Below, one piece after another: positions 1 to 64,000 of a stretch of 64,000 nucleotides of DNA. The first letter of the stretch is position 1; each line of letters opens with the position of its first letter. The notes under the pieces are model-generated. The model saw only the letters and a list, made by a program, of their open reading frames with translations. It had not been told where the DNA came from and made no database searches. This DNA comes from Alphaproteobacteria bacterium (GTDB taxonomy: Bacteria; Pseudomonadota; Alphaproteobacteria; Acetobacterales; Acetobacteraceae). Position numbers and translations under genes: made by a program. The stretch lies in assembly GCA_017307285.1 (NCBI GenBank), contig JAFKFI010000065.1:28199-92198 (forward strand), read 5' to 3'.

Positions 1-186
1 GAAGGTCTTGCCCTTCGGCGGCCGGCGCAGGCCCGGTACCGCCTCCATCTCCTCGCGGCTCTCGAACAGCTTCATTCCGATCGGCAAGGTGCGCAGGCGG
101 AGCAGCTGATCGAGCTGCGCCGCGAGCTCCGCGATCGTCTTGGCGTCGGGCTGGCTGGCCTTGGTGTCGGTCAATGCATCGGGCAT
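1..186 (-). CDS. DUF169 family protein (partial, C-terminus off window)
   Basis: This is the N-terminal 62 codons of a minus-strand gene that runs off the left edge. After a short polar leader the residues read LDQLLRLRTLPIGMKLFE, which I recognise as the start of DUF169 proteins; their biochemical role is not established. The ATG at 184-186 is preceded by GAGGA at good spacing, and the gene lies 10 nt downstream of the MaoC gene, so the two are probably co-transcribed. The family assignment rests on this short stretch only. Confidence 0.7.
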   Translation of the reverse strand, partial: MPDALTDTKASQPDAKTIAELAAQLDQLLRLRTLPIGMKLFESREEMEAVPGLRRPPKGKTF

Positions 187-196
187 GGCGAATTCC

Positions 197-646
197 TCAA
201 TCGTAAGCGAGGGAGATTGTCTCGGCGACCAGCGCAGGTCGGGATTGGCCTTCGATCTCGACCGTGCTGTCGAAGATGAGCCGCTGGCCGCCCTCGATCG
301 GCTCGACCGCCTTCAGCTTCTGGTTCAGCCGCACCCGCGAGCCGACCTGCACCGGGTTGGTGAAGCGCACCCGGTTGGAGCCGTAATTGATGCCGCGCGA
401 GGATTTGCGGATACGGAAGGTCGAGAGCCGGGGCAACAGCGACAGCGTAAGAAAGCCGTGCGCGATTGTCTTGCCGCCAGGCATCTCCTTCTTTGCGCGT
501 TCGACATCGACATGGATCCATTGGTGATCGCCGGTCGCATCGGCGAACAGGTCGATCATTGCCTGGTCGATCAGGACCCATTCGCTGGTCCCGATGTCCT
601 TTCCGATATGCGCCGCCATGTCGGCCGGCTTCTCGACTTCCAGCAC
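197..646 (-). CDS. MaoC-like (R)-specific enoyl-CoA hydratase
   Basis: A 149-residue single hot-dog-domain protein. MaoC family members hydrate 2-enoyl-CoA thioesters in the cytoplasm. The hallmark is seen near residues 35-70: FADATGDHQWIHVD carries the catalytic Asp/His pair and is followed by the AHGFLTLSLLP segment. The start codon is GTG, with GGAGG seven bases upstream. It is divergent from the CoA-transferase genes and upstream of the DUF169 gene. Together with the SDR and HisD-like dehydrogenase nearby this suggests catabolism of a CoA-activated acid; the substrate is unknown. Confidence 0.88.
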   Translation of the reverse strand: MLEVEKPADMAAHIGKDIGTSEWVLIDQAMIDLFADATGDHQWIHVDVERAKKEMPGGKTIAHGFLTLSLLPRLSTFRIRKSSRGINYGSNRVRFTNPVQVGSRVRLNQKLKAVEPIEGGQRLIFDSTVEIEGQSRPALVAETISLAYD

Positions 647-775
647 CTTACGTCCTCCAGCGCGTTGCCCCGCGGATTATGGACCAGATCGGCGCCGGGG
701 ACACAATCGGTCCCACCGCTTGACACCCCGGACGCCCGCCCGTGCAATGCCGTCGCGCAGCCAGGCGGGGGGACG

Positions 776-1504
776 ATGGCGCTGAAGAACAAGGTTCATC
801 CAGGTTTCCTGGAGGCGATCCGCGACATCCCGGATGGGGCGACCATCGGTTTCGGCGGCTTCGCACTCCCTGGCCTGCCCGGCAACCTGATCCTGGCATT
901 GGCCGAACAAGGGGCGAAGGACCTGACCCTGGTGGCCAATACCACCGGCGGGACGCGCAACGACCCCGGCATCGGGATGCTGGTGGCGCGCGGGCAGGTG
1001 CGCAAGGCGATCTGCGCCTTCACCGCCGCCACGCGCGCCTCGCAGAAGCTGCCTTTCACCGAATTCTACGAAGCGGGCAAAGTCGAAGCCGAGCTGGTCC
1101 CGCAAGGCACGCTGGCTGAGCGGATGCGCGCCGCCGGTGCCGGGATACCGGCCTTCTACACGCCGACCGCCGTGGGCACCGAGTTGGCCGAGGGGCGCGA
1201 GACGCGGATATTCGGCGGGCGGGAATATCTGCTCGAGGAGGCTTTGCCGCTCGACTACGCCTTCGTGCGGGCCTGGCGGGCCGACACGTTCGGCAATCTG
1301 CAGTACCGGCGTTCGCAGCGGAATTTCAATCCGGTGCTGGCGATGGCCGCTCGGATCACCGTCGCCGAGGTCGAGGAGGAGATTCTGCCGCTGGGCGCGA
1401 TCGACCCCGATCAAGTCCACACCGCCGGCGTGTTCGTCGGCCGCGTGGTGCGCATTCCGCCCGCGCCTGACGGATGGTGGCCGCAGCAGCCTGGGAGTCA
1501 TTGA
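776..1504 (+). CDS. 3-oxoacid CoA-transferase subunit A
   Basis: A 242-residue class I CoA-transferase alpha subunit, which moves CoA from succinyl-CoA or another acyl-CoA to a 3-oxoacid as a heterodimer with the next gene product. The N-terminal GATIGFGGFALPGLPGNLI matches the conserved GGFG...P loop of these subunits, and EAVGTxLAEG- and YLLEEALPLDYA-like segments follow. I chose the ATG at 776 because GGCGGGGGG lies just before it and the family begins near this point; the longer open frame upstream only shadows the MaoC gene. The stop is one base before the subunit B start. Confidence 0.9.
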   Translation: MALKNKVHPGFLEAIRDIPDGATIGFGGFALPGLPGNLILALAEQGAKDLTLVANTTGGTRNDPGIGMLVARGQVRKAICAFTAATRASQKLPFTEFYEAGKVEAELVPQGTLAERMRAAGAGIPAFYTPTAVGTELAEGRETRIFGGREYLLEEALPLDYAFVRAWRADTFGNLQYRRSQRNFNPVLAMAARITVAEVEEEILPLGAIDPDQVHTAGVFVGRVVRIPPAPDGWWPQQPGSH

Positions 1505-1505
1505 G

Positions 1506-2171
1506 ATGAGCGACAGCATCGGACTGACCCGCCAGCAAATGGCCGACCGCATCGCACATCTTTTCGAGGATGGCTGGATCGTCAATCTCGGCGTCGGGAT
1601 GCCGACGCTGTGCTCGAACACGGATATTGGCGAGACCGATATCATCTATCATTCCGAGAATGGCGTGATCGGCTACGGTCCGATCGCGCCCGCCGGCGGA
1701 GAGGACCTGCACCTGGTCAATGCCGGCGGCCAATACGTCACGCTGCGGCCGGGTGCCGCGGTGGTGCACCACGCCGACAGCTTCGCGATGATCCGCGCCG
1801 GCCGCATCGACGTGACGGTGCTCGGCGCCTACGAGGTCGCGTGCAACGGCGACTTCGCCAACTGGAAGGTGGCCGGCGCCAAGGGCGGCGGCATCGGCGG
1901 CGCGATGGACCTGGCGGTAGGCGCCAAGAACGTGTTTCTCATCCTGGAGCACACCACGCGTAACGGCGCCCCCCGTCTGGTGCGCGAATGCGCGATTCCG
2001 GCAACGGCGCGCGGCGTGGTGAAGAAGGTGATGACCAATTACGGCCTCTTCGAGCCGGTCGGGACGGCGTTCCGGCTGCTGGAAATCGCGCCGGGGATCG
2101 AAGTCGAGCAGGTGCGCGCCAGGACTGGGGCGGAACTCGTCGTTGCCGATGATCTTCGCCAGGTGGGATAG
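1506..2171 (+). CDS. 3-oxoacid CoA-transferase subunit B
   Basis: A 221-residue class I CoA-transferase beta subunit. The HSENGVIGYGP motif near residue 49 carries the catalytic glutamate that forms the glutamyl-CoA intermediate, and GGGIGGAMDLAVGAKNV is the usual second signature. It starts one base after the alpha subunit stop, so the pair is translationally coupled. Members act in ketone-body, beta-ketoadipate or amino-acid catabolism; the local MaoC, SDR and HisD-like genes do not settle which. It ends two bases from the convergent SDR gene. Confidence 0.92.
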   Translation: MSDSIGLTRQQMADRIAHLFEDGWIVNLGVGMPTLCSNTDIGETDIIYHSENGVIGYGPIAPAGGEDLHLVNAGGQYVTLRPGAAVVHHADSFAMIRAGRIDVTVLGAYEVACNGDFANWKVAGAKGGGIGGAMDLAVGAKNVFLILEHTTRNGAPRLVRECAIPATARGVVKKVMTNYGLFEPVGTAFRLLEIAPGIEVEQVRARTGAELVVADDLRQVG

Positions 2172-2172
2172 A

Positions 2173-2949
2173 TCAGCCGGCCGTCCACCCTCCATCGACC
2201 ACCAGCGCCGCCCCGGTCATCAGCGCCGAGGCGTCGCTGGCGAGGAACAGGATGGCCCCCATCAGATCCTCCACCTGCCCGACGCGCCCGAGCTTGATCT
2301 TCGACAGCACGTAGCTCTGGAACTCGGGATTAGCGAGGAAGGTGCGGGCGAGCGGCGTCTCGATGAAGGTAGGGCCCAGCGTGTTCACCCGGATGCCGTG
2401 CGGCCCGAGTTCCATCGCCATCGCCTTCGTCATGCCCTCCAACGCCCATTTCGATGCGCAATACACCGTACGCAGCGGCCCGCCGACATGGCCCATCTGC
2501 GACGAGACGTTGATCAGCGAGCCCGCCTTGCCGGCCGCGACCAGCTTTCGCGCCACCGCCTGCGCCACGAAGAACGCCGCGCGCACGTTGAGTTCCATGA
2601 TCGCGTCGTAGTCCTCGACCTGTACGTCGAGCACATGCGCCGGACGATTGGTGCCGGCATTGTTCACCAGCACGTCGAACGGCGCCGCCGCCTGGATCGC
2701 GTGCGTGACCGCGTCGACATCCGTCACGTCGAGCAGCAAGGTCTCCGCCGCCCCGCCCTCCTCACGGATCGCCTCGGCCGCCGCGCCGATCTCGCCGATC
2801 GTGCGCGCCGCCAAGGTGACATGCGCGCCCGCCTCGGCCAGCGCAGCAGCGGCGGCAAGACCGATGCCACGCCCAGCCCCCGTCACCAATGCGCGCTTGC
2901 CATCGAGGCAAAACGAGGGCGTGCGCGGCAATTTGCGATCTGGGCTCAT
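2173..2949 (-). CDS. SDR family NAD(P)-dependent oxidoreductase
   Basis: A 258-residue classical short-chain dehydrogenase/reductase. It shows the cofactor motif TGAGRGIG near residue 20, NNAG in the middle, a catalytic Ser in [12 protein letters not shown], the [11 protein letters not shown] segment with catalytic Tyr and Lys, and a C-terminal VVDGGWTAG. The ATG at 2947-2949 overlaps the stop of the upstream HisD-like gene (ATGA), so the longer open frame is not used. It probably oxidises or reduces an intermediate handled by the HisD-like enzyme; the substrate is unknown. Confidence 0.9.
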
Positions 2950-4253
2950 TCGGCCGCCGTCGCGTACGGGATGTTGCGCCCGCCGTAGCGACGCACACGT
3001 AGATTGGCTTGCTCCGCGTGAGCGACGAAGCCCTCCAACATGCAGAGCCGCGAGCAATATTCCCCGACCATCGCGGAGGCTTCGTCGGTGAGCACGCGCT
3101 GATACGTCACGGTCTTGAGAAATTTGCCTACCCAGAGCCCGCCAGTGTAGCGGGCCGCCCTCTTGGTCGGCAGCGTATGATTGGTGCCGATCACCTTGTC
3201 GCCATATGCGACGTTGGTCCGCGGCCCGAGGAACAGCGCGCCGTAGTTGCGCATATTGGCGAGGAAATACTCGGGATCGCGCGTCATTACCTGCACGTGC
3301 TCGGAGGCAATGCGGTCCGCCTCGCGCACCATCTCCGCGTCATCCTCACAGACGATCACCTCGCCGCAATCCTCCCACGCACGACGCGCGATCGGCGCGG
3401 TCGGCAGGATAGCGAGCAGCCGCTCCACCTCGGCGATCGTCGCGCGTGCCAAGGATTCCGACGTGGTAAGCAGCACCGCCGGCGAGGTCGGGCCGTGCTC
3501 GGCCTGGCCGAGCAGGTCCGTCGCGCACATCTCGGCGTCTACCGTGTCGTCGGCGATCACCAGTGTTTCGGTGGGTCCGGCGAACAGGTCGATGCCGACC
3601 CGCCCGAAGAGCTGCCGCTTGGCCTCCGCGACATAGGCGTTGCCTGGCCCGACGAGCATGTCGACCTTGGCGATCGTCTCGGTGCCGAGCGCCATCGCGC
3701 CCACCGCCTGCACGCCGCCGAGGCAATAAATCACGTCGGCCCCTGCGAGATGCTGCGCCGCCACGATGGCGGCCGCAGGCTTACCCTGGTAGGGCGGCGC
3801 GCAGGTCACGATCGACCCGACGCCGGCGACCTTCGCGGTGACGACTGACATATGCGCCGACGCAACCATCGGGTATTTCCCGCCCGGCACGTAGGAGCCG
3901 ATCGAACCCACCGGGATGTTCTTGTGCCCGAGCACGACCCCCGGCAGCGTCTCGATCTCGACATCCCGCAGCGCCGCCCGCTGCGCCTCGGCAAAACGGC
4001 GCACCTGGGCTTGCGCGAAGCGGATGTCGTCAAGCTCCCGCCGGGTGAGCGCGGCAAGGCAATCGCGGATTTCGGCGTCAGTCAGCCGGTAATCGCGCCG
4101 GTTCCAGCCATCGAACTTCACCGAGAGCTCGCGCACCGCCGCATCGCCGCGTTCGGCGATATCGGCGAGAATGCCCTCGACCGTGGCGCGCACCCGCGCA
4201 TCGTCCTCGACAATCGCGGCCGCGTCGCGGCCCCGTTTGAGATAGCGTGCCAT
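2946..4253 (-). CDS. HisD-family dehydrogenase, HpsN-like
   Basis: A 435-residue histidinol-dehydrogenase-fold protein. [10 protein letters not shown] carries the conserved Gln and His metal or catalytic residues, and [13 protein letters not shown] and [19 protein letters not shown] follow. These replace the SAGPSE and NHVLPT...SGL forms of biosynthetic HisD and match the catabolic branch typified by sulfopropanediol 3-dehydrogenase (HpsN). It is not near any other his gene, which supports a catabolic role. I chose the ATG at 4251-4253 because GGAGG precedes it by seven bases. Oxidation of a polar diol or hydroxy-sulfonate is plausible but unproven. Confidence 0.8.
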
Positions 4254-4325
4254 TGTCGTCCCTCCGAAGCCCAGCACGCCGTTTGTCGCCCATTCCGGCG
4301 GAAAGGAACAGGGCAGGCCTGACGT

Positions 4326-5414
4326 TCAGGCCACCGCCACGGCCCGACGCTCAGCCCGCTCCAGCACCAGGCGTTCGAGATCTCGCGCCCGGTGCGCGGC
4401 GGTGTGCTCGGCCAGCACGCGTTTTCGTCCGGCAAGGCCGATCGCCTTCCGCCGCTGCTCGGGCAGTGCCAGCGCGCTGAGGACCTGCTCGGGCGTGTGC
4501 GCGATGACGATTTCGCGGCTCAGCCGGAACAGTGTGTCCAGGCCGTCCCACGGATCGGAGATGATCGGCACCCCACAGGACGCCGCCTCGAACAGCCGCA
4601 CGCTCGGACTATGGCCGGCGGCCACCATATCCGCGCGCGTCACGTTCAAGGTCCAGCCAAGGCTCGAATAGAAGGTTGCGTGTTCCGCCGGAGGCAGGTG
4701 CTCCATGCGCTCGACGTTCTCCGGCCACTGGATATCGGCGGGATAGAGCGGCCCGGCGACCACGAAGCGGCGACGCGGCGCGCGGCGTGCCGGTTCCAGC
4801 AGCAGCCGATCGAGTACCGGTTGGCGATCGGGGCTATAGGTGCCGAGATAACCCAAATCCCAGCGCCGGGCCGCTTCGACAGCCGTGTACAGCCGGGGAT
4901 CGACCGAGCAATACAGCGCATGCGCGCTGCGAGCGCCGAACTGGCGTTCCAGCCGACGCAAGGTCGGGCCGCCGGTGAAAGACAAGTACAGATCGAAGCC
5001 TGGAATGGCAGCGGGCGCGAGATATTCGTGATCGCCCGCCACCAGTTTCGCCAAGGTAACGGGCGTGTCGATGTCGTAGAATGCCACCACCCCGCCGGCA
5101 CGTTGTTGCACGAGCTCCGCGACGGCGACGCCCTCCGGGACATAGGAGCCGACCACCACCGCATCGGCGGTCGCGATCGCCTCGCGCCAGCGATCCAACT
5201 CCGCCACCTCGCGATAGAACGCCAATTCGCAGAAATCAGGCCGCGCCATATCGCGATGTTCGGCGTACCAGGGCTGCTCGCGTTCGAGGAACAGAATGTC
5301 GTGGCCCCGGCTAGCGAGCGCGTGGAGCAGCGCGCGATAGGTCGTCGCGTGACCGTTGCCCCAGGACGAGCTGAGGCTCAGGCCGAGAAAGACGAAGCGC
5401 AGCCTCTGCCTCAT
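4326..5414 (-). CDS. CgeB-like glycosyltransferase, paralog 1
   Basis: A 362-residue GT-B glycosyltransferase of the CgeB/spore-maturation-like type. The N-terminal segment FLGLSLSSSWGNGHATTYR is followed by a Rossmann half. The C-terminal half ends in VRLFEAASCGVPIISDPWDG, the usual acceptor/donor binding block. It is the last gene of a seven-gene overlapping minus-strand run and overlaps its upstream neighbour by ATGA. It is paralogous to the next two genes, which suggests successive sugar additions to one glycan. Donor and acceptor are unknown. Confidence 0.82.
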   Translation of the reverse strand: MRQRLRFVFLGLSLSSSWGNGHATTYRALLHALASRGHDILFLEREQPWYAEHRDMARPDFCELAFYREVAELDRWREAIATADAVVVGSYVPEGVAVAELVQQRAGGVVAFYDIDTPVTLAKLVAGDHEYLAPAAIPGFDLYLSFTGGPTLRRLERQFGARSAHALYCSVDPRLYTAVEAARRWDLGYLGTYSPDRQPVLDRLLLEPARRAPRRRFVVAGPLYPADIQWPENVERMEHLPPAEHATFYSSLGWTLNVTRADMVAAGHSPSVRLFEAASCGVPIISDPWDGLDTLFRLSREIVIAHTPEQVLSALALPEQRRKAIGLAGRKRVLAEHTAAHRARDLERLVLERAERRAVAVA

Positions 5415-6505
5415 GCCGCAACCGCCCCGCGCTTTTGCGCCAGCGCATCCGTCAGCAGTCGATGCACGGTCTCGGCACGTTGCGCGTAGGTGTGATCCGC
5501 CAACACGCGTCGCATGGCGCGCGTACCGATCCGCCGCGCGCGCTCAGACGTAAGAGTGTCGAGATGGGCGGCGACATCGGCACCATCGCGCGCCACCAGG
5601 ATTTCCTCTTCGGGCCGCAGGAACAGCTCGATCCCCTCCCATGCGTCGGTGATGAGGCAGGCCCCCACGCCGGCGGCCTCGAACACGCGCGTCGCCGGCG
5701 AAAACCCGACCTCCGCCATGCTGTCGCGCGCCACGTTGAGCACCGCAAGCGCCGAGGAGTTGAAACTATTGTGCGCAGCGGTCGGCACGTGGCCGATCGC
5801 ACGGACATTTCCCGGCATCGCCTTGTCGCCCCAGCCGGCCCCGCCGAGCAAGAAGCGGCGGTCGGGGAGTGCGACGGCGGGATCGAGAAAGAATGCATCG
5901 ATCCGCGCCTCGCGGTCCGGCAGCCGATTGGCAAGCAGGGACAGGTCGGCAGCGAACGCAGGCTCGGGACGCGCCGGATGATGCGTCTCCGGATCAAGCG
6001 CGTTGTAGATCGGCACGCAGGTCCGCGCGCCGAAGCCGCGATAGGCAGCGACCACGGGTGGCCCGCCGCCATAGGTCAGCACCATGTCGAGCGAGCGCAG
6101 CGCCTCGTGCAGAGGATGCGTGGGATCGGCGCGCAGCGCGGCGAGCGTCGCCGGTGCATCCACATCCCAGAACACGCGTAGCGCGCCGGGCGCGGCCGCT
6201 GCGATGGTGCCCGCCAGCAGTTCGTCATCAAACACGCCGACACCACTTGCCTTCACCACCACGTCGGCCCACGCGGCCTCTGCCATCACGCGCCGCAGCG
6301 CGTCTTCGGTCGCCTCGTAGACGATGACACGTGCCCAATCGGGCGGCTCGATGTCGCGATGCTGCTGCCGCTCGAAGGCGTCGGGTTCATAAAAAGTGAT
6401 ACGATGACCGAGCCGCGCCAGCGCGCCGAGCAGGCCGCGATAATAGGTCGCGGCACCGTTCCAATACGACGACAGCAGGCTCGAACCGTAGAATGCAATG
6501 TTCAT
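5411..6505 (-). CDS. CgeB-like glycosyltransferase, paralog 2
   Basis: A 364-residue paralog of the flanking CgeB-like proteins. It starts MNIAFYGSSLLSSYWNGAA and carries TRVFEAAGVGACLITDAWEG near the C-terminus. The ATG at 6503-6505 overlaps the stop of the upstream gene by one base (TGATG), which fixes the start; the longer frame reads into the neighbour. Cytoplasmic GT-B enzyme; sugar specificity cannot be read from the sequence. Confidence 0.82.
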   Translation of the reverse strand: MNIAFYGSSLLSSYWNGAATYYRGLLGALARLGHRITFYEPDAFERQQHRDIEPPDWARVIVYEATEDALRRVMAEAAWADVVVKASGVGVFDDELLAGTIAAAAPGALRVFWDVDAPATLAALRADPTHPLHEALRSLDMVLTYGGGPPVVAAYRGFGARTCVPIYNALDPETHHPARPEPAFAADLSLLANRLPDREARIDAFFLDPAVALPDRRFLLGGAGWGDKAMPGNVRAIGHVPTAAHNSFNSSALAVLNVARDSMAEVGFSPATRVFEAAGVGACLITDAWEGIELFLRPEEEILVARDGADVAAHLDTLTSERARRIGTRAMRRVLADHTYAQRAETVHRLLTDALAQKRGAVAA

Positions 6506-7605
6506 CAGGCGGCCACCGGTTCGCGGAGCTGTGCGACGATGCGCAGGAGCTCGCTCACACGATGCGCGCAGGTGTGCCGCGATCGAATGGTCTCCAGCCC
6601 GCTCGCGGCGAGCGAGGCACGCAAGCCGGGGTCGTGGGTCAGCGCCCGCAAATGGTGGTGCATGGTGTCGCCATCCTTCGCCACGAGATAGTCCTGGCCA
6701 GGCCGGAACAATTCCTCGGAATCCTGCCACGGCGCCGAGAGCAACGGGATGCCGCAGGCGAGCGCCTCAAAGACGCGAATCGTCGGGATGCCCGGCAACG
6801 CATTGGCATAGTAGCGGCGCGGCACGTGCACGGTCGCCATATGACGCGCGAACACTTCCGGGGCCCGCGCGTTGGGCAGCCAACCATGATAACGCGCGCT
6901 GAATCGCACCAGAGAGGCCAGCGCGTCCTCGGGGTAGCGCACGCCGTGGACATCGAGCAGCAAGCCGGCCCGTGCGACCGGTTCCAGGAGGAATTCGCGC
7001 AGCTCTCTGGTCCGCTCCCCGTCTCCCCAGTTGCCGATCCATACCGCGCCGGCACGCACACCCTCGTTTGCCGGCGGCCGAAACAGCCTCGTGTCCGCCG
7101 CCTCGTGCCAGACGAACGCGCGCGCTCCCCATCCGCGCTTGCGATACACCTCCGCGAGCGACGCGCCGAAGGCGAGAACACCGTCGAAACCCGTCAGATC
7201 GAGTGCATCGAGTGCCGCCGGATCGCTGACGCCGCGATGGTGGGTGTCGTGAAACAGCAGCGTGAAGCGGGCGCCGCGCTTGCGCTGCCGGCCGAGAGCC
7301 GCGACCAGCGAAGGATCGGTCCACTCATGCGCGATAACCAGATCGGCCCCGTGCGTCGCTTCCGTCAGATCGAATTCGGGCCCGTACGGCGTCGAGCGCA
7401 GCTCGGGAAAGTCTCGCGCGAACCGCTCGAACGGCGCGGCCCCGTGGTCCGCCAGCAGGTTCACGCGGCTCCAACCGTCGACCGGCTCGAACACGCGCAC
7501 CTCATGGGTGCGCGCCAATAACTCACGCGTGATCCCGCGCAGGAAATGTGCATTTCCGTGGTTCCAGCAGGACACCAGCGAGTGGGCGAAGACGACGATT
7601 CGCAT
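6505..7605 (-). CDS. CgeB-like glycosyltransferase, paralog 3
   Basis: A 366-residue GT-B protein beginning MRIVVFAHSLVSCWNHGNA, with the C-terminal block IRVFEALACGIPLLSAPWQD. Together with the two downstream genes it forms a tandem triplet of related glycosyltransferases. The start overlaps the upstream stop by one base (TAATG). A nucleotide-diphospho-sugar donor in the cytoplasm is expected from the family; the acceptor is unknown. Confidence 0.82.
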   Translation of the reverse strand: MRIVVFAHSLVSCWNHGNAHFLRGITRELLARTHEVRVFEPVDGWSRVNLLADHGAAPFERFARDFPELRSTPYGPEFDLTEATHGADLVIAHEWTDPSLVAALGRQRKRGARFTLLFHDTHHRGVSDPAALDALDLTGFDGVLAFGASLAEVYRKRGWGARAFVWHEAADTRLFRPPANEGVRAGAVWIGNWGDGERTRELREFLLEPVARAGLLLDVHGVRYPEDALASLVRFSARYHGWLPNARAPEVFARHMATVHVPRRYYANALPGIPTIRVFEALACGIPLLSAPWQDSEELFRPGQDYLVAKDGDTMHHHLRALTHDPGLRASLAASGLETIRSRHTCAHRVSELLRIVAQLREPVAA

Positions 7606-8708
7606 TACGCCACCGACGCAACTGGGTTGCGTGGCAGCACAGCGCGATAAACCGCCTCGGTTCCCTCGACCATTGCCTCCACGGTGTAGCTCCGCGCGCG
7701 TTCGCGCGCGAGCGCACCATGTCGCGCGGCGATTTCCGGATCATCGATCAATCGCCCCAGGCTGCGCAGCCATTCGTCCTCCGAGCGCGGCGTGACGAAC
7801 AGCGCCGGGCCGTCCCACAACTCGCGGAAGGTCGGAATGTCCGACAGCACCAACGACATGCCGGACTGCGCGGCCTCAAGCACGCCGAGGCCGAACGGCT
7901 CGTAGAGCGCGGGTGCGGCGAATATCGTCATTTCAGCGTAGCGTGCCTGCAATGTCGCCTCATCGAGTTCGTCAAGCCAATGCAGGTTCTGGAACGAAAC
8001 CGCAGCGCCATTCGGCCCCTTCATCGGTCCGGCCGCGTAGATGGGCGCGTGAAGGCGGTTCGCCACCCTGTCGAGGGTCACGACATTCTTTCCGTCGTCC
8101 CACAACCGCCCAACCGTCAGAACCGCGAGTTGCCGCGTCGCGCGCGTCTCGGGTGGCGCGCGGCGACCGTTATGAATAACCGTGATCACAATATCGTCGC
8201 CGTATGTTGCGCGGAGCAGGTCAGCGAATGCGTAGCTCGGTGCGATCACCGCCTCCGACGCCCGCAAACCACGCGCGGTCGCGGCCACGCGCCAGGCGAA
8301 ATCGTCCGGCAGATCGGTGCCGCGCACCGCGCGCCACCACGTGCCGAGACAGGAATGCGCGACCGACACCACCGGCACCGGCCAGCGCGTCAGTCCCGCG
8401 AAAGCCGGGGCGTGAAGCTGCACCAGCTCTGCCCCGATGCACGACGCGAGGCCGGAAAGTTCGCTAGAGGCTCGTGCAAGTGCCTGTTCATTGTCAGCCG
8501 TCCAGTCGAGCGGAAGGCCGGTCTCGATCAGCCGCACGATGTCACACGCCTCGGCGCGCTGTGCGTCGGTCGGCGGCGGACCCAGCACCGCCAATACCGT
8601 CTCGGTGCCGTGCGCCACCAACCCGCCCGCCAACTCCAGCGCGTATCGCCATACTCCGCCTACCGCGTCGGCGGTAAGCATCACGCGGCGCGGGCTCACG
8701 GCAGGCAT
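7605..8708 (-). CDS. GT4-family glycosyltransferase
   Basis: A 367-residue retaining GT-B glycosyltransferase. The N-terminus MLTADAVGGVWRYALELA resembles GT4 and starch-synthase-like enzymes with the GGV loop. TVGRLWDDGKNV marks the start of the C-terminal domain, and the EPFGLGVLEAAQSG segment holds the E-x7-E donor-binding glutamates. It overlaps the upstream radical SAM gene by 13 nt and abuts the CgeB-like triplet. Probably adds one sugar of the same oligosaccharide. Confidence 0.85.
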   Translation of the reverse strand: MPAVSPRRVMLTADAVGGVWRYALELAGGLVAHGTETVLAVLGPPPTDAQRAEACDIVRLIETGLPLDWTADNEQALARASSELSGLASCIGAELVQLHAPAFAGLTRWPVPVVSVAHSCLGTWWRAVRGTDLPDDFAWRVAATARGLRASEAVIAPSYAFADLLRATYGDDIVITVIHNGRRAPPETRATRQLAVLTVGRLWDDGKNVVTLDRVANRLHAPIYAAGPMKGPNGAAVSFQNLHWLDELDEATLQARYAEMTIFAAPALYEPFGLGVLEAAQSGMSLVLSDIPTFRELWDGPALFVTPRSEDEWLRSLGRLIDDPEIAARHGALARERARSYTVEAMVEGTEAVYRAVLPRNPVASVA

Positions 8709-9985
8709 TCGGCCTCCAGTTCTTGCAGGGCGAGCGGCGTTTCGTCCTGGATGTCGCTGAAACGATCGAACTGCGCGAGATAGTGCCGGTGCGCGCGCTC
8801 CCAGGCGAGATCATCGGGGGCGCCCCAAAGGCGTCGGTAGTCCGGCGCGCTGGGATACGGGAATAGCGGCACGGGATCGTTGGCCCATACGCCGTGGCGC
8901 GACAGCCGCTCGCGCCACGGCTGCACCAGCGCGGGATCGTCGCCGGCCGTGGACAACAGATTTGCCTGAACGAACGCAACATTCCGACGCGCTAGGATGA
9001 GCAGCTCGGCGAGCTCATTGGTGGTCTTCCGACATTTCTTATCGAGGGCGGCGCGGCCGTCCTCTGTGAGGCTTTCGACCCCGGCCTCGATCGACACGCA
9101 GCCGGCACGCCCGAGCAGCGCGATCAGCTCCGGCGTCCACAAGTCGATCCGCGTCTGCACGCCGAATTGCAGCCCGAGCGGTACCAGTGCTTCCAACAGT
9201 GCGCGGTGCGGAAGAAATATCTCGTCGATGAAATAGAGATAGGTCACGCCCTGCGCACGCAGGGATTCGATTTCTTCTATCAACGGCGCCAAATCGCGTC
9301 TGCGATAGCGGTCGCGATAGTCGATCTTGGCACAGAAGGAGCACGAGTACGGACAGCCGCGCGAGGCCTCGACCTCGGCACCCGGCGTATCCGGCGTCGT
9401 GTCGAAGCGGTGGTGGTGGTGGCGATGCCGACGGACCCATTCGCTCGGCCAGTGCAGTGCCGGGACGTCGGTAAAGCGCGTCGCCTGCGGCGGACCATTG
9501 ACCCGAACCTCTCCGCAGCGCAACACCGCGGTCCCCGGAACCGCTTCGGGCGGTGCGCCGGAGGCAAGTGCCGCAATTACCTGCTCCGATTCGCCGCGCA
9601 CCGCGATGTCCGCGCCAAGCTTGCGCAGCGTGGCGCCTGGTGTCGCCGAGCCGTGCGGACCGATGGCGACCGTGGTGCCGCCTCGTCCATCGAGTGCCAC
9701 GAGCAGCGCGCGCGGCACCCGCAGCTCGGGCGGCGCGCAACGCCAGAACAGATAGCTCGGCGCGGTCGGGATCACCGTCATGTTGGGCTGGAATGCCGCC
9801 ACCTCTGTCGCGAGCTCGGCCATATCCTGCCGGAACAGATGAGCGTCGAGCATCAGCACATCGTGGCCATCGCGCTCCAGCAAGGCCCGCGCGTAACCGA
9901 GTTCCAGCGGTAGGTGCGGCTCGCGGCAGCCGAAGTAGATGCTGCGCTCGAAGCTCCAGGGCGGGTTGACGAGGGCTACCCTCAT
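8696..9985 (-). CDS. B12-binding-type radical SAM protein
   Basis: A 429-residue protein with an N-terminal cobalamin-binding-like Rossmann domain (about 1-140) and a central radical SAM domain. ASRGCPYSCSFC near residue 190 gives the CxxxCxxC [4Fe-4S] motif. In the first domain, LDAHLFR resembles the DxHxxG B12 motif but lacks the Gly, so cobalamin binding is uncertain. An unusual Arg/His run (RRHRHHHHRF) lies just before the cluster motif. The start overlaps the upstream epimerase by ATGA. Embedded between epimerases and glycosyltransferases, it probably modifies a sugar or lipid-linked glycan (for example methylation or rearrangement); the reaction is unknown. Confidence 0.85.
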   Translation of the reverse strand: MRVALVNPPWSFERSIYFGCREPHLPLELGYARALLERDGHDVLMLDAHLFRQDMAELATEVAAFQPNMTVIPTAPSYLFWRCAPPELRVPRALLVALDGRGGTTVAIGPHGSATPGATLRKLGADIAVRGESEQVIAALASGAPPEAVPGTAVLRCGEVRVNGPPQATRFTDVPALHWPSEWVRRHRHHHHRFDTTPDTPGAEVEASRGCPYSCSFCAKIDYRDRYRRRDLAPLIEEIESLRAQGVTYLYFIDEIFLPHRALLEALVPLGLQFGVQTRIDLWTPELIALLGRAGCVSIEAGVESLTEDGRAALDKKCRKTTNELAELLILARRNVAFVQANLLSTAGDDPALVQPWRERLSRHGVWANDPVPLFPYPSAPDYRRLWGAPDDLAWERAHRHYLAQFDRFSDIQDETPLALQELEAECLP

Positions 9986-11037
9986 TGCGCCGCCTCGACC
10001 CGCGGCAGTGCGCCGCGCTCGCGGCCAAAGCAATCGGCCAGCAGCGACAGCCCGCGGCGCCAATCGCGCGCCGGCCGCAGTCCGAGCGCGGCGCGTGCAC
10101 GTCGCGTGTCGGCGACGAAATAGCGCTGGTCTCCCGGCCGCCAATCCTCGAACCGCAGCACGGCGGGACGGCCGAGCAGTTCCTCTATCCGCGCGATCAC
10201 CTGCCGCAAGCTTACTGCGTTTGCCGGGCCGCCACCGAGATTGAAGGCCTGGCCACGCACGTCGCCGATGCGCTGCCACGTCGCGATGTAGGCGTCGACC
10301 GCGTCGTCAACCCAGAGGATGTCCCGCACCTGCCGTCCGTCGCCGTAAATGGTAATCGGCTCATCACGCAGCATCCGCAGCAGGAAATGCGCGACCCAGC
10401 CTTGGTCTTCGGTACCGCGCTGGCGCCGGCCGTAGATGCAGCTCATGCGCAACACCGCCGTCGGAATGCCGAAGCTCCGGCCGTAGTCGATCACGTATTG
10501 ATCCGCGGCACCCTTCGAGCAGCCGTACGGCGTATGGAAACTCAGCCGGCAATCCTCGCTAATGCCATGCGCGCGCAAGCCGGCATCGCGCGGCTGATAG
10601 GTCTCGCCGGCACGAACCAGCGCGATGTTGTCGAGATCGCCGTAGACCTTGTTGGTGCTGGCAAAGATCATCGGCGGAGGACCGGCGCGGCGACGCAGCG
10701 CCTCTAGCAGGTTCATCGTCCCGAGCAGATTGATCTCGAAATCCTCGCGCGGCGCATTCATGCTGGTCGTGACGGCCACCTGGGCGGCCATATGGAACAC
10801 CACGCGGGCACGCGCGGCGGCGCCGCTGACTGCCGCCGGGTCGCGCATGTCGCCGAGTAGCGGCGTGATCCGGCGCGGATGCTGGCGTTGCAGCCACGCC
10901 AGGTTCTCCTCGACCCCGGGACGCACGAGCGAATCGAATATCAGAATGTCGTGCCCGGCGCTCGCCAACCGGTCGGCGAGATTGCTGCCGATGAACCCGG
11001 CGCCGCCGGTGATCAGCACCTGGTCGCCGGCGCTCAT
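9982..11037 (-). CDS. NAD-dependent epimerase/dehydratase, CDP-paratose epimerase-like
   Basis: A 351-residue extended SDR. GGAGFIGSN at the N-terminus binds NAD, and HTPYGCSKGAADQYV contains the catalytic Tyr and Lys. The phrase ASTNKVYGD replaces the usual SSxxVYG, a form I associate with CDP-paratose/tyvelose 2-epimerases. It acts on a nucleotide sugar in the cytoplasm. It overlaps both neighbours by four bases, consistent with one transcript supplying sugars to the downstream glycosyltransferases. Exact substrate not determinable. Confidence 0.85.
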   Translation of the reverse strand: MSAGDQVLITGGAGFIGSNLADRLASAGHDILIFDSLVRPGVEENLAWLQRQHPRRITPLLGDMRDPAAVSGAAARARVVFHMAAQVAVTTSMNAPREDFEINLLGTMNLLEALRRRAGPPPMIFASTNKVYGDLDNIALVRAGETYQPRDAGLRAHGISEDCRLSFHTPYGCSKGAADQYVIDYGRSFGIPTAVLRMSCIYGRRQRGTEDQGWVAHFLLRMLRDEPITIYGDGRQVRDILWVDDAVDAYIATWQRIGDVRGQAFNLGGGPANAVSLRQVIARIEELLGRPAVLRFEDWRPGDQRYFVADTRRARAALGLRPARDWRRGLSLLADCFGRERGALPRVEAAQ

Positions 11038-12146
11038 GTCACGAGCCCCCGCTCGACGAGCTCACGTCGTGCCTCCGCGACCCGGTCGACCGCACGCTGC
11101 TGACGCACCCAGTCGGATAGTTCCTCGAGGCTGTCATCGAAGCAGCGACGCGGCTCGTAGCCGAGTGCCGCGCGCGCCGCGGCGATATCGGCGAAGCAGT
11201 GGCGAATGTCGCCGACCCGCGCTTGCCCGGTGATCTCCGGCATGAGGTGCGGCTTGCGCATGGCAGCGGCAACCGCCTCGCCCACCTCGCTGATGCTCAC
11301 GTGATGCCCGCTGCCGATATTAAGCACACGGCCGGCCGCTTCTCGACGCTCGAGCGCTAGCAGGAAGGCGCGCGTGACGTCCTCGACATGCACGAAGTCG
11401 CGGCGCTGCTCGCCGTCCTCGAAGACCAGCGGACGTTCGCCATTCAGCAGGCGCGACGCGAAGATCGCGAGTACGCCGGTGTAGGGATTGGACAATGCCT
11501 GGCCAGGCCCATAGACGTTGAACAGCCGAAGCGCGACTCCCTCCATCCCGTAAGCCGGCGCAACGGTCAGCGTCAGCCGCTCCTGCACGTATTTCGTGAT
11601 TGCATAGACCGATGCGAGCTCGGGCCGCTTCCATTCCGGGGTGGCCACGGGCGTGAGCCGCCCGCCATCAGGCCCGGCCGGGTCCCAGCCAGTCCGCGCG
11701 CGGCGCTGTGCGGGGCGCACGGCGTCCTCGATCAGCGCGCCCTTGGCGTCGCGATAGAGACCCTCGCCATAGATGCTCATGGACGACGCGACCACGACGC
11801 GCTCAACCGGGTTCCCGATCAGCGCCTGGAACAGCACCGCCGAGCCGTGATCGTTCACCGACACGTAGCGATCGATCGCGTACATGCTCTGCCCGACGCC
11901 GACTTCGGCCGCGAGATGGACCACCTTGTCGACGCTGCGTACCGCCCGTGCCATCAGGGATGCATCACGCACGTCACCGTGAATGAAGTCGACCTCGTCG
12001 AGGATGGGGTCGGGCGGGCTGCCATGATGCACCTGGTCGATCAGGCTATCGACGACCCGTACGGCGTCGCCGCGCTCGAGCAGCGCGCGCACGACATGCC
12101 GACCAATAAAACCCGCCCCTCCGGTCACAAGGACTAATCCGGCCAT
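11034..12146 (-). CDS. NAD-dependent nucleotide-sugar epimerase/dehydratase
   Basis: A 370-residue extended SDR with GGAGFIGRH at residues 9-17, SSMSIYGEG, and catalytic YAITKYVQE. It resembles UDP-glucose 4-epimerase-like proteins but has an insertion of about 40 residues before the Tyr motif. It is the first gene of the seven-gene overlapping cluster, and the 212 bases up to the divergent hydrolase gene must hold the promoter. No strong Shine-Dalgarno is seen near its ATG. Confidence 0.85.
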   Translation of the reverse strand: MAGLVLVTGGAGFIGRHVVRALLERGDAVRVVDSLIDQVHHGSPPDPILDEVDFIHGDVRDASLMARAVRSVDKVVHLAAEVGVGQSMYAIDRYVSVNDHGSAVLFQALIGNPVERVVVASSMSIYGEGLYRDAKGALIEDAVRPAQRRARTGWDPAGPDGGRLTPVATPEWKRPELASVYAITKYVQERLTLTVAPAYGMEGVALRLFNVYGPGQALSNPYTGVLAIFASRLLNGERPLVFEDGEQRRDFVHVEDVTRAFLLALERREAAGRVLNIGSGHHVSISEVGEAVAAAMRKPHLMPEITGQARVGDIRHCFADIAAARAALGYEPRRCFDDSLEELSDWVRQQRAVDRVAEARRELVERGLVT

Positions 12147-12358
12147 TCGGCTGGTTCAACTCCGCGCTAGGGTTCTATCCGCCCGCGAGCGGCGCGCCGC
12201 GGGCGTGGTCCGGGCCCCGACCGGCCTGGCTTGGCATGGCCGTGTTCCGGGCAAGCGTCGCAGAAACGCGAGGTAGGAACATAGGTTTCGCCCTCTGGTG
12301 CGGGTTGGTGCTGATGGAGCACAATCGTTGCTCGGGTACAGCAAGTATGGGCGGACGA

Positions 12359-13258
12359 ATGACGCACGCGGCGGAGCGGCTTCTGACCCGGACGGACACC
12401 CTGGCGATCGCCTACGAGCAGAGCGGCCCGGCGGATGGCCAACCGGTGATCCTGCTGCATGGCTTCCCGGACGACCCACGGACCTGGGACGGCGTGGCCC
12501 CCGCCCTGGCTGCCACCGGCTTTCGCGTGCTGGTCCCCTGGCTGCGCGGGTACGGCGAGACCCGCTTTCTCGACCCGGCTACGCCGCGCTCCGGACAGCA
12601 GGCAGCCCTCGGGGCGGATCTCCTAGCGTTCATGGACGCGCTCGGGATCGCCCGCGCGCTGCTCGCCGGCTACGACTGGGGCGGCCGTGCCGCGTGTATC
12701 GTCGCCGCCCTTTGGCCAGAGCGGGTGAGCGGTTTGCTGTCGATCAACGGCTACAATATCCAAGACATCGCCGCCTCGGGCCGGCCGGCCGCGCCGGAGC
12801 AAGAGCATCGGCACTGGTATCAATGGTATTTTCACACGGAACGAGGCCGCGCCGGGCTGGCGCAGGACCGGCGCGCGCTATGTCGGTTGCTATGGCGGCT
12901 CTGGTCGCCCAACCTGGACGTGCCCGACGCCGAGTTCGAGCGCACGGCCGCGAGCTTCAACAACCCCGATTTCGTCGATGTGGTGATCCAGTCCTATCGC
13001 CACCGTCACCTCGCGGCCCCAGGCGACCCGGCGCTGGAGCCGATCGAGCAGCGGCTGGCGACCCGTCCGCCAATCACCGCGCCGGCGATCATCCTGCACG
13101 GCGCCTGCGACGGAGTGGACCCTCCGGCCAATAGCGAGGGCCATGTAAGTCGCTTCCCCCAACTGCGCCGGCGCGAAGTCGTCCCAGTGGCCGGCCACTT
13201 CCTGCCCAGGGAGGCACCCGAGCCAGTGGTCAGTGCGCTGCGCGAATTGGCTCGATAG
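12359..13258 (+). CDS. alpha/beta hydrolase, epoxide hydrolase/dehalogenase type
   Basis: A 299-residue alpha/beta hydrolase. HGFPDDPRTWD is the oxyanion HGxP loop. The nucleophile is Asp106 in GYDWGGRAA rather than Ser, and the catalytic His is about residue 280 in AGHFLPRE. An Asp nucleophile points to epoxide hydrolase or haloalkane/haloacid dehalogenase chemistry via an alkyl-enzyme ester. ATGs at 12347 and 12359 are both possible; I give the shorter form. It is a single gene divergent from the sugar cluster. Confidence 0.85.
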   Translation: MTHAAERLLTRTDTLAIAYEQSGPADGQPVILLHGFPDDPRTWDGVAPALAATGFRVLVPWLRGYGETRFLDPATPRSGQQAALGADLLAFMDALGIARALLAGYDWGGRAACIVAALWPERVSGLLSINGYNIQDIAASGRPAAPEQEHRHWYQWYFHTERGRAGLAQDRRALCRLLWRLWSPNLDVPDAEFERTAASFNNPDFVDVVIQSYRHRHLAAPGDPALEPIEQRLATRPPITAPAIILHGACDGVDPPANSEGHVSRFPQLRRREVVPVAGHFLPREAPEPVVSALRELAR

Positions 13259-13374
13259 CCACGAATTGATCGATTGACGCGAGCAACGCATCGAATCTCT
13301 TGTTCGGCGGCGGGAAGCGTGATTCTGTAGACGGAAGGGGCCATAGCCCCGATTCGAATAGCGAGGCGACGATC

Positions 13375-13770
13375 ATGGCGAAGAAACCCGCGCCGGCGAA
13401 GAAGACGGCGGCGGCCTCCAAGAAGGCTGCCCCGAAGGCGTCGGCCGCAAAGTCAACCGCTTCGGCCCGAGGCGCAAAGGCAGCCGCCGCTCCTGCGACC
13501 GTAACGCTGAAGCACCTGGCCGCACAACTTGCCGAGGACCACGAGATGGCCAAACGGCAAACCGACGCGGTGCTGTCGGACCTCGTGGGATTGGTTGTCG
13601 GACACCTGAAGAACGGCGACCGCATCCGCATTGGCGGCCTCGGCATCCTCCAGGTCCGTGAGCGGGCTGCCCGCATGGGGCGCAATCCCGCGACTGGCGA
13701 GGCCATCAAGATCAAGGCGAGCAAGAAGATCGCGTTTCGGGCCGCGAAGGAGCTCAAGGAAGCGATCTGA
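13375..13770 (+). CDS. HU-family DNA-binding protein with N-terminal Lys/Ala tail
   Basis: A 131-residue nucleoid protein. Residues 1-40 are an Ala/Lys/Pro-rich basic tail reminiscent of histone H1-like tails. Residues 45-131 are an HU/IHF fold, with the beta-arm signature GRNPATGEAIKIKASKK near the end. HU proteins bend and compact DNA as dimers. Ordinary HU is about 90 residues, so the tail is an extension. The gene stands alone and is followed by a perfect GC-rich hairpin at 13801-13824. Confidence 0.9.
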   Translation: MAKKPAPAKKTAAASKKAAPKASAAKSTASARGAKAAAAPATVTLKHLAAQLAEDHEMAKRQTDAVLSDLVGLVVGHLKNGDRIRIGGLGILQVRERAARMGRNPATGEAIKIKASKKIAFRAAKELKEAI

Positions 13771-13800
13771 CCCGAGCCGGGTTGTCGCGCCGGACTGTGT

Positions 13801-13824
13801 GGCCGGACCTCGGCGGGTCCGGCC
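13801..13824 (+). terminator. hairpin terminator after the HU-like gene
   Basis: A perfect 9-bp stem (GGCCGGACC with GGTCCGGCC) with a 6-base loop begins 31 bases after the HU stop and is followed by a short T-containing stretch. No long T tract is present, so rho-independent activity is probable rather than certain. Confidence 0.6.
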
Positions 13825-13885
13825 GATTTGCGTTCTGCGCCCCGTACTGTATCCCGTCTGCGAAGCATCGGTTGGGAGCGCCAGC

Positions 13886-14449
13886 ATGAGCGGTCAGTCC
13901 GACGTCAAGGTCCTGGGCATTTCAGGGAGTTTGCGAAAGGGCTCGTATAACACCGCGACCCTCCGCGCCGCCGGGGAACTCGCGCCCTCCGGCGTGACAT
14001 TGGAGACCTTTGATATCGCGCCTATACCGCTTTACAATGAAGACGTGCGGGCGCAGGGCTTTCCGTCGCCAGTCGAGGACTTCCGCGCACGGATAAAGGC
14101 CGCCGACGCTATCCTGATCGTCACGCCAGAATACAACTACTCGATCCCCGGCGTGCTGAAGAATGCCATCGATTGGGCGTCGCGTCCGCCGGAGCAGCCA
14201 TTCGACGGCAAGCCGATTGCCCTGATGGGCGCCAGTATCGGGGCGCTCGGCACCGCCCGGGCGCAGTACCACCTGCGGCAATCCTTCGTGTTCATGAATG
14301 GCTTGGTGCTAAACCGGCCCGAGGTGATGATCAGCGCTGCCGGCACGCGCTTCGACTCGCAAGGCAAGCTGACCGACGAGAAGAGCCGAGAGCTGATCAC
14401 GGCGCTGCTGACCGGCTTGCGGGACTGGACACTCCGGCTCCGGCGCTAG
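13886..14449 (+). CDS. NADPH-dependent FMN reductase
   Basis: A 187-residue flavodoxin-fold reductase. GISGSLRKGSYNTATLR binds FMN phosphate, and the TPEYNYSIPGVLKNAIDW motif is diagnostic for the NAD(P)H-dependent FMN/quinone/azo reductase family (ArsH/ChrR-like). These cytoplasmic enzymes transfer two electrons to FMN, quinones or chromate. The ATG has GGGAG nine bases upstream. It stands alone after the HU terminator. Confidence 0.9.
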   Translation: MSGQSDVKVLGISGSLRKGSYNTATLRAAGELAPSGVTLETFDIAPIPLYNEDVRAQGFPSPVEDFRARIKAADAILIVTPEYNYSIPGVLKNAIDWASRPPEQPFDGKPIALMGASIGALGTARAQYHLRQSFVFMNGLVLNRPEVMISAAGTRFDSQGKLTDEKSRELITALLTGLRDWTLRLRR

Positions 14450-14526
14450 CCTGGCGGCAGACAACGGACTGAACTCCGCCCACCGCGAGGGGTGCCGGGC
14501 GGATGTCAGCCGCGACCCACCGAGGC

Positions 14527-14853
14527 TCAGCGCCCGTAATAAACCGGGGGCGGGTAATAGGCCGGGGGCGGCGCGTAGTAGACGGGCGGAGGAGCATAGT
14601 AAACCGGCGGCGGAGCGTAATACACCGGGGGCGGCGCGATCGCACCGGCCACTACGGCGCCGACCCCGAGTCCAAGCAAGGCACCCGCGATCGCCGGCCC
14701 TGGGCCGTAATGCGGCCGGTAGCCCCAGCCGCCGCGATGCCAGCCGCCATGCCAACCGCCGCGACCGTGCCAGTCGGCATGAGCGGCCATCGGCATTGCC
14801 AGCAATCCCGCGGCGATCGGCGCCGCCAGCAGCAGACGTGCTCTCGAAGTCAT
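14527..14853 (-). CDS. small secreted Gly/His- and Pro/Tyr-rich protein
   Basis: A 108-residue protein of unknown function. A signal peptide ends near AAHA (about residue 25). It is followed by a GGWHGGWHRGGWG-type Gly/Trp/His segment, a short hydrophobic glycine-rich segment (AIAGALLGLGVGAVVAG), and four tandem APPPVYY-like repeats at the C-terminus. The ATG at 14851-14853 is preceded by GGAGG at six bases. Similar low-complexity envelope proteins are common in alphaproteobacteria; an exported wall or membrane role is inferred. Confidence 0.78.
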   Translation of the reverse strand: MTSRARLLLAAPIAAGLLAMPMAAHADWHGRGGWHGGWHRGGWGYRPHYGPGPAIAGALLGLGVGAVVAGAIAPPPVYYAPPPVYYAPPPVYYAPPPAYYPPPVYYGR

Positions 14854-14950
14854 GAGAAACCTCCGCAATCACGGGAGAAGGGCCCTGGATGGGCTCCTGT
14901 CCTTGAGGAAAATGGCGCTCGGATGTGTCCGCTTTAAGGCGGCGGGGTGA

Positions 14951-15199
14951 TCATCGCGGGGCGGTTGGCGATGGCTCGGCCCGAGGGGTGGTGCGAGGCG
15001 TCAATAGCTCGATGGCCGCTCGCGGAAGTGGATCTAGGCCGGCGCCCCCCTCGGCGAAATGCGCCAACATGGCCGAGCGCATCCGCGGGTCCCAATACTG
15101 CCGGATATGCTTGGCGATCAGTTCCGGCGCCTGCTCGCCGCGATGGGCGAAGAACAGGCCGATCTGGTTGGCCATCGTGACAAGCCTGTCAGCCGACAT
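14951..15199 (-). CDS. fdsD: formate dehydrogenase subunit delta
   Basis: An 82-residue protein matching the FdsD subunit: LVTMANQIGLFFAHRGEQA, then a conserved HIRQYWDPRMR segment. FdsD is a small subunit of the soluble NAD-dependent molybdenum formate dehydrogenase and is needed for full activity in characterised systems. It overlaps the 3' end of fdhD by 11 nt and closes the operon. The C-terminal tail is Pro/Thr-rich. Confidence 0.9.
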   Translation of the reverse strand: MSADRLVTMANQIGLFFAHRGEQAPELIAKHIRQYWDPRMRSAMLAHFAEGGAGLDPLPRAAIELLTPRTTPRAEPSPTAPR

Positions 15200-16016
15200 G
15201 CACCGGCGCCTCCAACACGATCCGATCGGGATGGGTGAACACCTCGAACCCGTCGCCGCGCGCGATCCCGATCAAGGTGATCCCTACCTCGGTTGCGACC
15301 CGCAGCGCGAGCGCGGTCGGCGCCGAGACCGCCATGATGATGGGCGAGCCGATCATCGCGGTCTTCTGCACCATCTCGACCGACACCCGGCTGGTCAGCA
15401 CGACAACGCCGTGCGAGGCGTCAATGCCTCGCCGCGCCAGCGCACCCGCGAGCTTGTCGAGCGCGTTGTGCCTCCCGACATCCTCGCGCACCAGTACGAT
15501 ACCGTCAGGTTCCGTCCAGAACCCCGCCGCATGGACCGCGTGCGTCGCTGCGTTGAGCGACTGCCATTCCGAGAGTGCGGCCGGCGCCACCGCCAGCGCA
15601 TCAGCCGGGACGCGCAATGCCCCGCGCACGGCAGGCGGTGACCGGGCCGCTTCCGCCAGGCTCTCCATCCCGCAGAGCCCGCAACCGGTGGCGCCCGTCA
15701 GGAATCGCCGCCGGTGCAGCAGCGCGTCCATGCGCCCGCCGGCGACCGACATGCGGAGTTCGATCCCCTGCTCGGCCTCGACGATCTCCAGCTCCTCGAT
15801 CTCCGACGGGGCGGCGATGATCCGCTCGGCGAGGCTGAAGCCGACCCCGAAATCCTCGAGATCAACGGGGGTCGCCATCATCACGGCATGGGTCATGCGG
15901 CCATAGGTGAGCGCGATCGCTGTCTCCTCGGGGATATCGCGGCTGCCGCGCGCCGCGCCGCTCGCCCGCCATGACGTCACGGGAACCGAGAGGTGGGCGG
16001 GCGGCGTGCCGCTCAT
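15189..16016 (-). CDS. fdhD: formate dehydrogenase accessory sulfurtransferase FdhD
   Basis: A 275-residue FdhD homolog. FdhD passes sulfur from the cysteine desulfurase to the molybdenum cofactor before insertion into formate dehydrogenase. The GCGLCG motif near residue 120 carries the two conserved cysteines, and VREDVGRHNALDKLAGA is the other signature. Its ATG overlaps the stop of fdsA (ATGA), fixing the start. Its position inside the fds operon agrees with a role in maturing FdsA. Confidence 0.93.
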   Translation of the reverse strand: MSGTPPAHLSVPVTSWRASGAARGSRDIPEETAIALTYGRMTHAVMMATPVDLEDFGVGFSLAERIIAAPSEIEELEIVEAEQGIELRMSVAGGRMDALLHRRRFLTGATGCGLCGMESLAEAARSPPAVRGALRVPADALAVAPAALSEWQSLNAATHAVHAAGFWTEPDGIVLVREDVGRHNALDKLAGALARRGIDASHGVVVLTSRVSVEMVQKTAMIGSPIIMAVSAPTALALRVATEVGITLIGIARGDGFEVFTHPDRIVLEAPVHVG

Positions 16017-18847
16017 TCCGCCGCGAGGATGCGCCGGCTCGTCTCGGAGTGTGCGCGGTAGCTCTCCTGCCACTCCGTCGGGCCGTTGGCGCGCGACACC
16101 TGCACAGCCGTAACCTTGTATTCCGGGCAGTTGGTCGCCCAGTCCGAGTAGTCGGTCGTCACCACGTTGGCCTGCGTCGTCGGGTGATGGAAGGTGGTGT
16201 AGACCACGCCGGGCGCGACGCGCTCCGTCACCTGCGCGCGCAGGCTGGTCGCGCCCGCGCGGCTTTCCAGGCGAACCCAGTCGCCGTCGCGGATTCCGCG
16301 CTGCTCGGCATCGTGCGGATGCACCTCGAGCCGGTCCTCCCCATGCCAGACCGTGTTATCCGTGCGCCGCGTCTGCGCGCCGACATTGTACTGCGTCAGG
16401 ATGCGCCCGGTGGTAAGCAGTAGCGGGAAGCGCGGCCCCGTACGCTCGTCGGTGGGGAAGAACTCCGTCACAACGAAATTGCCCTTCCCGCGTACGAAAT
16501 GGTCCTGGTGCATCACCGGCGTTCCGGTCGGCGCTGCGTCGTTACATGGCCACTGGATGGAGCCTAGCTCGTCGAGCTTGGCAAACGATACGCCGGCGAA
16601 GGTCGGCGTGGTGCGGGCGATCTCGTCCATGATCTCGGAGGGATGCGAATAGTGCCAGTCGCAGCCGAGCGCGTGGGCGATGGCGAGCGTGATCTCCCAA
16701 TCCGCCATCCCTCCCTTCGGCCGTACCGCGCGACGCACCATGCCGATCCGGCGCTCGGCGTTGATGAAGGTGCCGTCCTTCTCGAGGAAGGTGGAACCGG
16801 GCAGGAACACGTGCGCGTAGTTCGCCGTCTCGTTGAGGAACAGATCCTGCACCACGACCAGCTCCATCGCCGACAATCCGGCGATGATGTGGCGCGTATC
16901 GGGATCGGACTGCGCGATGTCCTCGCCCTGGATGTAGAGGCCCTTGAACGAGCCATCAATCGCCGCGTCGAGCATATTCGGGATGCGTAGGCCTGGCTCG
17001 GGGTCGAGCGACAGCCCCCACTCCCGCTCGAAGATGCCGCGCACTTCGGGATTGGCGACGTGGCGATAGCCTGAGAACTCGTGCGGGAAGGAGCCCATAT
17101 CGCAGGAGCCCTGCACGTTATTCTGCCCGCGCATCGGGTTCACGCCGACACCTGGCCGGCCGATATTGCCGGTCGCCATCGCGAGATTTGCGATGGCGAT
17201 GACGGCGGTGGTGCCCTGCGTGTGCTCGGTAACGCCGAGCCCGTAATAGATCGCGCCGTTACCGCCGGTCGCGTAGAGCCGCGCGGCACCACGAATCAGT
17301 TCAGCCGGCACGCCGGTTAGCGGGGCGACGGCTTCCGGCGAATTGCGGGGCTCGGCGACGAATGCGGCCCAGTCGGCGAACGCCTCCCCGTCACAGCGCT
17401 CACGGACGAAGGGCTCGTCCACCAGACCCTCGGTAACGATGACATGGGCCAGCGCGTTGAGCATCGCGACATTGGTGCCAGGCCGCAGTGCGAGATGGAA
17501 TGCCGCCTCGACATGCGGCATCCGCACAAGGTCGATCCGCCGCGGGTCGATTACGATGAGCTTGGCGCCAGCGCGCAGCCGCCGCTTGAGCTGCGAGGCG
17601 AATACGGGATGCGCGTCAGTCGGGTTGGCGCCCATGACAACGACAACGTCGGCGTGCTCGACGCTATCGAAGTTCTGCGTGCCCGCCGAGGTGCCGAAGG
17701 TGGTGCTGAGGCCGTAGCCGGTCGGCGAGTGGCAGACGCGCGCGCAGGTGTCGATGTTGTTGTTGCCGAAGCCGGCGCGCACCAGCTTCTGCATGAGGAA
17801 CGTTTCCTCGTTGGTGCAGCGCGAGGAGGTGATGCCGCCGATCGCGCCGACGCCATACTCGCGCTGGATGCGGCGGAAGCCGTCGGCCACGCGGCCGATC
17901 GCCTCTTCCCATGTCGTCTCGCGCCACGGATCGGTGATTCGTTCGCGCACCATCGGCTTGAGGATGCGGTCGCGATGCGTGGTGTAGCCCCAGGCAAAGC
18001 GGCCCTTGACGCAGGAATGCCCGTGATTGGCGCCGCCGTCCTTGTAGGGGACCATGCGGATGACTTCCTCGCCGCGCATCTCCGCCTTGAAGCTGCAGCC
18101 CACGCCGCAATAGGCGCAGGTGGTGATGATCGAATGCTCCGGCTGCCCGACCTCGATCACCGATTTCTCGATCAGGGTCGCGGTCGGGCAAGCCTGCACG
18201 CAGGCACCGCAGGAGACGCATTCGGACTGCAGGAAGCTCTCGCCCATGCTGGGCGACACAACAGAATCGAAGCCGCGCCCCTCGATGGTCAGAGCGAAGG
18301 TGCCCTGCACCTCCTCGCAGGCGCGCACGCAACGCGAGCAGACGATGCACTTGGCGGGGTCGAAGGCGAAATACGGGTTGCTTTCGTCCTTCGCGGTGTC
18401 GAAATGGTTCGCGCCCTCCATGCCGTAGCGCACCTCGCGCAGGCCGACCGCGCCCGCCATGTCCTGCAGTTCGCAATCGCCGTTCGCAGCGCAGGTGAGG
18501 CAGTCGAGCGGATGGTCGGAGATGTAGAGCTCCATGACACCGCGCCGCAGCCGCGCAAGCCGATCATTCTGCGTCGTTACGACCATGCCCTCGACAACTG
18601 GCGTGGTGCAGGAAGCCGGCGTGCCGGCGCGACCCTCGATTTCCACAAGGCACAGTCGGCAAGAGCCGAACGCATCCAGCGAGTCGGTCGCGCAGAGCTT
18701 AGGCACCTGGATGCCGGCAAGCGAGGCGGCGCGCATCACCGAGGTGCCTTCCGGCACGCTCACCGCAAAGCCGTCGACTGTCACACTGACCATCCGATCG
18801 GAGCGGGCGGCCGGCGTGCCGTGATCGGGTTCCTTCAGCATAAGCAT
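16013..18847 (-). CDS. fdsA: NAD-dependent formate dehydrogenase subunit alpha (molybdenum)
   Basis: A 944-residue catalytic subunit that oxidises formate to CO2. A [2Fe-2S] ferredoxin domain comes first (Cys52, 63, 66, 80), then the NuoG-type DCLTCAANGDC cluster and two ferredoxin clusters (CIVCSRCVRAC, CVSCGACVQAC). The molybdopterin domain follows, with CAYCGVGC as its [4Fe-4S] motif. The Mo ligand is Cys in CARVCHSPTG, coded TGC, so this enzyme is not a selenoprotein. GGAGG sits five bases before the chosen ATG. It forms the cytoplasmic FdsABG complex. Confidence 0.95.
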   Translation of the reverse strand: MLMLKEPDHGTPAARSDRMVSVTVDGFAVSVPEGTSVMRAASLAGIQVPKLCATDSLDAFGSCRLCLVEIEGRAGTPASCTTPVVEGMVVTTQNDRLARLRRGVMELYISDHPLDCLTCAANGDCELQDMAGAVGLREVRYGMEGANHFDTAKDESNPYFAFDPAKCIVCSRCVRACEEVQGTFALTIEGRGFDSVVSPSMGESFLQSECVSCGACVQACPTATLIEKSVIEVGQPEHSIITTCAYCGVGCSFKAEMRGEEVIRMVPYKDGGANHGHSCVKGRFAWGYTTHRDRILKPMVRERITDPWRETTWEEAIGRVADGFRRIQREYGVGAIGGITSSRCTNEETFLMQKLVRAGFGNNNIDTCARVCHSPTGYGLSTTFGTSAGTQNFDSVEHADVVVVMGANPTDAHPVFASQLKRRLRAGAKLIVIDPRRIDLVRMPHVEAAFHLALRPGTNVAMLNALAHVIVTEGLVDEPFVRERCDGEAFADWAAFVAEPRNSPEAVAPLTGVPAELIRGAARLYATGGNGAIYYGLGVTEHTQGTTAVIAIANLAMATGNIGRPGVGVNPMRGQNNVQGSCDMGSFPHEFSGYRHVANPEVRGIFEREWGLSLDPEPGLRIPNMLDAAIDGSFKGLYIQGEDIAQSDPDTRHIIAGLSAMELVVVQDLFLNETANYAHVFLPGSTFLEKDGTFINAERRIGMVRRAVRPKGGMADWEITLAIAHALGCDWHYSHPSEIMDEIARTTPTFAGVSFAKLDELGSIQWPCNDAAPTGTPVMHQDHFVRGKGNFVVTEFFPTDERTGPRFPLLLTTGRILTQYNVGAQTRRTDNTVWHGEDRLEVHPHDAEQRGIRDGDWVRLESRAGATSLRAQVTERVAPGVVYTTFHHPTTQANVVTTDYSDWATNCPEYKVTAVQVSRANGPTEWQESYRAHSETSRRILAAE

Positions 18848-18857
18848 CGCAGCCTCC

Positions 18858-20408
18858 TCACGCCGCGACGCGGCGTGCAGTGGAAAAGTCCTCGGGGAAA
18901 TGCGTGAGCGCACTCATCACCGGCAGTGGCGTGAGGCCGCCGAGCGCGCAGAGCGAGCCGAGACGCATCGTGTCGCACAGGTCGCGCAGCAGCACGAGAT
19001 TCTCGCTCGTGCGCTCGCCGGCCACGATGCGGTCGATCACCTCCATGCCGCGCACCGAGCCGATGCGGCAGGGCGTACATTTTCCGCAGGACTCGAAGGC
19101 GCAGAACTCCATCGCGAAGCGCGCCTGCTTCGCCATGTCCACGGTGTCGTCGAACACCACCAACCCCCCGTGGCCGAGCAGGCCGTCGCGTGCCGCGAGG
19201 GCTTCATAGTCGAACGGCGTGTCGAACAAGGAGGGCGGGAAATACGCCCCGAGCGGGCCGCCCGCTTGCACCGCGCGCACCGGCCGGCCGCTCGCCGTGC
19301 CGCCGCCGATGTCGTAGACGAGTTCTCCAAGCGTCATGCCGAACCCCGCCTCGAACAATCCCGCGTGGCGGATGTTGCCGGCGAGTTGAATCGGCATCGT
19401 GCCGCGCGAGCGCCCCATGCCGATCGCCGCGTAGGCCTCCGCGCCGTCGGCCAGGATCGTCGGCACCGCCGCGAACGAGAGAAGATTGTTCATCACGGTC
19501 GGCTTGCCGAACAAGCCGCGATGAGCGGGCAGCGGCGGGCGAGCGCGCACCATGCCGCGCTTGCCCTCCAGGCTGTCCAGCAGCGCGGTCTCCTCGCCGC
19601 ACACATACGAGCCGGCGCCGCCCCGCACGCTCATGTCGAAGCTGAACGCCGAACCCTGGATGTGGGCACCGAGCAGCCCCGCCGCCCGTGCCGTGTTGAT
19701 CGCGGCGTTCATCGTCTCGATCGCGTGCGGGTATTCGGAGCGGATGTAGACGAAGCCCTCGCTGGCGCCCGTCGCTAGTGCGGCGATGGTCATGCCCTCG
19801 ATCAGCAGGAAAGGGTCGCCCTCCATGATCATGCGGTCGGCGAAGGTGCCGGAATCGCCCTCGTCGGCGTTGCACACGATGTATTTCGGGGTGCCCTCGG
19901 CGCGCAGCACGGTCTGCCACTTGATCCCCGTCGGGAACCCGGCCCCGCCGCGCCCGCGCAAGCCAGAGCGGCTCACCTCATCCACGATTGCCACCGGGCC
20001 GAGCGACAGGGCGCGCTCCAGCCCGCGATAGCCGCCATGCGCGCGGTATTCGGCGAGCGAGCGCGGATCGATGATGCCGCAGCGGGCGAAGGTGAGACGG
20101 GTCTGCCGCGCCAGGAAGGGCAACGCCTCGGGCCGGCCAAGCCGCAGCGGATGCGCGCCGCCCGCCAACAAACCCGCGTCGAGCAGCCCTGGCACGTCCG
20201 CAGCCGCCACCGGGCCGTAGGCAACGCGACCCCCTGGCGCTTCAACCTCGACCATCGGCTCGAGCCAGTAGAGCCCGCGCGAGCCGGTCCGCACGATCTC
20301 GGCTTCCTGGCCGCGCTCGCGCAAGCCCGCGGCAAGCGCGCCGGCGACATCTTCGGCACCGACGGCGAGCGCCCCGGCATCGCGCGGCACGAACAGCCGG
20401 GTGGTCAT
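18858..20408 (-). CDS. fdsB: formate dehydrogenase subunit beta (NADH/FMN)
   Basis: A 516-residue NuoF-like diaphorase subunit that passes electrons from FdsA to NAD+. An N-terminal thioredoxin-like region precedes the flavin and NAD part (GRGGAGFPTGIKW, then CNADEGDSGTFADR). ESCGKCTPCRIGS near residue 430 ligates a [4Fe-4S] cluster. The ATG overlaps the fdsG stop by ATGA; the longer frame is rejected because it reads into fdsG. The stop lies 10 bases upstream of fdsA. Confidence 0.95.
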   Translation of the reverse strand: MTTRLFVPRDAGALAVGAEDVAGALAAGLRERGQEAEIVRTGSRGLYWLEPMVEVEAPGGRVAYGPVAAADVPGLLDAGLLAGGAHPLRLGRPEALPFLARQTRLTFARCGIIDPRSLAEYRAHGGYRGLERALSLGPVAIVDEVSRSGLRGRGGAGFPTGIKWQTVLRAEGTPKYIVCNADEGDSGTFADRMIMEGDPFLLIEGMTIAALATGASEGFVYIRSEYPHAIETMNAAINTARAAGLLGAHIQGSAFSFDMSVRGGAGSYVCGEETALLDSLEGKRGMVRARPPLPAHRGLFGKPTVMNNLLSFAAVPTILADGAEAYAAIGMGRSRGTMPIQLAGNIRHAGLFEAGFGMTLGELVYDIGGGTASGRPVRAVQAGGPLGAYFPPSLFDTPFDYEALAARDGLLGHGGLVVFDDTVDMAKQARFAMEFCAFESCGKCTPCRIGSVRGMEVIDRIVAGERTSENLVLLRDLCDTMRLGSLCALGGLTPLPVMSALTHFPEDFSTARRVAA

Positions 20409-20923
20409 GCGAGCCCGTCCAGCAGCGCGTCGATGCGCTCGGGGGTGAGTCGGGCCACCGGTTCCCCGTCCAGCAGCGCCGATGGGGCACAGGCGCAGAG
20501 GCCCAGGCAAAAAACCGGCTCCACGGTCAGCCCGCCGCCAGGCGTCGTGCCGCCCCACTCCACCCCGACTCTGCCAAGTGTGTGCTGTGCCAGCGCGTCG
20601 GCACCCATCGACTGGCAGGCCTCAGCCCGGCAGAGCTTCAGCACATGCCGCCCAGCGGGCTCGGTGCGTAGATCATGGTAGAAGGTGAGAACGCCGTGGA
20701 CCTCCGCGCGGGTGAGGTTCAGCGCTTCGGCCACCGCGAGGACCGCTTCGGGTGGGATGAAGCCGAACTCGGCTTGCAGTGCTTGGAGCGCGGGCAAAGC
20801 GCCGCCCTTGGGCGCGCGGTGCGCCGCGATGATTTCGCCGGCCCTCTCCTCCCGCCAAGTTGACGTAACCGATATCTCCCACTCAGCTTTGCCTAAAATG
20901 CGGCCGGATTGACGCGCGCTCAA
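20405..20923 (-). CDS. fdsG: formate dehydrogenase subunit gamma
   Basis: A 172-residue NuoE-like [2Fe-2S] subunit that relays electrons in the Fds complex. Cluster cysteines are seen in LCRAEAC and FCLGLC, and AEVHGVLTFYHDLR is the usual family segment. The frame offers only TTG (20921-20923) as a conventional start, with no clear ribosome site, so the first 15-20 residues are uncertain. It is the first gene of the fds operon; the divergent LLM gene starts 42 bases away, so the two share a short promoter region. Confidence 0.9.
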   Translation of the reverse strand: MSARQSGRILGKAEWEISVTSTWREERAGEIIAAHRAPKGGALPALQALQAEFGFIPPEAVLAVAEALNLTRAEVHGVLTFYHDLRTEPAGRHVLKLCRAEACQSMGADALAQHTLGRVGVEWGGTTPGGGLTVEPVFCLGLCACAPSALLDGEPVARLTPERIDALLDGLA

Positions 20924-20965
20924 GGGGGCGCGCTAGCATGGCCGCGAGAATGCCGGGAGGCCCCG

Positions 20966-21925
20966 ATGCAATTTGGCTTCAACCTGCCGATCAGCGGCCC
21001 AATGTCGGCCCCCGAGGTCATGGCTCGGCTCGCCACCGAGGCCGAGGCGCTGGGCTATGACTATCTCACGTTGACCGACCATCTGATCCTGCCCGACGCC
21101 AACGCCCCCGGCTATCCATATTCCGAGAGCGGCGAGTTCTACGGCTCCGGGCCGACCAACCGGCACGAACTGCTCGCCGCGACCGCCTGGGTCGCCGCCA
21201 AGACCAGCCGCATTCGTCTTGTCACGGCTGTGCTGGTGGTGCCACATCGCCCGGCGGTGCTCGCGGCGAAGACACTTGCCTCGATCGACGTGCTCTCGGG
21301 CGGCCGGCTGGTGGTCGGAATCGGCGCTGGCTGGCTGAAGGCCGAGTTCGACGCCGCCGTCACCACGCCCTTCGCCGAGCGCGGCGCCGTCACCGACGAA
21401 TACCTCGACGCCTTCCGCGCCCTCTGGACCGAGTCCTCGCCGCGTTTCGAGGGCAAGTATGTCCACGTCGCGGGCGGCTTGGTGTTCGAGCCGAAGCCGG
21501 TGCAGAAGCCACACCCACCCATCTGGGTGGGCGGTGAGAGCGGCCCCTCGATGCGGCGCGCGGCGCGGGTCGGCGACGCCTGGTATCCGATCGGCAGCAA
21601 CAACAGCCATTTGCTCGACACCCTGCCCCGCCTCCAGGCTGGCATTGTCCGCATGCGCAAGCTGACCGAGGCGGCGGGACGCGACCCGGCGCGGATGCAG
21701 GTGGTCTACCGCGTCAAGCGTTATGGCTCGGTGGTGCCTGCCAAGGCGTCGGACGGCGAGCGTCGGCTGTTTTCGGGCACAGATGCGGACGTCCTTGCCG
21801 ATCTCAGGAACCTGCGGGAAATTGGCGTGACCGGGCTCGACTTCGATTTCGAGTGGACCGGCGGCGCGGACGCCGCACTCGCCGAAATGCGGCGGTTCCG
21901 GGAGGCGGTGCTGGCCCGGGTTTGA
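20966..21925 (+). CDS. LLM-class flavin/F420-dependent oxidoreductase
   Basis: A 319-residue luciferase-like monooxygenase-fold protein. MQFGFNLPISGP starts the TIM barrel; YDYLTLTDHLILP, LASIDVLSGGRLVVGIGAGW and HPPIWVGGESGPSMRRAAR are the usual conserved blocks. Members use FMN or F420 to oxidise small organics; the cofactor cannot be told from this sequence. The start is fixed by GGGAGG five bases before the ATG. Divergent from fdsG. Confidence 0.88.
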   Translation: MQFGFNLPISGPMSAPEVMARLATEAEALGYDYLTLTDHLILPDANAPGYPYSESGEFYGSGPTNRHELLAATAWVAAKTSRIRLVTAVLVVPHRPAVLAAKTLASIDVLSGGRLVVGIGAGWLKAEFDAAVTTPFAERGAVTDEYLDAFRALWTESSPRFEGKYVHVAGGLVFEPKPVQKPHPPIWVGGESGPSMRRAARVGDAWYPIGSNNSHLLDTLPRLQAGIVRMRKLTEAAGRDPARMQVVYRVKRYGSVVPAKASDGERRLFSGTDADVLADLRNLREIGVTGLDFDFEWTGGADAALAEMRRFREAVLARV

Positions 21926-21942
21926 CCTCCTCCCCGAGCCCC

Positions 21943-22821
21943 TCAGCCGGTTTCCATTGGCAGGTTCGGGTCCTTCGCCCATTCGGAGAGCGAGGCGTCG
22001 TAAAGCTTCACGTCATTGTGTCCCAGCATGGTGAGCACGAGGGCGTCGGCGCTCGCCGCGATGCCCCCACCGCAATATGTGATGACCTGCTTGTCCATCG
22101 CGCCGATCGCCTCAAAGCGGCGGCGCAGTTCGGCGGGCGGCAGGAAGGCGTTGCTCTCGGGATCGAGCAGATGCGCGGCCGGGAGGTTGACACTGCCGGC
22201 GATGTGGCCGAGTCGGCCATAGGCATTGCCGCCAGTGCCGGCGTGCTGCTGCGCTTGAAGCGCGTTGATCGTGCACATCGCGCCGTTGCCGATGGCGGCC
22301 AGCACCTCCGCCTTGCCGACCATTAGCGGGCGGACCTCGCGCACGCTGAACGTGGCCGGCTGGCGCGGCTTGCCAGGGCCGGTCTCGACGGGGCGGCCCT
22401 CCTTGCTCCATTTCTGGAATCCGCCGTCTAGCACGGCGGCGTTGTCGAAGCCGAACACGCGGAGCAGCCACCACCCGCGCGTCGCCCACCACACGTTGGC
22501 AGTGCTGTAGAGCACGACGCGGCTGTCATTGCCGACGCCGAACCGCCCCATTGCGGCGGCGAACTGCTCGACGCTCGGCTGCATGAAGCGGAGCTTCTGT
22601 GCGTTGTCCGAAAGGTCAGCCTGCAGGTCGATGAACTGCGCGCCGGGAATGTGGCCGCGCTCGAAATCCTCGCGGCCCGATTTCACCGTGTAGGTGATCT
22701 TGGGATCGGGGATCAGGTGCGTGGTGCAGTCGAACACGCGCAGGTTGGCGTCGGAGAGATGCTCCTGCAGCCACGCCGTGTCGACGAGGTGCTGCGGGTG
22801 GCTGAATGTGTCGGCGGCCAT
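21943..22821 (-). CDS. sulfurtransferase with two rhodanese domains (SseA-like)
   Basis: A 292-residue tandem-rhodanese protein. The first domain (about 12-135) is inactive and carries VVLYSTANVWWATR. The second (about 165-285) has the active-site Cys in YCGGGIAASAD. Thiosulfate or 3-mercaptopyruvate sulfurtransferases move sulfane sulfur to cyanide or thiols; the loop CGGGIAA does not clearly separate the two. GGGAGG precedes the ATG by six bases. Confidence 0.9.
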   Translation of the reverse strand: MAADTFSHPQHLVDTAWLQEHLSDANLRVFDCTTHLIPDPKITYTVKSGREDFERGHIPGAQFIDLQADLSDNAQKLRFMQPSVEQFAAAMGRFGVGNDSRVVLYSTANVWWATRGWWLLRVFGFDNAAVLDGGFQKWSKEGRPVETGPGKPRQPATFSVREVRPLMVGKAEVLAAIGNGAMCTINALQAQQHAGTGGNAYGRLGHIAGSVNLPAAHLLDPESNAFLPPAELRRRFEAIGAMDKQVITYCGGGIAASADALVLTMLGHNDVKLYDASLSEWAKDPNLPMETG

Positions 22822-22879
22822 GCTGGTCCTCCCTGGCTGGGAGCCATACTGCGCGATCGCGCCCCGGACGGCGAGTGGC

Positions 22880-23404
22880 TCAGCGTATCAGCAGCACCTT
22901 GGGCGCCGCTTCGACGTTGAGCGCAGCGCAGATGACGACAGCCGTCCACAGCGCGAGCGACACCGCTCCCGCGACGCGGGCGCTCGTCGGCAGCACCCCT
23001 TCAACGGCGAGGGCGCGCAGATAGCTGGTCCGGTGGAACTGCAAGGCATTGCCCAGCCCGAGCGCGATCAGGATCAGCTTCGGCACGAAATAGGCGTGGC
23101 TGCCGACCTGGACTGGATTGTAGAGGAATAGCCCCACCCCGCTGACCACTGCCACGGCGAAGGTCGCATAGAGCCAGGGCAGCGTATGCTCGGCGAATTC
23201 CCGGAGCGGCACGGTCCCTCGCCAGCCGATCAGGCGCAAGTCAAGCAGCCCGATCCCGCCGAAGAACGCCGCCATCGACAGGATGTGCAAGATCCGCACG
23301 AGATGGTGGTACGGCTGCATGGCGAAGTGCAGCGGCCGGTAGTCCAGCGCGATGAGCCAGTCGAACGGTATCCGAAGGAAGGCAAGCGAGTGCGGGTCCG
23401 GCAT
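22880..23404 (-). CDS. integral membrane protein of unknown function
   Basis: A 174-residue protein with about four predicted membrane segments: residues 37-58, 78-98, 108-122 and 145-162. Conserved-looking histidines lie near the N-terminus (HHLVRILH). It resembles small four-helix membrane proteins common in proteobacteria, but I cannot assign a function. It ends 58 bases from the sulfurtransferase start and follows the PAP2 gene by 9 bases, so the PAP2 and membrane genes are likely co-transcribed. Confidence 0.7.
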   Translation of the reverse strand: MPDPHSLAFLRIPFDWLIALDYRPLHFAMQPYHHLVRILHILSMAAFFGGIGLLDLRLIGWRGTVPLREFAEHTLPWLYATFAVAVVSGVGLFLYNPVQVGSHAYFVPKLILIALGLGNALQFHRTSYLRALAVEGVLPTSARVAGAVSLALWTAVVICAALNVEAAPKVLLIR

Positions 23405-23413
23405 GGCCCCTTG

Positions 23414-24013
23414 TTATTGCGAACCGCTCGCAGCATCAAGCGCCGCCGCCGCGCATGCCGAAAAGGGCCAGGTGTCGAGCAGATGCGCGAGCCGACCGAT
23501 GGTCGGTTCGGCGTGCAGATGGACGCCGTGCAGCAGTACGACGAGCAGCAGCGGCACCGCGATCAGCGGAGCATGGCGCATCCCTGGCGGCTTCGGACCG
23601 GCCAGAATGGCCACGGTTGCGGCGCCGGCGCAGCCGACAAGGCCGCCGACGAAGGCCTCCGATGGCGTGTGGGCCTCCAGAGTGACACGCGAGACCGCGA
23701 CCAGCAGGGCGACGCCGATGGACAGCAGGATCGTCATCGCCGGCCGCAGGCCGAACAAGGCGGCGAGCCCGCCATAAATGACGGCAGCTGCCGCCACGTG
23801 ACCGCTCGGAGTACGGATATCGAACTCCGGCACCGCCGGGCCGCATACCGTGAACAGCATCTTGAGCCCCAGCATCACCGCGAGCGTTCCGCATACCGCG
23901 ACGGTCCACGCCATCGCGCCGCGCAGCCACCCAAGCAGGACAAGCACGATGGCGACGCCGGCCGCCACGGGCAGCAGCACGGCCTGATCGGCGAAGTCGG
24001 TGAGGAATGTCAT
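23414..24013 (-). CDS. PAP2-superfamily phosphatase
   Basis: A 199-residue membrane phosphatase. The second and third acid-phosphatase motifs are visible: TPSGHVAAAAVIYG and SRVTLEAHTPSEAFVGG, with the catalytic His in the latter. The first motif (KxxxxxxRP) is not clear, so activity is likely but not certain. Family members remove phosphate from lipid phosphates such as undecaprenyl or phosphatidyl phosphates. The ATG at 24011-24013 is used; a longer frame lacks a ribosome site. Confidence 0.8.
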   Translation of the reverse strand: MTFLTDFADQAVLLPVAAGVAIVLVLLGWLRGAMAWTVAVCGTLAVMLGLKMLFTVCGPAVPEFDIRTPSGHVAAAAVIYGGLAALFGLRPAMTILLSIGVALLVAVSRVTLEAHTPSEAFVGGLVGCAGAATVAILAGPKPPGMRHAPLIAVPLLLVVLLHGVHLHAEPTIGRLAHLLDTWPFSACAAAALDAASGSQ

Positions 24014-24115
24014 GGGCCGCTTCAAGCAGGAATGGAGCGGCCAGAAAAGCATGTTCTGGTTGCCGGAACCTTAGCTTTACGATTTGATCGCGCCGCATCC
24101 GCCGGAGACATTCTC

Positions 24116-24520
24116 GTGCCGAAGACGCCGCTTGCCGTCCTACTCGCTCTCGCGCTCCCGTTGGGCCTCGCCGGCTGCAACGACGCGTTGCTGAATTTCG
24201 CCAACGGCCGAGCCCCCGAACTGCCGACGCCAGAGTCCGACAAGGTCGACGGCAACTACAAGGGTGCCGCCAGTCTGGTCGCGGCGCAGTCTCCCGCCTG
24301 CCCCGGAAACAGCTTCGGCAAGATCGAGATCGGCGATCGGACGCTGTATTTCGCCTATCTGCCGAACACCATGTTCATCGCCCCGATCCAGCCGGACGGC
24401 AGCGTTTATGCGGTGAGCGGGCCCGCGGTGCTGGACGGCCGGCTCGCCAACGGACGTCTCGCCTTCACCGTCCGCACGCCGGTCTGCGAATCCCACTACA
24501 ATATGCGCTACGTGCTGTAG
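24116..24520 (+). CDS. small lipoprotein of unknown function
   Basis: A 134-residue lipoprotein. A GTG start with GGAGA at good spacing gives a signal peptide ending in LGLAGC, so Cys21 would be lipidated. The mature part has two Cys residues (SPACPGNS, TPVCESHY) that could form a disulfide, and a short beta-rich body. No family is recognised. Divergent from the PAP2 gene. Confidence 0.72.
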   Translation: MPKTPLAVLLALALPLGLAGCNDALLNFANGRAPELPTPESDKVDGNYKGAASLVAAQSPACPGNSFGKIEIGDRTLYFAYLPNTMFIAPIQPDGSVYAVSGPAVLDGRLANGRLAFTVRTPVCESHYNMRYVL

Positions 24521-24532
24521 CCGACCCGCGGC

Positions 24533-25240
24533 TCAGTCCGGAAAGCCGGCAAGCGCGCGGACCTCGGTGGGACTGCGCCCTTGGTGGCGCAGATCGCGCA
24601 GGGTCGCCGCGCGGTCCCGTTTGGCGAGCCGCCGTCCGGTGGGATCCGTGAGCAGGGCATGATGAGCGTAGGTAGGCGCGGGCCAGCCCATTAGCGTCTG
24701 GATTAGCCGATGCAAGTCGGTGGCCGGCTTGAGGTCGATGCCTCGCGTCACCAGCGTCACCCCTTGCAGCGCGTCGTCGTGCGTGACGCACAGGTGATAG
24801 CTCGCCGGCGCGTCCTTGCGGGCGAGCACGGCATCGCCGAAGCGCTCCGGCCGGCAGCGGACGCGGCCCTCACCCAATTCCTTGAAGTCGAGCGACGTCG
24901 AGACTGACGCTAGCGCGCGTGCCATGTCGAGGCGCAGCGCGTGCGGCTCGCCACTCGCGATCCTCGCCATGCGTTGTTCGGTCGACAGTGCGCGGCACAG
25001 GCCGGGATAGAGCGGGCTGCCGTCAGGCGCGTGCGGCGCGGTCGCGGCCTGCTCGATCTCACGCTGGATATCGGCGCGCGTGCAGAAGCAAGGGTACAGC
25101 AGACCCCTCGCCTCCAGCCGGTCGAGGGCCGCACGATATTCGGGGAGGTGTCGGGATTGCACACGGACCGGGCCGTCCCAGTTGAGGCCGAGCCAGGCAA
25201 GATCCTCCTCGATCGCCTCGGCAAATTCAGGGCGGCAGCG
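24533..25240 (-). pseudogene. gluQ: 5'-truncated glutamyl-Q tRNA(Asp) synthetase
   Basis: GluQ glutamylates queuosine in tRNA-Asp. The remnant begins at RCRPEF, continues through IEEDLAWLGL, YPCFCTRADIQ (Zn-binding Cys residues) and the KMSKS-like GRRLAKRDRA, and ends normally. The first 50 or so residues of the family, including the HIGH-like ATP-binding motif, are absent. Upstream the same frame reads unrelated sequence and meets a stop at 25295-25297. A GTG at 25160-25162 could start a shorter protein, but this would lack the ATP site. Probably a deletion or rearrangement; a second intact copy may exist elsewhere. Confidence 0.75.
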
Positions 25241-25308
25241 GCCGCGTGACGATAGACATGGCAGCGTAGTGCAGACTACTCCGGTCGCATCGCACTAGGG
25301 GAGAGGTC

Positions 25309-25962
25309 ATGACCGAACTCAACGGGCCGCGCTGGGGGCCGAAGTCCGGCGGGGCTGCGAAGCAACTCGTGGTGCTGTGCCACGGCCTTGGCGCGGACGG
25401 GTTCGACCTCATCGACCTCGCCCCCGGCTGGGGTGCCGCTCTGGCCGATGCCGCCTTCGCCGCGCCGAACGCGCCATATCCGTGCGACATGGGGCCGATG
25501 GGGCGGCAATGGTTCAGCGTGGCGGACCGCTCCCCGGCCCGGATGGTGCAGGGCGTGCGCGGCGCGGCACAGGCGCTCGATGGCTTTCTCGACGCTGAAC
25601 TGGCACGGCTGGCACTGCCGCCGGACGCTTATGCCCTGATGGGGTTCAGCCAGGGCGCTATGACGGTGCTGTTCGCCGGCCTGCGCCGGGCAGTGGCGCC
25701 GCGCGCGATCTTAGCCTTCTCGGGCGGGCTGATCGCACCTGAGAGTCTCGCCGCCCAAATCCGCAATCACGCGCCGGTGCTGCTGGTGCACGGCGAGGAT
25801 GACGACGTGGTACCGATCGCCCGCTCCCACGAGGCCGAGCGGGTGTTACGAGCGGCCGGTGTGCCGGTCGAGACGCTGTGGTGTCCCGGCCTGCCGCACG
25901 GCATTGATGCAGCGGGCATCTCACTCGGCGCGCTGGCACTGCAACGGGCCTTCGCCACATGA
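25309..25962 (+). CDS. phospholipase/carboxylesterase (alpha/beta hydrolase)
   Basis: A 217-residue serine esterase of the phospholipase/carboxylesterase family. VVLCHGLGADG is the oxyanion loop, LMGFSQGAMT holds the nucleophile Ser, GEDDDVVP the Asp and LPHGID the His. Family members hydrolyse short acyl esters or lysophospholipids in the cytoplasm. The ATG follows GGGGAGAGG by two bases, tighter than usual. Its upstream region is the point where the gluQ homolog is broken. Confidence 0.9.
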   Translation: MTELNGPRWGPKSGGAAKQLVVLCHGLGADGFDLIDLAPGWGAALADAAFAAPNAPYPCDMGPMGRQWFSVADRSPARMVQGVRGAAQALDGFLDAELARLALPPDAYALMGFSQGAMTVLFAGLRRAVAPRAILAFSGGLIAPESLAAQIRNHAPVLLVHGEDDDVVPIARSHEAERVLRAAGVPVETLWCPGLPHGIDAAGISLGALALQRAFAT

Positions 25963-26118
25963 CTGCGAAGTGAAATCCCGCCTCATGAGCGGCCGCCCGG
26001 CTTGCGGCACGCAATCCGGTCTGCGATAAACGGGGAGGTTCTCGGCGGCGCACAACATATGGTGGCTCGCTCGTGATCTGAGCCCCGTCCATGCGCTCCG
26101 CACGGAAAGGAGCGGCGT

Positions 26119-26679
26119 TTGCCCGACGGCGGCCAACTGTTCCCCGCGCTGGTTCTGAACGCGGACTTCCGCCCGCTCTCCTATTTCCCGCTGTCCCTAT
26201 GGTCCTGGCAGGACGCGGTGAAGGCCGTGTTTCTCGACCGGGTATCCGTGCTGAGCGAGTATGAGACCGAGGTGCGCTCGCCCAGCCTCACCATGCGGCT
26301 GCCCAGCGTGATCGCGCTGAAAGACTACATCCCCTCGGCGCGCCGCCCTGCCTTCACGCGGTTCAACGTGTTTCTGCGCGACGGCTTCGTCTGCCAGTAC
26401 TGCAGTGGCCGCCACACGGCGCAGGACCTGACGTTCGACCACGTGATCCCCCGCTGTCGGGGTGGACGGACGACCTGGGAGAACGTCGTCACCGCGTGCG
26501 GTGACTGCAATCTGCGGAAGGGCTCCCGCCTGCCACGCGAGTGCCACATGTTCCCACGGATGAGCCCGCGCCAGCCGACCACCTGGGAACTACAGGACCA
26601 GGGCCGCGGCTTTCCCCCCAACTTCCTGCATGAGAGTTGGCGCGATTTCCTGTACTGGGACACCGAGCTGGAAAGCTAG
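26119..26679 (+). CDS. HNH endonuclease family protein
   Basis: A 186-residue HNH-fold protein with paired zinc cysteines (CQYC and CGDC) around the catalytic LTFDHVIPRCRGG. An N-terminal part of about 80 residues (VLNADFRPLSYFPLSLWSWQD) is typical of a widely conserved alphaproteobacterial group. The start is TTG at 26119, with AAGGAG seven bases upstream; no ATG is available. It stands alone, so a restriction system is unlikely; its role is unknown. Confidence 0.87.
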   Translation: MPDGGQLFPALVLNADFRPLSYFPLSLWSWQDAVKAVFLDRVSVLSEYETEVRSPSLTMRLPSVIALKDYIPSARRPAFTRFNVFLRDGFVCQYCSGRHTAQDLTFDHVIPRCRGGRTTWENVVTACGDCNLRKGSRLPRECHMFPRMSPRQPTTWELQDQGRGFPPNFLHESWRDFLYWDTELES

Positions 26680-26861
26680 CGCCAAGCCGAGCGGGCACGC
26701 CACATTGAACCAAGGATGGTCTGGTTCGCGCTCACGCACTGGAAGACTTGGTCGGACCGCTCCGATCTCGCTGGCGAACCAGGCGTCCGCTCGGAACGGT
26801 CGCGCCGAGTACGTTGGGTGATCGGCTCGGCAACCCGGCCCGTCGCATGGGAGGATATCAG

Positions 26862-28022
26862 ATGAACAAGGCTCTTGCAGCATCCGCGGTCGACTACGGA
26901 CCGGAGGAAGCGGCGATGCAGGCTTATCTGCGGGATGGCGAGCGGCGCGCCTTCGAGCTTGGCAACCGCGGCGCCATCCGGTTTACAGCGGAAGGCAAGG
27001 TGCATCCGGAGATCCTCGAGGCGTACTGGCGCTGCGGATTCTACGTGTTCGAGGGCGTCCTCCGAGCCGAGGAGCTCGCCGAGATCGAGACGGATCTGTT
27101 CGACATCCTGGATCGCTTGCCGACCGAGCGTGGTTCGCCGATAGACGCAAAGGGCCGCCCCGCGCTCGGGGCCGATTGCACTGCCCCAACATTGTTCTGG
27201 TCGAAGCCGCTCGGAGATCCGTTTGGCGGCACGAGCCTTGCGAATGGCCGACATCCGTTAAAGATGTTCGAACCGGAGGCGGCGGCCGACGCACCCAAGG
27301 AGGTCGTCTATTTGATCCTCGGATCGCTACAATTCTCCGAGGCGGCTCTGCGTCTCTACGGCCACCCGCAACTGCTCGCCGTGGCCGCAGCGGTCAACGG
27401 CGACGACTTCGTGCCGTTCACCGACGCGTTCTTCATCAAGGAGCCGGGTCGTGGCGCATCGGTTGCCTGGCACCAAGACGGAGTGACCCATTGGGACAAT
27501 CCCGATTGGGACCAGGGCTCGCATGGATTTAATTTCATGGCGCAACTTTACGGCTGCACGGCCGCCAACGGAGTCTGGGTAGTCCCAGGTTCGCACAAGA
27601 CTGGCAAGGCCGACATCAAGGCCCTGGCGGCGGCGGCCGGAACGGAGCGGCTCCCAAACGCAGTGCCGATCATCTGCAAGCCAGGCGATGTGGCGATCAC
27701 GAACCGCCAGGCGGTGCATGGCTCCTTCGCCAACACGAGCCCGGATTGGCGGGTGACCGTTAATTTCGGCTTCCATCGTCGTAAGTCGGTGATGGGAGTT
27801 CGGGGCGGCGGCCTCCACAGCGCGCCGGCGGTGTACGATGCACAGCGCATCCATGAACGGGCCCGGGTGATCGGATACGCCATCGACGCGCGGCAGCACC
27901 GGTTTGCCGACGAAGCCCCGTTCGTCTATCTCCCTCACGCCCTCGCCGGCGAAACCTATAGGTGGGACGCCGAGGCCAAGGCGAGCATCAAGGATTACAA
28001 CCTGCTCGACCTCAGCATTTGA
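26862..28022 (+). CDS. phytanoyl-CoA dioxygenase (PhyH) family protein
   Basis: A 386-residue Fe(II)/2-oxoglutarate-dependent dioxygenase. The iron triad is seen as His and Asp in WHQDGVTHW and the distal His in AVHGSF; the following Arg in DWRVTVNF would bind 2-oxoglutarate. PhyH proteins hydroxylate diverse small molecules. The ATG is preceded by GGGAGG at seven bases. No partner enzyme is adjacent, so the substrate cannot be inferred. Confidence 0.87.
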   Translation: MNKALAASAVDYGPEEAAMQAYLRDGERRAFELGNRGAIRFTAEGKVHPEILEAYWRCGFYVFEGVLRAEELAEIETDLFDILDRLPTERGSPIDAKGRPALGADCTAPTLFWSKPLGDPFGGTSLANGRHPLKMFEPEAAADAPKEVVYLILGSLQFSEAALRLYGHPQLLAVAAAVNGDDFVPFTDAFFIKEPGRGASVAWHQDGVTHWDNPDWDQGSHGFNFMAQLYGCTAANGVWVVPGSHKTGKADIKALAAAAGTERLPNAVPIICKPGDVAITNRQAVHGSFANTSPDWRVTVNFGFHRRKSVMGVRGGGLHSAPAVYDAQRIHERARVIGYAIDARQHRFADEAPFVYLPHALAGETYRWDAEAKASIKDYNLLDLSI

Positions 28023-28187
28023 GCGGCGGTCCCGAGGTGCTCAAGACCCATGATCGCTGGCATGGCCACCGCCTTGGACGGACTACCTTGTCGAAAGCTG
28101 GGTTGTCACGTTCGGGCGAAAGGGGCTTGACCATAATTCTGCAATTTGGAAGGTAGTTGGGCTGGCCTACGACCGGCACTAAGAAGA

Positions 28188-28214
28188 GGCGGTGCAGGAC
28201 TGTCCCGCACCGCC
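28188..28214. repeat. 27-bp near-perfect palindrome
   Basis: GGCGGTGC, A, GGAC, T, GTCC, C, GCACCGCC is symmetrical around position 28201 with a single mismatch (28196/28206). The loop would be one base, so as RNA it would open slightly. No T tract follows. It could be the terminator of the PhyH gene, about 170 bases past its stop, or a protein-binding site. Confidence 0.6.
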
Positions 28215-28243
28215 CCAAGTCCGGTTCGGATCGCGAAGGTTGT

Positions 28244-28257
28244 GGGGGCACTCCCCC
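28244..28257. repeat. short G5/C5 hairpin
   Basis: GGGGG and CCCCC flank the loop CACT, forming a compact hairpin 30 bases beyond the larger palindrome. It could be part of the same structured element. No known riboswitch was recognised. Confidence 0.45.
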
Positions 28258-28770
28258 GACCGACGCTGTCTCTTGAGAACCCAACGATCTACCAGCGTCA
28301 AGCTGTGCCGCAGCAAAAATCTGAAGACCTGATATCCTGGCATCGGAGGTCACGTGCCCACGCCGAAAGGAAACTGTGGGTGCAGTATGGTGCCAGCCTA
28401 GGTACCGTCGATGAGCTGGGTCTGCCCGATCCGCGGAGCTTTTCTGTCCTTTTCCGTTGCCGTCGGACGGAAGTGGTATCGACGGAAACCTTGCTCGGCT
28501 GGAGCGCACGGGCACCAGACCCGAGGGCGACTTGTTCGTAAGGGAACCGTCCGCCAGGACCAAGGCACAGATTTCCTGCCCGACATAGCCGAGTTGGACA
28601 TCCGCCAAGCGGGCCCACGGGCAGTATGCGGGCGCGGATCGAAAAGTTCGGCGACCCGCCGAGCGAAGGACGGCCGGAGTACCACGGCTTGTGCGATTGT
28701 TGGCTTAGAGGATACTGCGCCCGGCCAGGGCTTGCCGTGTTCGCCGGCACCGAACGGCGGGGGAGGTAGC

Positions 28771-29748
28771 ATGATGATCGCGCGCCGTGCCTTGCTCGCC
28801 GCCGCATTGGGCGCCGTCGCGACACCGCTGCACGCCGCCACGTTGCCAGCCATACGAGTTGGGCTGCTGCGGTTCGGCACGGTGTCGTGGGAGATCGAGG
28901 TCATCCGACGGCACGGGTTCGATGCGGCGGCTGTCGCGATCGAGCCGGTGCAGTTCGCCACCTCTCAAGCCACTCAGACGGCGCTGCAAGCCGGCCGGGT
29001 CGACATGGTGGTGCTGGACTGGCTGTGGGTATCACGCCAGCGCAGCGAGGGCGCCGACTGGACTTTCGTCCCGTTCTCCACTGCCACCGGCGGACTTGTC
29101 GCCCCGGCGGGATCGCCGGTTCGCGAATTGCCCGATCTGAAGGGCCGCCGGCTCGGCGTCGCGGGCAGTCCGCTCGACAAGAGCTGGCTGATCCTGCGGG
29201 CCTACGCCAAGGAGCGCTTCGGCTTCGATCCCGACCGGGCGACCGAGCGAAGCTTCGGCGCGCCCTCGCTGCTGCTGGAGGAGGCGAAGCTCGGGCGGCT
29301 CGACGCGATGCTCAATTTCTGGCCCTTCGCGGCAAAGGCGGAGGCGATCGGCATGCGGACGGTCCTGCCGGTCGAGGACGCCGTGCGCGGCCTCGGCATC
29401 GACGCCAAGGTGCCGTTCATCGGCTACGTGTTCTCGCAAGGTTGGGCCGAGCGCAACCCGGCCGCACTGGCCGGCTTTCTCGCAGCCGCGGGCAAGGCGC
29501 GCGATGTGCTGGCCACCTCGGATGCCGAGTGGGAAACGCTAATGCCGCTCACCGGTGCCGCCAATCAGGCCGAGCTCGAGCACCTGCGTGCCCATTACCG
29601 CCGTGGAATTCCGAGGGCCTGGGGACCGGCGGAGCAGCGAGCCGCCGCACGGCTCTACGGAATTCTGGCGAAGATCGGCGGGCCGACACTGGTCGGCTCC
29701 GCGAACGCCATCGCACCGGGGACATTTTGGCCGGCAGCCTCACTCTGA
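28771..29748 (+). CDS. ABC transporter substrate-binding protein (nitrate/sulfonate/taurine type)
   Basis: A 325-residue periplasmic binding protein of the SsuA/TauA/NMT1-like group. The N-terminus IARRALLAAALGAVATPLHA resembles a twin-arginine signal with cleavage after LHA. The mature domain shows QFATSQATQTALQAGRVDMV and LPDLKGRRLGVAGSPLDKSW, typical of this fold. GGGGGAGG lies four bases before the ATG. First gene of the operon that ends with the UGSC selenoprotein and its partners; the ligand is presumably a small organic ion, identity unknown. Confidence 0.87.
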   Translation: MMIARRALLAAALGAVATPLHAATLPAIRVGLLRFGTVSWEIEVIRRHGFDAAAVAIEPVQFATSQATQTALQAGRVDMVVLDWLWVSRQRSEGADWTFVPFSTATGGLVAPAGSPVRELPDLKGRRLGVAGSPLDKSWLILRAYAKERFGFDPDRATERSFGAPSLLLEEAKLGRLDAMLNFWPFAAKAEAIGMRTVLPVEDAVRGLGIDAKVPFIGYVFSQGWAERNPAALAGFLAAAGKARDVLATSDAEWETLMPLTGAANQAELEHLRAHYRRGIPRAWGPAEQRAAARLYGILAKIGGPTLVGSANAIAPGTFWPAASL

Positions 29749-30524
29749 GCGGGTTCGCGCGTGACCGACGGGCGCGATCCCGTACCTGGACGGCGCCAGG
29801 CCGGCTGCTCTCCTTGCTCGGCTTCTTCGTCCTATGGGAAGCGGTGGCGCGGCTGGTGGGTAATCCCCTGCTGCCACCGGCGAGCAACGTGCTCGTGGCG
29901 ATCGCGCGCGAGACCGCCTCGGGGGCGCTGCCGGAAAATCTTGCCATCACGATGGCCCGCGTCGTCCTCGCCTTCGTCACCTCGATGGTGCTCGGCACGG
30001 CACTCGGTCTCGCGATGGGGGTCTGGCGCCGGGTCGATGTCGCGCTGGATAGCTGGCTGACGGTACTGCTGAACCTGCCCGCACTCGTCGTGATCGTGCT
30101 CATGTATGTCTGGTTTGGCATGAACGAGGTAGCGGCGATCGCCGCCGTCGCGCTGAACAAGCTGCCGAGTACCGCGGTGACGGTGCGGGAGGGCGCCCGG
30201 GCGCTCGACCGCGATCTACTGGAAATGGCGCATAGCTTCGGGATGCGGCGCTGGCCGATCATCCGGCACGTCGTACTGCCGCAGATCTATCCCTATCTGT
30301 TCGCCGCTGCGCGCTCGGGCCTCGCCATCATCTGGAAGATCGTGCTGGTCGTGGAACTGCTCGGGCGCAGCAACGGCGTCGGATTCCAGATCCAGGTGTA
30401 TTTCCAGTTATTCGACGTCACCGGGATTCTTGCCTACACGCTATCCTTCATCTTGGTCGTGCAGCTGATCGAATGGGCCCTGCTGCAGCCGCTCGAGCGA
30501 CGCGCATCGCGGTGGCGGCGATGA
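29727..30524 (+). CDS. ABC transporter permease (SsuC/TauC type)
   Basis: About 265 residues with roughly six membrane helices. The EAA loop sits in EMAHSFGMRRWPIIRHVVLP, which contacts the ATPase. No ATG precedes the first helix; the best start is TTG at 29727 after GGGGAC, giving a 22-base overlap with the binding-protein gene. The N-terminal 15 residues are thus uncertain. Stop overlaps the ATPase ATG. Confidence 0.83.
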   Translation: MAGSLTLSGFARDRRARSRTWTAPGRLLSLLGFFVLWEAVARLVGNPLLPPASNVLVAIARETASGALPENLAITMARVVLAFVTSMVLGTALGLAMGVWRRVDVALDSWLTVLLNLPALVVIVLMYVWFGMNEVAAIAAVALNKLPSTAVTVREGARALDRDLLEMAHSFGMRRWPIIRHVVLPQIYPYLFAAARSGLAIIWKIVLVVELLGRSNGVGFQIQVYFQLFDVTGILAYTLSFILVVQLIEWALLQPLERRASRWRR

Positions 30525-31231
30525 GCTTGCGGGTCCGCATCCGGGACAAGTCGTTCGACGACAGGCCGGTGCTGAAAGGCCTCGAGTTCGACCTCGGCGA
30601 GCGCGAGATCGTCGCCTTGGTCGGCCCCTCGGGCTGTGGCAAGACCACGCTCCTCAAGATCATCGGCGGCCTGGACCTCGACTATGACGGGACGATCGCC
30701 TGGACCGACGCCGGGTCGCCGAGGATCGGCACGATCTTTCAGGAACCCCGGCTGCTGCCCTGGCGGACCGTGCGGCAGAATCTCATCCTCGTCCTGCCGC
30801 CGTACGCTCATCCCGCCGCGGACGAATTGCTCCGACATCTCGGGCTCTGGCCGTTCCGCGACCATTTTCCGCCGACGCTGTCGCTCGGCATGGCGCGGCG
30901 CGTCGCGATCGCGCGGGCCTTCGCCATCGCGCCGGAACTGGTGCTGCTTGACGAGCCGTTCGTCTCGCTCGACCCCGAGATGGCGCAGCGCAGCCGAGAC
31001 GTGCTGCTCGAGGCGTGGCGCCAGCGCGCCACCTCGGTGCTGCTCGTGACGCATGATCCGGTGGGAGCGGCGGCACTCGCCGACCGAATTCTTGTCATGT
31101 CGCCACGCCCGGCCCGAATCGTCACGCAAATCGAGGTGCCGGCGGCCCAGCGCCGCAGCGACCACCCCACAGCACTGCAAGTCGCCGCCCAGTTGGAGGT
31201 CGTGGTCGGGCAGTATCTCGCGCGGACATGA
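30521..31231 (+). CDS. ABC transporter ATP-binding protein
   Basis: A 236-residue ATPase. Walker A is GPSGCGKTT near residue 43, Walker B is LVLLDEP, and the switch His is in LVTHDP. The ABC signature, normally LSGGQ, reads LSLGMARRVAIARA, a degenerate form. The ATG overlaps the permease stop (ATGA). Works with the two preceding genes to import the operon's substrate. Confidence 0.9.
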   Translation: MSLRVRIRDKSFDDRPVLKGLEFDLGEREIVALVGPSGCGKTTLLKIIGGLDLDYDGTIAWTDAGSPRIGTIFQEPRLLPWRTVRQNLILVLPPYAHPAADELLRHLGLWPFRDHFPPTLSLGMARRVAIARAFAIAPELVLLDEPFVSLDPEMAQRSRDVLLEAWRQRATSVLLVTHDPVGAAALADRILVMSPRPARIVTQIEVPAAQRRSDHPTALQVAAQLEVVVGQYLART

Positions 31232-31297
31232 CCGTGCCGCTGCCGCGTTGCCGGGCCGTTTGCCCCGGCCCATACTTGCCAGCCTAGGAGGATCTGC

Positions 31298-32233
31298 ATG
31301 CCGGAATGCTGGGATGTCGTGGTGATCGGCGCGGGACCGGCGGGGCTCACGGCGGCGCAGGTCGCCGGCGCGTCGGGGCTAAGCTGCCTCTGCATCGACC
31401 GCCTCGGTCCGGGGGGCGAACTCATCAATCTCGGGCTCCTGCACGACTGCCCCGATCTTCCGCCCGATACCACCGGCGCCGATCTGGTGACGCGCCTGAT
31501 GGATGCTGCAACCGCCGCCGGGGTCGAGCTGGCGTTCGGCGAGGTTCGGGAACTCCAGCGAGGTGAACCCCGGCGGATCGTCACCGACGACGAGACTTAC
31601 CAGGCGCGGACGGTAATCGTCGCGACGGGTCTGACCCCAGGAAGGCTCGGTGTTCCGGAGGAGGAGCGGTTCGACGGGGTTGGTCTGTCCCATTGCGCGA
31701 GTTGCGACGGGCCGCTGTACAAAGGCGAGAATGTCGTGGTCGCCGGCGCGGGCGAGTGGGCCGCTCAAGAAGCGCTCGATCTGGCGGCTCTGGCCGGGCA
31801 TGTCACGCTGATCTGCCCTGAGCACGAAGCGGCACGACTCTCGAGCGGGCGCGGCAGGCAGCTTGCCGGTTTGACGAATGTGACCGTGATCCCCGGCCGC
31901 ATCGCCTCCCTGGAAGGCGCGGAGGGGCTGGAGGCGGTCGTCATCGAACGTGCTGCGATCCAGGAGCGACACCCGACGCGCGCCGTGTTCGTGCAATCCA
32001 ACCGGCGCGCGGCGCTGGACTTCACCCGTGGTCTGCTGGCCGTGGAAGCGGACGGCCGCGCGTGCGTCGATGGCGACTTGTGTACGAGTGACGAGCAGGC
32101 ATACGCTGCAGGTGATGTCCGTGCCGGAGCACCAGAGCGGATCGCCTCGGCGATCGCCGATGGAAGACGCGCGGGGTTGGCGGTGGCGCGGCTCCTACGG
32201 GGACGGGACGGCGAACAGCAGGGAGGGCGCTGA
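31298..32233 (+). CDS. thioredoxin-reductase-like flavoprotein
   Basis: A 311-residue FAD-dependent disulfide oxidoreductase. FAD binding is shown by GAGPAGLTAAQ at the N-terminus and YAAGDVRAG near the C-terminus. The redox-active disulfide is CASC in LSHCASCDGPLY, as in bacterial TrxR. The second nucleotide-binding motif reads VAGAGEWAAQEA instead of GGGDSAxEEA, and the usual basic NADPH 2'-phosphate patch is not seen, so the electron donor may not be NADPH. AGGAGG precedes the ATG by six bases. Immediately upstream of the UGSC selenoprotein, for which it is the likely electron source. Confidence 0.87.
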   Translation: MPECWDVVVIGAGPAGLTAAQVAGASGLSCLCIDRLGPGGELINLGLLHDCPDLPPDTTGADLVTRLMDAATAAGVELAFGEVRELQRGEPRRIVTDDETYQARTVIVATGLTPGRLGVPEEERFDGVGLSHCASCDGPLYKGENVVVAGAGEWAAQEALDLAALAGHVTLICPEHEAARLSSGRGRQLAGLTNVTVIPGRIASLEGAEGLEAVVIERAAIQERHPTRAVFVQSNRRAALDFTRGLLAVEADGRACVDGDLCTSDEQAYAAGDVRAGAPERIASAIADGRRAGLAVARLLRGRDGEQQGGR

Positions 32234-32236
32234 CTG

Positions 32237-32758
32237 ATGCGCATCGTCAATCCGAGCTTCGGCGTAGCCCCGGCGGGTGCCGAGCAGACCATCATCGGCA
32301 AGGTGAACTGGAACGAGGATCCGATCGTCCTGTTCGCAAACAACAAGCCGAACGCGCGGGAATTGTTGGAAGGCGTGCGCGCCAAGCTGGGCGCGATGCG
32401 GCGCATCGACAACGTCGACTACATCCACAAGAACAGCGCAAGCCAGCCGGCGCCGGGTGCGATGATCGAGGCGGTGGCGCAGAAATATCGCGCGGCCTTG
32501 CTGGCACTCGGCGACTGAGGCTCCTGCTCGTCGTGGAGTTTCCACGACAGTGTCGAATTGAGGAAGCGCGGCGTCGCCAGCCTGGTGATCGCCACTGAGA
32601 CGTTTCGCCCGCTCGTGCTGGCGCAGGCCAAGGCGCGCAACGTCGAGCCCCACCTGATCGTCGTCAAGCATCCGGTCGGCGGGCTCAATGCAGCCGAACT
32701 TGCCGAGCGGATCGACGCGGCCTTCGCCGGGCTCGTGAAGGAAATGCAGGCCGAATGA
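32237..32758 (+). CDS. UGSC-type selenoprotein (in-frame UGA = Sec)
   Basis: The frame opens at ATG 32237 and meets TGA at 32516-32518. It then continues in the same phase for 79 sense codons to a normal stop, giving 173 residues with Sec at position 94. The residues after the UGA are G-S-C, so the active centre reads D-U-G-S-C, the hallmark of the UGSC selenoprotein family. The downstream part (RKRGVASLVIATETF ... HPVGGLNAAELAERI) parallels the C-terminal end of glycine-reductase GrdB (U-G-T-C ... HPLG). A SECIS-like hairpin sits at 32530-32548. A Sec/Cys redox centre acting with the TrxR-like protein is inferred. Two split ORFs from a true stop are the alternative, and less likely. Confidence 0.88.
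32530..32548 (+). promoter_or_regulatory. SECIS-like hairpin after the UGA codon
   Basis: GTCGTGG pairs with CCACGAC around the loop AGTTT (7 bp, 5-base loop). The loop begins 18 bases after the UGA and its second base is G. These values fit the general bacterial SECIS rule: apical loop about 16-37 bases downstream, G at loop position 1 or 2, short stem. Bound by SelB with Sec-tRNA in known systems. Confidence 0.8.
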
Positions 32759-33798
32759 CGGATCAATCCGAGGCCGAGGTCATCGAAATCAGCGAACTCG
32801 GCCCAGAAGACTGGACGGAATACGCCATCGAGCAAGGTTGGAGCGACGGGTTCCCGCTCGTCGCTCCAACCGAAGCCGCGGTCGAGAGGTTCGTGTCGGT
32901 GTGTCGTGGCGACAACGAGCCCTTCCCACCCATCTCGCCGCGCCAGGTCGTCCCGACCTTGCACAGTCTCGCCGCCAATGCCGTCATGGCGGGGTGCCGG
33001 CCGGAGTATTTTCCGGTGTTACTGGCGGCGCTGCGCGGCGTGCTGACGCCTGACTACAATCTGCACGGCACGCTCGCGACAACGCATCCTTGCGCGCCGA
33101 TGATACTGGTGAACGGACCGCTTCGCGACCGGCTCGGCATCAATTACGGGGGCAATTGCTTCGGTCAGGGATGGCGGGCGAACGCAACCATCGGCCGCGC
33201 GCTCGGACTGATCCTGCTGAATGTCGGCGGCGCCAAGCCCGGCGTCATGGACCGCTCCACCCAAGGATCGCCGGCGAAATTCGCCTTCTGCTTCGGCGAG
33301 AACGAAGAGGCCAGCCCGTGGCCGCCCTATCACGTCCGCCGTGGCTTCGATACAGCGGATAGTGTCGTCACGGTGATGTCGGGCGAAGGGCCACATAACA
33401 TCAACGACCACGCAAGCACGACGGGCGAGGGCCTGCTCACTACGATGGCCGCGTCGATCGCGCAACCCGGCGCTAACACCATCTATGGCAAGGGTCCTCA
33501 TGTCGTGGCGATCGGGCCGGAGCACGCCGCGACCCTGCATCGTGACGGCTGGACCATCCCGGCGCTGCAGCAGGCGCTGTTCGAGCGCGCCCGGGTCCGC
33601 GTGTCGGACGTCTCGCCGGAGAACCAGGTGCAATACGAGGAATCCGGCCATCACCCAGTCGATGGCCGCTACCCCGTCTCGCCCACGCCGGAGGACATCC
33701 ACATCCTTGTCGCCGGCGGCCCGGGCAAGCACTCCGCGTGGATTCCGTCCTTCGGCGGCACGGCGGTCTGCTCGGTGCGCGTCAGACTGCCGGATTGA
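32755..33798 (+). CDS. UGSC-operon protein A, unknown function
   Basis: A 347-residue cytoplasmic protein with no signal peptide or membrane segment. The most distinctive block is GGNCFGQGWRANATIGRA, followed by NVGGAKPGVMD and KFAFCFGENEE. The next gene carries the same block, so the two are paralogs. Both blocks contain a conserved Cys (GNC and FCF). The ATG overlaps the selenoprotein stop by ATGA, showing tight coupling with the UGSC protein. I do not recognise an enzymatic family; a catalytic or substrate-binding partner of the selenoprotein is inferred from context. Confidence 0.82.
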   Translation: MTDQSEAEVIEISELGPEDWTEYAIEQGWSDGFPLVAPTEAAVERFVSVCRGDNEPFPPISPRQVVPTLHSLAANAVMAGCRPEYFPVLLAALRGVLTPDYNLHGTLATTHPCAPMILVNGPLRDRLGINYGGNCFGQGWRANATIGRALGLILLNVGGAKPGVMDRSTQGSPAKFAFCFGENEEASPWPPYHVRRGFDTADSVVTVMSGEGPHNINDHASTTGEGLLTTMAASIAQPGANTIYGKGPHVVAIGPEHAATLHRDGWTIPALQQALFERARVRVSDVSPENQVQYEESGHHPVDGRYPVSPTPEDIHILVAGGPGKHSAWIPSFGGTAVCSVRVRLPD

Positions 33799-33805
33799 AC
33801 CCTCG

Positions 33806-34786
33806 ATGATCGACTCGGCCGAGACGCCACTTTTCGCCGAGACGACGCCCTGGGAGGACGCACAGACGCAGCTGGAGGCGCTCGGCCTGGGCGATGGACT
33901 ACCGCTTGTCCCGCCCACCGCCCGCCGCATGGATCGGATGCTGGCCGGGGTGGTCGACCCCGAACGCTCGTACGGCCCGGTGCCGCCGCTGTTCGGCGAC
34001 CTGACCGCCGCCGCCATTGCCTATCAGTGCGTCCTCGCCGGCTGCGTGCCCGCCGAGCTTCGCGTCGTGCTGACGGCAGTCGCCGCGTGCCTGGAGCCGC
34101 AATTCAACCTGCTCGGCATCCAGACCACGACGGGCACGCCGACAGTTGCAGCGATCGTGCATGGGCCGATCGTCCGCTCGCTCGGCATGAACGCTGAGGG
34201 CAACTGTCTCGGGCCAGGAAACCGGGCGAATGCCTGCATCGGCCGGGCGGTGCAGCTGGCGCTGACCAATATCGGCGGCGCTCGGCCGGGCATTGGCGAC
34301 ATGGCGACGATGGGCCAGCCGGGGAAATACACGTTCTGCTTCGCCGAGGCTGGGAATGCGAGCCTGCCTTCCCTGCCCGCTCGTCGTGGCTTATCCGGCG
34401 ATCATGGCGCCGTCACGGTGCTTGGCGTCTCGGGCACTATGGAGGTGCTTCCTCTTTCCGAAGATGCAACGCCGCAAGGGGTGCTTGGTCCCTTGGCCGC
34501 CGCCATCCGGGGCGCGCAAATAGCCAGCAACGCCGGCCGCGCTCGCCCAGCCAGCGAGCAATTTCTCCTGCTGCCACCAGAGATCTTCGATCGTTTCGCC
34601 AAGGCGGGCTGGACCCTAGCCGACATCCAGGCCGGGATGGTGCGCGCGCTATCCGAGGTCGAGGTCGAATGTTCCGCCGAGGACGTTTGCCCCGTCCTGA
34701 CCGGAGGTGCCGGGATCAAGATGACCTATCTCCCCCTCTGGTCGGGTGGCACCCGGTCCGTTACCGCCGAGTTGCTACAGCCCTGA
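33806..34786 (+). CDS. UGSC-operon protein B, paralog of protein A
   Basis: A 326-residue protein that repeats the pattern of the preceding gene: GNCLGPGNRANACIGRA, then NIGGARPGIGD and KYTFCFAEAG. The conserved GNC and FCF cysteines are kept. Overall similarity is partial, with both ends different, as expected for a heteromeric pair from an old duplication. It begins seven bases after the stop of protein A and is the last gene of the operon. Function unknown. Confidence 0.82.
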   Translation: MIDSAETPLFAETTPWEDAQTQLEALGLGDGLPLVPPTARRMDRMLAGVVDPERSYGPVPPLFGDLTAAAIAYQCVLAGCVPAELRVVLTAVAACLEPQFNLLGIQTTTGTPTVAAIVHGPIVRSLGMNAEGNCLGPGNRANACIGRAVQLALTNIGGARPGIGDMATMGQPGKYTFCFAEAGNASLPSLPARRGLSGDHGAVTVLGVSGTMEVLPLSEDATPQGVLGPLAAAIRGAQIASNAGRARPASEQFLLLPPEIFDRFAKAGWTLADIQAGMVRALSEVEVECSAEDVCPVLTGGAGIKMTYLPLWSGGTRSVTAELLQP

Positions 34787-34810
34787 AAGCGTCGACTGAG
34801 CCGGCCGGAG

Positions 34811-34834
34811 CCGGCGCGCTAAAGCGCGAGCCGG
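34811..34834. terminator. possible bidirectional hairpin
   Basis: CGCGCT and AGCGCG pair around a two-base loop, with outer CCGG arms. It sits between the convergent UGSC operon and the outer-membrane barrel gene, overlapping the last codons of the latter. Could stop transcription from both sides; no T tract. Confidence 0.4.
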
Positions 34835-36168
34835 ATGGCAAGCAGCGCGACGTTGCGGCTGGCGCTTCCCGAGAAGTGTCCCAAGGTCGTCGCCCCCACC
34901 GCGATCGTCCCGCTGATGCCGGTCTGGTTGCGGTATGAGTAATCGAGGCTGAGCTGCACGTTCCTGTTCAGCAACCATTTGACGCGGGCGCCGGCGATGA
35001 AATCGGTCTGCGTGCCGCCGCCGTTGAGGTATTCGGCGGCCTCGAAGCCGACGCGACCCTGCAGCAACACGTTGCGAAGGTATTCGTGATCCACGATCAA
35101 CGCAGCTCGCGTGTAGGTGTATGCGCCGGTGCCGGACGAGGCGGGGTCCTCGATGGTTCGCGAGAGCACGCCCGTCACGCTGGTCAGACCCGTGGGGGTC
35201 CAGATCACGCTGCCCTCCGCGATCGGCGCGGTATGGGTCGGAGTCTGCGGCGCGTCGAAGATGCGGGTCTCGACACCGAGCAGCAGTCGGTATCGCCATA
35301 CCCCGTTCGCCTGGTAGTCGATGCCGCCAAATGCCAGGAAGCTCTTCGAACTGTTGGTCGGCCGACGCGGGGGTTCCTCCGTAAACTGGGAATCGATTCC
35401 CTTGACTACGAAGATGAGGCTGCGTTGATCGCTCAACATATAGTTCGTCTGGAGGCCGCCAGTCAGGACCACCCGGTTCTGGCTGCTCTGGGTCTGCTTG
35501 AGGACCTGGCCGAGGACCGTCCTCGTCGAGTCACCGAACTGATAACGCTGAACATCGAATGTCGGCGTGAACAAGAATCGGCCCTGCTCGAAGGTGTATT
35601 TGGCACGCAGATCATCGACCGAGTACGGGATCGGTATGGTCGAGGGTGCCGACCCGACTTGCGTCGGGTCCTCGTGCAGCGATAGATGCGAGTAGCCGAC
35701 GGTGAGATCGTGGCGGCCGATCGTGTAGCCGCCGCCGATTGTGGCGGTCCAATCCGTGTAGTTTTGGGCTGGAGTATCGAAGTACCGCCGGTCGTCCAGC
35801 GTGAGGGCGGCGCCCAGCTGGTCTCTGGACCAGTCCGAATTGAGCGTCAGCGATGGCGCCGTATTGAGGAAAAAGCTGCCCGGCGAGTGGGGCAGGCCAG
35901 CCGCGTTCGAGGTGTATCCCATCCCCTCGGTCAGCTGCGGTTGCAGGGTAAACCCATCGAGCCGGACGCCGAGCGGGTCATAGGCCGGCCGCAGCCGGGA
36001 AGCCACCGTAACGCCCGGCTCTCTCTCGTAGCCGGGCACGTTGGCCGGAAAGTACTGGTTGATGAACTGGGCCCGCGCCGGGCTTGCCCACAGCAGGGCT
36101 ATCCCGGCGGCGACGGCCAAGCCACGAGCGGGTGGGAGCGTGTCGAGCAATCGCCTGCTACGCTGCAC
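34819..36168 (-). CDS. outer-membrane beta-barrel protein of the EPS locus
   Basis: A 449-residue protein with a signal peptide ending ASPARA-QF near residue 34. The mature part is dominated by alternating amphipathic beta strands (for example RNVQLSLDYSYRNQTG) and ends in a hydrophobic strand (VALLAIRLAL), as in barrels. Such proteins commonly sit next to Wza-like genes in exopolysaccharide loci and could form or stabilise the outer-membrane export route. GTG start, with GGAG eight bases upstream. Downstream of, and probably co-transcribed with, the Wza-like gene. Confidence 0.8.
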   Translation of the reverse strand: MQRSRRLLDTLPPARGLAVAAGIALLWASPARAQFINQYFPANVPGYEREPGVTVASRLRPAYDPLGVRLDGFTLQPQLTEGMGYTSNAAGLPHSPGSFFLNTAPSLTLNSDWSRDQLGAALTLDDRRYFDTPAQNYTDWTATIGGGYTIGRHDLTVGYSHLSLHEDPTQVGSAPSTIPIPYSVDDLRAKYTFEQGRFLFTPTFDVQRYQFGDSTRTVLGQVLKQTQSSQNRVVLTGGLQTNYMLSDQRSLIFVVKGIDSQFTEEPPRRPTNSSKSFLAFGGIDYQANGVWRYRLLLGVETRIFDAPQTPTHTAPIAEGSVIWTPTGLTSVTGVLSRTIEDPASSGTGAYTYTRAALIVDHEYLRNVLLQGRVGFEAAEYLNGGGTQTDFIAGARVKWLLNRNVQLSLDYSYRNQTGISGTIAVGATTLGHFSGSASRNVALLAIRLAL

Positions 36169-36218
36169 CGGCGGAACTCCGGCTCTCCTGTTTAACCGCC
36201 CGTGCCACCGGGACCGGT

Positions 36219-36818
36219 TCAGAAGCGCCGCTCGAAGATGTTCACGACATCGCCGGGCTGCAGCAATGTCGTCCCCGTCGCAAGACCCTGCATCGGGATG
36301 CCGTCTTCCTTCCGTAGCACCGAGACACGGTCCTGCACCGCGCGATAGGTGAAGCCGCCCGCGATCGCCACCGCTGTCAGCACGGTCATGCCGGGTTGGT
36401 AGGGATACTGCCCAGGCTTGCTGACTTCGCCCAGGATGAAGATTGGCCGGTAGTCAGTAATCTCGACGGTTACGCTAGGGTCCTGAAACAGTTTCCTCCG
36501 TTTCAACTCGGCCGCGATGACCTCGCTGAGTTGGCGAGAGGTCAATCCGCTCGCCTTGATCGGTCCGAGGAGGGGCACCGCGATCAAGCCGCTGTCGCTG
36601 ACCCTGAAATCCCCGGTCAGCTGCTGCTCCCCGAAGGTAATGATGCGAACCTGGTCGCCCGGCCCCAGCCGATAGGCCGTATCGGATGGCGGCGGAAGGG
36701 GCGGCAGATCGCGGCCCGGCGCGCAGGACGCAGCGGCAAGGAGCGTCAAACCCAAGACGAGGCGTCGCGAGATCACGGGGCCCGCACCGGGCCTCGGCAA
36801 ATCCAGTTGCACGAGCAC
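36219..36818 (-). CDS. Wza-like polysaccharide export lipoprotein
   Basis: About 199 residues. A lipobox-like AAASC follows a hydrophobic stretch, then YRLGPGDQVRIITFGEQ opens the polysaccharide-export domain, and an SLBB-type domain follows (GEVSKPGQYPYQPG). Wza-type proteins make the periplasm/outer-membrane channel for exopolysaccharide. The start is uncertain: GTG at 36818 has GGGAG five bases upstream, while GTG at 36776 would give a tighter signal peptide. It is shorter than canonical Wza, lacking the C-terminal helix. Confidence 0.83.
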   Translation of the reverse strand: MLVQLDLPRPGAGPVISRRLVLGLTLLAAASCAPGRDLPPLPPPSDTAYRLGPGDQVRIITFGEQQLTGDFRVSDSGLIAVPLLGPIKASGLTSRQLSEVIAAELKRRKLFQDPSVTVEITDYRPIFILGEVSKPGQYPYQPGMTVLTAVAIAGGFTYRAVQDRVSVLRKEDGIPMQGLATGTTLLQPGDVVNIFERRF

Positions 36819-36962
36819 TGCTTCTCCCTGACCCGAATGATCTCGCCAGCCGGTCCAGGGGAACAATACTGGCCCGTACAGATTTGGCAAAGCCTCGATG
36901 CGCGTGGGGCGCCGCGGCTGTCCGCGGCGCCCCACGCCCATTGCGATGCCTGGCGCGCTGGA

Positions 36963-37721
36963 TCAGCAGCGCCCGATGGGGAGCGTGGTTCGCATGTTGC
37001 GCGCAGTGACTGCGGCCTCAGTGCGATTGCGGACGTTGAGCTTCTTGATGATGTTGTGGACGTGCACCTTCACCGTGCTCTGCGACATGCCCAGGCGATA
37101 AGCAATGATCTTGTTGGCCATCCCTTGCATGAGCAGTTCCAGCACGTGCATCTCGCGCGACGTCAATTTCGGCGCGAATGGCGGGGCAGCTTCCGGAATG
37201 CCCGCCGCGGCACCGTTGAGCGGCACTCCCTCATAGGGCGCCCGAGGGGAGTAGCTGCCGCCCACGAAGATCAAACGCAGGGCCGCCTTGGCGATTTCCA
37301 GGGTGCTCGACGTCGGAATATGTCCTCGGAGCGAGAGTCGCGCCACCAACTCGTCACCCTTGGCGGCATCGCTCGGTTCAAGGATGGCCACCACCGGCAC
37401 GTCCGGTCCCTGCTCGCCGATCCACTCGGCCTGCTGCTCAAGCCAAGTGTCCCCTTCCGCGTTTGCGCCGACGCTCAGTATGACGGCTCGGGCACGGGCC
37501 AGCTCATCTCGTGCGAGCAACTGTCTCACATCGGAGATGCCGATCACCTCGAACTCCTCGCCGAGTTCGGTGAGCCAGGTCGTCAAGCAACCGCGAGAAA
37601 ACTCCCGTCGGTCCACGACGATGAGCAGATTGGCGTTCACGACGGTCGCATTCAATCCACTGGGCTCGCCACCAACGATCCGCGACTCGATAGCGGCTTG
37701 GGCGTGGGCTAGATCCGCCAT
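36963..37721 (-). CDS. LuxR-type transcriptional regulator with receiver-like domain
   Basis: A 252-residue regulator. Residues 190-245 are a LuxR helix-turn-helix (LTSREMHVLELLMQGMANK, then STVKVHVHNIIKKL). The first 130 residues resemble a response-regulator receiver (LIVVDRRE acidic corner), but where the phosphorylated Asp should be the sequence reads VILSVG with Ser83, so phosphorylation is doubtful. AGGGGGA precedes the ATG. Likely controls the neighbouring exopolysaccharide genes and perhaps itself; a large palindrome lies 60 bases upstream. Confidence 0.85.
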   Translation of the reverse strand: MADLAHAQAAIESRIVGGEPSGLNATVVNANLLIVVDRREFSRGCLTTWLTELGEEFEVIGISDVRQLLARDELARARAVILSVGANAEGDTWLEQQAEWIGEQGPDVPVVAILEPSDAAKGDELVARLSLRGHIPTSSTLEIAKAALRLIFVGGSYSPRAPYEGVPLNGAAAGIPEAAPPFAPKLTSREMHVLELLMQGMANKIIAYRLGMSQSTVKVHVHNIIKKLNVRNRTEAAVTARNMRTTLPIGRC

Positions 37722-38244
37722 TTCGTCCCCCTTTTTTGCCGACGGACTTTCGGCTGGTTTGGGCTAGTTCCTCATCCTCGGCGTGCCGGTAAAATCGATT
37801 TTGGCACGCAACTGAACAAGTGCCAATTTTGGGATGAATGAGACAAAATCAGGCTTTCTCCGGGGCCGTTTCCATTAGGGGCGAGATTGTCACGCAACGG
37901 TAATCGAGTCGACTCCCCGACGGTTGTGGCGACGCTCGCGGAGTAGTTGGGCGATTGTATGGCTGCACTCGGATTGGAGGCTTAGAATACAAAGAGGGCC
38001 GCCCAATCAGATCGAGGTAAGTTGTCTCACACGGAATCGGTCGAAACGGGATCTGCTGTGGCTGAAGGTTTAGCCAGGGTGATAGGGGCTCGCGCGCTGG
38101 CGCTACTCCCATTTGACAGGCTTTCTATCAGAAGGATCGAAATAAGTGACGGCTCGATTCGATTAAACTCGTGGCCGGCCCGTTTTGCCGAATGGCCGTG
38201 CTCTAGCTTTGTTTCATGCGGCTTCGGATTATTGGAGAGTTCCA
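37722..38244. other. intergenic region between the LuxR gene and the beta-helix gene
   Basis: 523 bases without a gene, AT-richer than its surroundings. It serves the divergent LuxR-type and repeat-protein genes. An inverted repeat at 37781-37809 and a related half-site at 37820-37833 are the only structures I see. Confidence 0.6.
37781..37809. promoter_or_regulatory. candidate operator palindrome
   Basis: GCGTGCC and GGCACGC flank an exact 12-base palindrome AAAATCGATTTT. A second partial copy, GTGCCAATTTTGGG, lies at 37820-37833. The pair is 60-110 bases upstream of the LuxR-type gene, a reasonable place for autoregulation. Binding protein unknown. Confidence 0.5.
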
Positions 38245-40644
38245 GTGTCGAAAAAGATCACGTCCAGCACAAACGTCCCCGTCGTGCTAGGAGCGGGGGA
38301 TACTCCCTTGACGATCACTGCCTCGGGCGCCGTAGCCGTCTCAGGCGTGGACGCATCGGGTGTGGGAGTGGACGCGATCGATGGGCCGCTGCCGCCCTCC
38401 CCGCAACTCCCGGTCGTCTGGACGATCCGGAATGCTGGCGCGGTCAGCTCGACCAACGGTTTCGGCATGTCGCTTGCCAGCGCCGGCACTGTCACCAATT
38501 CCGGCGCAATCTCGGGGGTGGACGGCGTTGTTCTGAACGCCGGCGGCACCGTCGTCAACAATAGCGGCGGATCCATCGCAGGAACCGGTGGGATTGGGGC
38601 AGGATTCCGCGTCGGCTCCGGCGTGTACATTCGCGGGATTGCTGGGAGGGTTACGAACAATGGCGCGATTTCTGGCGGTGCATACGCCGTTGCACTCGGC
38701 GCCGGTGGAATCGTAACCAACAACGGTTTGATCACCGGCGGCGAGGACGGCATTGAGGTCCAGGGCGCGCTCGGAACCGTCGTCAACAACTCGACCATCG
38801 TCGCCACGGTCGACGATGGCGTCGCGTTGTTCTTTGGCGGCACCGTCACCAATGGCACGGGCGCCCTCATCTCGGGCGCAGGCGCCAACGGGGCGGGAAT
38901 TTTCATTACCGGATCCTCCGGAGTCGTAACGAACCGGGGCACCATACAAAGCGGCGGGACCAACCTCGGAATCCTGATGACTGCCGGCGGCAGCATCAAC
39001 AACGCAACGTACGGAGCGATCTCGGGTGGCAAGGCGGGGATATTCTTCAGCAACATGCCCGGAACCCTCACCAACTCTGGTTCCGTCAGCGCGGCCATCG
39101 CCGGGGTCGACATGGAGGGCGGCGGCAGCGTCAACAATCGATTGGGCGGCTTCATTACCGGCGGTCAGCACGGCGTCTTCATCGCGGGTGGCGCCGGCGC
39201 GGTCGTCAACAGCGGCAGTATCAGCAGCTACGGTGACATCAATGGCAAGGTGTACGGCGCGGTCGCCCTCGCCGACGGAGGTAGCGTCACCAACAACGCG
39301 GGTGGAACCATCTCGGGAGGGACGATCGGTGTCGACATAGGATCGCGCGGCATCGGAACCGTCACCAATTCCGGCATGATCACCGCACTAGGGGCATCCG
39401 CCGCGGGAGTGAGCGTTGGCGGCGGCGGCCGGATCGTCAATCGCGTGGGCGGCGTCATCTCGGCCGCTAGTGCCGGCGTATTCGCGTCCGGCAGCCCGGC
39501 TACCGTAAGCAACAGCGGCAGCATCGCAGGCGACCATGCGGTCGAGTTGGAAGCCGGCGGCAGCATTACCAACGGACTTGGCGCTTCGATCGTCGGCGGG
39601 ACTTCTGGCGTTTTCGTCAACGGCGGTGCCGCCAACCTGATCAACAACGGCAACATCACCGCGACCAGCACCGGGATCGACATCGAGGCCGGCGGCTCCG
39701 TGAGCAACAATGTTGCGGGGACCATCTCGGGCGGCAGTTTCGGCATCTTCCTCACCGGCGGCGGCGGCGTCACCAACAGCGGCGCAATCTCCAGTACCGG
39801 AAGCTTCGGGGTTGATCTTGCCGCCGGCGGCAATGTGACCAACGCCGTAGGCGGCCAGATCTCCGCAGCGGGAATCGGGGTCGCCGTGTACGGCGGCTCC
39901 GGCACCGTCACGAACAGCGGCACGATCTCCGGCGGCTTCAATGCCGTGCGATTCGGCGGCAGCGGCCCGAATCGGGTCGTCGTGAAGCCGAGCGCCGTGT
40001 TCCTCGGCAGCGTGGTCAGCACATCCACCACGGGCAACACAATGGAGTTCGCCGGCGGCACGGGGACGATCACCGGAGCAACCGGCAATTCGGGAACCGT
40101 CACGGAGAACGGCAATAGCTGGGCCTACAGCAACTTCGACACGATTGCCGTGGACAAGGGCGGAAGCTGGACGTTCAGCGGCACGAATACCGTACAGACC
40201 GTGCTGAACAACGGCACGATAGGCGTGAACGGAACGCTGGCCATCGCAACGTCGATTGACCCCGCAAGCGCGGGCATCTTCCAGCTCACGAGCGGGTCGC
40301 TCGAAGTCGCCGCCGCAATCGGCAGCACGAGCAAAATGCAGTTCCTGGCGCCGAGCGAGCTCATCGTCGATGACTTCACCCAGTTCGGCACCAACATCGG
40401 CACGTCATCCGCTGCCGGACCGCAGCTGCAGAGTTTCGGCCTCGGTGACATCGTGGACTTGAAGCAGTTCTCGTCGGCGGGTGCCTTTGGGAATTACCAT
40501 AGCGGCCTTCTGACGATACAAAACACCGCTGGCCAAGTGGCAAGCCTTTCTTTCCAGAACTCGAGTCTTGGGGTCATTCCTGGGCAAGGTCAGTTCCAGT
40601 TCGCAACAGACGGGGGAACCGGCGTCCTTATTACCCATACCTAA
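38245..40644 (+). CDS. beta-helix repeat protein with TNSGxISG repeats
   Basis: A 799-residue protein built from many imperfect repeats of about 40 residues (GTVTNSGTISGG and close variants), the signature of a right-handed beta-helix surface protein. A C-terminal domain of about 170 residues is shared with two other genes in this window. There is no N-terminal signal peptide (it starts MSKKITSSTN), and no autotransporter barrel, so a C-terminal type I secretion signal is plausible. GTG start after GGAGAG. Adhesin or matrix role inferred. Confidence 0.8.
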   Translation: MSKKITSSTNVPVVLGAGDTPLTITASGAVAVSGVDASGVGVDAIDGPLPPSPQLPVVWTIRNAGAVSSTNGFGMSLASAGTVTNSGAISGVDGVVLNAGGTVVNNSGGSIAGTGGIGAGFRVGSGVYIRGIAGRVTNNGAISGGAYAVALGAGGIVTNNGLITGGEDGIEVQGALGTVVNNSTIVATVDDGVALFFGGTVTNGTGALISGAGANGAGIFITGSSGVVTNRGTIQSGGTNLGILMTAGGSINNATYGAISGGKAGIFFSNMPGTLTNSGSVSAAIAGVDMEGGGSVNNRLGGFITGGQHGVFIAGGAGAVVNSGSISSYGDINGKVYGAVALADGGSVTNNAGGTISGGTIGVDIGSRGIGTVTNSGMITALGASAAGVSVGGGGRIVNRVGGVISAASAGVFASGSPATVSNSGSIAGDHAVELEAGGSITNGLGASIVGGTSGVFVNGGAANLINNGNITATSTGIDIEAGGSVSNNVAGTISGGSFGIFLTGGGGVTNSGAISSTGSFGVDLAAGGNVTNAVGGQISAAGIGVAVYGGSGTVTNSGTISGGFNAVRFGGSGPNRVVVKPSAVFLGSVVSTSTTGNTMEFAGGTGTITGATGNSGTVTENGNSWAYSNFDTIAVDKGGSWTFSGTNTVQTVLNNGTIGVNGTLAIATSIDPASAGIFQLTSGSLEVAAAIGSTSKMQFLAPSELIVDDFTQFGTNIGTSSAAGPQLQSFGLGDIVDLKQFSSAGAFGNYHSGLLTIQNTAGQVASLSFQNSSLGVIPGQGQFQFATDGGTGVLITHT

Positions 40645-40649
40645 ATCCA

Positions 40650-40684
40650 GCGCCGGGGCTGTCCAAGGTGGACGGCCCCGGCGC
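40650..40684 (+). terminator. strong hairpin after the beta-helix gene
   Basis: GCGCCGGGGC and GCCCCGGCGC form a 10-bp stem, extended by GTCC/GGAC around the loop AAGGT. It starts six bases after the stop at 40644 and separates the two repeat-protein genes. No T tract follows. Confidence 0.6.
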
Positions 40685-40736
40685 CTGTCTGCCATCGTCT
40701 CCGGAGTCCAGGCCGGATCATAGAAGGGAGAAATAG

Positions 40737-43049
40737 GTGGCCGTACCTGTCTACGACCACATCGTGGTCGTCGTCATGGAGAACCATGACTACGGTCAGA
40801 TCATCGGCGCCGCAGGGGACGCGCCTTACCTGAACAGCCTCGCAGCTCACGGCGCCCTGCTCTCCAATTACCGGGGAATCACCCATCCAAGCGAGCCGAA
40901 CTATCTCGCGCTCTACGCGGGAAGCACGTTCGGCGTCTCCGACGATCGAACCCACAACATCGCCGGCCCGACCCTTGCGACGATCCTGCAAGGTGCGGGC
41001 AAGACGTTCGTCGGTTATGTCGAGCGCCGGGGCCGCTCGCAGGACCACAATCCGTGGGAAGCATTCCCGGAGGGCCGGGCCGTCGAGAAGGATTTCGCCA
41101 CCTTCCCGCGCGACAAATTCGCTAGCCTGCCGACAGTCTCATTCGTCATCCCCGGCGTGCACCATGACATGCATGACGGAACCGTCTCCCAGGGAGATCA
41201 ATGGCTCAAGGCCAACATTGGGGGGTATGCGGATTGGGCAACGAGCCACAATTCGCTGCTTGTCGTGACCTGGGACGAAAGTGCCTCGGATGGCGACAAC
41301 CATGTTCCGGCCATCCTCTACGGCGCTCACGTCGCCACCGGGATCTATCCGGAGGCATACAACCATTACAACCTTCTCAGCACCGTTCTGGCCGCATCGA
41401 ACCTGAGCGGCCCCCGGAGCGCTGCGGCCGCTACACCGGTTCAGGTCTTCACGCCGGCTCCTGGATCGGGCAAGACGATCAGCGGCAGCGTCGCCGGACC
41501 AATCACCCTCGGGCATCCGAATAGCCCGCTCTCCATCACCGGGTCAGGCACGATTACCTCGACTGGCCAAGACGTCGACGGCGTCAACGGACAGTCCGAG
41601 GAGGGGTTGGTCGTCATGAACGACGGCACGATCGTCTCGTCCGCGGGTCTGGGTGTGGCTCTGGCCGGCAACGGGACTATCGTCAACGGACCGACTCGTG
41701 CCGGAGGCGCCAGCATCACCGGCGCTGGTGCCGGGGTGCGAATAGAGCGACGCCCAAGCTCAGTCACCAACTCGGGCAAGATTTCCGCGACCGGCACCGG
41801 TGTCGATCTGCGGGATGGCGGCGCCGTCACGAACCACGCGACAGCCGCATTGCACGGCGACCAGTTCGGTTTGTTCATCACCGGTGGCCCCGGCACTGTG
41901 GCGAACGCAGGCAAGATTAGCGGCGGCGAACGGATTGGCGTCGATCTGGCGCAAGGTGGCCGCATCGACAATGCCGCAAATGGGGTGATCGCAGGCAAGG
42001 TGGCGGGCGTGTTCTTTGCGGGTGGCGAAGCGGCTCTCACCAATGCCGGCCACATCAACGCGACCGGGGCTGCTGGCGTCGATATCGAAAGCGGTGGCAA
42101 TGCGAACAATGAGCGTGGCGCATCCATTGTAGGCGCCGACTTTGGAATCTTTGTCGCGGGGCGCGCGGGGACGGTCACAAATCAGGGCACCATCGCCGGG
42201 AAGGACAAGTTCGGCGTCGACCTGACGGTGGGTGGGAGTGTGGTCAATCTACAGTCGGCCGCGATCAGCAGCACCGGCACCGGCATTGGAGTATACGGCG
42301 GTCAAGGCAAGGTCACGAACCACGGGACGATCTCGGGCGATACGGCGGCGATCCGGTTTTCGGGCAACGGCAATTTGCTTGTCGCAAAGCCAACAGCGGT
42401 ATTCAGCGGCAGCGTGGTTGGCGGCACCACGGTCGGCAATACGCTGGAACTGGCCGGGGGGACTGGCACCATCGCAGGTCAGGGCGAGGCCACGGGCTCG
42501 GTGATCATGAATGGGCATAGCTGGCCCTTCAGCAATTTCGACGTTCTTAAGATCGATCAGGGCGGCATCTGGGCGCTGAACTCCAGCGCCGGCGCGCAAA
42601 CCATCATAAACAGCGGAACGATCACCGTTTCCGGTAATGTTCATGTCCCGACGATGCTTAGTTCGCAGGATTACGGCCTATATCAGATCGCGCCGAGCGC
42701 CGAGCTGCGGGTAACCTCCGCGGTCGGCGACAAGGCGCGTATCCGGTTTCAGGGCGACGGCAGGTTGGTGCTCGACGCTCCGGATATGTTTGGCGCCGAC
42801 GTTGGCAAACCGTCCTATAGCGGACCGCAGCTGGAGGGCTTTCACGCCGGCGACGTCGTGGTGCTCAGCCGGTTTCCGCCGTCCAAGGTGATCCTAAGCT
42901 ACGACCCTTCCGTCGGCATCCTGATGATCTCCAATGGGGAACGCGCCGCCACGCTCGCGTTTCGGGGCGCGATGCCGGCCGGGGAAGTGTTCAAGGCCGT
43001 CGCAGACGGCGCAGAGGGAACCGCGATCACGCGCAAGAGGTCTCGATGA
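40737..43049 (+). CDS. phosphoesterase fused to a beta-helix repeat domain
   Basis: A 770-residue protein in two parts. Residues 1-235 match the phosphoesterase/acid phosphatase (PLC-like) family: VVVVMENHDYGQI, ITHPSEPNYLALYAGS, and HDMHDGT with VVTWDESASDGDNH as metal-binding blocks. Residues 245-770 are TNSGxIxG-type beta-helix repeats ending in the C-terminal domain shared with the previous gene. No signal peptide. GTG start with AAGGGAG six bases upstream. An exported enzyme displayed on a beta-helix stalk is inferred. Confidence 0.82.
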   Translation: MAVPVYDHIVVVVMENHDYGQIIGAAGDAPYLNSLAAHGALLSNYRGITHPSEPNYLALYAGSTFGVSDDRTHNIAGPTLATILQGAGKTFVGYVERRGRSQDHNPWEAFPEGRAVEKDFATFPRDKFASLPTVSFVIPGVHHDMHDGTVSQGDQWLKANIGGYADWATSHNSLLVVTWDESASDGDNHVPAILYGAHVATGIYPEAYNHYNLLSTVLAASNLSGPRSAAAATPVQVFTPAPGSGKTISGSVAGPITLGHPNSPLSITGSGTITSTGQDVDGVNGQSEEGLVVMNDGTIVSSAGLGVALAGNGTIVNGPTRAGGASITGAGAGVRIERRPSSVTNSGKISATGTGVDLRDGGAVTNHATAALHGDQFGLFITGGPGTVANAGKISGGERIGVDLAQGGRIDNAANGVIAGKVAGVFFAGGEAALTNAGHINATGAAGVDIESGGNANNERGASIVGADFGIFVAGRAGTVTNQGTIAGKDKFGVDLTVGGSVVNLQSAAISSTGTGIGVYGGQGKVTNHGTISGDTAAIRFSGNGNLLVAKPTAVFSGSVVGGTTVGNTLELAGGTGTIAGQGEATGSVIMNGHSWPFSNFDVLKIDQGGIWALNSSAGAQTIINSGTITVSGNVHVPTMLSSQDYGLYQIAPSAELRVTSAVGDKARIRFQGDGRLVLDAPDMFGADVGKPSYSGPQLEGFHAGDVVVLSRFPPSKVILSYDPSVGILMISNGERAATLAFRGAMPAGEVFKAVADGAEGTAITRKRSR

Positions 43050-44914
43050 GCGTGCCTATCCCGATGGTCCGCCCCAATGACCGTCCTCGTGATCCAGATC
43101 GCTGCGCCTGCGGCAGCGGCTTGCGTCATGCCCGGTGCTGCGGGTTGGATCTCGACGAGTGGCCTCCGGCGGCTCAGGCCGAGCATCTGCCGCCGCTAGT
43201 GGAGCGGGCCATCCAGGCGCTCCGAGCCGGTGGTGGCGAAGCCGCCGAAACATTGTGCGTCGCGGTGCTGGAACTGGCGCCGACCTCCTTGGACGCACTG
43301 CGTTTGCTCTACCAGATTCGCAAGACCGGCGGCCTACGCCAGGCATCCGAGGCGCTGATACGCCGCGTCGTGGCTCTTGCCCCAAACGACGTCGGGGCGG
43401 CGCTCGAGCTCGGCCTGCTACTCATGGACACGGGGCGGCTCGCGGAGGCGGAAATCCACGCGCGCAACTCGGTACGGCTCGCGCCGGACATCGCGCAGGC
43501 GCACAATTTACTCGCGATGGTCCTCACCGAAGCGCACAAGCCGCAATTCGGCGAACATCACTATCGCATGGCGCTCCGGCTGTCTGGCACGCGCGATCCG
43601 ATCCTGCTTGCCAATCTCGCCTGGAACCTGAAGAACCAAGGCAGGATGGCCGAGGCACGGCAGCTCTACGAGGAATCCGCCGCGCTGTCCCCGGACGTGC
43701 CGCAAACGCTGCTCGGTTGGGCGCGCCTCGAGGAAGCGGACCGCAACTTCGAGGCGGCAGCCCGCGTGCTCGATCGCGCGGAGACGCGGTTTCCCAGCGA
43801 TGCGCGGTTCAAGCTTACGCGCGCCGTGCTGCTCGGACGCCAACACCGCTACGAGGAGGCGTTAGCGGTGCTGGCGACGATCGCGAGCCGGAACGGCGAG
43901 TCGGGTCTCGCCGCGCATGAGTTGCTCGAGAAGGGCGCGCTGCTCGACCGGATCGGCCGCCCGGACGAGGCGTTCGCCGCTTTCGAGGCGGGCAAGCGCC
44001 AGGGGCGGGAGATCGGCGGGAATCGCTACTACGCGCAGGAAGCGGAGCTCCTGATCGGCCGCCTCAAGGCGTTCTTCACGGCCGGGCGCCTGTCTATCCT
44101 GCCGCGCGCCCGCGTGCTCGCCGAGGCGCCTCAGCCGATCTTCATCCTGGGCTTTCCCCGCTCGGGAACTACGCTCGTCGAGCAGATCCTGTCGGCGCAC
44201 CCACGCATCGCCGCGGGCGACGAGCTGCCGATTATCGGCGAGATCACTGCGACCCTGCCGCGTCTTTTCGAGAGCCCGCTGAGCTATCCCGATGCGCTGG
44301 CCGAGCTGTGGATGGCAGATCACGCCGACGGATTGGATGAGTTGCGTGACTATTATCTGCGCAAAGTCCGCCAGCTCGGCGTCATGCAAAAGGTGGGAGC
44401 CAGCCGGTTCACCGACAAGATGCCCCTCAACGAGACGCATCTCGGCCTCATCGCGCTGCTCTTCCCCGAGGCGCCACTGATCCACGTGATCCGTCATCCG
44501 CTGGATGTCGTGCTCTCGACCTTCTCCCACGATCTGACGCACGGCTTCTTCTGCGCGTATGAACTGGAGACAGTCGCGAGGCACTACCTGCTCGTGATGG
44601 ACCTGGTGGAGCATTACCGACGCGAAATGACATTACGCTATTTACCGGTCCGGTATGAAACCATCATCGACGACCAGGAAGCGAGCGTTCGCCGTATGCT
44701 GGCCTTCATCGGGGAGAGTTTCGACCAGAATTGTCTAAACTTCCACGAGAATCACCGCTACGCGCGTACCGCGAGCTACGCCCAGGTTGCCGAGAAGCTC
44801 TACGACCGGTCACGCTTCCGGTATCGTCGCTATCTGCGCCATCTGGAACCGGTGGTTCCCATGCTTCGGCCGATCATCGAGCGCCTAGGCTATACCGTGG
44901 ATGAGGTTCCATGA
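43046..44914 (+). CDS. SEC-C/TPR/sulfotransferase protein
   Basis: A 622-residue multidomain protein. Residues 20-32 are a SEC-C zinc motif (CACGSGLRHARCC). Several TPR repeats follow (about 45-340), then a PAPS-dependent sulfotransferase domain: the 5'-phosphosulfate loop GFPRSGTTLVEQIL near residue 368, and VIRHPLDVVLSTFS for the 3'-phosphate. It would sulfate a protein or glycan. The ATG overlaps the preceding stop (ATGA), linking it to the phosphoesterase/beta-helix gene. Confidence 0.87.
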   Translation: MSVPIPMVRPNDRPRDPDRCACGSGLRHARCCGLDLDEWPPAAQAEHLPPLVERAIQALRAGGGEAAETLCVAVLELAPTSLDALRLLYQIRKTGGLRQASEALIRRVVALAPNDVGAALELGLLLMDTGRLAEAEIHARNSVRLAPDIAQAHNLLAMVLTEAHKPQFGEHHYRMALRLSGTRDPILLANLAWNLKNQGRMAEARQLYEESAALSPDVPQTLLGWARLEEADRNFEAAARVLDRAETRFPSDARFKLTRAVLLGRQHRYEEALAVLATIASRNGESGLAAHELLEKGALLDRIGRPDEAFAAFEAGKRQGREIGGNRYYAQEAELLIGRLKAFFTAGRLSILPRARVLAEAPQPIFILGFPRSGTTLVEQILSAHPRIAAGDELPIIGEITATLPRLFESPLSYPDALAELWMADHADGLDELRDYYLRKVRQLGVMQKVGASRFTDKMPLNETHLGLIALLFPEAPLIHVIRHPLDVVLSTFSHDLTHGFFCAYELETVARHYLLVMDLVEHYRREMTLRYLPVRYETIIDDQEASVRRMLAFIGESFDQNCLNFHENHRYARTASYAQVAEKLYDRSRFRYRRYLRHLEPVVPMLRPIIERLGYTVDEVP

Positions 44915-46323
44915 GCGAGCCGGCGCGGCTGCGGAGCTCCGCGCCAGCCGTCGAGGTGAAGCTGCCGCTCACCCAGGTTCTCAAGATCGCCCAGGAGTAC
45001 GTGAACTCTGGCCGGATCCAGGATGCCCAGGAACTGCTCCGTGCCGCCATCCGCGCCGCGCCGCGCGACCCCGAGGCCCTGCACCAGGCGGGCATCGTGG
45101 CGTTCCAGAAGGGCGAGCTGGAGCACGCCGCCGAGCTCATCGAACTGGCGATCGCCGTGCGGCCGGACGCCTCGCTCTATTTGCGCAACATCTGCTCGAT
45201 CTACGAGCGGCTGGGGCGTTACGATGAAGCGGTCGCGGCGGGCGCGCGCGCCGTGCAACTGGACCCGCTCGACTCCAACGCGATGCACAATCTGTCCGTT
45301 GTGCATCAGCGTCTCCTCCGACTCGACGAAGCGCTCGGCTATGCGCGCCGGGCCATCACGCTGGACCCCGCATCGGCCTCGCCACACCTTGCATTAGCCG
45401 AGCTCTTGCTGCTGCGAGGCGAGATGGCGGAGGGGCTCGCTGAATACGAATGGCGTTTCCGCGTGCCGGAGGCGAGGCGGCACCTTCCCGACATCGACCG
45501 TCCACAATGGGATGGCGCGCCGCTTCCCGAAGGCAGCCTCCTGCTGATCGCCGATCAGGGATTTGGCGATGTGCTGCAATTCCTTCGGTATCTCCCCTGG
45601 GTTGCGGAACGCTGCCCACGACTGGTTCTGGCCTGCGGTCCGGAACTGCGCCGCCTGGTCGAGCACAACTATCCCGACCTGCCGGTGTTCGACCGCTGGG
45701 ATGCGCGTCCATCCTTCGCCGCCTTCTGCCCCCTCTCGGGTTTGCCGCGGCTGCACGCGACGCGCCTCGCGACGATTCCCGCGAAAATTCCCTACATCGC
45801 GGCGGAGCCGATCAAGGCGTCCGCCTGGTCGGCGCGATTGCAGACGATGCTACCGCACGGTTATCGCCGCGTCGGCATCGTCTGGAGCGGACGCGAGCAC
45901 CCGCCGAACCGTTCCATCAGCCTCGCCTCCCTCGCGCCCATTGCTGCTTTGGAGGACATCTGCCTGGTCTCGCTCCAGATGGCGCGCGCGCAGGACGAGG
46001 TGGCTGGCTATTTCGGCTGTGCGCCGCTGCTTGCCCTTGGCCACGAGATCGCGGATTTCACCGACACGGCCGCGATCCTCGCCAATCTTGACCTGGTGGT
46101 CACGATCGATACCGCCGTCGCTCACCTCGCCGGCGCGATGGGAAAGCCTGCCTGGATCATGCTGCCCTATTCGCCGGATTGGCGCTGGTTACTCGAACGC
46201 GAGGACAGCCCGTGGTATCCGACGGCGCGCTTGTTCCGCCAACCCGCGCCCGGTCAGTGGGAGCCGGTCGTAGCGTGCATCGCAACCGCGCTCAGCGCTG
46301 GCCAGGCGATGCGCGCGACATAA
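44911..46323 (+). CDS. TPR protein with glycosyltransferase-like domain
   Basis: A 470-residue protein. TPR repeats occupy about residues 20-190 (LRLDEALGYARRAITLDPAS). The C-terminal half resembles ADP-heptose/O-GlcNAc-type GT-B proteins: LLIADQGFGDVLQFLRYLP, then NLDLVVTIDTAVAHLAGAMG, a conserved nucleotide-sugar site. It overlaps the sulfotransferase by ATGA, and the pair may modify the upstream repeat proteins. Its 3' end overlaps the convergent propeller gene by 70 bases. Confidence 0.83.
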   Translation: MSEPARLRSSAPAVEVKLPLTQVLKIAQEYVNSGRIQDAQELLRAAIRAAPRDPEALHQAGIVAFQKGELEHAAELIELAIAVRPDASLYLRNICSIYERLGRYDEAVAAGARAVQLDPLDSNAMHNLSVVHQRLLRLDEALGYARRAITLDPASASPHLALAELLLLRGEMAEGLAEYEWRFRVPEARRHLPDIDRPQWDGAPLPEGSLLLIADQGFGDVLQFLRYLPWVAERCPRLVLACGPELRRLVEHNYPDLPVFDRWDARPSFAAFCPLSGLPRLHATRLATIPAKIPYIAAEPIKASAWSARLQTMLPHGYRRVGIVWSGREHPPNRSISLASLAPIAALEDICLVSLQMARAQDEVAGYFGCAPLLALGHEIADFTDTAAILANLDLVVTIDTAVAHLAGAMGKPAWIMLPYSPDWRWLLEREDSPWYPTARLFRQPAPGQWEPVVACIATALSAGQAMRAT

Positions 46324-47519
46324 TCCGCCACTGGCGCGCCGGGCGTCCCCCAATTGCTCGACCAGATCACTTGCGTCCCATCCGGCGACGGCGAGGCGTG
46401 GGCCTCGCTCCAATAATCCTGTCCCACACGCCGCGTCTGCACGATCCGTCTAATCTCGCCGCTGCCGTCGATACGCAGCGCGATCACTTCCTGATAGAAC
46501 GGCTCCCAGTCGGGATGCGCCACGAGCTCGTCATGCGTGCCGGTATAGGTCACGAATACCCAGCCGGGCAGCTTGGTATTGCGCAGTGAAGCATGTTGTC
46601 CCTCGCCATACCGGGCGAGATCGGTCACAGCGCCGTCGCGCAGCCGGCGCTTGATGATGTGGTAGCGATCGGGATCGGACTTGCTGATGCCGACATAGAC
46701 GTCGTTGCCGTCCCGGTCGATCGTCATGTCGCCGTGCCCCGGACGGTGGTTCTCGGTCCAGTGCTGAACCAGACTGCCCTCGATCGTGAATACATACGCC
46801 TGGTTGGTTTCGTCCGGCATATCCTGGTCGCAGAAGATGTAACGAGCCGACGGCGAGATCGAGCAATAGCCGTTGCGTCCGGAGAGCCCGGCGAGGTGAA
46901 TGTCGGGATATTTTCTGTGCCTCACGATGTCGTACGCGAAGGCGACCAGCGCGCCGCGCCGATCCAGCGCGCGCACCACGAGTTTGCTGCCGTCGTACGA
47001 CAGATTGCCCTTATAGGGACCAAACTGAAGATGCCGATAGCGGACAGGGGCAAAGATGATCGACTTCCGATCGCTGCGAGGATACCAGCGATAGATCGTA
47101 TTCCCGGCCATGCAGATCATCAGCGTTGGGATCGCCGGGTGCCACTCGCATTCGTCGGGCGACGCTCGAGCGAAGAGCGGCCGGTAGGTTCGCCCATCCA
47201 GGAAGCACGCCCCCCCGCAGCCATTCATAATCACGAGCAAGCTCTGGTCCGCGTTCCACGCCTGAGCGCTGGAATAGCGATGAGTGCAATAGGCCGGGCG
47301 ACACGGCAGATCCTTCGTTCCACCATCGCCGGGGTCGGTCACTCGCGTGAACGGCGTACCGAACGCGGGGTCGAGGACCGTCTGCAGATAGGCAGGCTCG
47401 GGCAGCGGTGGGGTCGGCACGACGCGCGCGCGTGCCAGATCCTCCTGCGCCCAGACAGTCCCGACAAGAAACGCAAGCAACGGGGCGGCTAGGATCAATC
47501 GCCTCACAAAACGCTGCAT
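46254..47519 (-). CDS. exported beta-propeller-like protein of the EPS locus
   Basis: A 421-residue protein with a signal peptide ending TVWA-QE (about residue 24). The mature part shows repeated SxDGxxxV blade-like patterns (NLSYDGSKLVVRALD, ASPSPDGTQVIWSSNW) and CDQDMPDETNQAY, resembling WD40-like or oligogalacturonate-lyase propellers. Several Cys pairs could be disulfides. No catalytic set is certain. It overlaps the flippase gene by 16 bases, so it belongs to the EPS operon; cutting or sensing polysaccharide is a guess. Confidence 0.7.
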   Translation of the reverse strand: MQRFVRRLILAAPLLAFLVGTVWAQEDLARARVVPTPPLPEPAYLQTVLDPAFGTPFTRVTDPGDGGTKDLPCRPAYCTHRYSSAQAWNADQSLLVIMNGCGGACFLDGRTYRPLFARASPDECEWHPAIPTLMICMAGNTIYRWYPRSDRKSIIFAPVRYRHLQFGPYKGNLSYDGSKLVVRALDRRGALVAFAYDIVRHRKYPDIHLAGLSGRNGYCSISPSARYIFCDQDMPDETNQAYVFTIEGSLVQHWTENHRPGHGDMTIDRDGNDVYVGISKSDPDRYHIIKRRLRDGAVTDLARYGEGQHASLRNTKLPGWVFVTYTGTHDELVAHPDWEPFYQEVIALRIDGSGEIRRIVQTRRVGQDYWSEAHASPSPDGTQVIWSSNWGTPGAPVADYVARIAWPALSAVAMHATTGSH

Positions 47520-48883
47520 CGCGGCACCTTGGGCTCTGTCCGGGACGGTGCGAGGACCGCGAACACATCCGAGCGCAATCCCAACTTCCGGCGGACGAAC
47601 ATCGCCATCGCCAAGTTCCAGACGATCATGTTGATTGAAGCAGCGACGGCCGCGCCTTCTAGGCCAAGCACTCGGATGAGCCCCAAACCAAGCAGCACGT
47701 TTCCGGCAGCGCTCGCCGTGAGAATGGCAGCCGCCGCGCGCTCGCGCCCTGTCATCGTCATGATAAACAACGGACACCCCGCGGCCGAGGCAGCGATCTG
47801 CCCCACGAGCAGGATACGGGCTGCCATGACACCCGCCGCGAAGTCATGGCCGAACCACGATAGGATCGGCCCGGTCAGTACCAGCAATGGCAACGCGATC
47901 GCGGTCGCGCCAAGAAACGCCCACACTGCCGTCCGGGTCATTAGCGCTTGCAGGGCGGTTCGATCGTCGCTGACGAACAGCTCCGAAATCGCCGGGGCAA
48001 AGAGAGTGTTGGCGGCAGTACGCGGCAATATCGCGAGGAACGCCACGTTGAACACCACCGCATAAATCCCCGCCTCTGTCACCGCTCCGGTCCAGCCCAG
48101 GAGCACCACGCCGGTCCGGTTCATCATGGCTTCGACCGCGCCGAGCACAACAAGCGGTCCCGCGGCACGCATCCAGGTGCGCGCATCGAATTGCGGGGTG
48201 ACATCGAAAAAGCGCTGCGAAAGGTGTCGCCGGGCCAGACTGGCCAATCCGAGGCCGACCACTCCCGCCAGCACCGTCGCGTCCATCACACAAGCTGCAT
48301 CGAGACGCCATCCGAGGACCGGCCCCAGGGCAACGACGAGGACGAGCAACAGGCCGTCTCGGACCAGCCGGTCCGGTGCCAGCGCAATGACCACGCCACC
48401 CAGAGCCCGCGAGGTCGAACAACGAACCCAGAGCAAGGCGAGCGCCGGCACTAAGGCGAACCCACTGACGAACGTGCGCGCGAACCTGCCTGGCACCAAC
48501 CCGAAGGTTAGCACGAGAGCGACGCCCACCAGCGCTACGCCGACACCCGTCGCAGCAACGACCCGGTCAGCAAATCGCGTGACCCCAAGCATCAATCCCC
48601 ATGACTGCCGCGCGCGATAGGCGGACACGAACCGGAGCAGCGAGACGTCGAAGCCGAGCGCGCAGAAATAGGCCAGCACTGTGGCCCAGGCGAGCACATA
48701 GGCGTACACGCCATAGTCCGCCGGGCCGACAATCCTCGCGACAGCAAGCTGGGCTACATACGACACACCAGCGCCGCCGCCATAGACAAAGAACGCAGCC
48801 GCGGTACCCCATGCCAACCGGCCCGAAAGCGAACCCCTATCGGGCAAGGCATTGGCCAACGCCGGGACGGCGGGCTGTATCAC
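47504..48883 (-). CDS. Wzx-like polysaccharide flippase
   Basis: A 459-residue integral membrane protein with about 12-14 hydrophobic segments and the N-terminal G-x-YG pattern (RIVGPADYGVYAYVLA) of MOP-family flippases. It would move lipid-linked repeat units across the inner membrane. GTG start overlaps the upstream kinase-like gene's stop by four bases. Sits in the run with Wzc-like, amidotransferase and glycosyltransferase genes. Confidence 0.85.
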   Translation of the reverse strand: MIQPAVPALANALPDRGSLSGRLAWGTAAAFFVYGGGAGVSYVAQLAVARIVGPADYGVYAYVLAWATVLAYFCALGFDVSLLRFVSAYRARQSWGLMLGVTRFADRVVAATGVGVALVGVALVLTFGLVPGRFARTFVSGFALVPALALLWVRCSTSRALGGVVIALAPDRLVRDGLLLVLVVALGPVLGWRLDAACVMDATVLAGVVGLGLASLARRHLSQRFFDVTPQFDARTWMRAAGPLVVLGAVEAMMNRTGVVLLGWTGAVTEAGIYAVVFNVAFLAILPRTAANTLFAPAISELFVSDDRTALQALMTRTAVWAFLGATAIALPLLVLTGPILSWFGHDFAAGVMAARILLVGQIAASAAGCPLFIMTMTGRERAAAAILTASAAGNVLLGLGLIRVLGLEGAAVAASINMIVWNLAMAMFVRRKLGLRSDVFAVLAPSRTEPKVPRCSVL

Positions 48884-49635
48884 ACTCGGGCGGCCATGAT
48901 TCCGAACCGCTCGGCTGTCGTACGCGCCAACTGATCAAGTATTACGTCGCGCGAGGCGTCGTCGGCAGAGGGTACGCCGACCATGACGGCATCGCGGTCC
49001 AGCAGGAGTCGCTCCAGATCGTCGATGATCTCAATCGAGCGCAGATTTGTCTCGAGGTTGAGCTCAAGCATCCGTTCCAGCACACCTTGCCGTCGCTCGC
49101 GCTTTTGTAGCCGCGCCCTCAGAATTTCGGTGTGGGCCTCCACCCGCACAAGGAGGTCGGCGCGCGGAATCAGATCCAGCGCTTGCGCAAGCCGGTTCGC
49201 GTTTTTCGGCGCCCCGAGCAACACCAGCGAGCACAGGGCCTGAACGAAGGCTTGATCGAAGATGACGATCCGATCGGACGTGCGGGCTCGGTTCCACGAG
49301 TGGGTGAGGCGCCAAATGTATTGCCGCAATCGGATTGCCCATACCGCGTTGACCGGCGGCATCAGTCCGAGGAGAGTTTTGGCCAAATTCGCTTCAGGCG
49401 AATCGCCGTACAGATGGCGCGCGGTCACCAACGTCTCGACGGCGGGCCGGACCAGGCGACGAGCCACGGTCGGGATTTCCAGCCGTCGGCCGCTCGCCCC
49501 CTTGCTTCTCACTTCAGCCGGGCGGTAGCTCAGGGCCAGATCGACACCGAGCCCATGATTGCGCAGGCGCTCTGCGAGGAGGCGTGACAGCGTCGTCTTG
49601 CCGGCCGCAGGCGGGCCGAAAATCTCGACGATCAT
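48880..49635 (-). CDS. P-loop kinase-like protein
   Basis: A 251-residue protein with Walker A GPPAAGKTT at residues 7-15 and a Walker-B-like RIVIFDQAF near residue 127. It resembles small nucleotide or sugar kinases. A substrate kinase in sugar activation is inferred from its EPS context. ATG at 49633-49635 with GAGGTGG upstream; the longer frame reads into the neighbour. Ends overlapping the flippase start. Confidence 0.75.
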   Translation of the reverse strand: MIVEIFGPPAAGKTTLSRLLAERLRNHGLGVDLALSYRPAEVRSKGASGRRLEIPTVARRLVRPAVETLVTARHLYGDSPEANLAKTLLGLMPPVNAVWAIRLRQYIWRLTHSWNRARTSDRIVIFDQAFVQALCSLVLLGAPKNANRLAQALDLIPRADLLVRVEAHTEILRARLQKRERRQGVLERMLELNLETNLRSIEIIDDLERLLLDRDAVMVGVPSADDASRDVILDQLARTTAERFGIMAARV

Positions 49636-49648
49636 TGGGCGTTCCACC

Positions 49649-51184
49649 TCATAGCATCCGCCAGACTTCGCGCCGCACGGCTCGGAGCACGTCGGCAAGC
49701 GGCTGCTCGGCATTCACCACGACAACGCGCGCGCCAGGAAATGCCAGTTGCCGGACAGCAGCAATACGCTCGGCGATCACGACCGGGCTCATATCCGTCT
49801 CGCGCCGCGCCGCCGTCTCGGGTTCGACATCCAGCTTGAGGACGAGATCGGGCGGCATTTGTCCGGCCATCTCGTAGGCACGCGCCTCATACCGGCGCAG
49901 CCAGTCGGGCGACCATCGTGACCGATGCAGCAGCGGCCCGTCATTGTAGTGGACGTTTTCATCCTGAGGGTAACGGTCAGTGACAACGATCAGCCCGCGC
50001 GCGACCGCCCGCTGCGCGGCACGCAGCTTGGTACGTTTCTCCTTCGCGACGAGAGCGGCCCATAACGACATCAGAACGCTGTAGAACACACTCGGCGGCC
50101 GATCCGAGATCCGGCCGTGCGAAGCACCCTTGGGCTTGCTCGGGAACAACCGGCGAACCAGCGGCACCATGAGCTTGAACGGCCACAGCAGCAGTGACGG
50201 CCTGCCCTCGCCGGTGCCGAAATACAGCGGCATCACGTCGAGCTCGGCGCCGAGCCAGGATCTCAGTGATCTGACAACGGTACTCTTGCCGCTACCATCA
50301 ACCCCCAACACCGCGATCAGGCATCCCCCACCCGCGGCGCGCCGGCTCCACGGCCGCGGCAGATGAGCAACGCGGCTGTTCACGCCACCCGCGACCCACG
50401 CGACTCCGCGCGATAGGCTACGCAGGAATGCTTCGGGCGCGTTGTATGCGCGGCGCTCAGCAAGCGCCCGCCGCATCCGGCGGCGCAGGCGCCGTTGCCG
50501 GTCCAGCGGCACCGGGCCGAAGATCGCCTCCACGACATCCTCCGCCATCCCTGAGCCAAGGAGCTCAATGGCACGGGCGCGGACGGCGCCGCGATCCACT
50601 CGCGTCGCCAGGACCTCACGATCCTGCTCGAATTTCTTGGTCATCGCTCGCCAGTTGCGAAGGACCACGGGGTCGTTTCTCATCAGTTCAAGGCAGCCCC
50701 GCACGACCAGCAGCACCGCCTCGCTGGCGGGATCAAGCACCCGGATCGGCGAACCCGCAGTGGCAGCAGCATGTTCGAGAAGGATCTTTTCCCACGGTAG
50801 CCAATACTCGTTGAGCAGTTTCGTGCCCGTCACCAGCCGAAAATGGGCATGAACGTGGATGATCGTGCCAGTCGGATCGTCATAGCCGAGGAAACTCGCG
50901 ATCGCAGGATGATCCCTCGCCGGCACCGACGGAAAGGGCTTGAATCCGCATTCCAGCAGAATGCGCCGAGCCTGATGCTGATGCTCGCGAGCAATGAGCA
51001 GATCAAGATCCGACTCGCCGGACATTGTCTCCCTGACCCGCCTGCTGCTCTTCCAATAACAGTACCCGATCGCGTGCTTCTCGAAGCTGGCCAGAAGCTC
51101 GACGACCAGTGGGACGGGAAGCTGAGAAATGGGCGACTGCGTCGCGCTCTTGGCCAAGGTCGCCATGGAGGTCTGCCCGGTCAT
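49649..51184 (-). CDS. nucleotidyltransferase-like/thymidylate kinase-like fusion
   Basis: A 511-residue two-part protein. Residues 20-190 carry GESDLDLLI, the metal-binding GxSDxD pattern of nucleotidyltransferase folds. Residues 285-511 are a thymidylate-kinase-like domain with Walker A GVDGSGKST and a DRYPQDENVHY lid region. No such pair is standard in EPS synthesis, though related proteins occur in EPS loci. It abuts the Wzc-like gene (no gap). Substrate unknown. Confidence 0.78.
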   Translation of the reverse strand: MTGQTSMATLAKSATQSPISQLPVPLVVELLASFEKHAIGYCYWKSSRRVRETMSGESDLDLLIAREHQHQARRILLECGFKPFPSVPARDHPAIASFLGYDDPTGTIIHVHAHFRLVTGTKLLNEYWLPWEKILLEHAAATAGSPIRVLDPASEAVLLVVRGCLELMRNDPVVLRNWRAMTKKFEQDREVLATRVDRGAVRARAIELLGSGMAEDVVEAIFGPVPLDRQRRLRRRMRRALAERRAYNAPEAFLRSLSRGVAWVAGGVNSRVAHLPRPWSRRAAGGGCLIAVLGVDGSGKSTVVRSLRSWLGAELDVMPLYFGTGEGRPSLLLWPFKLMVPLVRRLFPSKPKGASHGRISDRPPSVFYSVLMSLWAALVAKEKRTKLRAAQRAVARGLIVVTDRYPQDENVHYNDGPLLHRSRWSPDWLRRYEARAYEMAGQMPPDLVLKLDVEPETAARRETDMSPVVIAERIAAVRQLAFPGARVVVVNAEQPLADVLRAVRREVWRML

Positions 51185-53524
51185 CTAGTTCTTCCCTCCA
51201 TCGAGCGGCGTAGAAATGATCGAGTCCGCGCCTGCGTCGATGGCGCGGGGTGCGGCATCAGCCCTCGGCACGAAGCCGAGCTTCTTTGTCGTCCAGCGCG
51301 GTCCGTCGACGTAGTATTGTCGGAATTTCATGAGGGACTCGCCGGTGTCGCCGAAGCGATAGCGGGCGTGACGCCGCAGATCGACCTGCGTCACCACCGC
51401 CGCAATCATTTCCGAGACCAGCTCGTCGCCGAGCAGGCGCGGGTCACGTAGTAGGTTGAGGGCGTTTTGTGCGACATCCTGGCGCGTCGTGCCCCAGCGC
51501 ACGGCGAACAGCACTCGGTCGACCATTGCGGTCAGAAGTTGCGCCTCTGTAACGGCGAGCAATGGCGGGCCATCGATCACCACGAGGTCGTACTGCGCCC
51601 GCAGCGAGCGGATGAGGCGCGGCAGCTGACCGTTGGCAAAAGGCGTGAGCGGATCGTCGGGCGGGCTGCGCAATGGCAGAAGATCGATTCCGAGGCCGGG
51701 GATGTTCTGGATGGCGGTAAGGGAGAGGTCCTCGATGTCTGCCGGGTCGATTTCGCTTTCCTCGACATCGTGGCTGCCGAGCTCGCGCATGACTGCCGGA
51801 TGCCGGAAATCAAGATCCACCAGGACTACGCGGCGGCCGACCAGAGCGGCGTAGACCGCGAAGCTAACCGCCAGCGTGGTCTTACCCTCCCGTGGCACGC
51901 TGGAGGTCACCAGGACAACCTTGGGCGCGAGTGCGGGAGAAGCGAGCTGCAGCGTGGCGACGATCGACCGGATCGCCTCGGTATAAGCTCCGAATCGCCT
52001 TCTCAGGAGCTGCTCGTGCGGCCGCATGCGACGGATTGCGCGGACCCGCGGGATCAGGCCGATGCAGCGGATACCCAACACCTCGTGGACGTCGCGCGCG
52101 CTGCGCAGACCACGGCTGACCCGCTCGGCGCCGATCGCCACCAGTCCGCCGGCCATGCCGAACACCACGAATGCCGGCAGCATCAGGATTATCGGATTGG
52201 GCGAGCTCGGCCGATTCGGGGGCGCCGCGAGCGAGAGGATGCGCGCATCCGGCGAGATCATCTCCTTCTGCTCTTGCAGTTGTTCGCGTCGTTGCGACAG
52301 GCTCTCATAGAGCTGACGGCTAGCGTTGGTCTGCCGCTCCAGCTCACGTAGCCCTACTTCGGCCTGCCGGCTCTTGGTGGCGGCGTCCTGTACGGCGGTC
52401 AGCTGATCCTGCAGCGAGTGCACCTTGGCCGTCGCGATCCGCACGTCATCCCGCAGACTGGCCGCGGAACGGTCGGCCTCCAGCTGGATCCGCCGCCGGA
52501 CTTCCTGCAGTTGCGACAGCACGCGCTGCACGTTCGGGTGCGAGGGCCCGAGCGAGGGGGTCAGGTCGGCGGCGGATTGGCGCAGCACGACCTCCTGGTG
52601 ACGCAGATCGGCGAGCACCGGGGAATCCATATTGGCAACAACACTTCCCGGCGAGCGGTGCCGGGTGTCGGAGATGTAGTCCAGTCGTGCCTGGCTCGCC
52701 GCCAGGTCGGCCTGGGCGGCAGTCAGGTCGTGGTTGAGCTCGACTATGCGGGCATCGATAACGTCCGTCTGCTTGCTTCCGGGTAGGGAATGCTCGACCC
52801 TGTACCGTTCGAGCGCCGCATCGTTGCGCTCCAGCTCGCGCTTGAGCTCGGCGATCCGGGCGCTGATCCAGCTCAGGGTGCGATTGGTGTTCTCCCGCTT
52901 TTGGTCGTACTGATTTTGCGCGAACAACTGCACCACGCGATTGGCCGCGAGCGCAGCCCGCACCGGATTCGTCGCGGAGTACTGAGCGGAGACAACCTGC
53001 GACCCGTGCTCTTGGGCGACCACGAGCTCTTTCTCGAAAGCTTCTAGTGCCACCTCGCCGACCGGGTCCGGCTTCGATGGGGCTGGACGGCTCGCATCAA
53101 GCGCCGCAAGCACCGCGTTCAGGGCTGGCGCTGCCGCCGACAGCCACTGCTCCTTGACCCACGCACGAAGCCTGACTGAGAGGCCAGCCCGCCCATCGTG
53201 CGGCAACTCGGTCGCGGCCTCGAAAACCGGGTCCTGCGACAGGCTGACCAACACCCGCCGCAGATGGTCGCGCGACGACAATGCCGCGATTTGGGTCTGC
53301 ACGAAGGACTGATCCTGCGGCGCGACGACGACCGCCTGCCCGCTGCCAGGCGCGGGCTGCTGCGGCTCGATCACGATCTCCGCTTTCGCGGTGTAGCGCG
53401 GCGGAATCATCAGGCCGGCGAAACCTGCCGCCGCCGCGCCGGTTACTGCCACGGTCAGGATCGCCAAACTGCGCCGCCGCAAGATGTTGAGCACCTGCTG
53501 AAGTGGCGCCTCTGCGGCAAGCAT
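51185..53524 (-). CDS. Wzc/GumC-like chain-length and tyrosine-kinase-type protein
   Basis: A 779-residue inner-membrane protein. An N-terminal Wzz domain is bounded by a helix near residues 20-40 and one near residue 455, with a long coiled-coil periplasmic part. The cytoplasmic part has Walker A SSVPREGKTT, Walker A' VVLVDLDFRHP and Walker B LVVIDGPP. The usual C-terminal tyrosine cluster is nearly absent (only RQYYVDG), so autophosphorylation may be limited. It controls polymer length and export with the Wza-like protein. ATG at 53524 (or GTG at 53527) after AGGAG. Confidence 0.9.
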   Translation of the reverse strand: MLAAEAPLQQVLNILRRRSLAILTVAVTGAAAAGFAGLMIPPRYTAKAEIVIEPQQPAPGSGQAVVVAPQDQSFVQTQIAALSSRDHLRRVLVSLSQDPVFEAATELPHDGRAGLSVRLRAWVKEQWLSAAAPALNAVLAALDASRPAPSKPDPVGEVALEAFEKELVVAQEHGSQVVSAQYSATNPVRAALAANRVVQLFAQNQYDQKRENTNRTLSWISARIAELKRELERNDAALERYRVEHSLPGSKQTDVIDARIVELNHDLTAAQADLAASQARLDYISDTRHRSPGSVVANMDSPVLADLRHQEVVLRQSAADLTPSLGPSHPNVQRVLSQLQEVRRRIQLEADRSAASLRDDVRIATAKVHSLQDQLTAVQDAATKSRQAEVGLRELERQTNASRQLYESLSQRREQLQEQKEMISPDARILSLAAPPNRPSSPNPIILMLPAFVVFGMAGGLVAIGAERVSRGLRSARDVHEVLGIRCIGLIPRVRAIRRMRPHEQLLRRRFGAYTEAIRSIVATLQLASPALAPKVVLVTSSVPREGKTTLAVSFAVYAALVGRRVVLVDLDFRHPAVMRELGSHDVEESEIDPADIEDLSLTAIQNIPGLGIDLLPLRSPPDDPLTPFANGQLPRLIRSLRAQYDLVVIDGPPLLAVTEAQLLTAMVDRVLFAVRWGTTRQDVAQNALNLLRDPRLLGDELVSEMIAAVVTQVDLRRHARYRFGDTGESLMKFRQYYVDGPRWTTKKLGFVPRADAAPRAIDAGADSIISTPLDGGKN

Positions 53525-53540
53525 CACACGGGCTCCTGGT

Positions 53541-55520
53541 TCATGCCGCCGCGAGCAGACGCTCGGGTTCGCGCGCGCTGTCGTACCAGGCCTGGAACAT
53601 CAGGATCGCCCAGAGCTCGATCGCCCGGTCTTGCCGGCCGCTCAGATGGTCGGCCCAGCTCGCTTCGACCATCGCGACATCGAGCAGCCCCTCCTGTCGC
53701 AGCCGCGGCGAGGCGAGCAAGTCACCGGCCCACTCCCGCAATGGTCCCCTCAGCCAAGCGCCGATTGGCACGTTGAAACCCTGCTTCGGCCGATCAAACA
53801 TTCCCTCGGGCACGTATCGCCGCAGCACCTGCCGGAGCAGCCACTTGCCGACCCCGTCGCGCACCTTGGCGCGCATCGGCAGCCGCCAGGCGAACTCGAT
53901 GACACGATGATCCAGCAATGGCGCGCGTGCTTCCAGGCTGACCGCCATGCTGGCTCGATCCACTTTCACCAGGATATCGCCCGGCAGATAGCCGACCGTG
54001 TCGCGGTACATGGCGCGGGCCGATGCATCGAGGGCCGCCGGTAGCGGCGGGCTGCTCGCGCCCACGCCGACCACACCAGCTGGATCGAGAACCGCGGGTT
54101 TGCGCGAAATCGCCACGAATCGCTCATACAGTTCCGCCTCGTCGGCGGCGTCCAGCAGACGCGCAAACTTGTCGACATGGCTGCCGCGGAGCATGCGGGA
54201 CACCGCGGACGGCAGCGGCAGGCGGCGCGCGATCGCGTCCCAGGTATCCGCGTGCAGTGCCGTCAGCGCCGAAGCGCCGGCGCGGCGCAGCCCCAAGGGC
54301 AACCCCAAGACCGGCCCGAGACGCGCTGGCAGGAAGTGCCGCGCATAGCCGCCAAAGCCCTCGTCCCCGCCGTCGCCGGAAAGCGCGACCGTGACGTGCC
54401 GACGCGCAAGCCGCGAGACGAGCAGTGTCGGGATCTGGCTCTCGTCGGCAAACGGCTCATCCCAGATACGCGGTAGTTCCGGGATCGTCGCACGCGCTTC
54501 GGTCGCCGTGAGGCGCAGCTCGGTGTGCTCGGTGCCAAGATATTTGGCGATCGCCGCGGCGTGGCCGGCCTCGTCGTAGCCGGCCTCCGAGAAGCCGATG
54601 GTGAAGGTCTTGGTCGGCTGGGACGATTGCGCCTGCATGAGCGCGACCACGAGCGAGCTGTCGATGCCGCCGGATAGCAGCGCGCCGAGCGGCACGTCCG
54701 CCTCCATCCTCTGTCCGACCGCGACCCGCAGTACCCGATCGAGCTCTCCGGCGAGTTCGGCCTCGTCGGTCTCGATCGGCTGAAGTCGCGCCTGCTCGAC
54801 CACCTCGGCCATCGACCACCAGGTACGCGCCATGCGTCGCAGCGTGCTCGCGTCGGCGCCGGCGAGGTCGTCCGGGCTGATCGACAGCAGGCCTCCCGGG
54901 GGCAGCTTGATGACGCCGTCCCATATGCAGTGCTGATCGGGAATCCAGCCTTGGCGCAGGAGCAATGCAAGGGCGGTGCGGTTCAGCGTCGGTCGAAAGC
55001 CGGGGATCGCACGGAACGCCTTCAACTCGGATGCGAACAGTAGGGCGCCATCGACCAGAGTCACGTAAAGCGGCTTCTTGCCGAGACGATCGCGAATGAG
55101 ATGCAGGACGCGGGCCCGCCGGTCCCACAGGCCGACCGCGAACATTCCGGCGAAACTGGTCAGCGCCGCCTCGATGCCGAACGCCTGGAAGGCGGTAAGC
55201 ATAATCTCGGTGTCGCTGTGCCCGCGGAAGCCATGCCCGAGCGCCGTGAGTTCCCGGCGAAGCTCGATGAAATTGTAGATCTCGCCATTGTACGAGACGA
55301 CCAGTGACCCGTCGTGCGATAGCATGGGCTGCCGGCCGGCATCGGAGAGGTCGACGATGGCGAGCCGGCGGTGACCAAGGGCAAGGCCCGCTTCCTGGTC
55401 GATCCAGAAGCCGTCGCCGTCCGGCCCGCGATGATGGAGACTGGCCGTCATCGCCCGGACCGCGGCGAGCCGATCCGGGGCGGCCCGCGGCGGGAGAAGA
55501 ATGCCGGCTATCCCACACAT
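53541..55520 (-). CDS. asparagine synthase (glutamine-hydrolysing)-like amidotransferase
   Basis: A 659-residue protein. MCGIAGI puts the catalytic Cys at position 2 of the glutaminase domain, which continues through HHRGPDGDGF and YNGEIYNF. The synthetase domain carries LLSGGIDSSLVVALM, the PP-loop, and LSGDGGDEGFGGY. AsnB-like proteins are common in EPS loci, where they amidate a sugar acid or surface component. The start at MCG is certain because the Cys must be N-terminal after Met removal. 14 bases separate it from the Wzc-like gene. Confidence 0.92.
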   Translation of the reverse strand: MCGIAGILLPPRAAPDRLAAVRAMTASLHHRGPDGDGFWIDQEAGLALGHRRLAIVDLSDAGRQPMLSHDGSLVVSYNGEIYNFIELRRELTALGHGFRGHSDTEIMLTAFQAFGIEAALTSFAGMFAVGLWDRRARVLHLIRDRLGKKPLYVTLVDGALLFASELKAFRAIPGFRPTLNRTALALLLRQGWIPDQHCIWDGVIKLPPGGLLSISPDDLAGADASTLRRMARTWWSMAEVVEQARLQPIETDEAELAGELDRVLRVAVGQRMEADVPLGALLSGGIDSSLVVALMQAQSSQPTKTFTIGFSEAGYDEAGHAAAIAKYLGTEHTELRLTATEARATIPELPRIWDEPFADESQIPTLLVSRLARRHVTVALSGDGGDEGFGGYARHFLPARLGPVLGLPLGLRRAGASALTALHADTWDAIARRLPLPSAVSRMLRGSHVDKFARLLDAADEAELYERFVAISRKPAVLDPAGVVGVGASSPPLPAALDASARAMYRDTVGYLPGDILVKVDRASMAVSLEARAPLLDHRVIEFAWRLPMRAKVRDGVGKWLLRQVLRRYVPEGMFDRPKQGFNVPIGAWLRGPLREWAGDLLASPRLRQEGLLDVAMVEASWADHLSGRQDRAIELWAILMFQAWYDSAREPERLLAAA

Positions 55521-55563
55521 CGGCTGGACCCCGCCCGGGCGGCGCACTGTGGCTTGCGCATTC

Positions 55564-56715
55564 CTAACGTGCTCCCCGGTCCAGCAATTCCCGATACGCC
55601 GAGGCGTACATCGCGACGTTCCGCGTCAGGCCGAATTCGTCGGACACGATCTGTGCCGCTCGATCCGCCATCGCCCGCGCTCGGTCGCGATCATTGAGCG
55701 ACGCGAGGATGGCATCGGCGAGGCGGGCCGGATCGCGCGGGGGCACCAAGCGACCGCTCGATCCGTCTTGCACCACGTCGCTGCAGCCTGGCATGTCGGT
55801 CGTCACGATCGGCAGTCGGGCAAGCGCCGCTTCCAGCAAAACCCGCGGAACTCCCTCCCGATACTCCGTCGGAAACGCGAACACGTCGGCCATGTGGAGC
55901 AGCGCGGGCACGTCCTGGCGCTTGCCGGTCGCGATCACATAGGGCGCGTGTTTGGCGATCTCTTCAGGACCGATGGCCTCCGCGCCTTCCGTCTGCCACG
56001 GACCGACCAGGAGGAAGCGCGTCGAAGGGCGCAACCTATTCACCTGGGCCGCCGCCTTCAGGAGCGTGTGAATACCCTTCTGTCGGGTCATCCGCGTCAC
56101 GGTGATGACGACTTCGGCGTCGCCGAGGCCAAGTTCCCGGCGTAAATCCTTGGGCGAAGGACCGTCGCTCAGACGCTGCCGGAACTGGTCGAGGTCGACA
56201 CCTGAGCCGGGTATGACGCGACTGCCGCCCTGACCGAGCATCCCGTGGCGCTCAAAAAACCCGCGGTCGATGCGGTTCTGGAAAACCGTCATTCCCGTGG
56301 TCCTCGCAGCCTGGCGATGGACCCCGCAATAGACCGGGCGCAAGACCATCGGCAGCAGTCGGCGGGACGAGAACAGCCAACCGAGCCCATTGATGGTGCG
56401 TACGACTGGCAAGCCGCGAATGGACCGCGCCGCCAGCGGCACAAGCAAGTTTGGCTTTGTATCGAAGCTGTGCACGATCTGCGGCTTGAGGTCGACGAAA
56501 AGGCGCCGCAGGGAACGGACAGCAGATAGGTCCGCCGCGGGGTTGATGAAGCGATCGAAGCTGAATGCCCGATAATCGAGACCAGCGCTTCGGAACGGAG
56601 CAGGGTCGCCGGTTCCTGCCCCGGTGATTCTAAATCCGCGCTCACGCATGGCCAGCATGAACGGGATGCGCAGGTCGTGATCCTCACCGCCGACCAAGAG
56701 GAGGTGGGCACTCAC
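55564..56715 (-). CDS. GT4-family glycosyltransferase of the EPS locus
   Basis: A 383-residue GT-B transferase. KPQIVHSFDTKPNLLVPLA and VVRTINGLGWLF match the WbpX/PglA-like group that adds sugars to lipid-linked EPS units. TVTRMTRQKGIHTLL opens the C-terminal domain and REGVPRVLLEAALA carries the donor-binding Glu. GTG start with AAGGAG ten bases upstream. First gene of the minus-strand EPS run. Confidence 0.88.
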   Translation of the reverse strand: MSAHLLLVGGEDHDLRIPFMLAMRERGFRITGAGTGDPAPFRSAGLDYRAFSFDRFINPAADLSAVRSLRRLFVDLKPQIVHSFDTKPNLLVPLAARSIRGLPVVRTINGLGWLFSSRRLLPMVLRPVYCGVHRQAARTTGMTVFQNRIDRGFFERHGMLGQGGSRVIPGSGVDLDQFRQRLSDGPSPKDLRRELGLGDAEVVITVTRMTRQKGIHTLLKAAAQVNRLRPSTRFLLVGPWQTEGAEAIGPEEIAKHAPYVIATGKRQDVPALLHMADVFAFPTEYREGVPRVLLEAALARLPIVTTDMPGCSDVVQDGSSGRLVPPRDPARLADAILASLNDRDRARAMADRAAQIVSDEFGLTRNVAMYASAYRELLDRGAR

Positions 56716-57194
56716 TGGCTTTCTGCTCCTTCGGAAGAAAATCCGGGACTAACGCGAAACAGTGACACCATCTTGCACCCGAAGACATCGTTCGGGACCA
56801 CGCTCCCGAGTCCTGCCCGCACGCCTGCGGCCCGATCTGTTCGCGACCCTTGCGCATTGAAATCGATCGTCCCGGATGGTGCTACCTGTCCAATTGATCG
56901 ATTGATTCATACCAACCGGCCTAGACGGGTCCTGGGTTGTCTCACGGGCGGAGGCATCCTTGGGAACTGGCTCGCTCGTGGAACGGCTGAGTGCGCCCAG
57001 GGCGCCGCTTCACGGCCTACGGCATCGCCCGTTTCGACCGCCCACGTAAATCCTTCGGAAGGTTGTCATAATTCCTTCGGAATGATTGCCAACCGACCCG
57101 CTAATCGGAAAAGTTGCAGAGATCGCGCAGGAGTTTGCCGGATCCCACGAACCGACGGGACAGGCAGATGAGCGCCCAGGAGCGGGGAAAGCAG
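56716..57194. other. divergent intergenic region of the EPS locus
   Basis: 479 bases without a gene between the minus-strand GT and the plus-strand nucleotidyltransferase. It is AT-richer than its surroundings and must hold both promoters. Two direct copies of TCCTTCGGA stand at 57051 and 57073. An AT-rich inverted-repeat-like patch (CAATTGATCGATTG) lies at about 56890. Confidence 0.6.
57051..57081. repeat. direct repeat TCCTTCGGA, 22 bp apart
   Basis: Two identical 9-mers start 22 bases apart (about two helical turns), 115-145 bases before the nucleotidyltransferase ATG. Each 9-mer is also a small imperfect palindrome. A regulator-binding site is plausible. Confidence 0.45.
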
Positions 57195-57929
57195 ATGAAG
57201 GCCGTGATCCAGTCAGGGGGCAAGGGCACCCGTCTTCGTCCTTACACGATGATCTTGCCGAAGCCGCTGATGCCCGTCGGCTCCAAGCCGGTGCTTGAGC
57301 TTCTTCTGAAATGGCTCCGGCGTAGCGGGGTGGTCGACGTCTACGTCACGACCGGCTACCTGGGCCACCTGATCCGCAATTTCTGCGGCGACGGACGGCA
57401 GTGGGGTTTACGCATATCCTACACCGAGGAGACGGAGCCGCTTGGAACAATCGGCGCGTTGAGCCTGCTGCGCAATGAGCTCGACAGCACCTTCTTCGTT
57501 ATCAACGGCGACGTTCTGACCGATCTCAACTTGAACGCCTTCGCGGAAGCCCACCGCCGGCACCAAGGCACATTGACGATCGCGACGATCGAGCGGACCG
57601 TCCGAATCGACTTCGGGATTATCGAGCAGGACCTCGGCCGCGTGGTGCGGTTCCGTGAGAAGCCGAACCTCACGCAATTGGTCAGCACCGGCATCTACTG
57701 CATGGAGCCAGAGGTGCTCGACCATATTCCCGACGGCGTGCCGTTCGGCTTCGATGATCTCATCCTCTACATGCTCGGACGGAACTTTCCAGTGCGGACA
57801 TTCCTGCACAAGGGCGTGTGGCTCGACATCGGCCGGGTCGAAGACTTCCAGAAGGCCCAAGATCTCGGCTGGGACGACGTGGTACCCGCCTTCGAGACTT
57901 ATGCCCTGGAAGCAGAAACCGCGTTCTGA
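57195..57929 (+). CDS. sugar-1-phosphate nucleotidyltransferase
   Basis: A 244-residue GT-A-fold nucleotidyltransferase. GGKGTRLRPYTMILPKPLMP is the nucleotide-binding loop and FFVINGDVLTDLN the metal site. It makes an NDP-sugar from sugar-1-phosphate and NTP for the aminotransferase and dehydratase downstream. I chose ATG 57195 (GGGGA six bases before); ATG 57168 would add nine residues. First gene of the plus-strand EPS operon. Confidence 0.88.
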   Translation: MKAVIQSGGKGTRLRPYTMILPKPLMPVGSKPVLELLLKWLRRSGVVDVYVTTGYLGHLIRNFCGDGRQWGLRISYTEETEPLGTIGALSLLRNELDSTFFVINGDVLTDLNLNAFAEAHRRHQGTLTIATIERTVRIDFGIIEQDLGRVVRFREKPNLTQLVSTGIYCMEPEVLDHIPDGVPFGFDDLILYMLGRNFPVRTFLHKGVWLDIGRVEDFQKAQDLGWDDVVPAFETYALEAETAF

Positions 57930-57970
57930 AGCCGGCTCGCCGGCCGCCCTCCAATCGAGCGAGAGACCCC

Positions 57971-59137
57971 GTGCACACAGACACAGACCTCCTGGAGCCC
58001 CAAGCAAAGCTGCCGGACGCCATGATGCTGGTTGGCGAGCCAATCCTCGGCGAGGACGAGAAGGCGGCGCTCGCAGCTGTCATCGACAGCGGATGGATCA
58101 CGATGGGGGCGCAGGTGCGCGCCTTCGAGCAGGCATTCGCCGGGGAGCACGGGGTCGCCGACGCGGTCGCGGTGAACTCCTGCACGGCGGCGCTCCATCT
58201 CATTATGGAGGCATTCGGGATCGGCCCGGGCGACGAAGTGTTGGTGCCGTCGCTGACATTCGTGGCCACGGTCAACAGCGTCCTGTACGCCGGGGCGCGC
58301 CCCGTGTTTGTCGACATCGAGTCTGCCGAGGTGCCGATCCTTTCTCTCGCCGATGCCGCCCGCAAGATCACGGCAAACACCAAGGCCGTGGTGATCATGC
58401 ACTACGGCGGTTACATCGCGGATGCGGAAGCGTGGACCGACTTTGCACGCTCTTTCAACCTGCGCCTGATCGAGGACTCGGCCCATGCGGTCGGCGCAGC
58501 GCGCGGCGAAATCTACGGGGACGCTGCGGCCTTCAGCTTCTTCGGCAACAAGAACATGACGACGGCCGAAGGCGGAATGATCACGGCCCGGGACCCGAAC
58601 ACGCTCGACTGGATGCGGCAGGCGCGCGGCCACGGCATGACCACGGGAACGACGCAGCGCCTGCGCGACGGCTCGATTTCCTATGACGTGACGATGCTCG
58701 GGTACAATTATCGGATGGACGAGTTGCGCGCCGCGATCGGTCTCGTCCAGTTGAGCAAGCTTGGCCGCTGGATTAGCAAGCGTACTGCGCTTGCAAAGCT
58801 ATACAGAAGCCTTCTCGCAGAGGATTGCCCGTCCGTCCTGATGCCGTTCGAGGCCTGGACAACATCGACGCATCACATCCTGCCAATCGTGCTGCCTCCC
58901 GAGGTGGAGCCGCGGCGGATCGCCGACGAGTTGCGCGCACGGCGCATCCAGACGACCAACCACTACCCGCCAACGCACTTGTTTTCGTGGCACGGCAAGC
59001 TACTGCCCAGGGCCCGCCTGCCGCGCACCGAGGATTTCGCCGCGCGGGAGCTGACCCTACCGCTACATCCTGGTTTACAGGAAGAAGACGTCCGCTACGT
59101 GGTTCGCACGTTGGCCGAGAGCCTCGACAACAAATAG
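57971..59137 (+). CDS. DegT/DnrJ/EryC1-type sugar aminotransferase
   Basis: A 388-residue PLP enzyme. The Schiff-base Lys is in FFGNKNMTTAEGGM (about residue 195), and EDSAHAVGA is the PLP Asp/His block. It makes an amino sugar from a 4-keto nucleotide sugar, possibly the product of the LegB-like gene below. GTG start after GAGAG; an upstream open frame overlaps the previous gene and is not used. Confidence 0.88.
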   Translation: MHTDTDLLEPQAKLPDAMMLVGEPILGEDEKAALAAVIDSGWITMGAQVRAFEQAFAGEHGVADAVAVNSCTAALHLIMEAFGIGPGDEVLVPSLTFVATVNSVLYAGARPVFVDIESAEVPILSLADAARKITANTKAVVIMHYGGYIADAEAWTDFARSFNLRLIEDSAHAVGAARGEIYGDAAAFSFFGNKNMTTAEGGMITARDPNTLDWMRQARGHGMTTGTTQRLRDGSISYDVTMLGYNYRMDELRAAIGLVQLSKLGRWISKRTALAKLYRSLLAEDCPSVLMPFEAWTTSTHHILPIVLPPEVEPRRIADELRARRIQTTNHYPPTHLFSWHGKLLPRARLPRTEDFAARELTLPLHPGLQEEDVRYVVRTLAESLDNK

Positions 59138-59144
59138 ATGAGCA

Positions 59145-59888
59145 ATGGCGCGGCCCATGATGATGGCTGACATCCCTGGAGCGCTGCCGAACCGAACCGA
59201 AGGCTCGGGACCGCCTCTGAAGCGGGTTCTGGACGTGGGCCTGGCTTGCGCTGCCTTGGCCGTTCTGGCTCCCGTGTTGCTGCTGGCCGCGCTGGCGATC
59301 TGCATTGAGGATGGCTGGCCCATCTTGTTCTTCCAGACCCGCCTCGGCCAATACGGTGAGGAGTTCGTGCTCTACAAGTTCAGAAAGTTCCGCAAGCGGA
59401 ATTTGCAGGGCAGCTTGCCGTTGACGCTGCGGGACGATCCCCGGCTCACCCGGGTGGGCAGGTTCCTTGAACGCTCGAAGATCGACGAGCTGCCCCAACT
59501 CTGGAACATCCTAAAGGGCGACATGGCGCTCGTGGGGCCGCGGCCGGAAACGCCGCACTTCTCGGATTGCTTTGAGGGCTCGCATCGTGAGTTGCTGAGC
59601 TACAAGCCGGGCCTCTTTGGGCCAAGCCAGGCGGTGTTCAGGAATGAGAGCATGTTGCACGAAGCTGGGCACGACCCCGAGCAGTTCTATCGAGCCGTCT
59701 TGTTCCCGATGAAGGCGCGGCTTGATCTCGCATATTTCCCGTATTGCAGCGTGCGCCTTGACATTCGATGGGCCGCCAGATGCGTGATGGCGGTTCTCGG
59801 CCTGGGATTTCTTCCCGATGCTGGAGCCGATCTGGCGAGTCAGGTCGAGAGCTGCCTCGAGCTTCTCGCGTACGAAGCCAAACGATGA
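59145..59888 (+). CDS. bacterial sugar transferase (priming enzyme)
   Basis: A 247-residue membrane-associated sugar-1-phosphate transferase (PF02397 type). A hydrophobic segment spans about 30-55, then ERSKIDELPQLWNILKGDMALVGPRPE in parts: the ELPQLWNIL and VGPRPE blocks hold the catalytic acids. It starts EPS units on undecaprenyl phosphate, as PglC does; it is a monotopic type lacking the multi-helix N-terminus. Its ATG has no strong ribosome site and may be one of several in MARPMMM. Confidence 0.87.
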   Translation: MARPMMMADIPGALPNRTEGSGPPLKRVLDVGLACAALAVLAPVLLLAALAICIEDGWPILFFQTRLGQYGEEFVLYKFRKFRKRNLQGSLPLTLRDDPRLTRVGRFLERSKIDELPQLWNILKGDMALVGPRPETPHFSDCFEGSHRELLSYKPGLFGPSQAVFRNESMLHEAGHDPEQFYRAVLFPMKARLDLAYFPYCSVRLDIRWAARCVMAVLGLGFLPDAGADLASQVESCLELLAYEAKR

Positions 59889-59966
59889 CCGACCGCAGTC
59901 GAAAGTGTCGCAATGAACATTCACTGGCCTGTGCAGAATCGTGCGTCTTCGAGAGGAGCTGATCCA

Positions 59967-60974
59967 TTGGATTACCACGGAATCAGGGCCTTAGTCACCG
60001 GTGCCGATGGATTCATCGGATCGCATTTGGTCGAGGCGCTGGTCGAGCGAGGGGCCGCCGTCACGGCGTTGGCCTGCTATAACTCATTCGACAGCCACGG
60101 CTGGCTCGACCACATATCAGGTCAGTCTCGGTCTGCCATGAACTGCCTGAGAGGCGACGTCCGCGACGCCGCATTCGTGCGTCGCATCATGCGGGATCAG
60201 GATGTCGTCTTCCATCTTGCCGCGCTGATCGCCATTCCATACTCGTATGTCGCACCGCAATCCTACGTCGAGACTAACATACTGGGTACGCTCAACGTGC
60301 TGGAGGCCGCGCGCGACTGCAACGTGCAGCGCGTCGTGCACACGTCGACCAGTGAGGTCTACGGCACGGCGCTGTTCATGCCGATTACCGAGGCGCATCC
60401 GCTGCGCGGTCAATCGCCATATTCCGCCTCCAAGATCGGCGCCGACATGATCGCGGAGTCGTTCGTGCGCTCCTTCGAGGTTCCGGTCGCAATCTTGCGC
60501 CCATTCAATGCATTCGGCCCGCGTCAGAGCGAGCGCGCCGTCATCCCCTCCGTCATCCGCCAGATGATCGACCCGGCCTGCGACACGGTGAAGATCGGAG
60601 AATCGTCCACCGTGCGCGACTTCACCTATGTCGAAGACACGGTAAGGGCATTCCTGGCGCTGGGTGGTTCGCCCAGCATCGAATTCGGTGTTCCCTACAA
60701 CGCCGGAAGTGGCAAGGCAGTATCCGTCGCGGAGCTGGTGGATCTGCTCGCCGAACTCACCGATTGCGAGAAGCCGGTTCGGCACGAGACCGATCGCACC
60801 CGCCCGGCGAATTCCGAAGTCAGGGCGTTGCTTGCCGATAGCAACCGGATTCTGACGCACGCCGGCTGGCGGCCGACGACCGATCTGAGGACCGGGTTGG
60901 CTCACACGATCGCCTGGTGGCGCAGCCGGATCGCCACCGGCCAGGTGCGCAAAGAGGTTAGCTTTGCGACATAG
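59967..60974 (+). CDS. NAD-dependent 4,6-dehydratase, LegB-like
   Basis: A 335-residue extended SDR. TGADGFIGSHLVEALVERG binds NAD. HLAALIAIPYSYVAPQSY, HTSTSEVYGTA and GQSPYSASKIGAD are the LegB-type blocks (UDP-GlcNAc 4,6-dehydratase in legionaminic acid/bacillosamine routes). The TTG at 59967 follows GAGGAG at eight bases and puts TGADGFIGS at the usual distance; an ATG at 59913 would add 18 residues. Pairs logically with the DegT aminotransferase. Confidence 0.88.
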   Translation: MDYHGIRALVTGADGFIGSHLVEALVERGAAVTALACYNSFDSHGWLDHISGQSRSAMNCLRGDVRDAAFVRRIMRDQDVVFHLAALIAIPYSYVAPQSYVETNILGTLNVLEAARDCNVQRVVHTSTSEVYGTALFMPITEAHPLRGQSPYSASKIGADMIAESFVRSFEVPVAILRPFNAFGPRQSERAVIPSVIRQMIDPACDTVKIGESSTVRDFTYVEDTVRAFLALGGSPSIEFGVPYNAGSGKAVSVAELVDLLAELTDCEKPVRHETDRTRPANSEVRALLADSNRILTHAGWRPTTDLRTGLAHTIAWWRSRIATGQVRKEVSFAT

Positions 60975-61728
60975 GCGTCCGGCCGTCATATCTTCGATCT
61001 GGAGTGCCGCCGCGGTCGTTGCCCTGCTGCTACCCTTCGCAATCCCGCGACCGGCCCGCGCGCAGCCATCGCCAAGCCTGCTCTGCACCCGAGCCATCGA
61101 AGCGACGACCCAGCTGCCAGGCGTGCCAGCGCGGTTGCTGAGTTCTGTCGCGAAAGTCGAGAGCGGCAAGCGCGATCCGGCAACGGGCGCATGGCAACCT
61201 TGGCCATGGACGATTAACATAGAGGGCGAAGGGCGATACTTCGAAACCGAGGCCGAGGCGATCGATGCCGTGAGAGCGGTGCAGGCCAAGGGCGTCCGGT
61301 CGATTGATGTTGGGTGCATGCAGGTCAACCTCATGCACCATCCGGCTGCTTTCGAGAGCCTGGAACAGGCCTTCGATCCGCGTGCCAATGTGCTCTACGC
61401 GCGGCAGTTTCTGCTGAGCCTGTATCGCCAATCTGGCGACTGGCCCACTGCGGTCGGTCTCTATCATTCGGCGACCCCCGCGCTAGCGGCAAGCTACAGA
61501 CAGCGCGTGCTGGGTGTTCGGCCGCAGCCGATCCCGTCCGCGATCGACCGAGCAAGGACCGCACTCGCGCTAGCCTGGGGCGCCACACTGACTCATGACA
61601 AGGCGTCCGATGGTTCGCCGTCTTACTTCGGCAACGCATTGTTCGGCTCCCTTGCGACTCCCACGTCACCAGGACGCCCTGCGTCGAATGAACGCGTCGG
61701 GGTGTGGTCGGGCCACCGAACGCGATGA
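60964..61728 (+). CDS. lytic transglycosylase (SLT-type)
   Basis: A 254-residue exported murein lytic enzyme. Signal peptide ends PARA-QP near residue 33. LLSSVAKVESGKRDP holds the catalytic Glu, and IDVGCMQVNLMHHP is the usual second block. It starts with TTG overlapping the previous gene by 11 bases and is probably co-transcribed to open the wall for the EPS machinery. The 3' end overlaps the convergent polymerase gene by 106 bases. Confidence 0.82.
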   Translation: MRHRRPAVISSIWSAAAVVALLLPFAIPRPARAQPSPSLLCTRAIEATTQLPGVPARLLSSVAKVESGKRDPATGAWQPWPWTINIEGEGRYFETEAEAIDAVRAVQAKGVRSIDVGCMQVNLMHHPAAFESLEQAFDPRANVLYARQFLLSLYRQSGDWPTAVGLYHSATPALAASYRQRVLGVRPQPIPSAIDRARTALALAWGATLTHDKASDGSPSYFGNALFGSLATPTSPGRPASNERVGVWSGHRTR

Positions 61729-63098
61729 GTTACCCAGGGTGGCCTGCGGCCGACCTGCACGCCATCCGCGCGGCCGTCGGAGACCAAGCAAAGCGCGACC
61801 GCGAACCAAAACATGGGCGGACGGACGATATTATTGGTCAATCCGAATATCGCGACGCCAGCGAGCAATGCCACGAGCCCAGCGAGACGAGCCCTGTAGG
61901 GCACGATGCAGGCCATGGCCAGGAGCCAGACAAAGCTGACGTCTGCAAGCAGCCCGCCCTGAGTGAAGAGGTCCAGCGGCGAATTATGGGCCTCGAAGTT
62001 GGGCGTGGCATTCAAGGCTGGATGGTCACCAGTGTCTAGATCCGGCTCCGTCATCCGGGCAGCGATGATCTCGGGCGGAATCGGCAGATGTGGGCCTGGA
62101 CCGAGCCCCAGCATGTAGGATTGCACTCCGCGCTCGATCGCCTCGCGCCAGAGCGCAAGCCGCAGATCGGCTTCCGCCGAGGCCTCCTTGCCGCCGCCCT
62201 TCATTAGTCCCATCGCCAGCTGATCCGAGTTGCCGCTCGACGAAAGCGCAAACGGCACCGCGGAGACGAGGAGCAGTGGCACGCCAATTACGGCGACCCA
62301 AGCAAGCACCGTTCGTAGGGAAGCCCTTCGTTCGGAGGCGCCGAGCCAGAATCGCAGCTTTGCAACCAGGTAAATCGGAACCGCGCCCAGGAGGGCGAAG
62401 GTGAAGGTATCCGTCTTCGTGAGCCGTCCGACGAGTATCGGCGGAATCATGCAGAGAAGGGCGATCGAACGCTTGCTAGCGCGATCGGCGGTGTCTGCCA
62501 GATGAAGTGAAACCAGAACGAGAACGGCGCACAGGAAGGCCAGCTGGTTCGGGTTGTTCGACCAGCCCCGGAGGCGATCGCCGAACCAGGGCTCGAGGAT
62601 CGGCAGACTTATCAGGTCCCATCCAATCATCAATTGCGGAACGAGGCACACGGCCCCCAAGCCTGTAGAGATTTCCGCGCATCTGCGCAGGCGACGCGCC
62701 GCGCCGGGTTCGATAACGCTCAGGCAACTGAGGGCGGCGACCAGCGGATAGGCCAGGACGTCGTGTATGAACAGGCTCGGGTCGTGCTGGTCCCCGATCA
62801 TCATGCCCGTCAGGGTTCCCACACTCTGCGCCAAGGCGAACAGCGCCCAGAACGTCAGCAGCCGGCGAAAGGCTGACGTCAAGGGAGTGTAGCCTCCCAG
62901 ATCGAAGATCAGCATGAGCGCGATCCAGCCGACCAAGAATACCTCTCCCGGCCCGAACGGCGAGCCGGGAAGACGGAACTGAGTCGCCGTGGTTAGCAGC
63001 AAGCCGATTGCCAAAAGCACATCTCGTCCGACGGATGAGGATTCGCGCGCGATCGTCGGCGCGGCAGTGACTGGCGCGAAACGGATCTTGCCCGCCAT
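61623..63098 (-). CDS. O-antigen ligase/Wzy-like polymerase
   Basis: A 491-residue protein with about 10-12 membrane segments. A large external loop carries FEAHNSPLDLFTQGGLL, where the conserved His lies in the O-antigen ligase/Wzy family. It would polymerise or transfer lipid-linked glycan repeats in the periplasm. It convergently overlaps the lytic transglycosylase; its C-terminal 45 residues are low in hydrophobicity. Confidence 0.83.
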   Translation of the reverse strand: MAGKIRFAPVTAAPTIARESSSVGRDVLLAIGLLLTTATQFRLPGSPFGPGEVFLVGWIALMLIFDLGGYTPLTSAFRRLLTFWALFALAQSVGTLTGMMIGDQHDPSLFIHDVLAYPLVAALSCLSVIEPGAARRLRRCAEISTGLGAVCLVPQLMIGWDLISLPILEPWFGDRLRGWSNNPNQLAFLCAVLVLVSLHLADTADRASKRSIALLCMIPPILVGRLTKTDTFTFALLGAVPIYLVAKLRFWLGASERRASLRTVLAWVAVIGVPLLLVSAVPFALSSSGNSDQLAMGLMKGGGKEASAEADLRLALWREAIERGVQSYMLGLGPGPHLPIPPEIIAARMTEPDLDTGDHPALNATPNFEAHNSPLDLFTQGGLLADVSFVWLLAMACIVPYRARLAGLVALLAGVAIFGLTNNIVRPPMFWFAVALCLVSDGRADGVQVGRRPPWVTHRVRWPDHTPTRSFDAGRPGDVGVAREPNNALPK

Positions 63099-63466
63099 TC
63101 AGCCGATCCGTCTGATCACCGCGGGAGCCTGCGCGGCGGGTCGGCACGGGTCGTGGGCTCACGGGCAAAGTAATCCAGCCAAACCTTCCGATTCCCGCCG
63201 CAGCTATTCTTAATTGCGGCGTACATACGTTCCATAGACGCACCCCGTGTGAAGCAAAGCACCTTGGCCCGGCACAGTGTCACTAATAACGGGCTGAACC
63301 AGCCCCGGCTACTCGGCCAAGAGATGCCCGTCTAGCGAGGCACGAAGCGAGAATCTGCCGGGGGCCGCAAAGCTCGATCATTGGATCTAGGCGGTTTGTC
63401 CCAAATCCCCCGCATCCGAGGTTCTCGGAGGCCTCGACCGGCCTTCCGACGCAACCGGTCCGAATT
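63099..63466. other. gene-free region before the right-end repeat protein
   Basis: 368 bases; short open frames here lack ribosome sites and motifs. It holds the promoter of the minus-strand polymerase gene and the end of the minus-strand repeat protein. I see no hairpin strong enough to call. Confidence 0.55.
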
Positions 63467-64000
63467 TCAGCCACGCATTATCAGCAGTCCGGCACCGCCA
63501 TCCGAGGTTGCATGGAAGGATCCACCCCCCAGGGTCGAGTTTTGGAAGCTTAAGCTCGCCAGCTGTGACACACCATTTGAGATCTGCAACACCCCCGTCA
63601 GGGCATCATAGGTGAGCACGGCGCCCCCGGCGCTGAACGGGAGCAGGTCGATCACATCGCCGCTGGTGAAATCCTGCAACTGCGGCCCGGCGTAGGAGGC
63701 ACTGCCGACATTGGTGCCGAACGCCTCGAAATGATCGATCACCAGGCGCCCATCGCCACCGAGGAAGCTCATCTTCGTATTCATTCCGATTGCGGCGGCC
63801 ACCTCGAGCGTGCTCCCCCCTCCCAGCTTGAACACGCCTGCGCTGTTTGGGTCGACGTTGGATGTGACGGTGAGGCTGGCTGCTGGGGCGATGGTGAGGG
63901 CGCCGTTGTCGAGGATGGAGGCGATGGTGTTCTTGCCGGTCAGGGTCCAGTCGCTGCCGGCGTCGGCGGCGAGGCTGGTGAAATTGCGGAAGGTCCAGCT
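63467..64000 (-). CDS. beta-helix repeat protein, C-terminal part (runs off window)
   Basis: The last 177 residues of a protein whose N-terminus is beyond the right edge. The frame stays open to the edge. It closely matches the C-terminal domain of the 799-residue repeat protein and the phosphoesterase fusion: LEVAAAIGMNTKMSFLG, FGTNVGSASYAGPQLQDF, and ASLSFQNSTLGG. Thus three proteins in the window share this tail. Confidence 0.8.
   Translation of the reverse strand, partial: SWTFRNFTSLAADAGSDWTLTGKNTIASILDNGALTIAPAASLTVTSNVDPNSAGVFKLGGGSTLEVAAAIGMNTKMSFLGGDGRLVIDHFEAFGTNVGSASYAGPQLQDFTSGDVIDLLPFSAGGAVLTYDALTGVLQISNGVSQLASLSFQNSTLGGGSFHATSDGGAGLLIMRG

What the first reader, a model, noticed from the sequence alone, without database searches (positions are those of the whole stretch)
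32237..32758. In-frame UGA coding for selenocysteine in a U-G-S-C motif
The gene reads through TGA at 32516-32518 into 79 further codons in the same phase, and the next residues are Gly-Ser-Cys, the motif that names the UGSC family. A SECIS-like hairpin (GTCGTGG/CCACGAC, loop AGTTT with G second) starts 12 bases after the UGA, with its loop at 18 bases. Ordinary annotation would split this into two ORFs and miss a selenoprotein.
Basis: partly seen in the sequence, partly recalled or inferred. Interest (0 to 1): 0.95.

Follow-up and report, generated by a model that had tools for sequence, protein, structure and literature searches.

The report
UGSC selenoprotein with a constant partner
A bacterial gene whose internal UGA stop codon is predicted to be read as selenocysteine belongs to the known but functionally unexplained UGSC protein family, and in nearly all relatives examined it sits beside the same unnamed partner gene, which would make the family's function testable.

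Summary
32237-32758 reads through TGA 32516-32518 into 79 more codons; the protein matches Pfam UGSC (112.5 bits, cut-off 25). The genome has selA, two selB, a tRNA-Sec (TCA) and selD. All 66 bacterial loci of this subfamily from one scan have TGA there; four archaeal ones have Cys codons. Four hairpin codons are fixed at synonymous sites. UGSC proteins are in print as selenoproteins since at least 2008, so this is a new member of a known kind, below NCBIfam's equivalog cut-off. I found no account of the module around it. In two genome samples every genome with UGSC also has an unnamed DUF family (24 of 24; 4 of 4, own genome in both), usually adjacent, sometimes fused. A thioredoxin-reductase-like gene is often beside it, and in some relatives selB and tRNA-Sec lie just upstream. 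Weak profile matches tie UGSC to the Sec domain of glycine and proline reductases. I infer a TrxR-fed selenoenzyme, UGSC as redox and DUF as likely substrate subunit; the substrate is unknown.

The parts
32237..32758 (+). UGSC-family gene with in-frame UGA; 173 residues if the UGA is read as Sec
   Evidence: Pfam PF24696 112.5 bits over cut-off 25; NCBIfam NF041046 108.8 bits, below cut-off 125
32516..32518 (+). TGA predicted to code selenocysteine (residue 94), first of U-G-S-C
   Evidence: TGA in 66 of 66 bacterial loci, TGT/TGC in its 4 archaeal ones
32530..32548 (+). SECIS-like hairpin, 7-pair stem, loop AGTTT
   Evidence: fold; fixed synonymous codons; C-G/G-C swap at one pair; same geometry after the UGA of the genome's own FdhA-like frame
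31298..32233 (+). thioredoxin-reductase-like flavoprotein with CASC motif, ends 3 bases before the UGSC start
   Evidence: PF07992 86.2 bits; TIGR01292 177.9 bits, below equivalog cut-off 343.45; sequence; just upstream of UGSC in 40 of 65 relatives with room
32755..33798 (+). DUF1, unnamed partner family; its ATG overlaps the UGSC stop (ATGA)
   Evidence: no Pfam or NCBIfam match; 7977 of 7997 scored candidates matched; within 700 bases downstream in 62 of 63 relatives with room
33806..34786 (+). DUF2, paralog of DUF1 (30% identity)
   Evidence: a DUF2-type hit downstream in the fetched stretch in 54 of 58 relatives with room
28711..29748 (+). SsuA/NMT1-like ABC substrate-binding protein (start codon uncertain); link to the module seen only here
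   Evidence: PF09084 26.9 bits, TIGR01728 26.5 bits, below cut-off
29751..30524 (+). ABC permease, best NCBIfam match SaoP (98.8 bits, cut-off 295, not met)
30473..31231 (+). ABC ATPase of taurine/sulfonate type (all NCBIfam cut-offs shown not met)

Best explanation
The gene at 32237-32758 encodes a UGSC-family protein whose in-frame UGA is predicted to be read as selenocysteine, and the protein likely works as the redox subunit of a two-part reductase with the DUF protein encoded next to it, with the thioredoxin-reductase-like enzyme upstream likely supplying its electrons. Shown: family match, conserved UGA, conserved hairpin codons, Sec genes in the genome, and the constant UGSC-DUF pairing, including natural fusions. 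Inferred: SelB reads the UGA through the hairpin; Sec94 and Cys97 form a reducible Se-S pair; the DUF subunit (Cys81 invariant in 24 aligned sequences) binds a small organic substrate that the selenol attacks; the resulting Se-S or mixed bond is reduced by NAD(P)H through the TrxR-like protein (in the second copy on contig C93, perhaps through the thioredoxin domain fused to the DUF). This would resemble glycine or proline reductase, whose Sec domain is a likely distant relative of UGSC. The substrate is not known.
For: Read-through: TGA in 66 of 66 bacterial loci; Ser99 TCG, Ser101 AGT, Phe102 TTC and Asp104 GAC in 66 of 66 sequences (3 of 100,000 random draws of conserved columns reach the hairpin's codon-entropy deficit); 96.4% of stem cells paired against at most 50% in slid versions; selA, selB, tRNA-Sec and selD present. 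selB is hit in the fetched stretch in 15 of 70 loci and ARAGORN finds tRNA-Sec in 7; in L056 the order is selB, tRNA-Sec, TrxR-like, UGSC, DUF1, DUF2. Module: UGSC and DUF in the same 24 of 147 relatives, the DUF search adding one weak partial hit, and in the same 4 of 299 genomes of the phylum, where each DUF lies beside a UGSC (own genome in both samples); a DUF hit in 30 of 30 loci fetched; fusions L045, L047, L048, L055; fused model pLDDT 90.1, pTM 0.91. Electron path: TrxR-like hit beside UGSC in 45 of 65 relatives with room (40 upstream, 5 downstream, two of these on the other strand); thioredoxin domain on the C93 DUF. Relation to GrdB/PrdB: TIGR01917 matched by 3 of 18 UGSC members, best E 1.7e-5; 5 of 10 members scanned with a looser limit match Grd or Prd models at E 0.00057 to 0.046; L128 hits both PF07355 (35.8 bits) and PF24696 (20.2 bits, below cut-off); hhalign of a deep UGSC set against GRDB-like proteins, probability 65% (local, E 5.9e-5) and 53% (global), Cys aligned to Cys.
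Against: No TrxR-like hit near UGSC in 20 of 65 relatives with room, so it is not obligatory in cis. The window protein has no GRDB match at E 0.1 and no Grd or Prd match in NCBIfam; 5 of the 10 members, L056 of this subfamily among them, have none; PF07355 has no match in this genome; hhalign with shallower UGSC alignment gave only 20-22%. The window protein's next Pfam hit is a weak one to BLH_phosphatase (E 0.003, below cut-off), unexplained. L097 has no DUF downstream despite 4.4 kb of room, and the Methanobrevibacter locus L124 shows none. Not every DUF hit is near a UGSC hit: G081 has two on other contigs. In one search two of five covariation measures do not exceed the shuffles, and the C-G/G-C split follows the subfamilies, so it may be a single event. 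Two of the four Cys members folded (L028, L033) have z-scores of -2.1 and -2.0, beyond the window's -1.76, and L033 has a hairpin in the same stretch, so energy does not tell UGA from Cys members. The UGSC fold matches many unrelated Rossmann-like proteins and the fused model has no PDB match with E of 0.001 or less, so chemistry and substrate are guesses.
Confidence: 0.6

Rival explanations
1. The UGA is a true stop: the gene ends at residue 93 and the downstream frame is a separate or decayed ORF.
For: Standard ORF calling splits it.
Against: TGA in 66 of 66 bacterial loci with both flanks conserved, Cys in archaeal ones, fixed hairpin codons, Sec genes present.
Confidence: 0.02
2. UGSC is a general thiol-disulfide oxidoreductase or peroxidase of thioredoxin type, as the 2008 ocean survey suggested, and the DUF is merely its target protein.
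For: UxxC motif; TrxR-like gene often beside it; thioredoxin domain on the C93 DUF; [quoted passage not shown]
Against: The predicted fold is a Rossmann/flavodoxin-like alternation and no thioredoxin is among the 50 listed VIA rows (not an exclusion); two lysines (K37, K65) and H145-P146 are invariant in the 18 sequences of A2, which leaves out fused and archaeal members, and hint at more than a plain thiol carrier.
Confidence: 0.2
3. The module handles metals or organometals (mercury, selenium or arsenic species), like the SAO genes, the ABC transporter bringing in the compound.
For: The permease's best NCBIfam match is SaoP; the TrxR-like protein matches MerA weakly (24.7 bits, cut-off 454).
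Against: SaoP and MerA cut-offs far from met; no relative of the transporter was hit next to UGSC in the 70 loci, some of which lack flank.
Confidence: 0.1
4. UGSC-DUF is a reductive enzyme but unrelated to GrdB/PrdB, the profile matches reflecting a shared UxxC-plus-helix motif only.
For: Hits are short and weak, and absent for the window protein itself.
Against: Different libraries and comparisons point to the same families in a compatible register.
Confidence: 0.25

Closest known systems
UGSC-containing selenoprotein family (Pfam PF24696, NCBIfam NF041046)
   Same: Profile match over the Pfam cut-off, U-G-S-C motif, UGA with SECIS-like hairpin.
   Different: 108.8 bits against NF041046's cut-off of 125; this subfamily reads UGSCSSWSF where the other members aligned read UGSC followed by [TSC][ST]C.
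Selenoprotein B of glycine, sarcosine, betaine and proline reductases (GrdB/PrdB, PF07355, TIGR01917, TIGR04483)
   Same: UxxC before a helix; weak profile matches of several UGSC members; TrxR nearby as in grd operons (recalled).
   Different: Only about 170 residues; no direct match of the window protein; the partner is the DUF, not GrdA/GrdC/GrdD/GrdE (recalled).
UGSC/Unknown_1 fusion of the ocean survey (PMC2398784)
   Same: A UGSC domain fused to a conserved domain of unknown function, as in L045, L047, L048 and L055.
   Different: The paper's alignment (Figure S1) was not seen, so that Unknown_1 is this DUF is an inference; the passages read mention no separate, operon-borne form.
SAO selenoprotein/transporter set (SaoP, NF040733)
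   Same: ABC permease of the same broad type upstream.
   Different: 98.8 bits against a cut-off of 295.

Membership tests
UGSC family (Pfam PF24696) | profile score over the curated cut-off | tested here: met
   112.5 bits, cut-off 25
UGSC family (Pfam PF24696) | U/C-G-S-C motif with UGA or Cys codon | tested here: met
UGSC equivalog (NCBIfam NF041046) | score over the equivalog cut-off | tested here: not met
   108.8 bits, cut-off 125; so filed under the Pfam family, not the equivalog
bacterial selenoprotein | SECIS-like hairpin shortly after the UGA with a conserved loop G (criteria recalled) | tested here: met
   loop G invariant in 24 of 24 chosen rows; energy z-score only -1.76
bacterial selenoprotein | selA, selB, selC, selD in the genome | tested here: met
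   of the two tRNA-Sec hits over the cut-off, ARAGORN calls the one on C109 tRNA-Ser
bacterial selenoprotein | selenium actually incorporated | not testable with these tools
   needs 75Se labelling or mass spectrometry
GrdB/PrdB (PF07355) | the protein itself matches the family profile | tested here: not met
   no GRDB hit at E 0.1; so likened to, not filed under, this family
GrdB/PrdB (PF07355) | Sec-domain homology in other UGSC members | tested here: inconclusive
   3 of 18 members at E 0.001 or better, 5 of 10 at E 0.05; hhalign 65% and 53%, 20-22% with the shallower set
thioredoxin fold | thioredoxin topology of the UGSC protein | tested here: inconclusive
   model is Rossmann/flavodoxin-like; the listed structural rows are not thioredoxins, which does not exclude it
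thioredoxin-disulfide reductase (TIGR01292), for the upstream gene | score over the equivalog cut-off | tested here: not met
   177.9 bits, cut-off 343.45; so 'TrxR-like'
SAO permease SaoP (NF040733) | score over the equivalog cut-off | tested here: not met
   98.8 bits, cut-off 295

The most novel reading that the evidence does not exclude
UGSC proteins are the detached selenocysteine domain of the GrdB/PrdB reductase superfamily, and together with the unnamed DUF they form a new class of widespread selenoenzyme, fed by a dedicated TrxR-like reductase and carried in some bacteria as one island with its own selB and tRNA-Sec, that reductively breaks down a still unknown small molecule outside the classical amino-acid-fermenting anaerobes.
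Probability: 0.35. Interest if true: 0.8.

Novelty: new member of a known kind. Interest (0 to 1): 0.5.

Why it matters
UGSC proteins are among the commonest selenoproteins in ocean and other aquatic metagenomes (PMC2398784, PMC9402790; passages), and a 2026 review says the functions of this group of selenoproteins remain largely uncharacterised (PMC13188914; passages). A partner present in every genome with UGSC in both samples, a likely electron donor and a likely enzymatic relative turn 'unknown' into a testable complex. It also shows an annotation trap: many fused UGSC-DUF records among the 120 listed are about 465 aa long, and those of that length shown begin just after the motif.

Tried and rejected
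Rejected: a real stop codon or pseudogene. Rejected as general: the ABC transporter as part of the module; relatives of it were not hit next to UGSC elsewhere. Tried without gain: Rfam at gathering thresholds on the window, no hit; PDB sequence search with UGSC, one chance-level hit (E 0.41), and with the DUF, none; Foldseek and VIA on the UGSC model gave generic Rossmann-like rows and on the fused model VIA rows mostly on the UGSC half, so the DUF fold is untested rather than new; Pfam on DUF members gave only weak chance-like hits. Neighbour clustering: besides DUF, TrxR-like and selB I judged the recurring genes lineage-bound from their positions and did not test that further. The SAO literature search mostly returned unrelated words. 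Whether the fusion model places Sec near the DUF's Cys81 could not be measured, as coordinates were not in the Python box.

One search used the window plus 65 of the 66 bacterial loci (L120 left out) and none of the four archaeal ones; within its six hairpin columns Ser98 and His103 do vary. One search used 24 chosen UGA rows and left out the fused ones, whose stem is shifted by one base. A5 holds two near-duplicate pairs (L056/P0010, L101/P0117). One search counted only loci with enough flank, at set distances. The selB count includes two partial hits (L064; L107, 35% over 201 aa) and one on the other strand (L066). In the phylum searches only part of the first-look candidates was scored per genome. 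Genomes of one family are not independent, so the Fisher value (1e-26) overstates.

Full report
What is there. The frame 32237-32758 is open except for TGA at 32516-32518; read through, it gives 173 residues with Asp93-Sec94-Gly-Ser-Cys97. It matches Pfam UGSC at 112.5 bits (cut-off 25) over residues 18-170, that is on both sides of the UGA. NCBIfam's UGSC equivalog gives 108.8 bits, below its cut-off of 125, so this is a divergent member of the broader family.

Is the UGA selenocysteine? The genome (5.68 Mb, 182 contigs) has one selA, two selB over the cut-off, a tRNA-Sec with anticodon TCA (a second tRNA-Sec model hit on C109 is tRNA-Ser by ARAGORN) and selD. A second UGSC gene on contig C93 also has an in-frame TGA. 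A scan of genome contigs with the subfamily alignment gave 70 loci: TGA in 66, all titled as bacteria; TGT or TGC in the four titled as Methanobacteriaceae or Methanobrevibacter. Six of the 66 read UGAC instead of UGSC. One of the two search patterns contained the Cys form, which favours Cys hits, yet nearly all came back as TGA. In 147 genomes of relatives PF24696 gave 32 matches over the cut-off in 24 genomes: 24 with one TGA and 8 without a stop, of which seven read Cys and one (L050) is a partial hit that I did not resolve. One TGA member, L049, reads USTC.

The hairpin. In 66 sequences (window and 65 relatives) Ser99 is always TCG, Ser101 always AGT, Phe102 always TTC and Asp104 always GAC, though most other conserved residues of the gene use mixed codons; Ser98 (mostly TCA or TCG) and His103 (CAC or CAT) vary. 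3 of 100,000 random draws of conserved columns matched the mean deficit of these six. Across 24 chosen UGA rows from several subfamilies 96.4% of stem cells pair; slid versions reach at most 50%; one pair is C-G in 12 and G-C in 12 rows, another is G-U or G-C, and the rest scarcely vary. The number of pairs with a two-sided change and of further pair types does not exceed the shuffles, and the 12/12 split follows subfamilies. The same genome has an FdhA-like frame split by UGA (ARI-UGA-HSS; family named from recall) whose hairpin has the same position and a loop AGTCT, an internal control. Against: the energy z-score of the window hairpin is -1.76, no better than those of two of the four Cys members folded (L028 -2.14, L033 -2.03), and L033 folds a hairpin in the same stretch.

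The module. TrxR-like (31298-32233), UGSC (32237-32758), DUF1 (32755-33798) and DUF2 (33806-34786) follow each other with gaps of 3, -4 and 7 bases, so one operon is likely. The DUF has no Pfam or NCBIfam match although 7977 of 7997 scored candidates are homologs. Of the subfamily relatives with enough flank, 62 of 63 have DUF1 within 700 bases downstream, 54 of 58 also a DUF2-type hit further down, and 45 of 65 a TrxR-like hit (40 upstream, 5 downstream, two of these on the other strand). L097 is the DUF1 exception. In the wider family a DUF homolog lies in 30 of 30 loci fetched, Sec or Cys, before or after UGSC, and in L045, L047, L048 and L055 the two are one frame. Presence agrees genome by genome: UGSC in 24 of 147, DUF in the same 24 plus one weak partial hit in G108; in 299 genomes drawn across the phylum, both in the same four, the window's genome among them, and there each DUF lies beside a UGSC. 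DUF copies without a nearby UGSC exist: G081 has two on other contigs. In the archaeal loci three of four have the DUF; L124 shows none.

Link to the Sec machinery. In 15 of 70 loci selB is hit in the fetched stretch (L064 and L107 only partly, L066 on the other strand), and ARAGORN finds tRNA-Sec in 7. In L056 (Crenalkalicoccus roseus, order Acetobacterales) selB, tRNA-Sec, TrxR-like, UGSC, DUF1 and DUF2 lie head to tail. In the window's genome the Sec genes are on other contigs.

How it may work. The UGSC model (pLDDT 86) is a Rossmann-like alternation of strands and helices, with the motif on the loop before a helix; structural matches are generic. The family shows faint but repeated kinship with the Sec part of GrdB/PrdB: TIGR01917 matches 3 of 18 members, best E 1.7e-5; of ten members scanned with a looser limit L051 and L038 match TIGR01917 and GrdF, and L028, L033 and L045 match PrdB, all far below the cut-offs, while the other five match none; L128, a Cys protein, matches both GRDB and, below cut-off, UGSC; profile comparison gave 65% (local) and 53% (global) probability with Cys on Cys, but only 20-22% with a shallower set. 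The window protein itself shows none of this. PF07355 was found in 19 of 147 relatives and not in this genome. In A2 (18 sequences, no fused or archaeal members) K37, K65, D93, the motif, D104, G112, F123, H145 and P146 are among the invariant residues; in A5 (24 DUF sequences, two near-duplicate pairs) Cys81 and 19 other residues are invariant. The C93 DUF has an N-terminal thioredoxin-like domain: all 23 PDB hits up to E 1 are named thioredoxin, best 4.8e-4. The fused protein models well (pLDDT 90, pTM 0.91). From this I infer, and did not show, a reductase in which UGSC's selenol acts on a substrate held by the DUF and is restored by the TrxR-like enzyme.

Comparison with print. UGSC plus selenoprotein occurs in 8 papers of the library; I read passages in seven (PMC13188914, PMC2398784, PMC9312934, PMC9402790, PMC5029168, PMC7539508, PMC5330540) and only the listing of PMC7435645. 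The passages name the family as a selenoprotein without a known function; the 2008 survey mentions a fusion with 'Unknown_1', perhaps this DUF (its figure was not seen). UGSC with thioredoxin reductase and operon gave four of the same papers; I saw no account of the module in the passages read. Preprints and most subscription papers are not in the library.

Verdict. The selenoprotein is near certain as a prediction and of a known kind; the module and the link to GrdB/PrdB are what deserve a second look.

Noticed in passing
G000:C43 (L024) and G000:C162 (L025): The genome has two selB genes: one on C43 beside tRNA-Sec and near a UGA-containing FdhA-like frame, one on C162; the UGSC-linked SelB of L070 matches C162 over more of its length (44% over 630 aa) than C43 (43% over 357 aa). 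The assembly is listed as 1.52% contaminated, so a stray contig is possible.
   Followed up: partly
L024:2280-2282 (-): UGA in an FdhA-like frame (named from recall) followed by a hairpin with loop AGTCT, apparently a second kind of selenoprotein in this genome.
   Followed up: partly
L097, L100, L101, L103, L104, L118: Six relatives read UGA-Gly-Ala-Cys instead of UGSC; L049 reads USTC.
   Followed up: no
P0122-P0241: Many of the 120 listed database entries for fused UGSC-DUF proteins are about 465 aa; those of that length shown begin just after the UGSC motif, so the Sec half is lost in annotation.
   Followed up: partly
L126, L127, L129, L130, L132, L133, L136, L137, L140, L145: GRDB-like frames in relatives end just after a conserved stretch (LLVPV, LVPA and the like) where others read on into PNCPVC; possibly UGA-encoded GrdB-like selenoproteins; the stop codon was not checked.
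   Followed up: no
28711-31231: An ABC transporter of sulfonate/taurine/Sao-like type lies directly upstream of the module in this window; no relative of it was hit next to UGSC in the 70 loci.
   Followed up: partly
32237-32530: The first 98 residues of the UGSC protein give a weak, below-cut-off Pfam match to BLH_phosphatase (E 0.003) and to TIGR01244 sulfur transferase (E 0.037).
   Followed up: no
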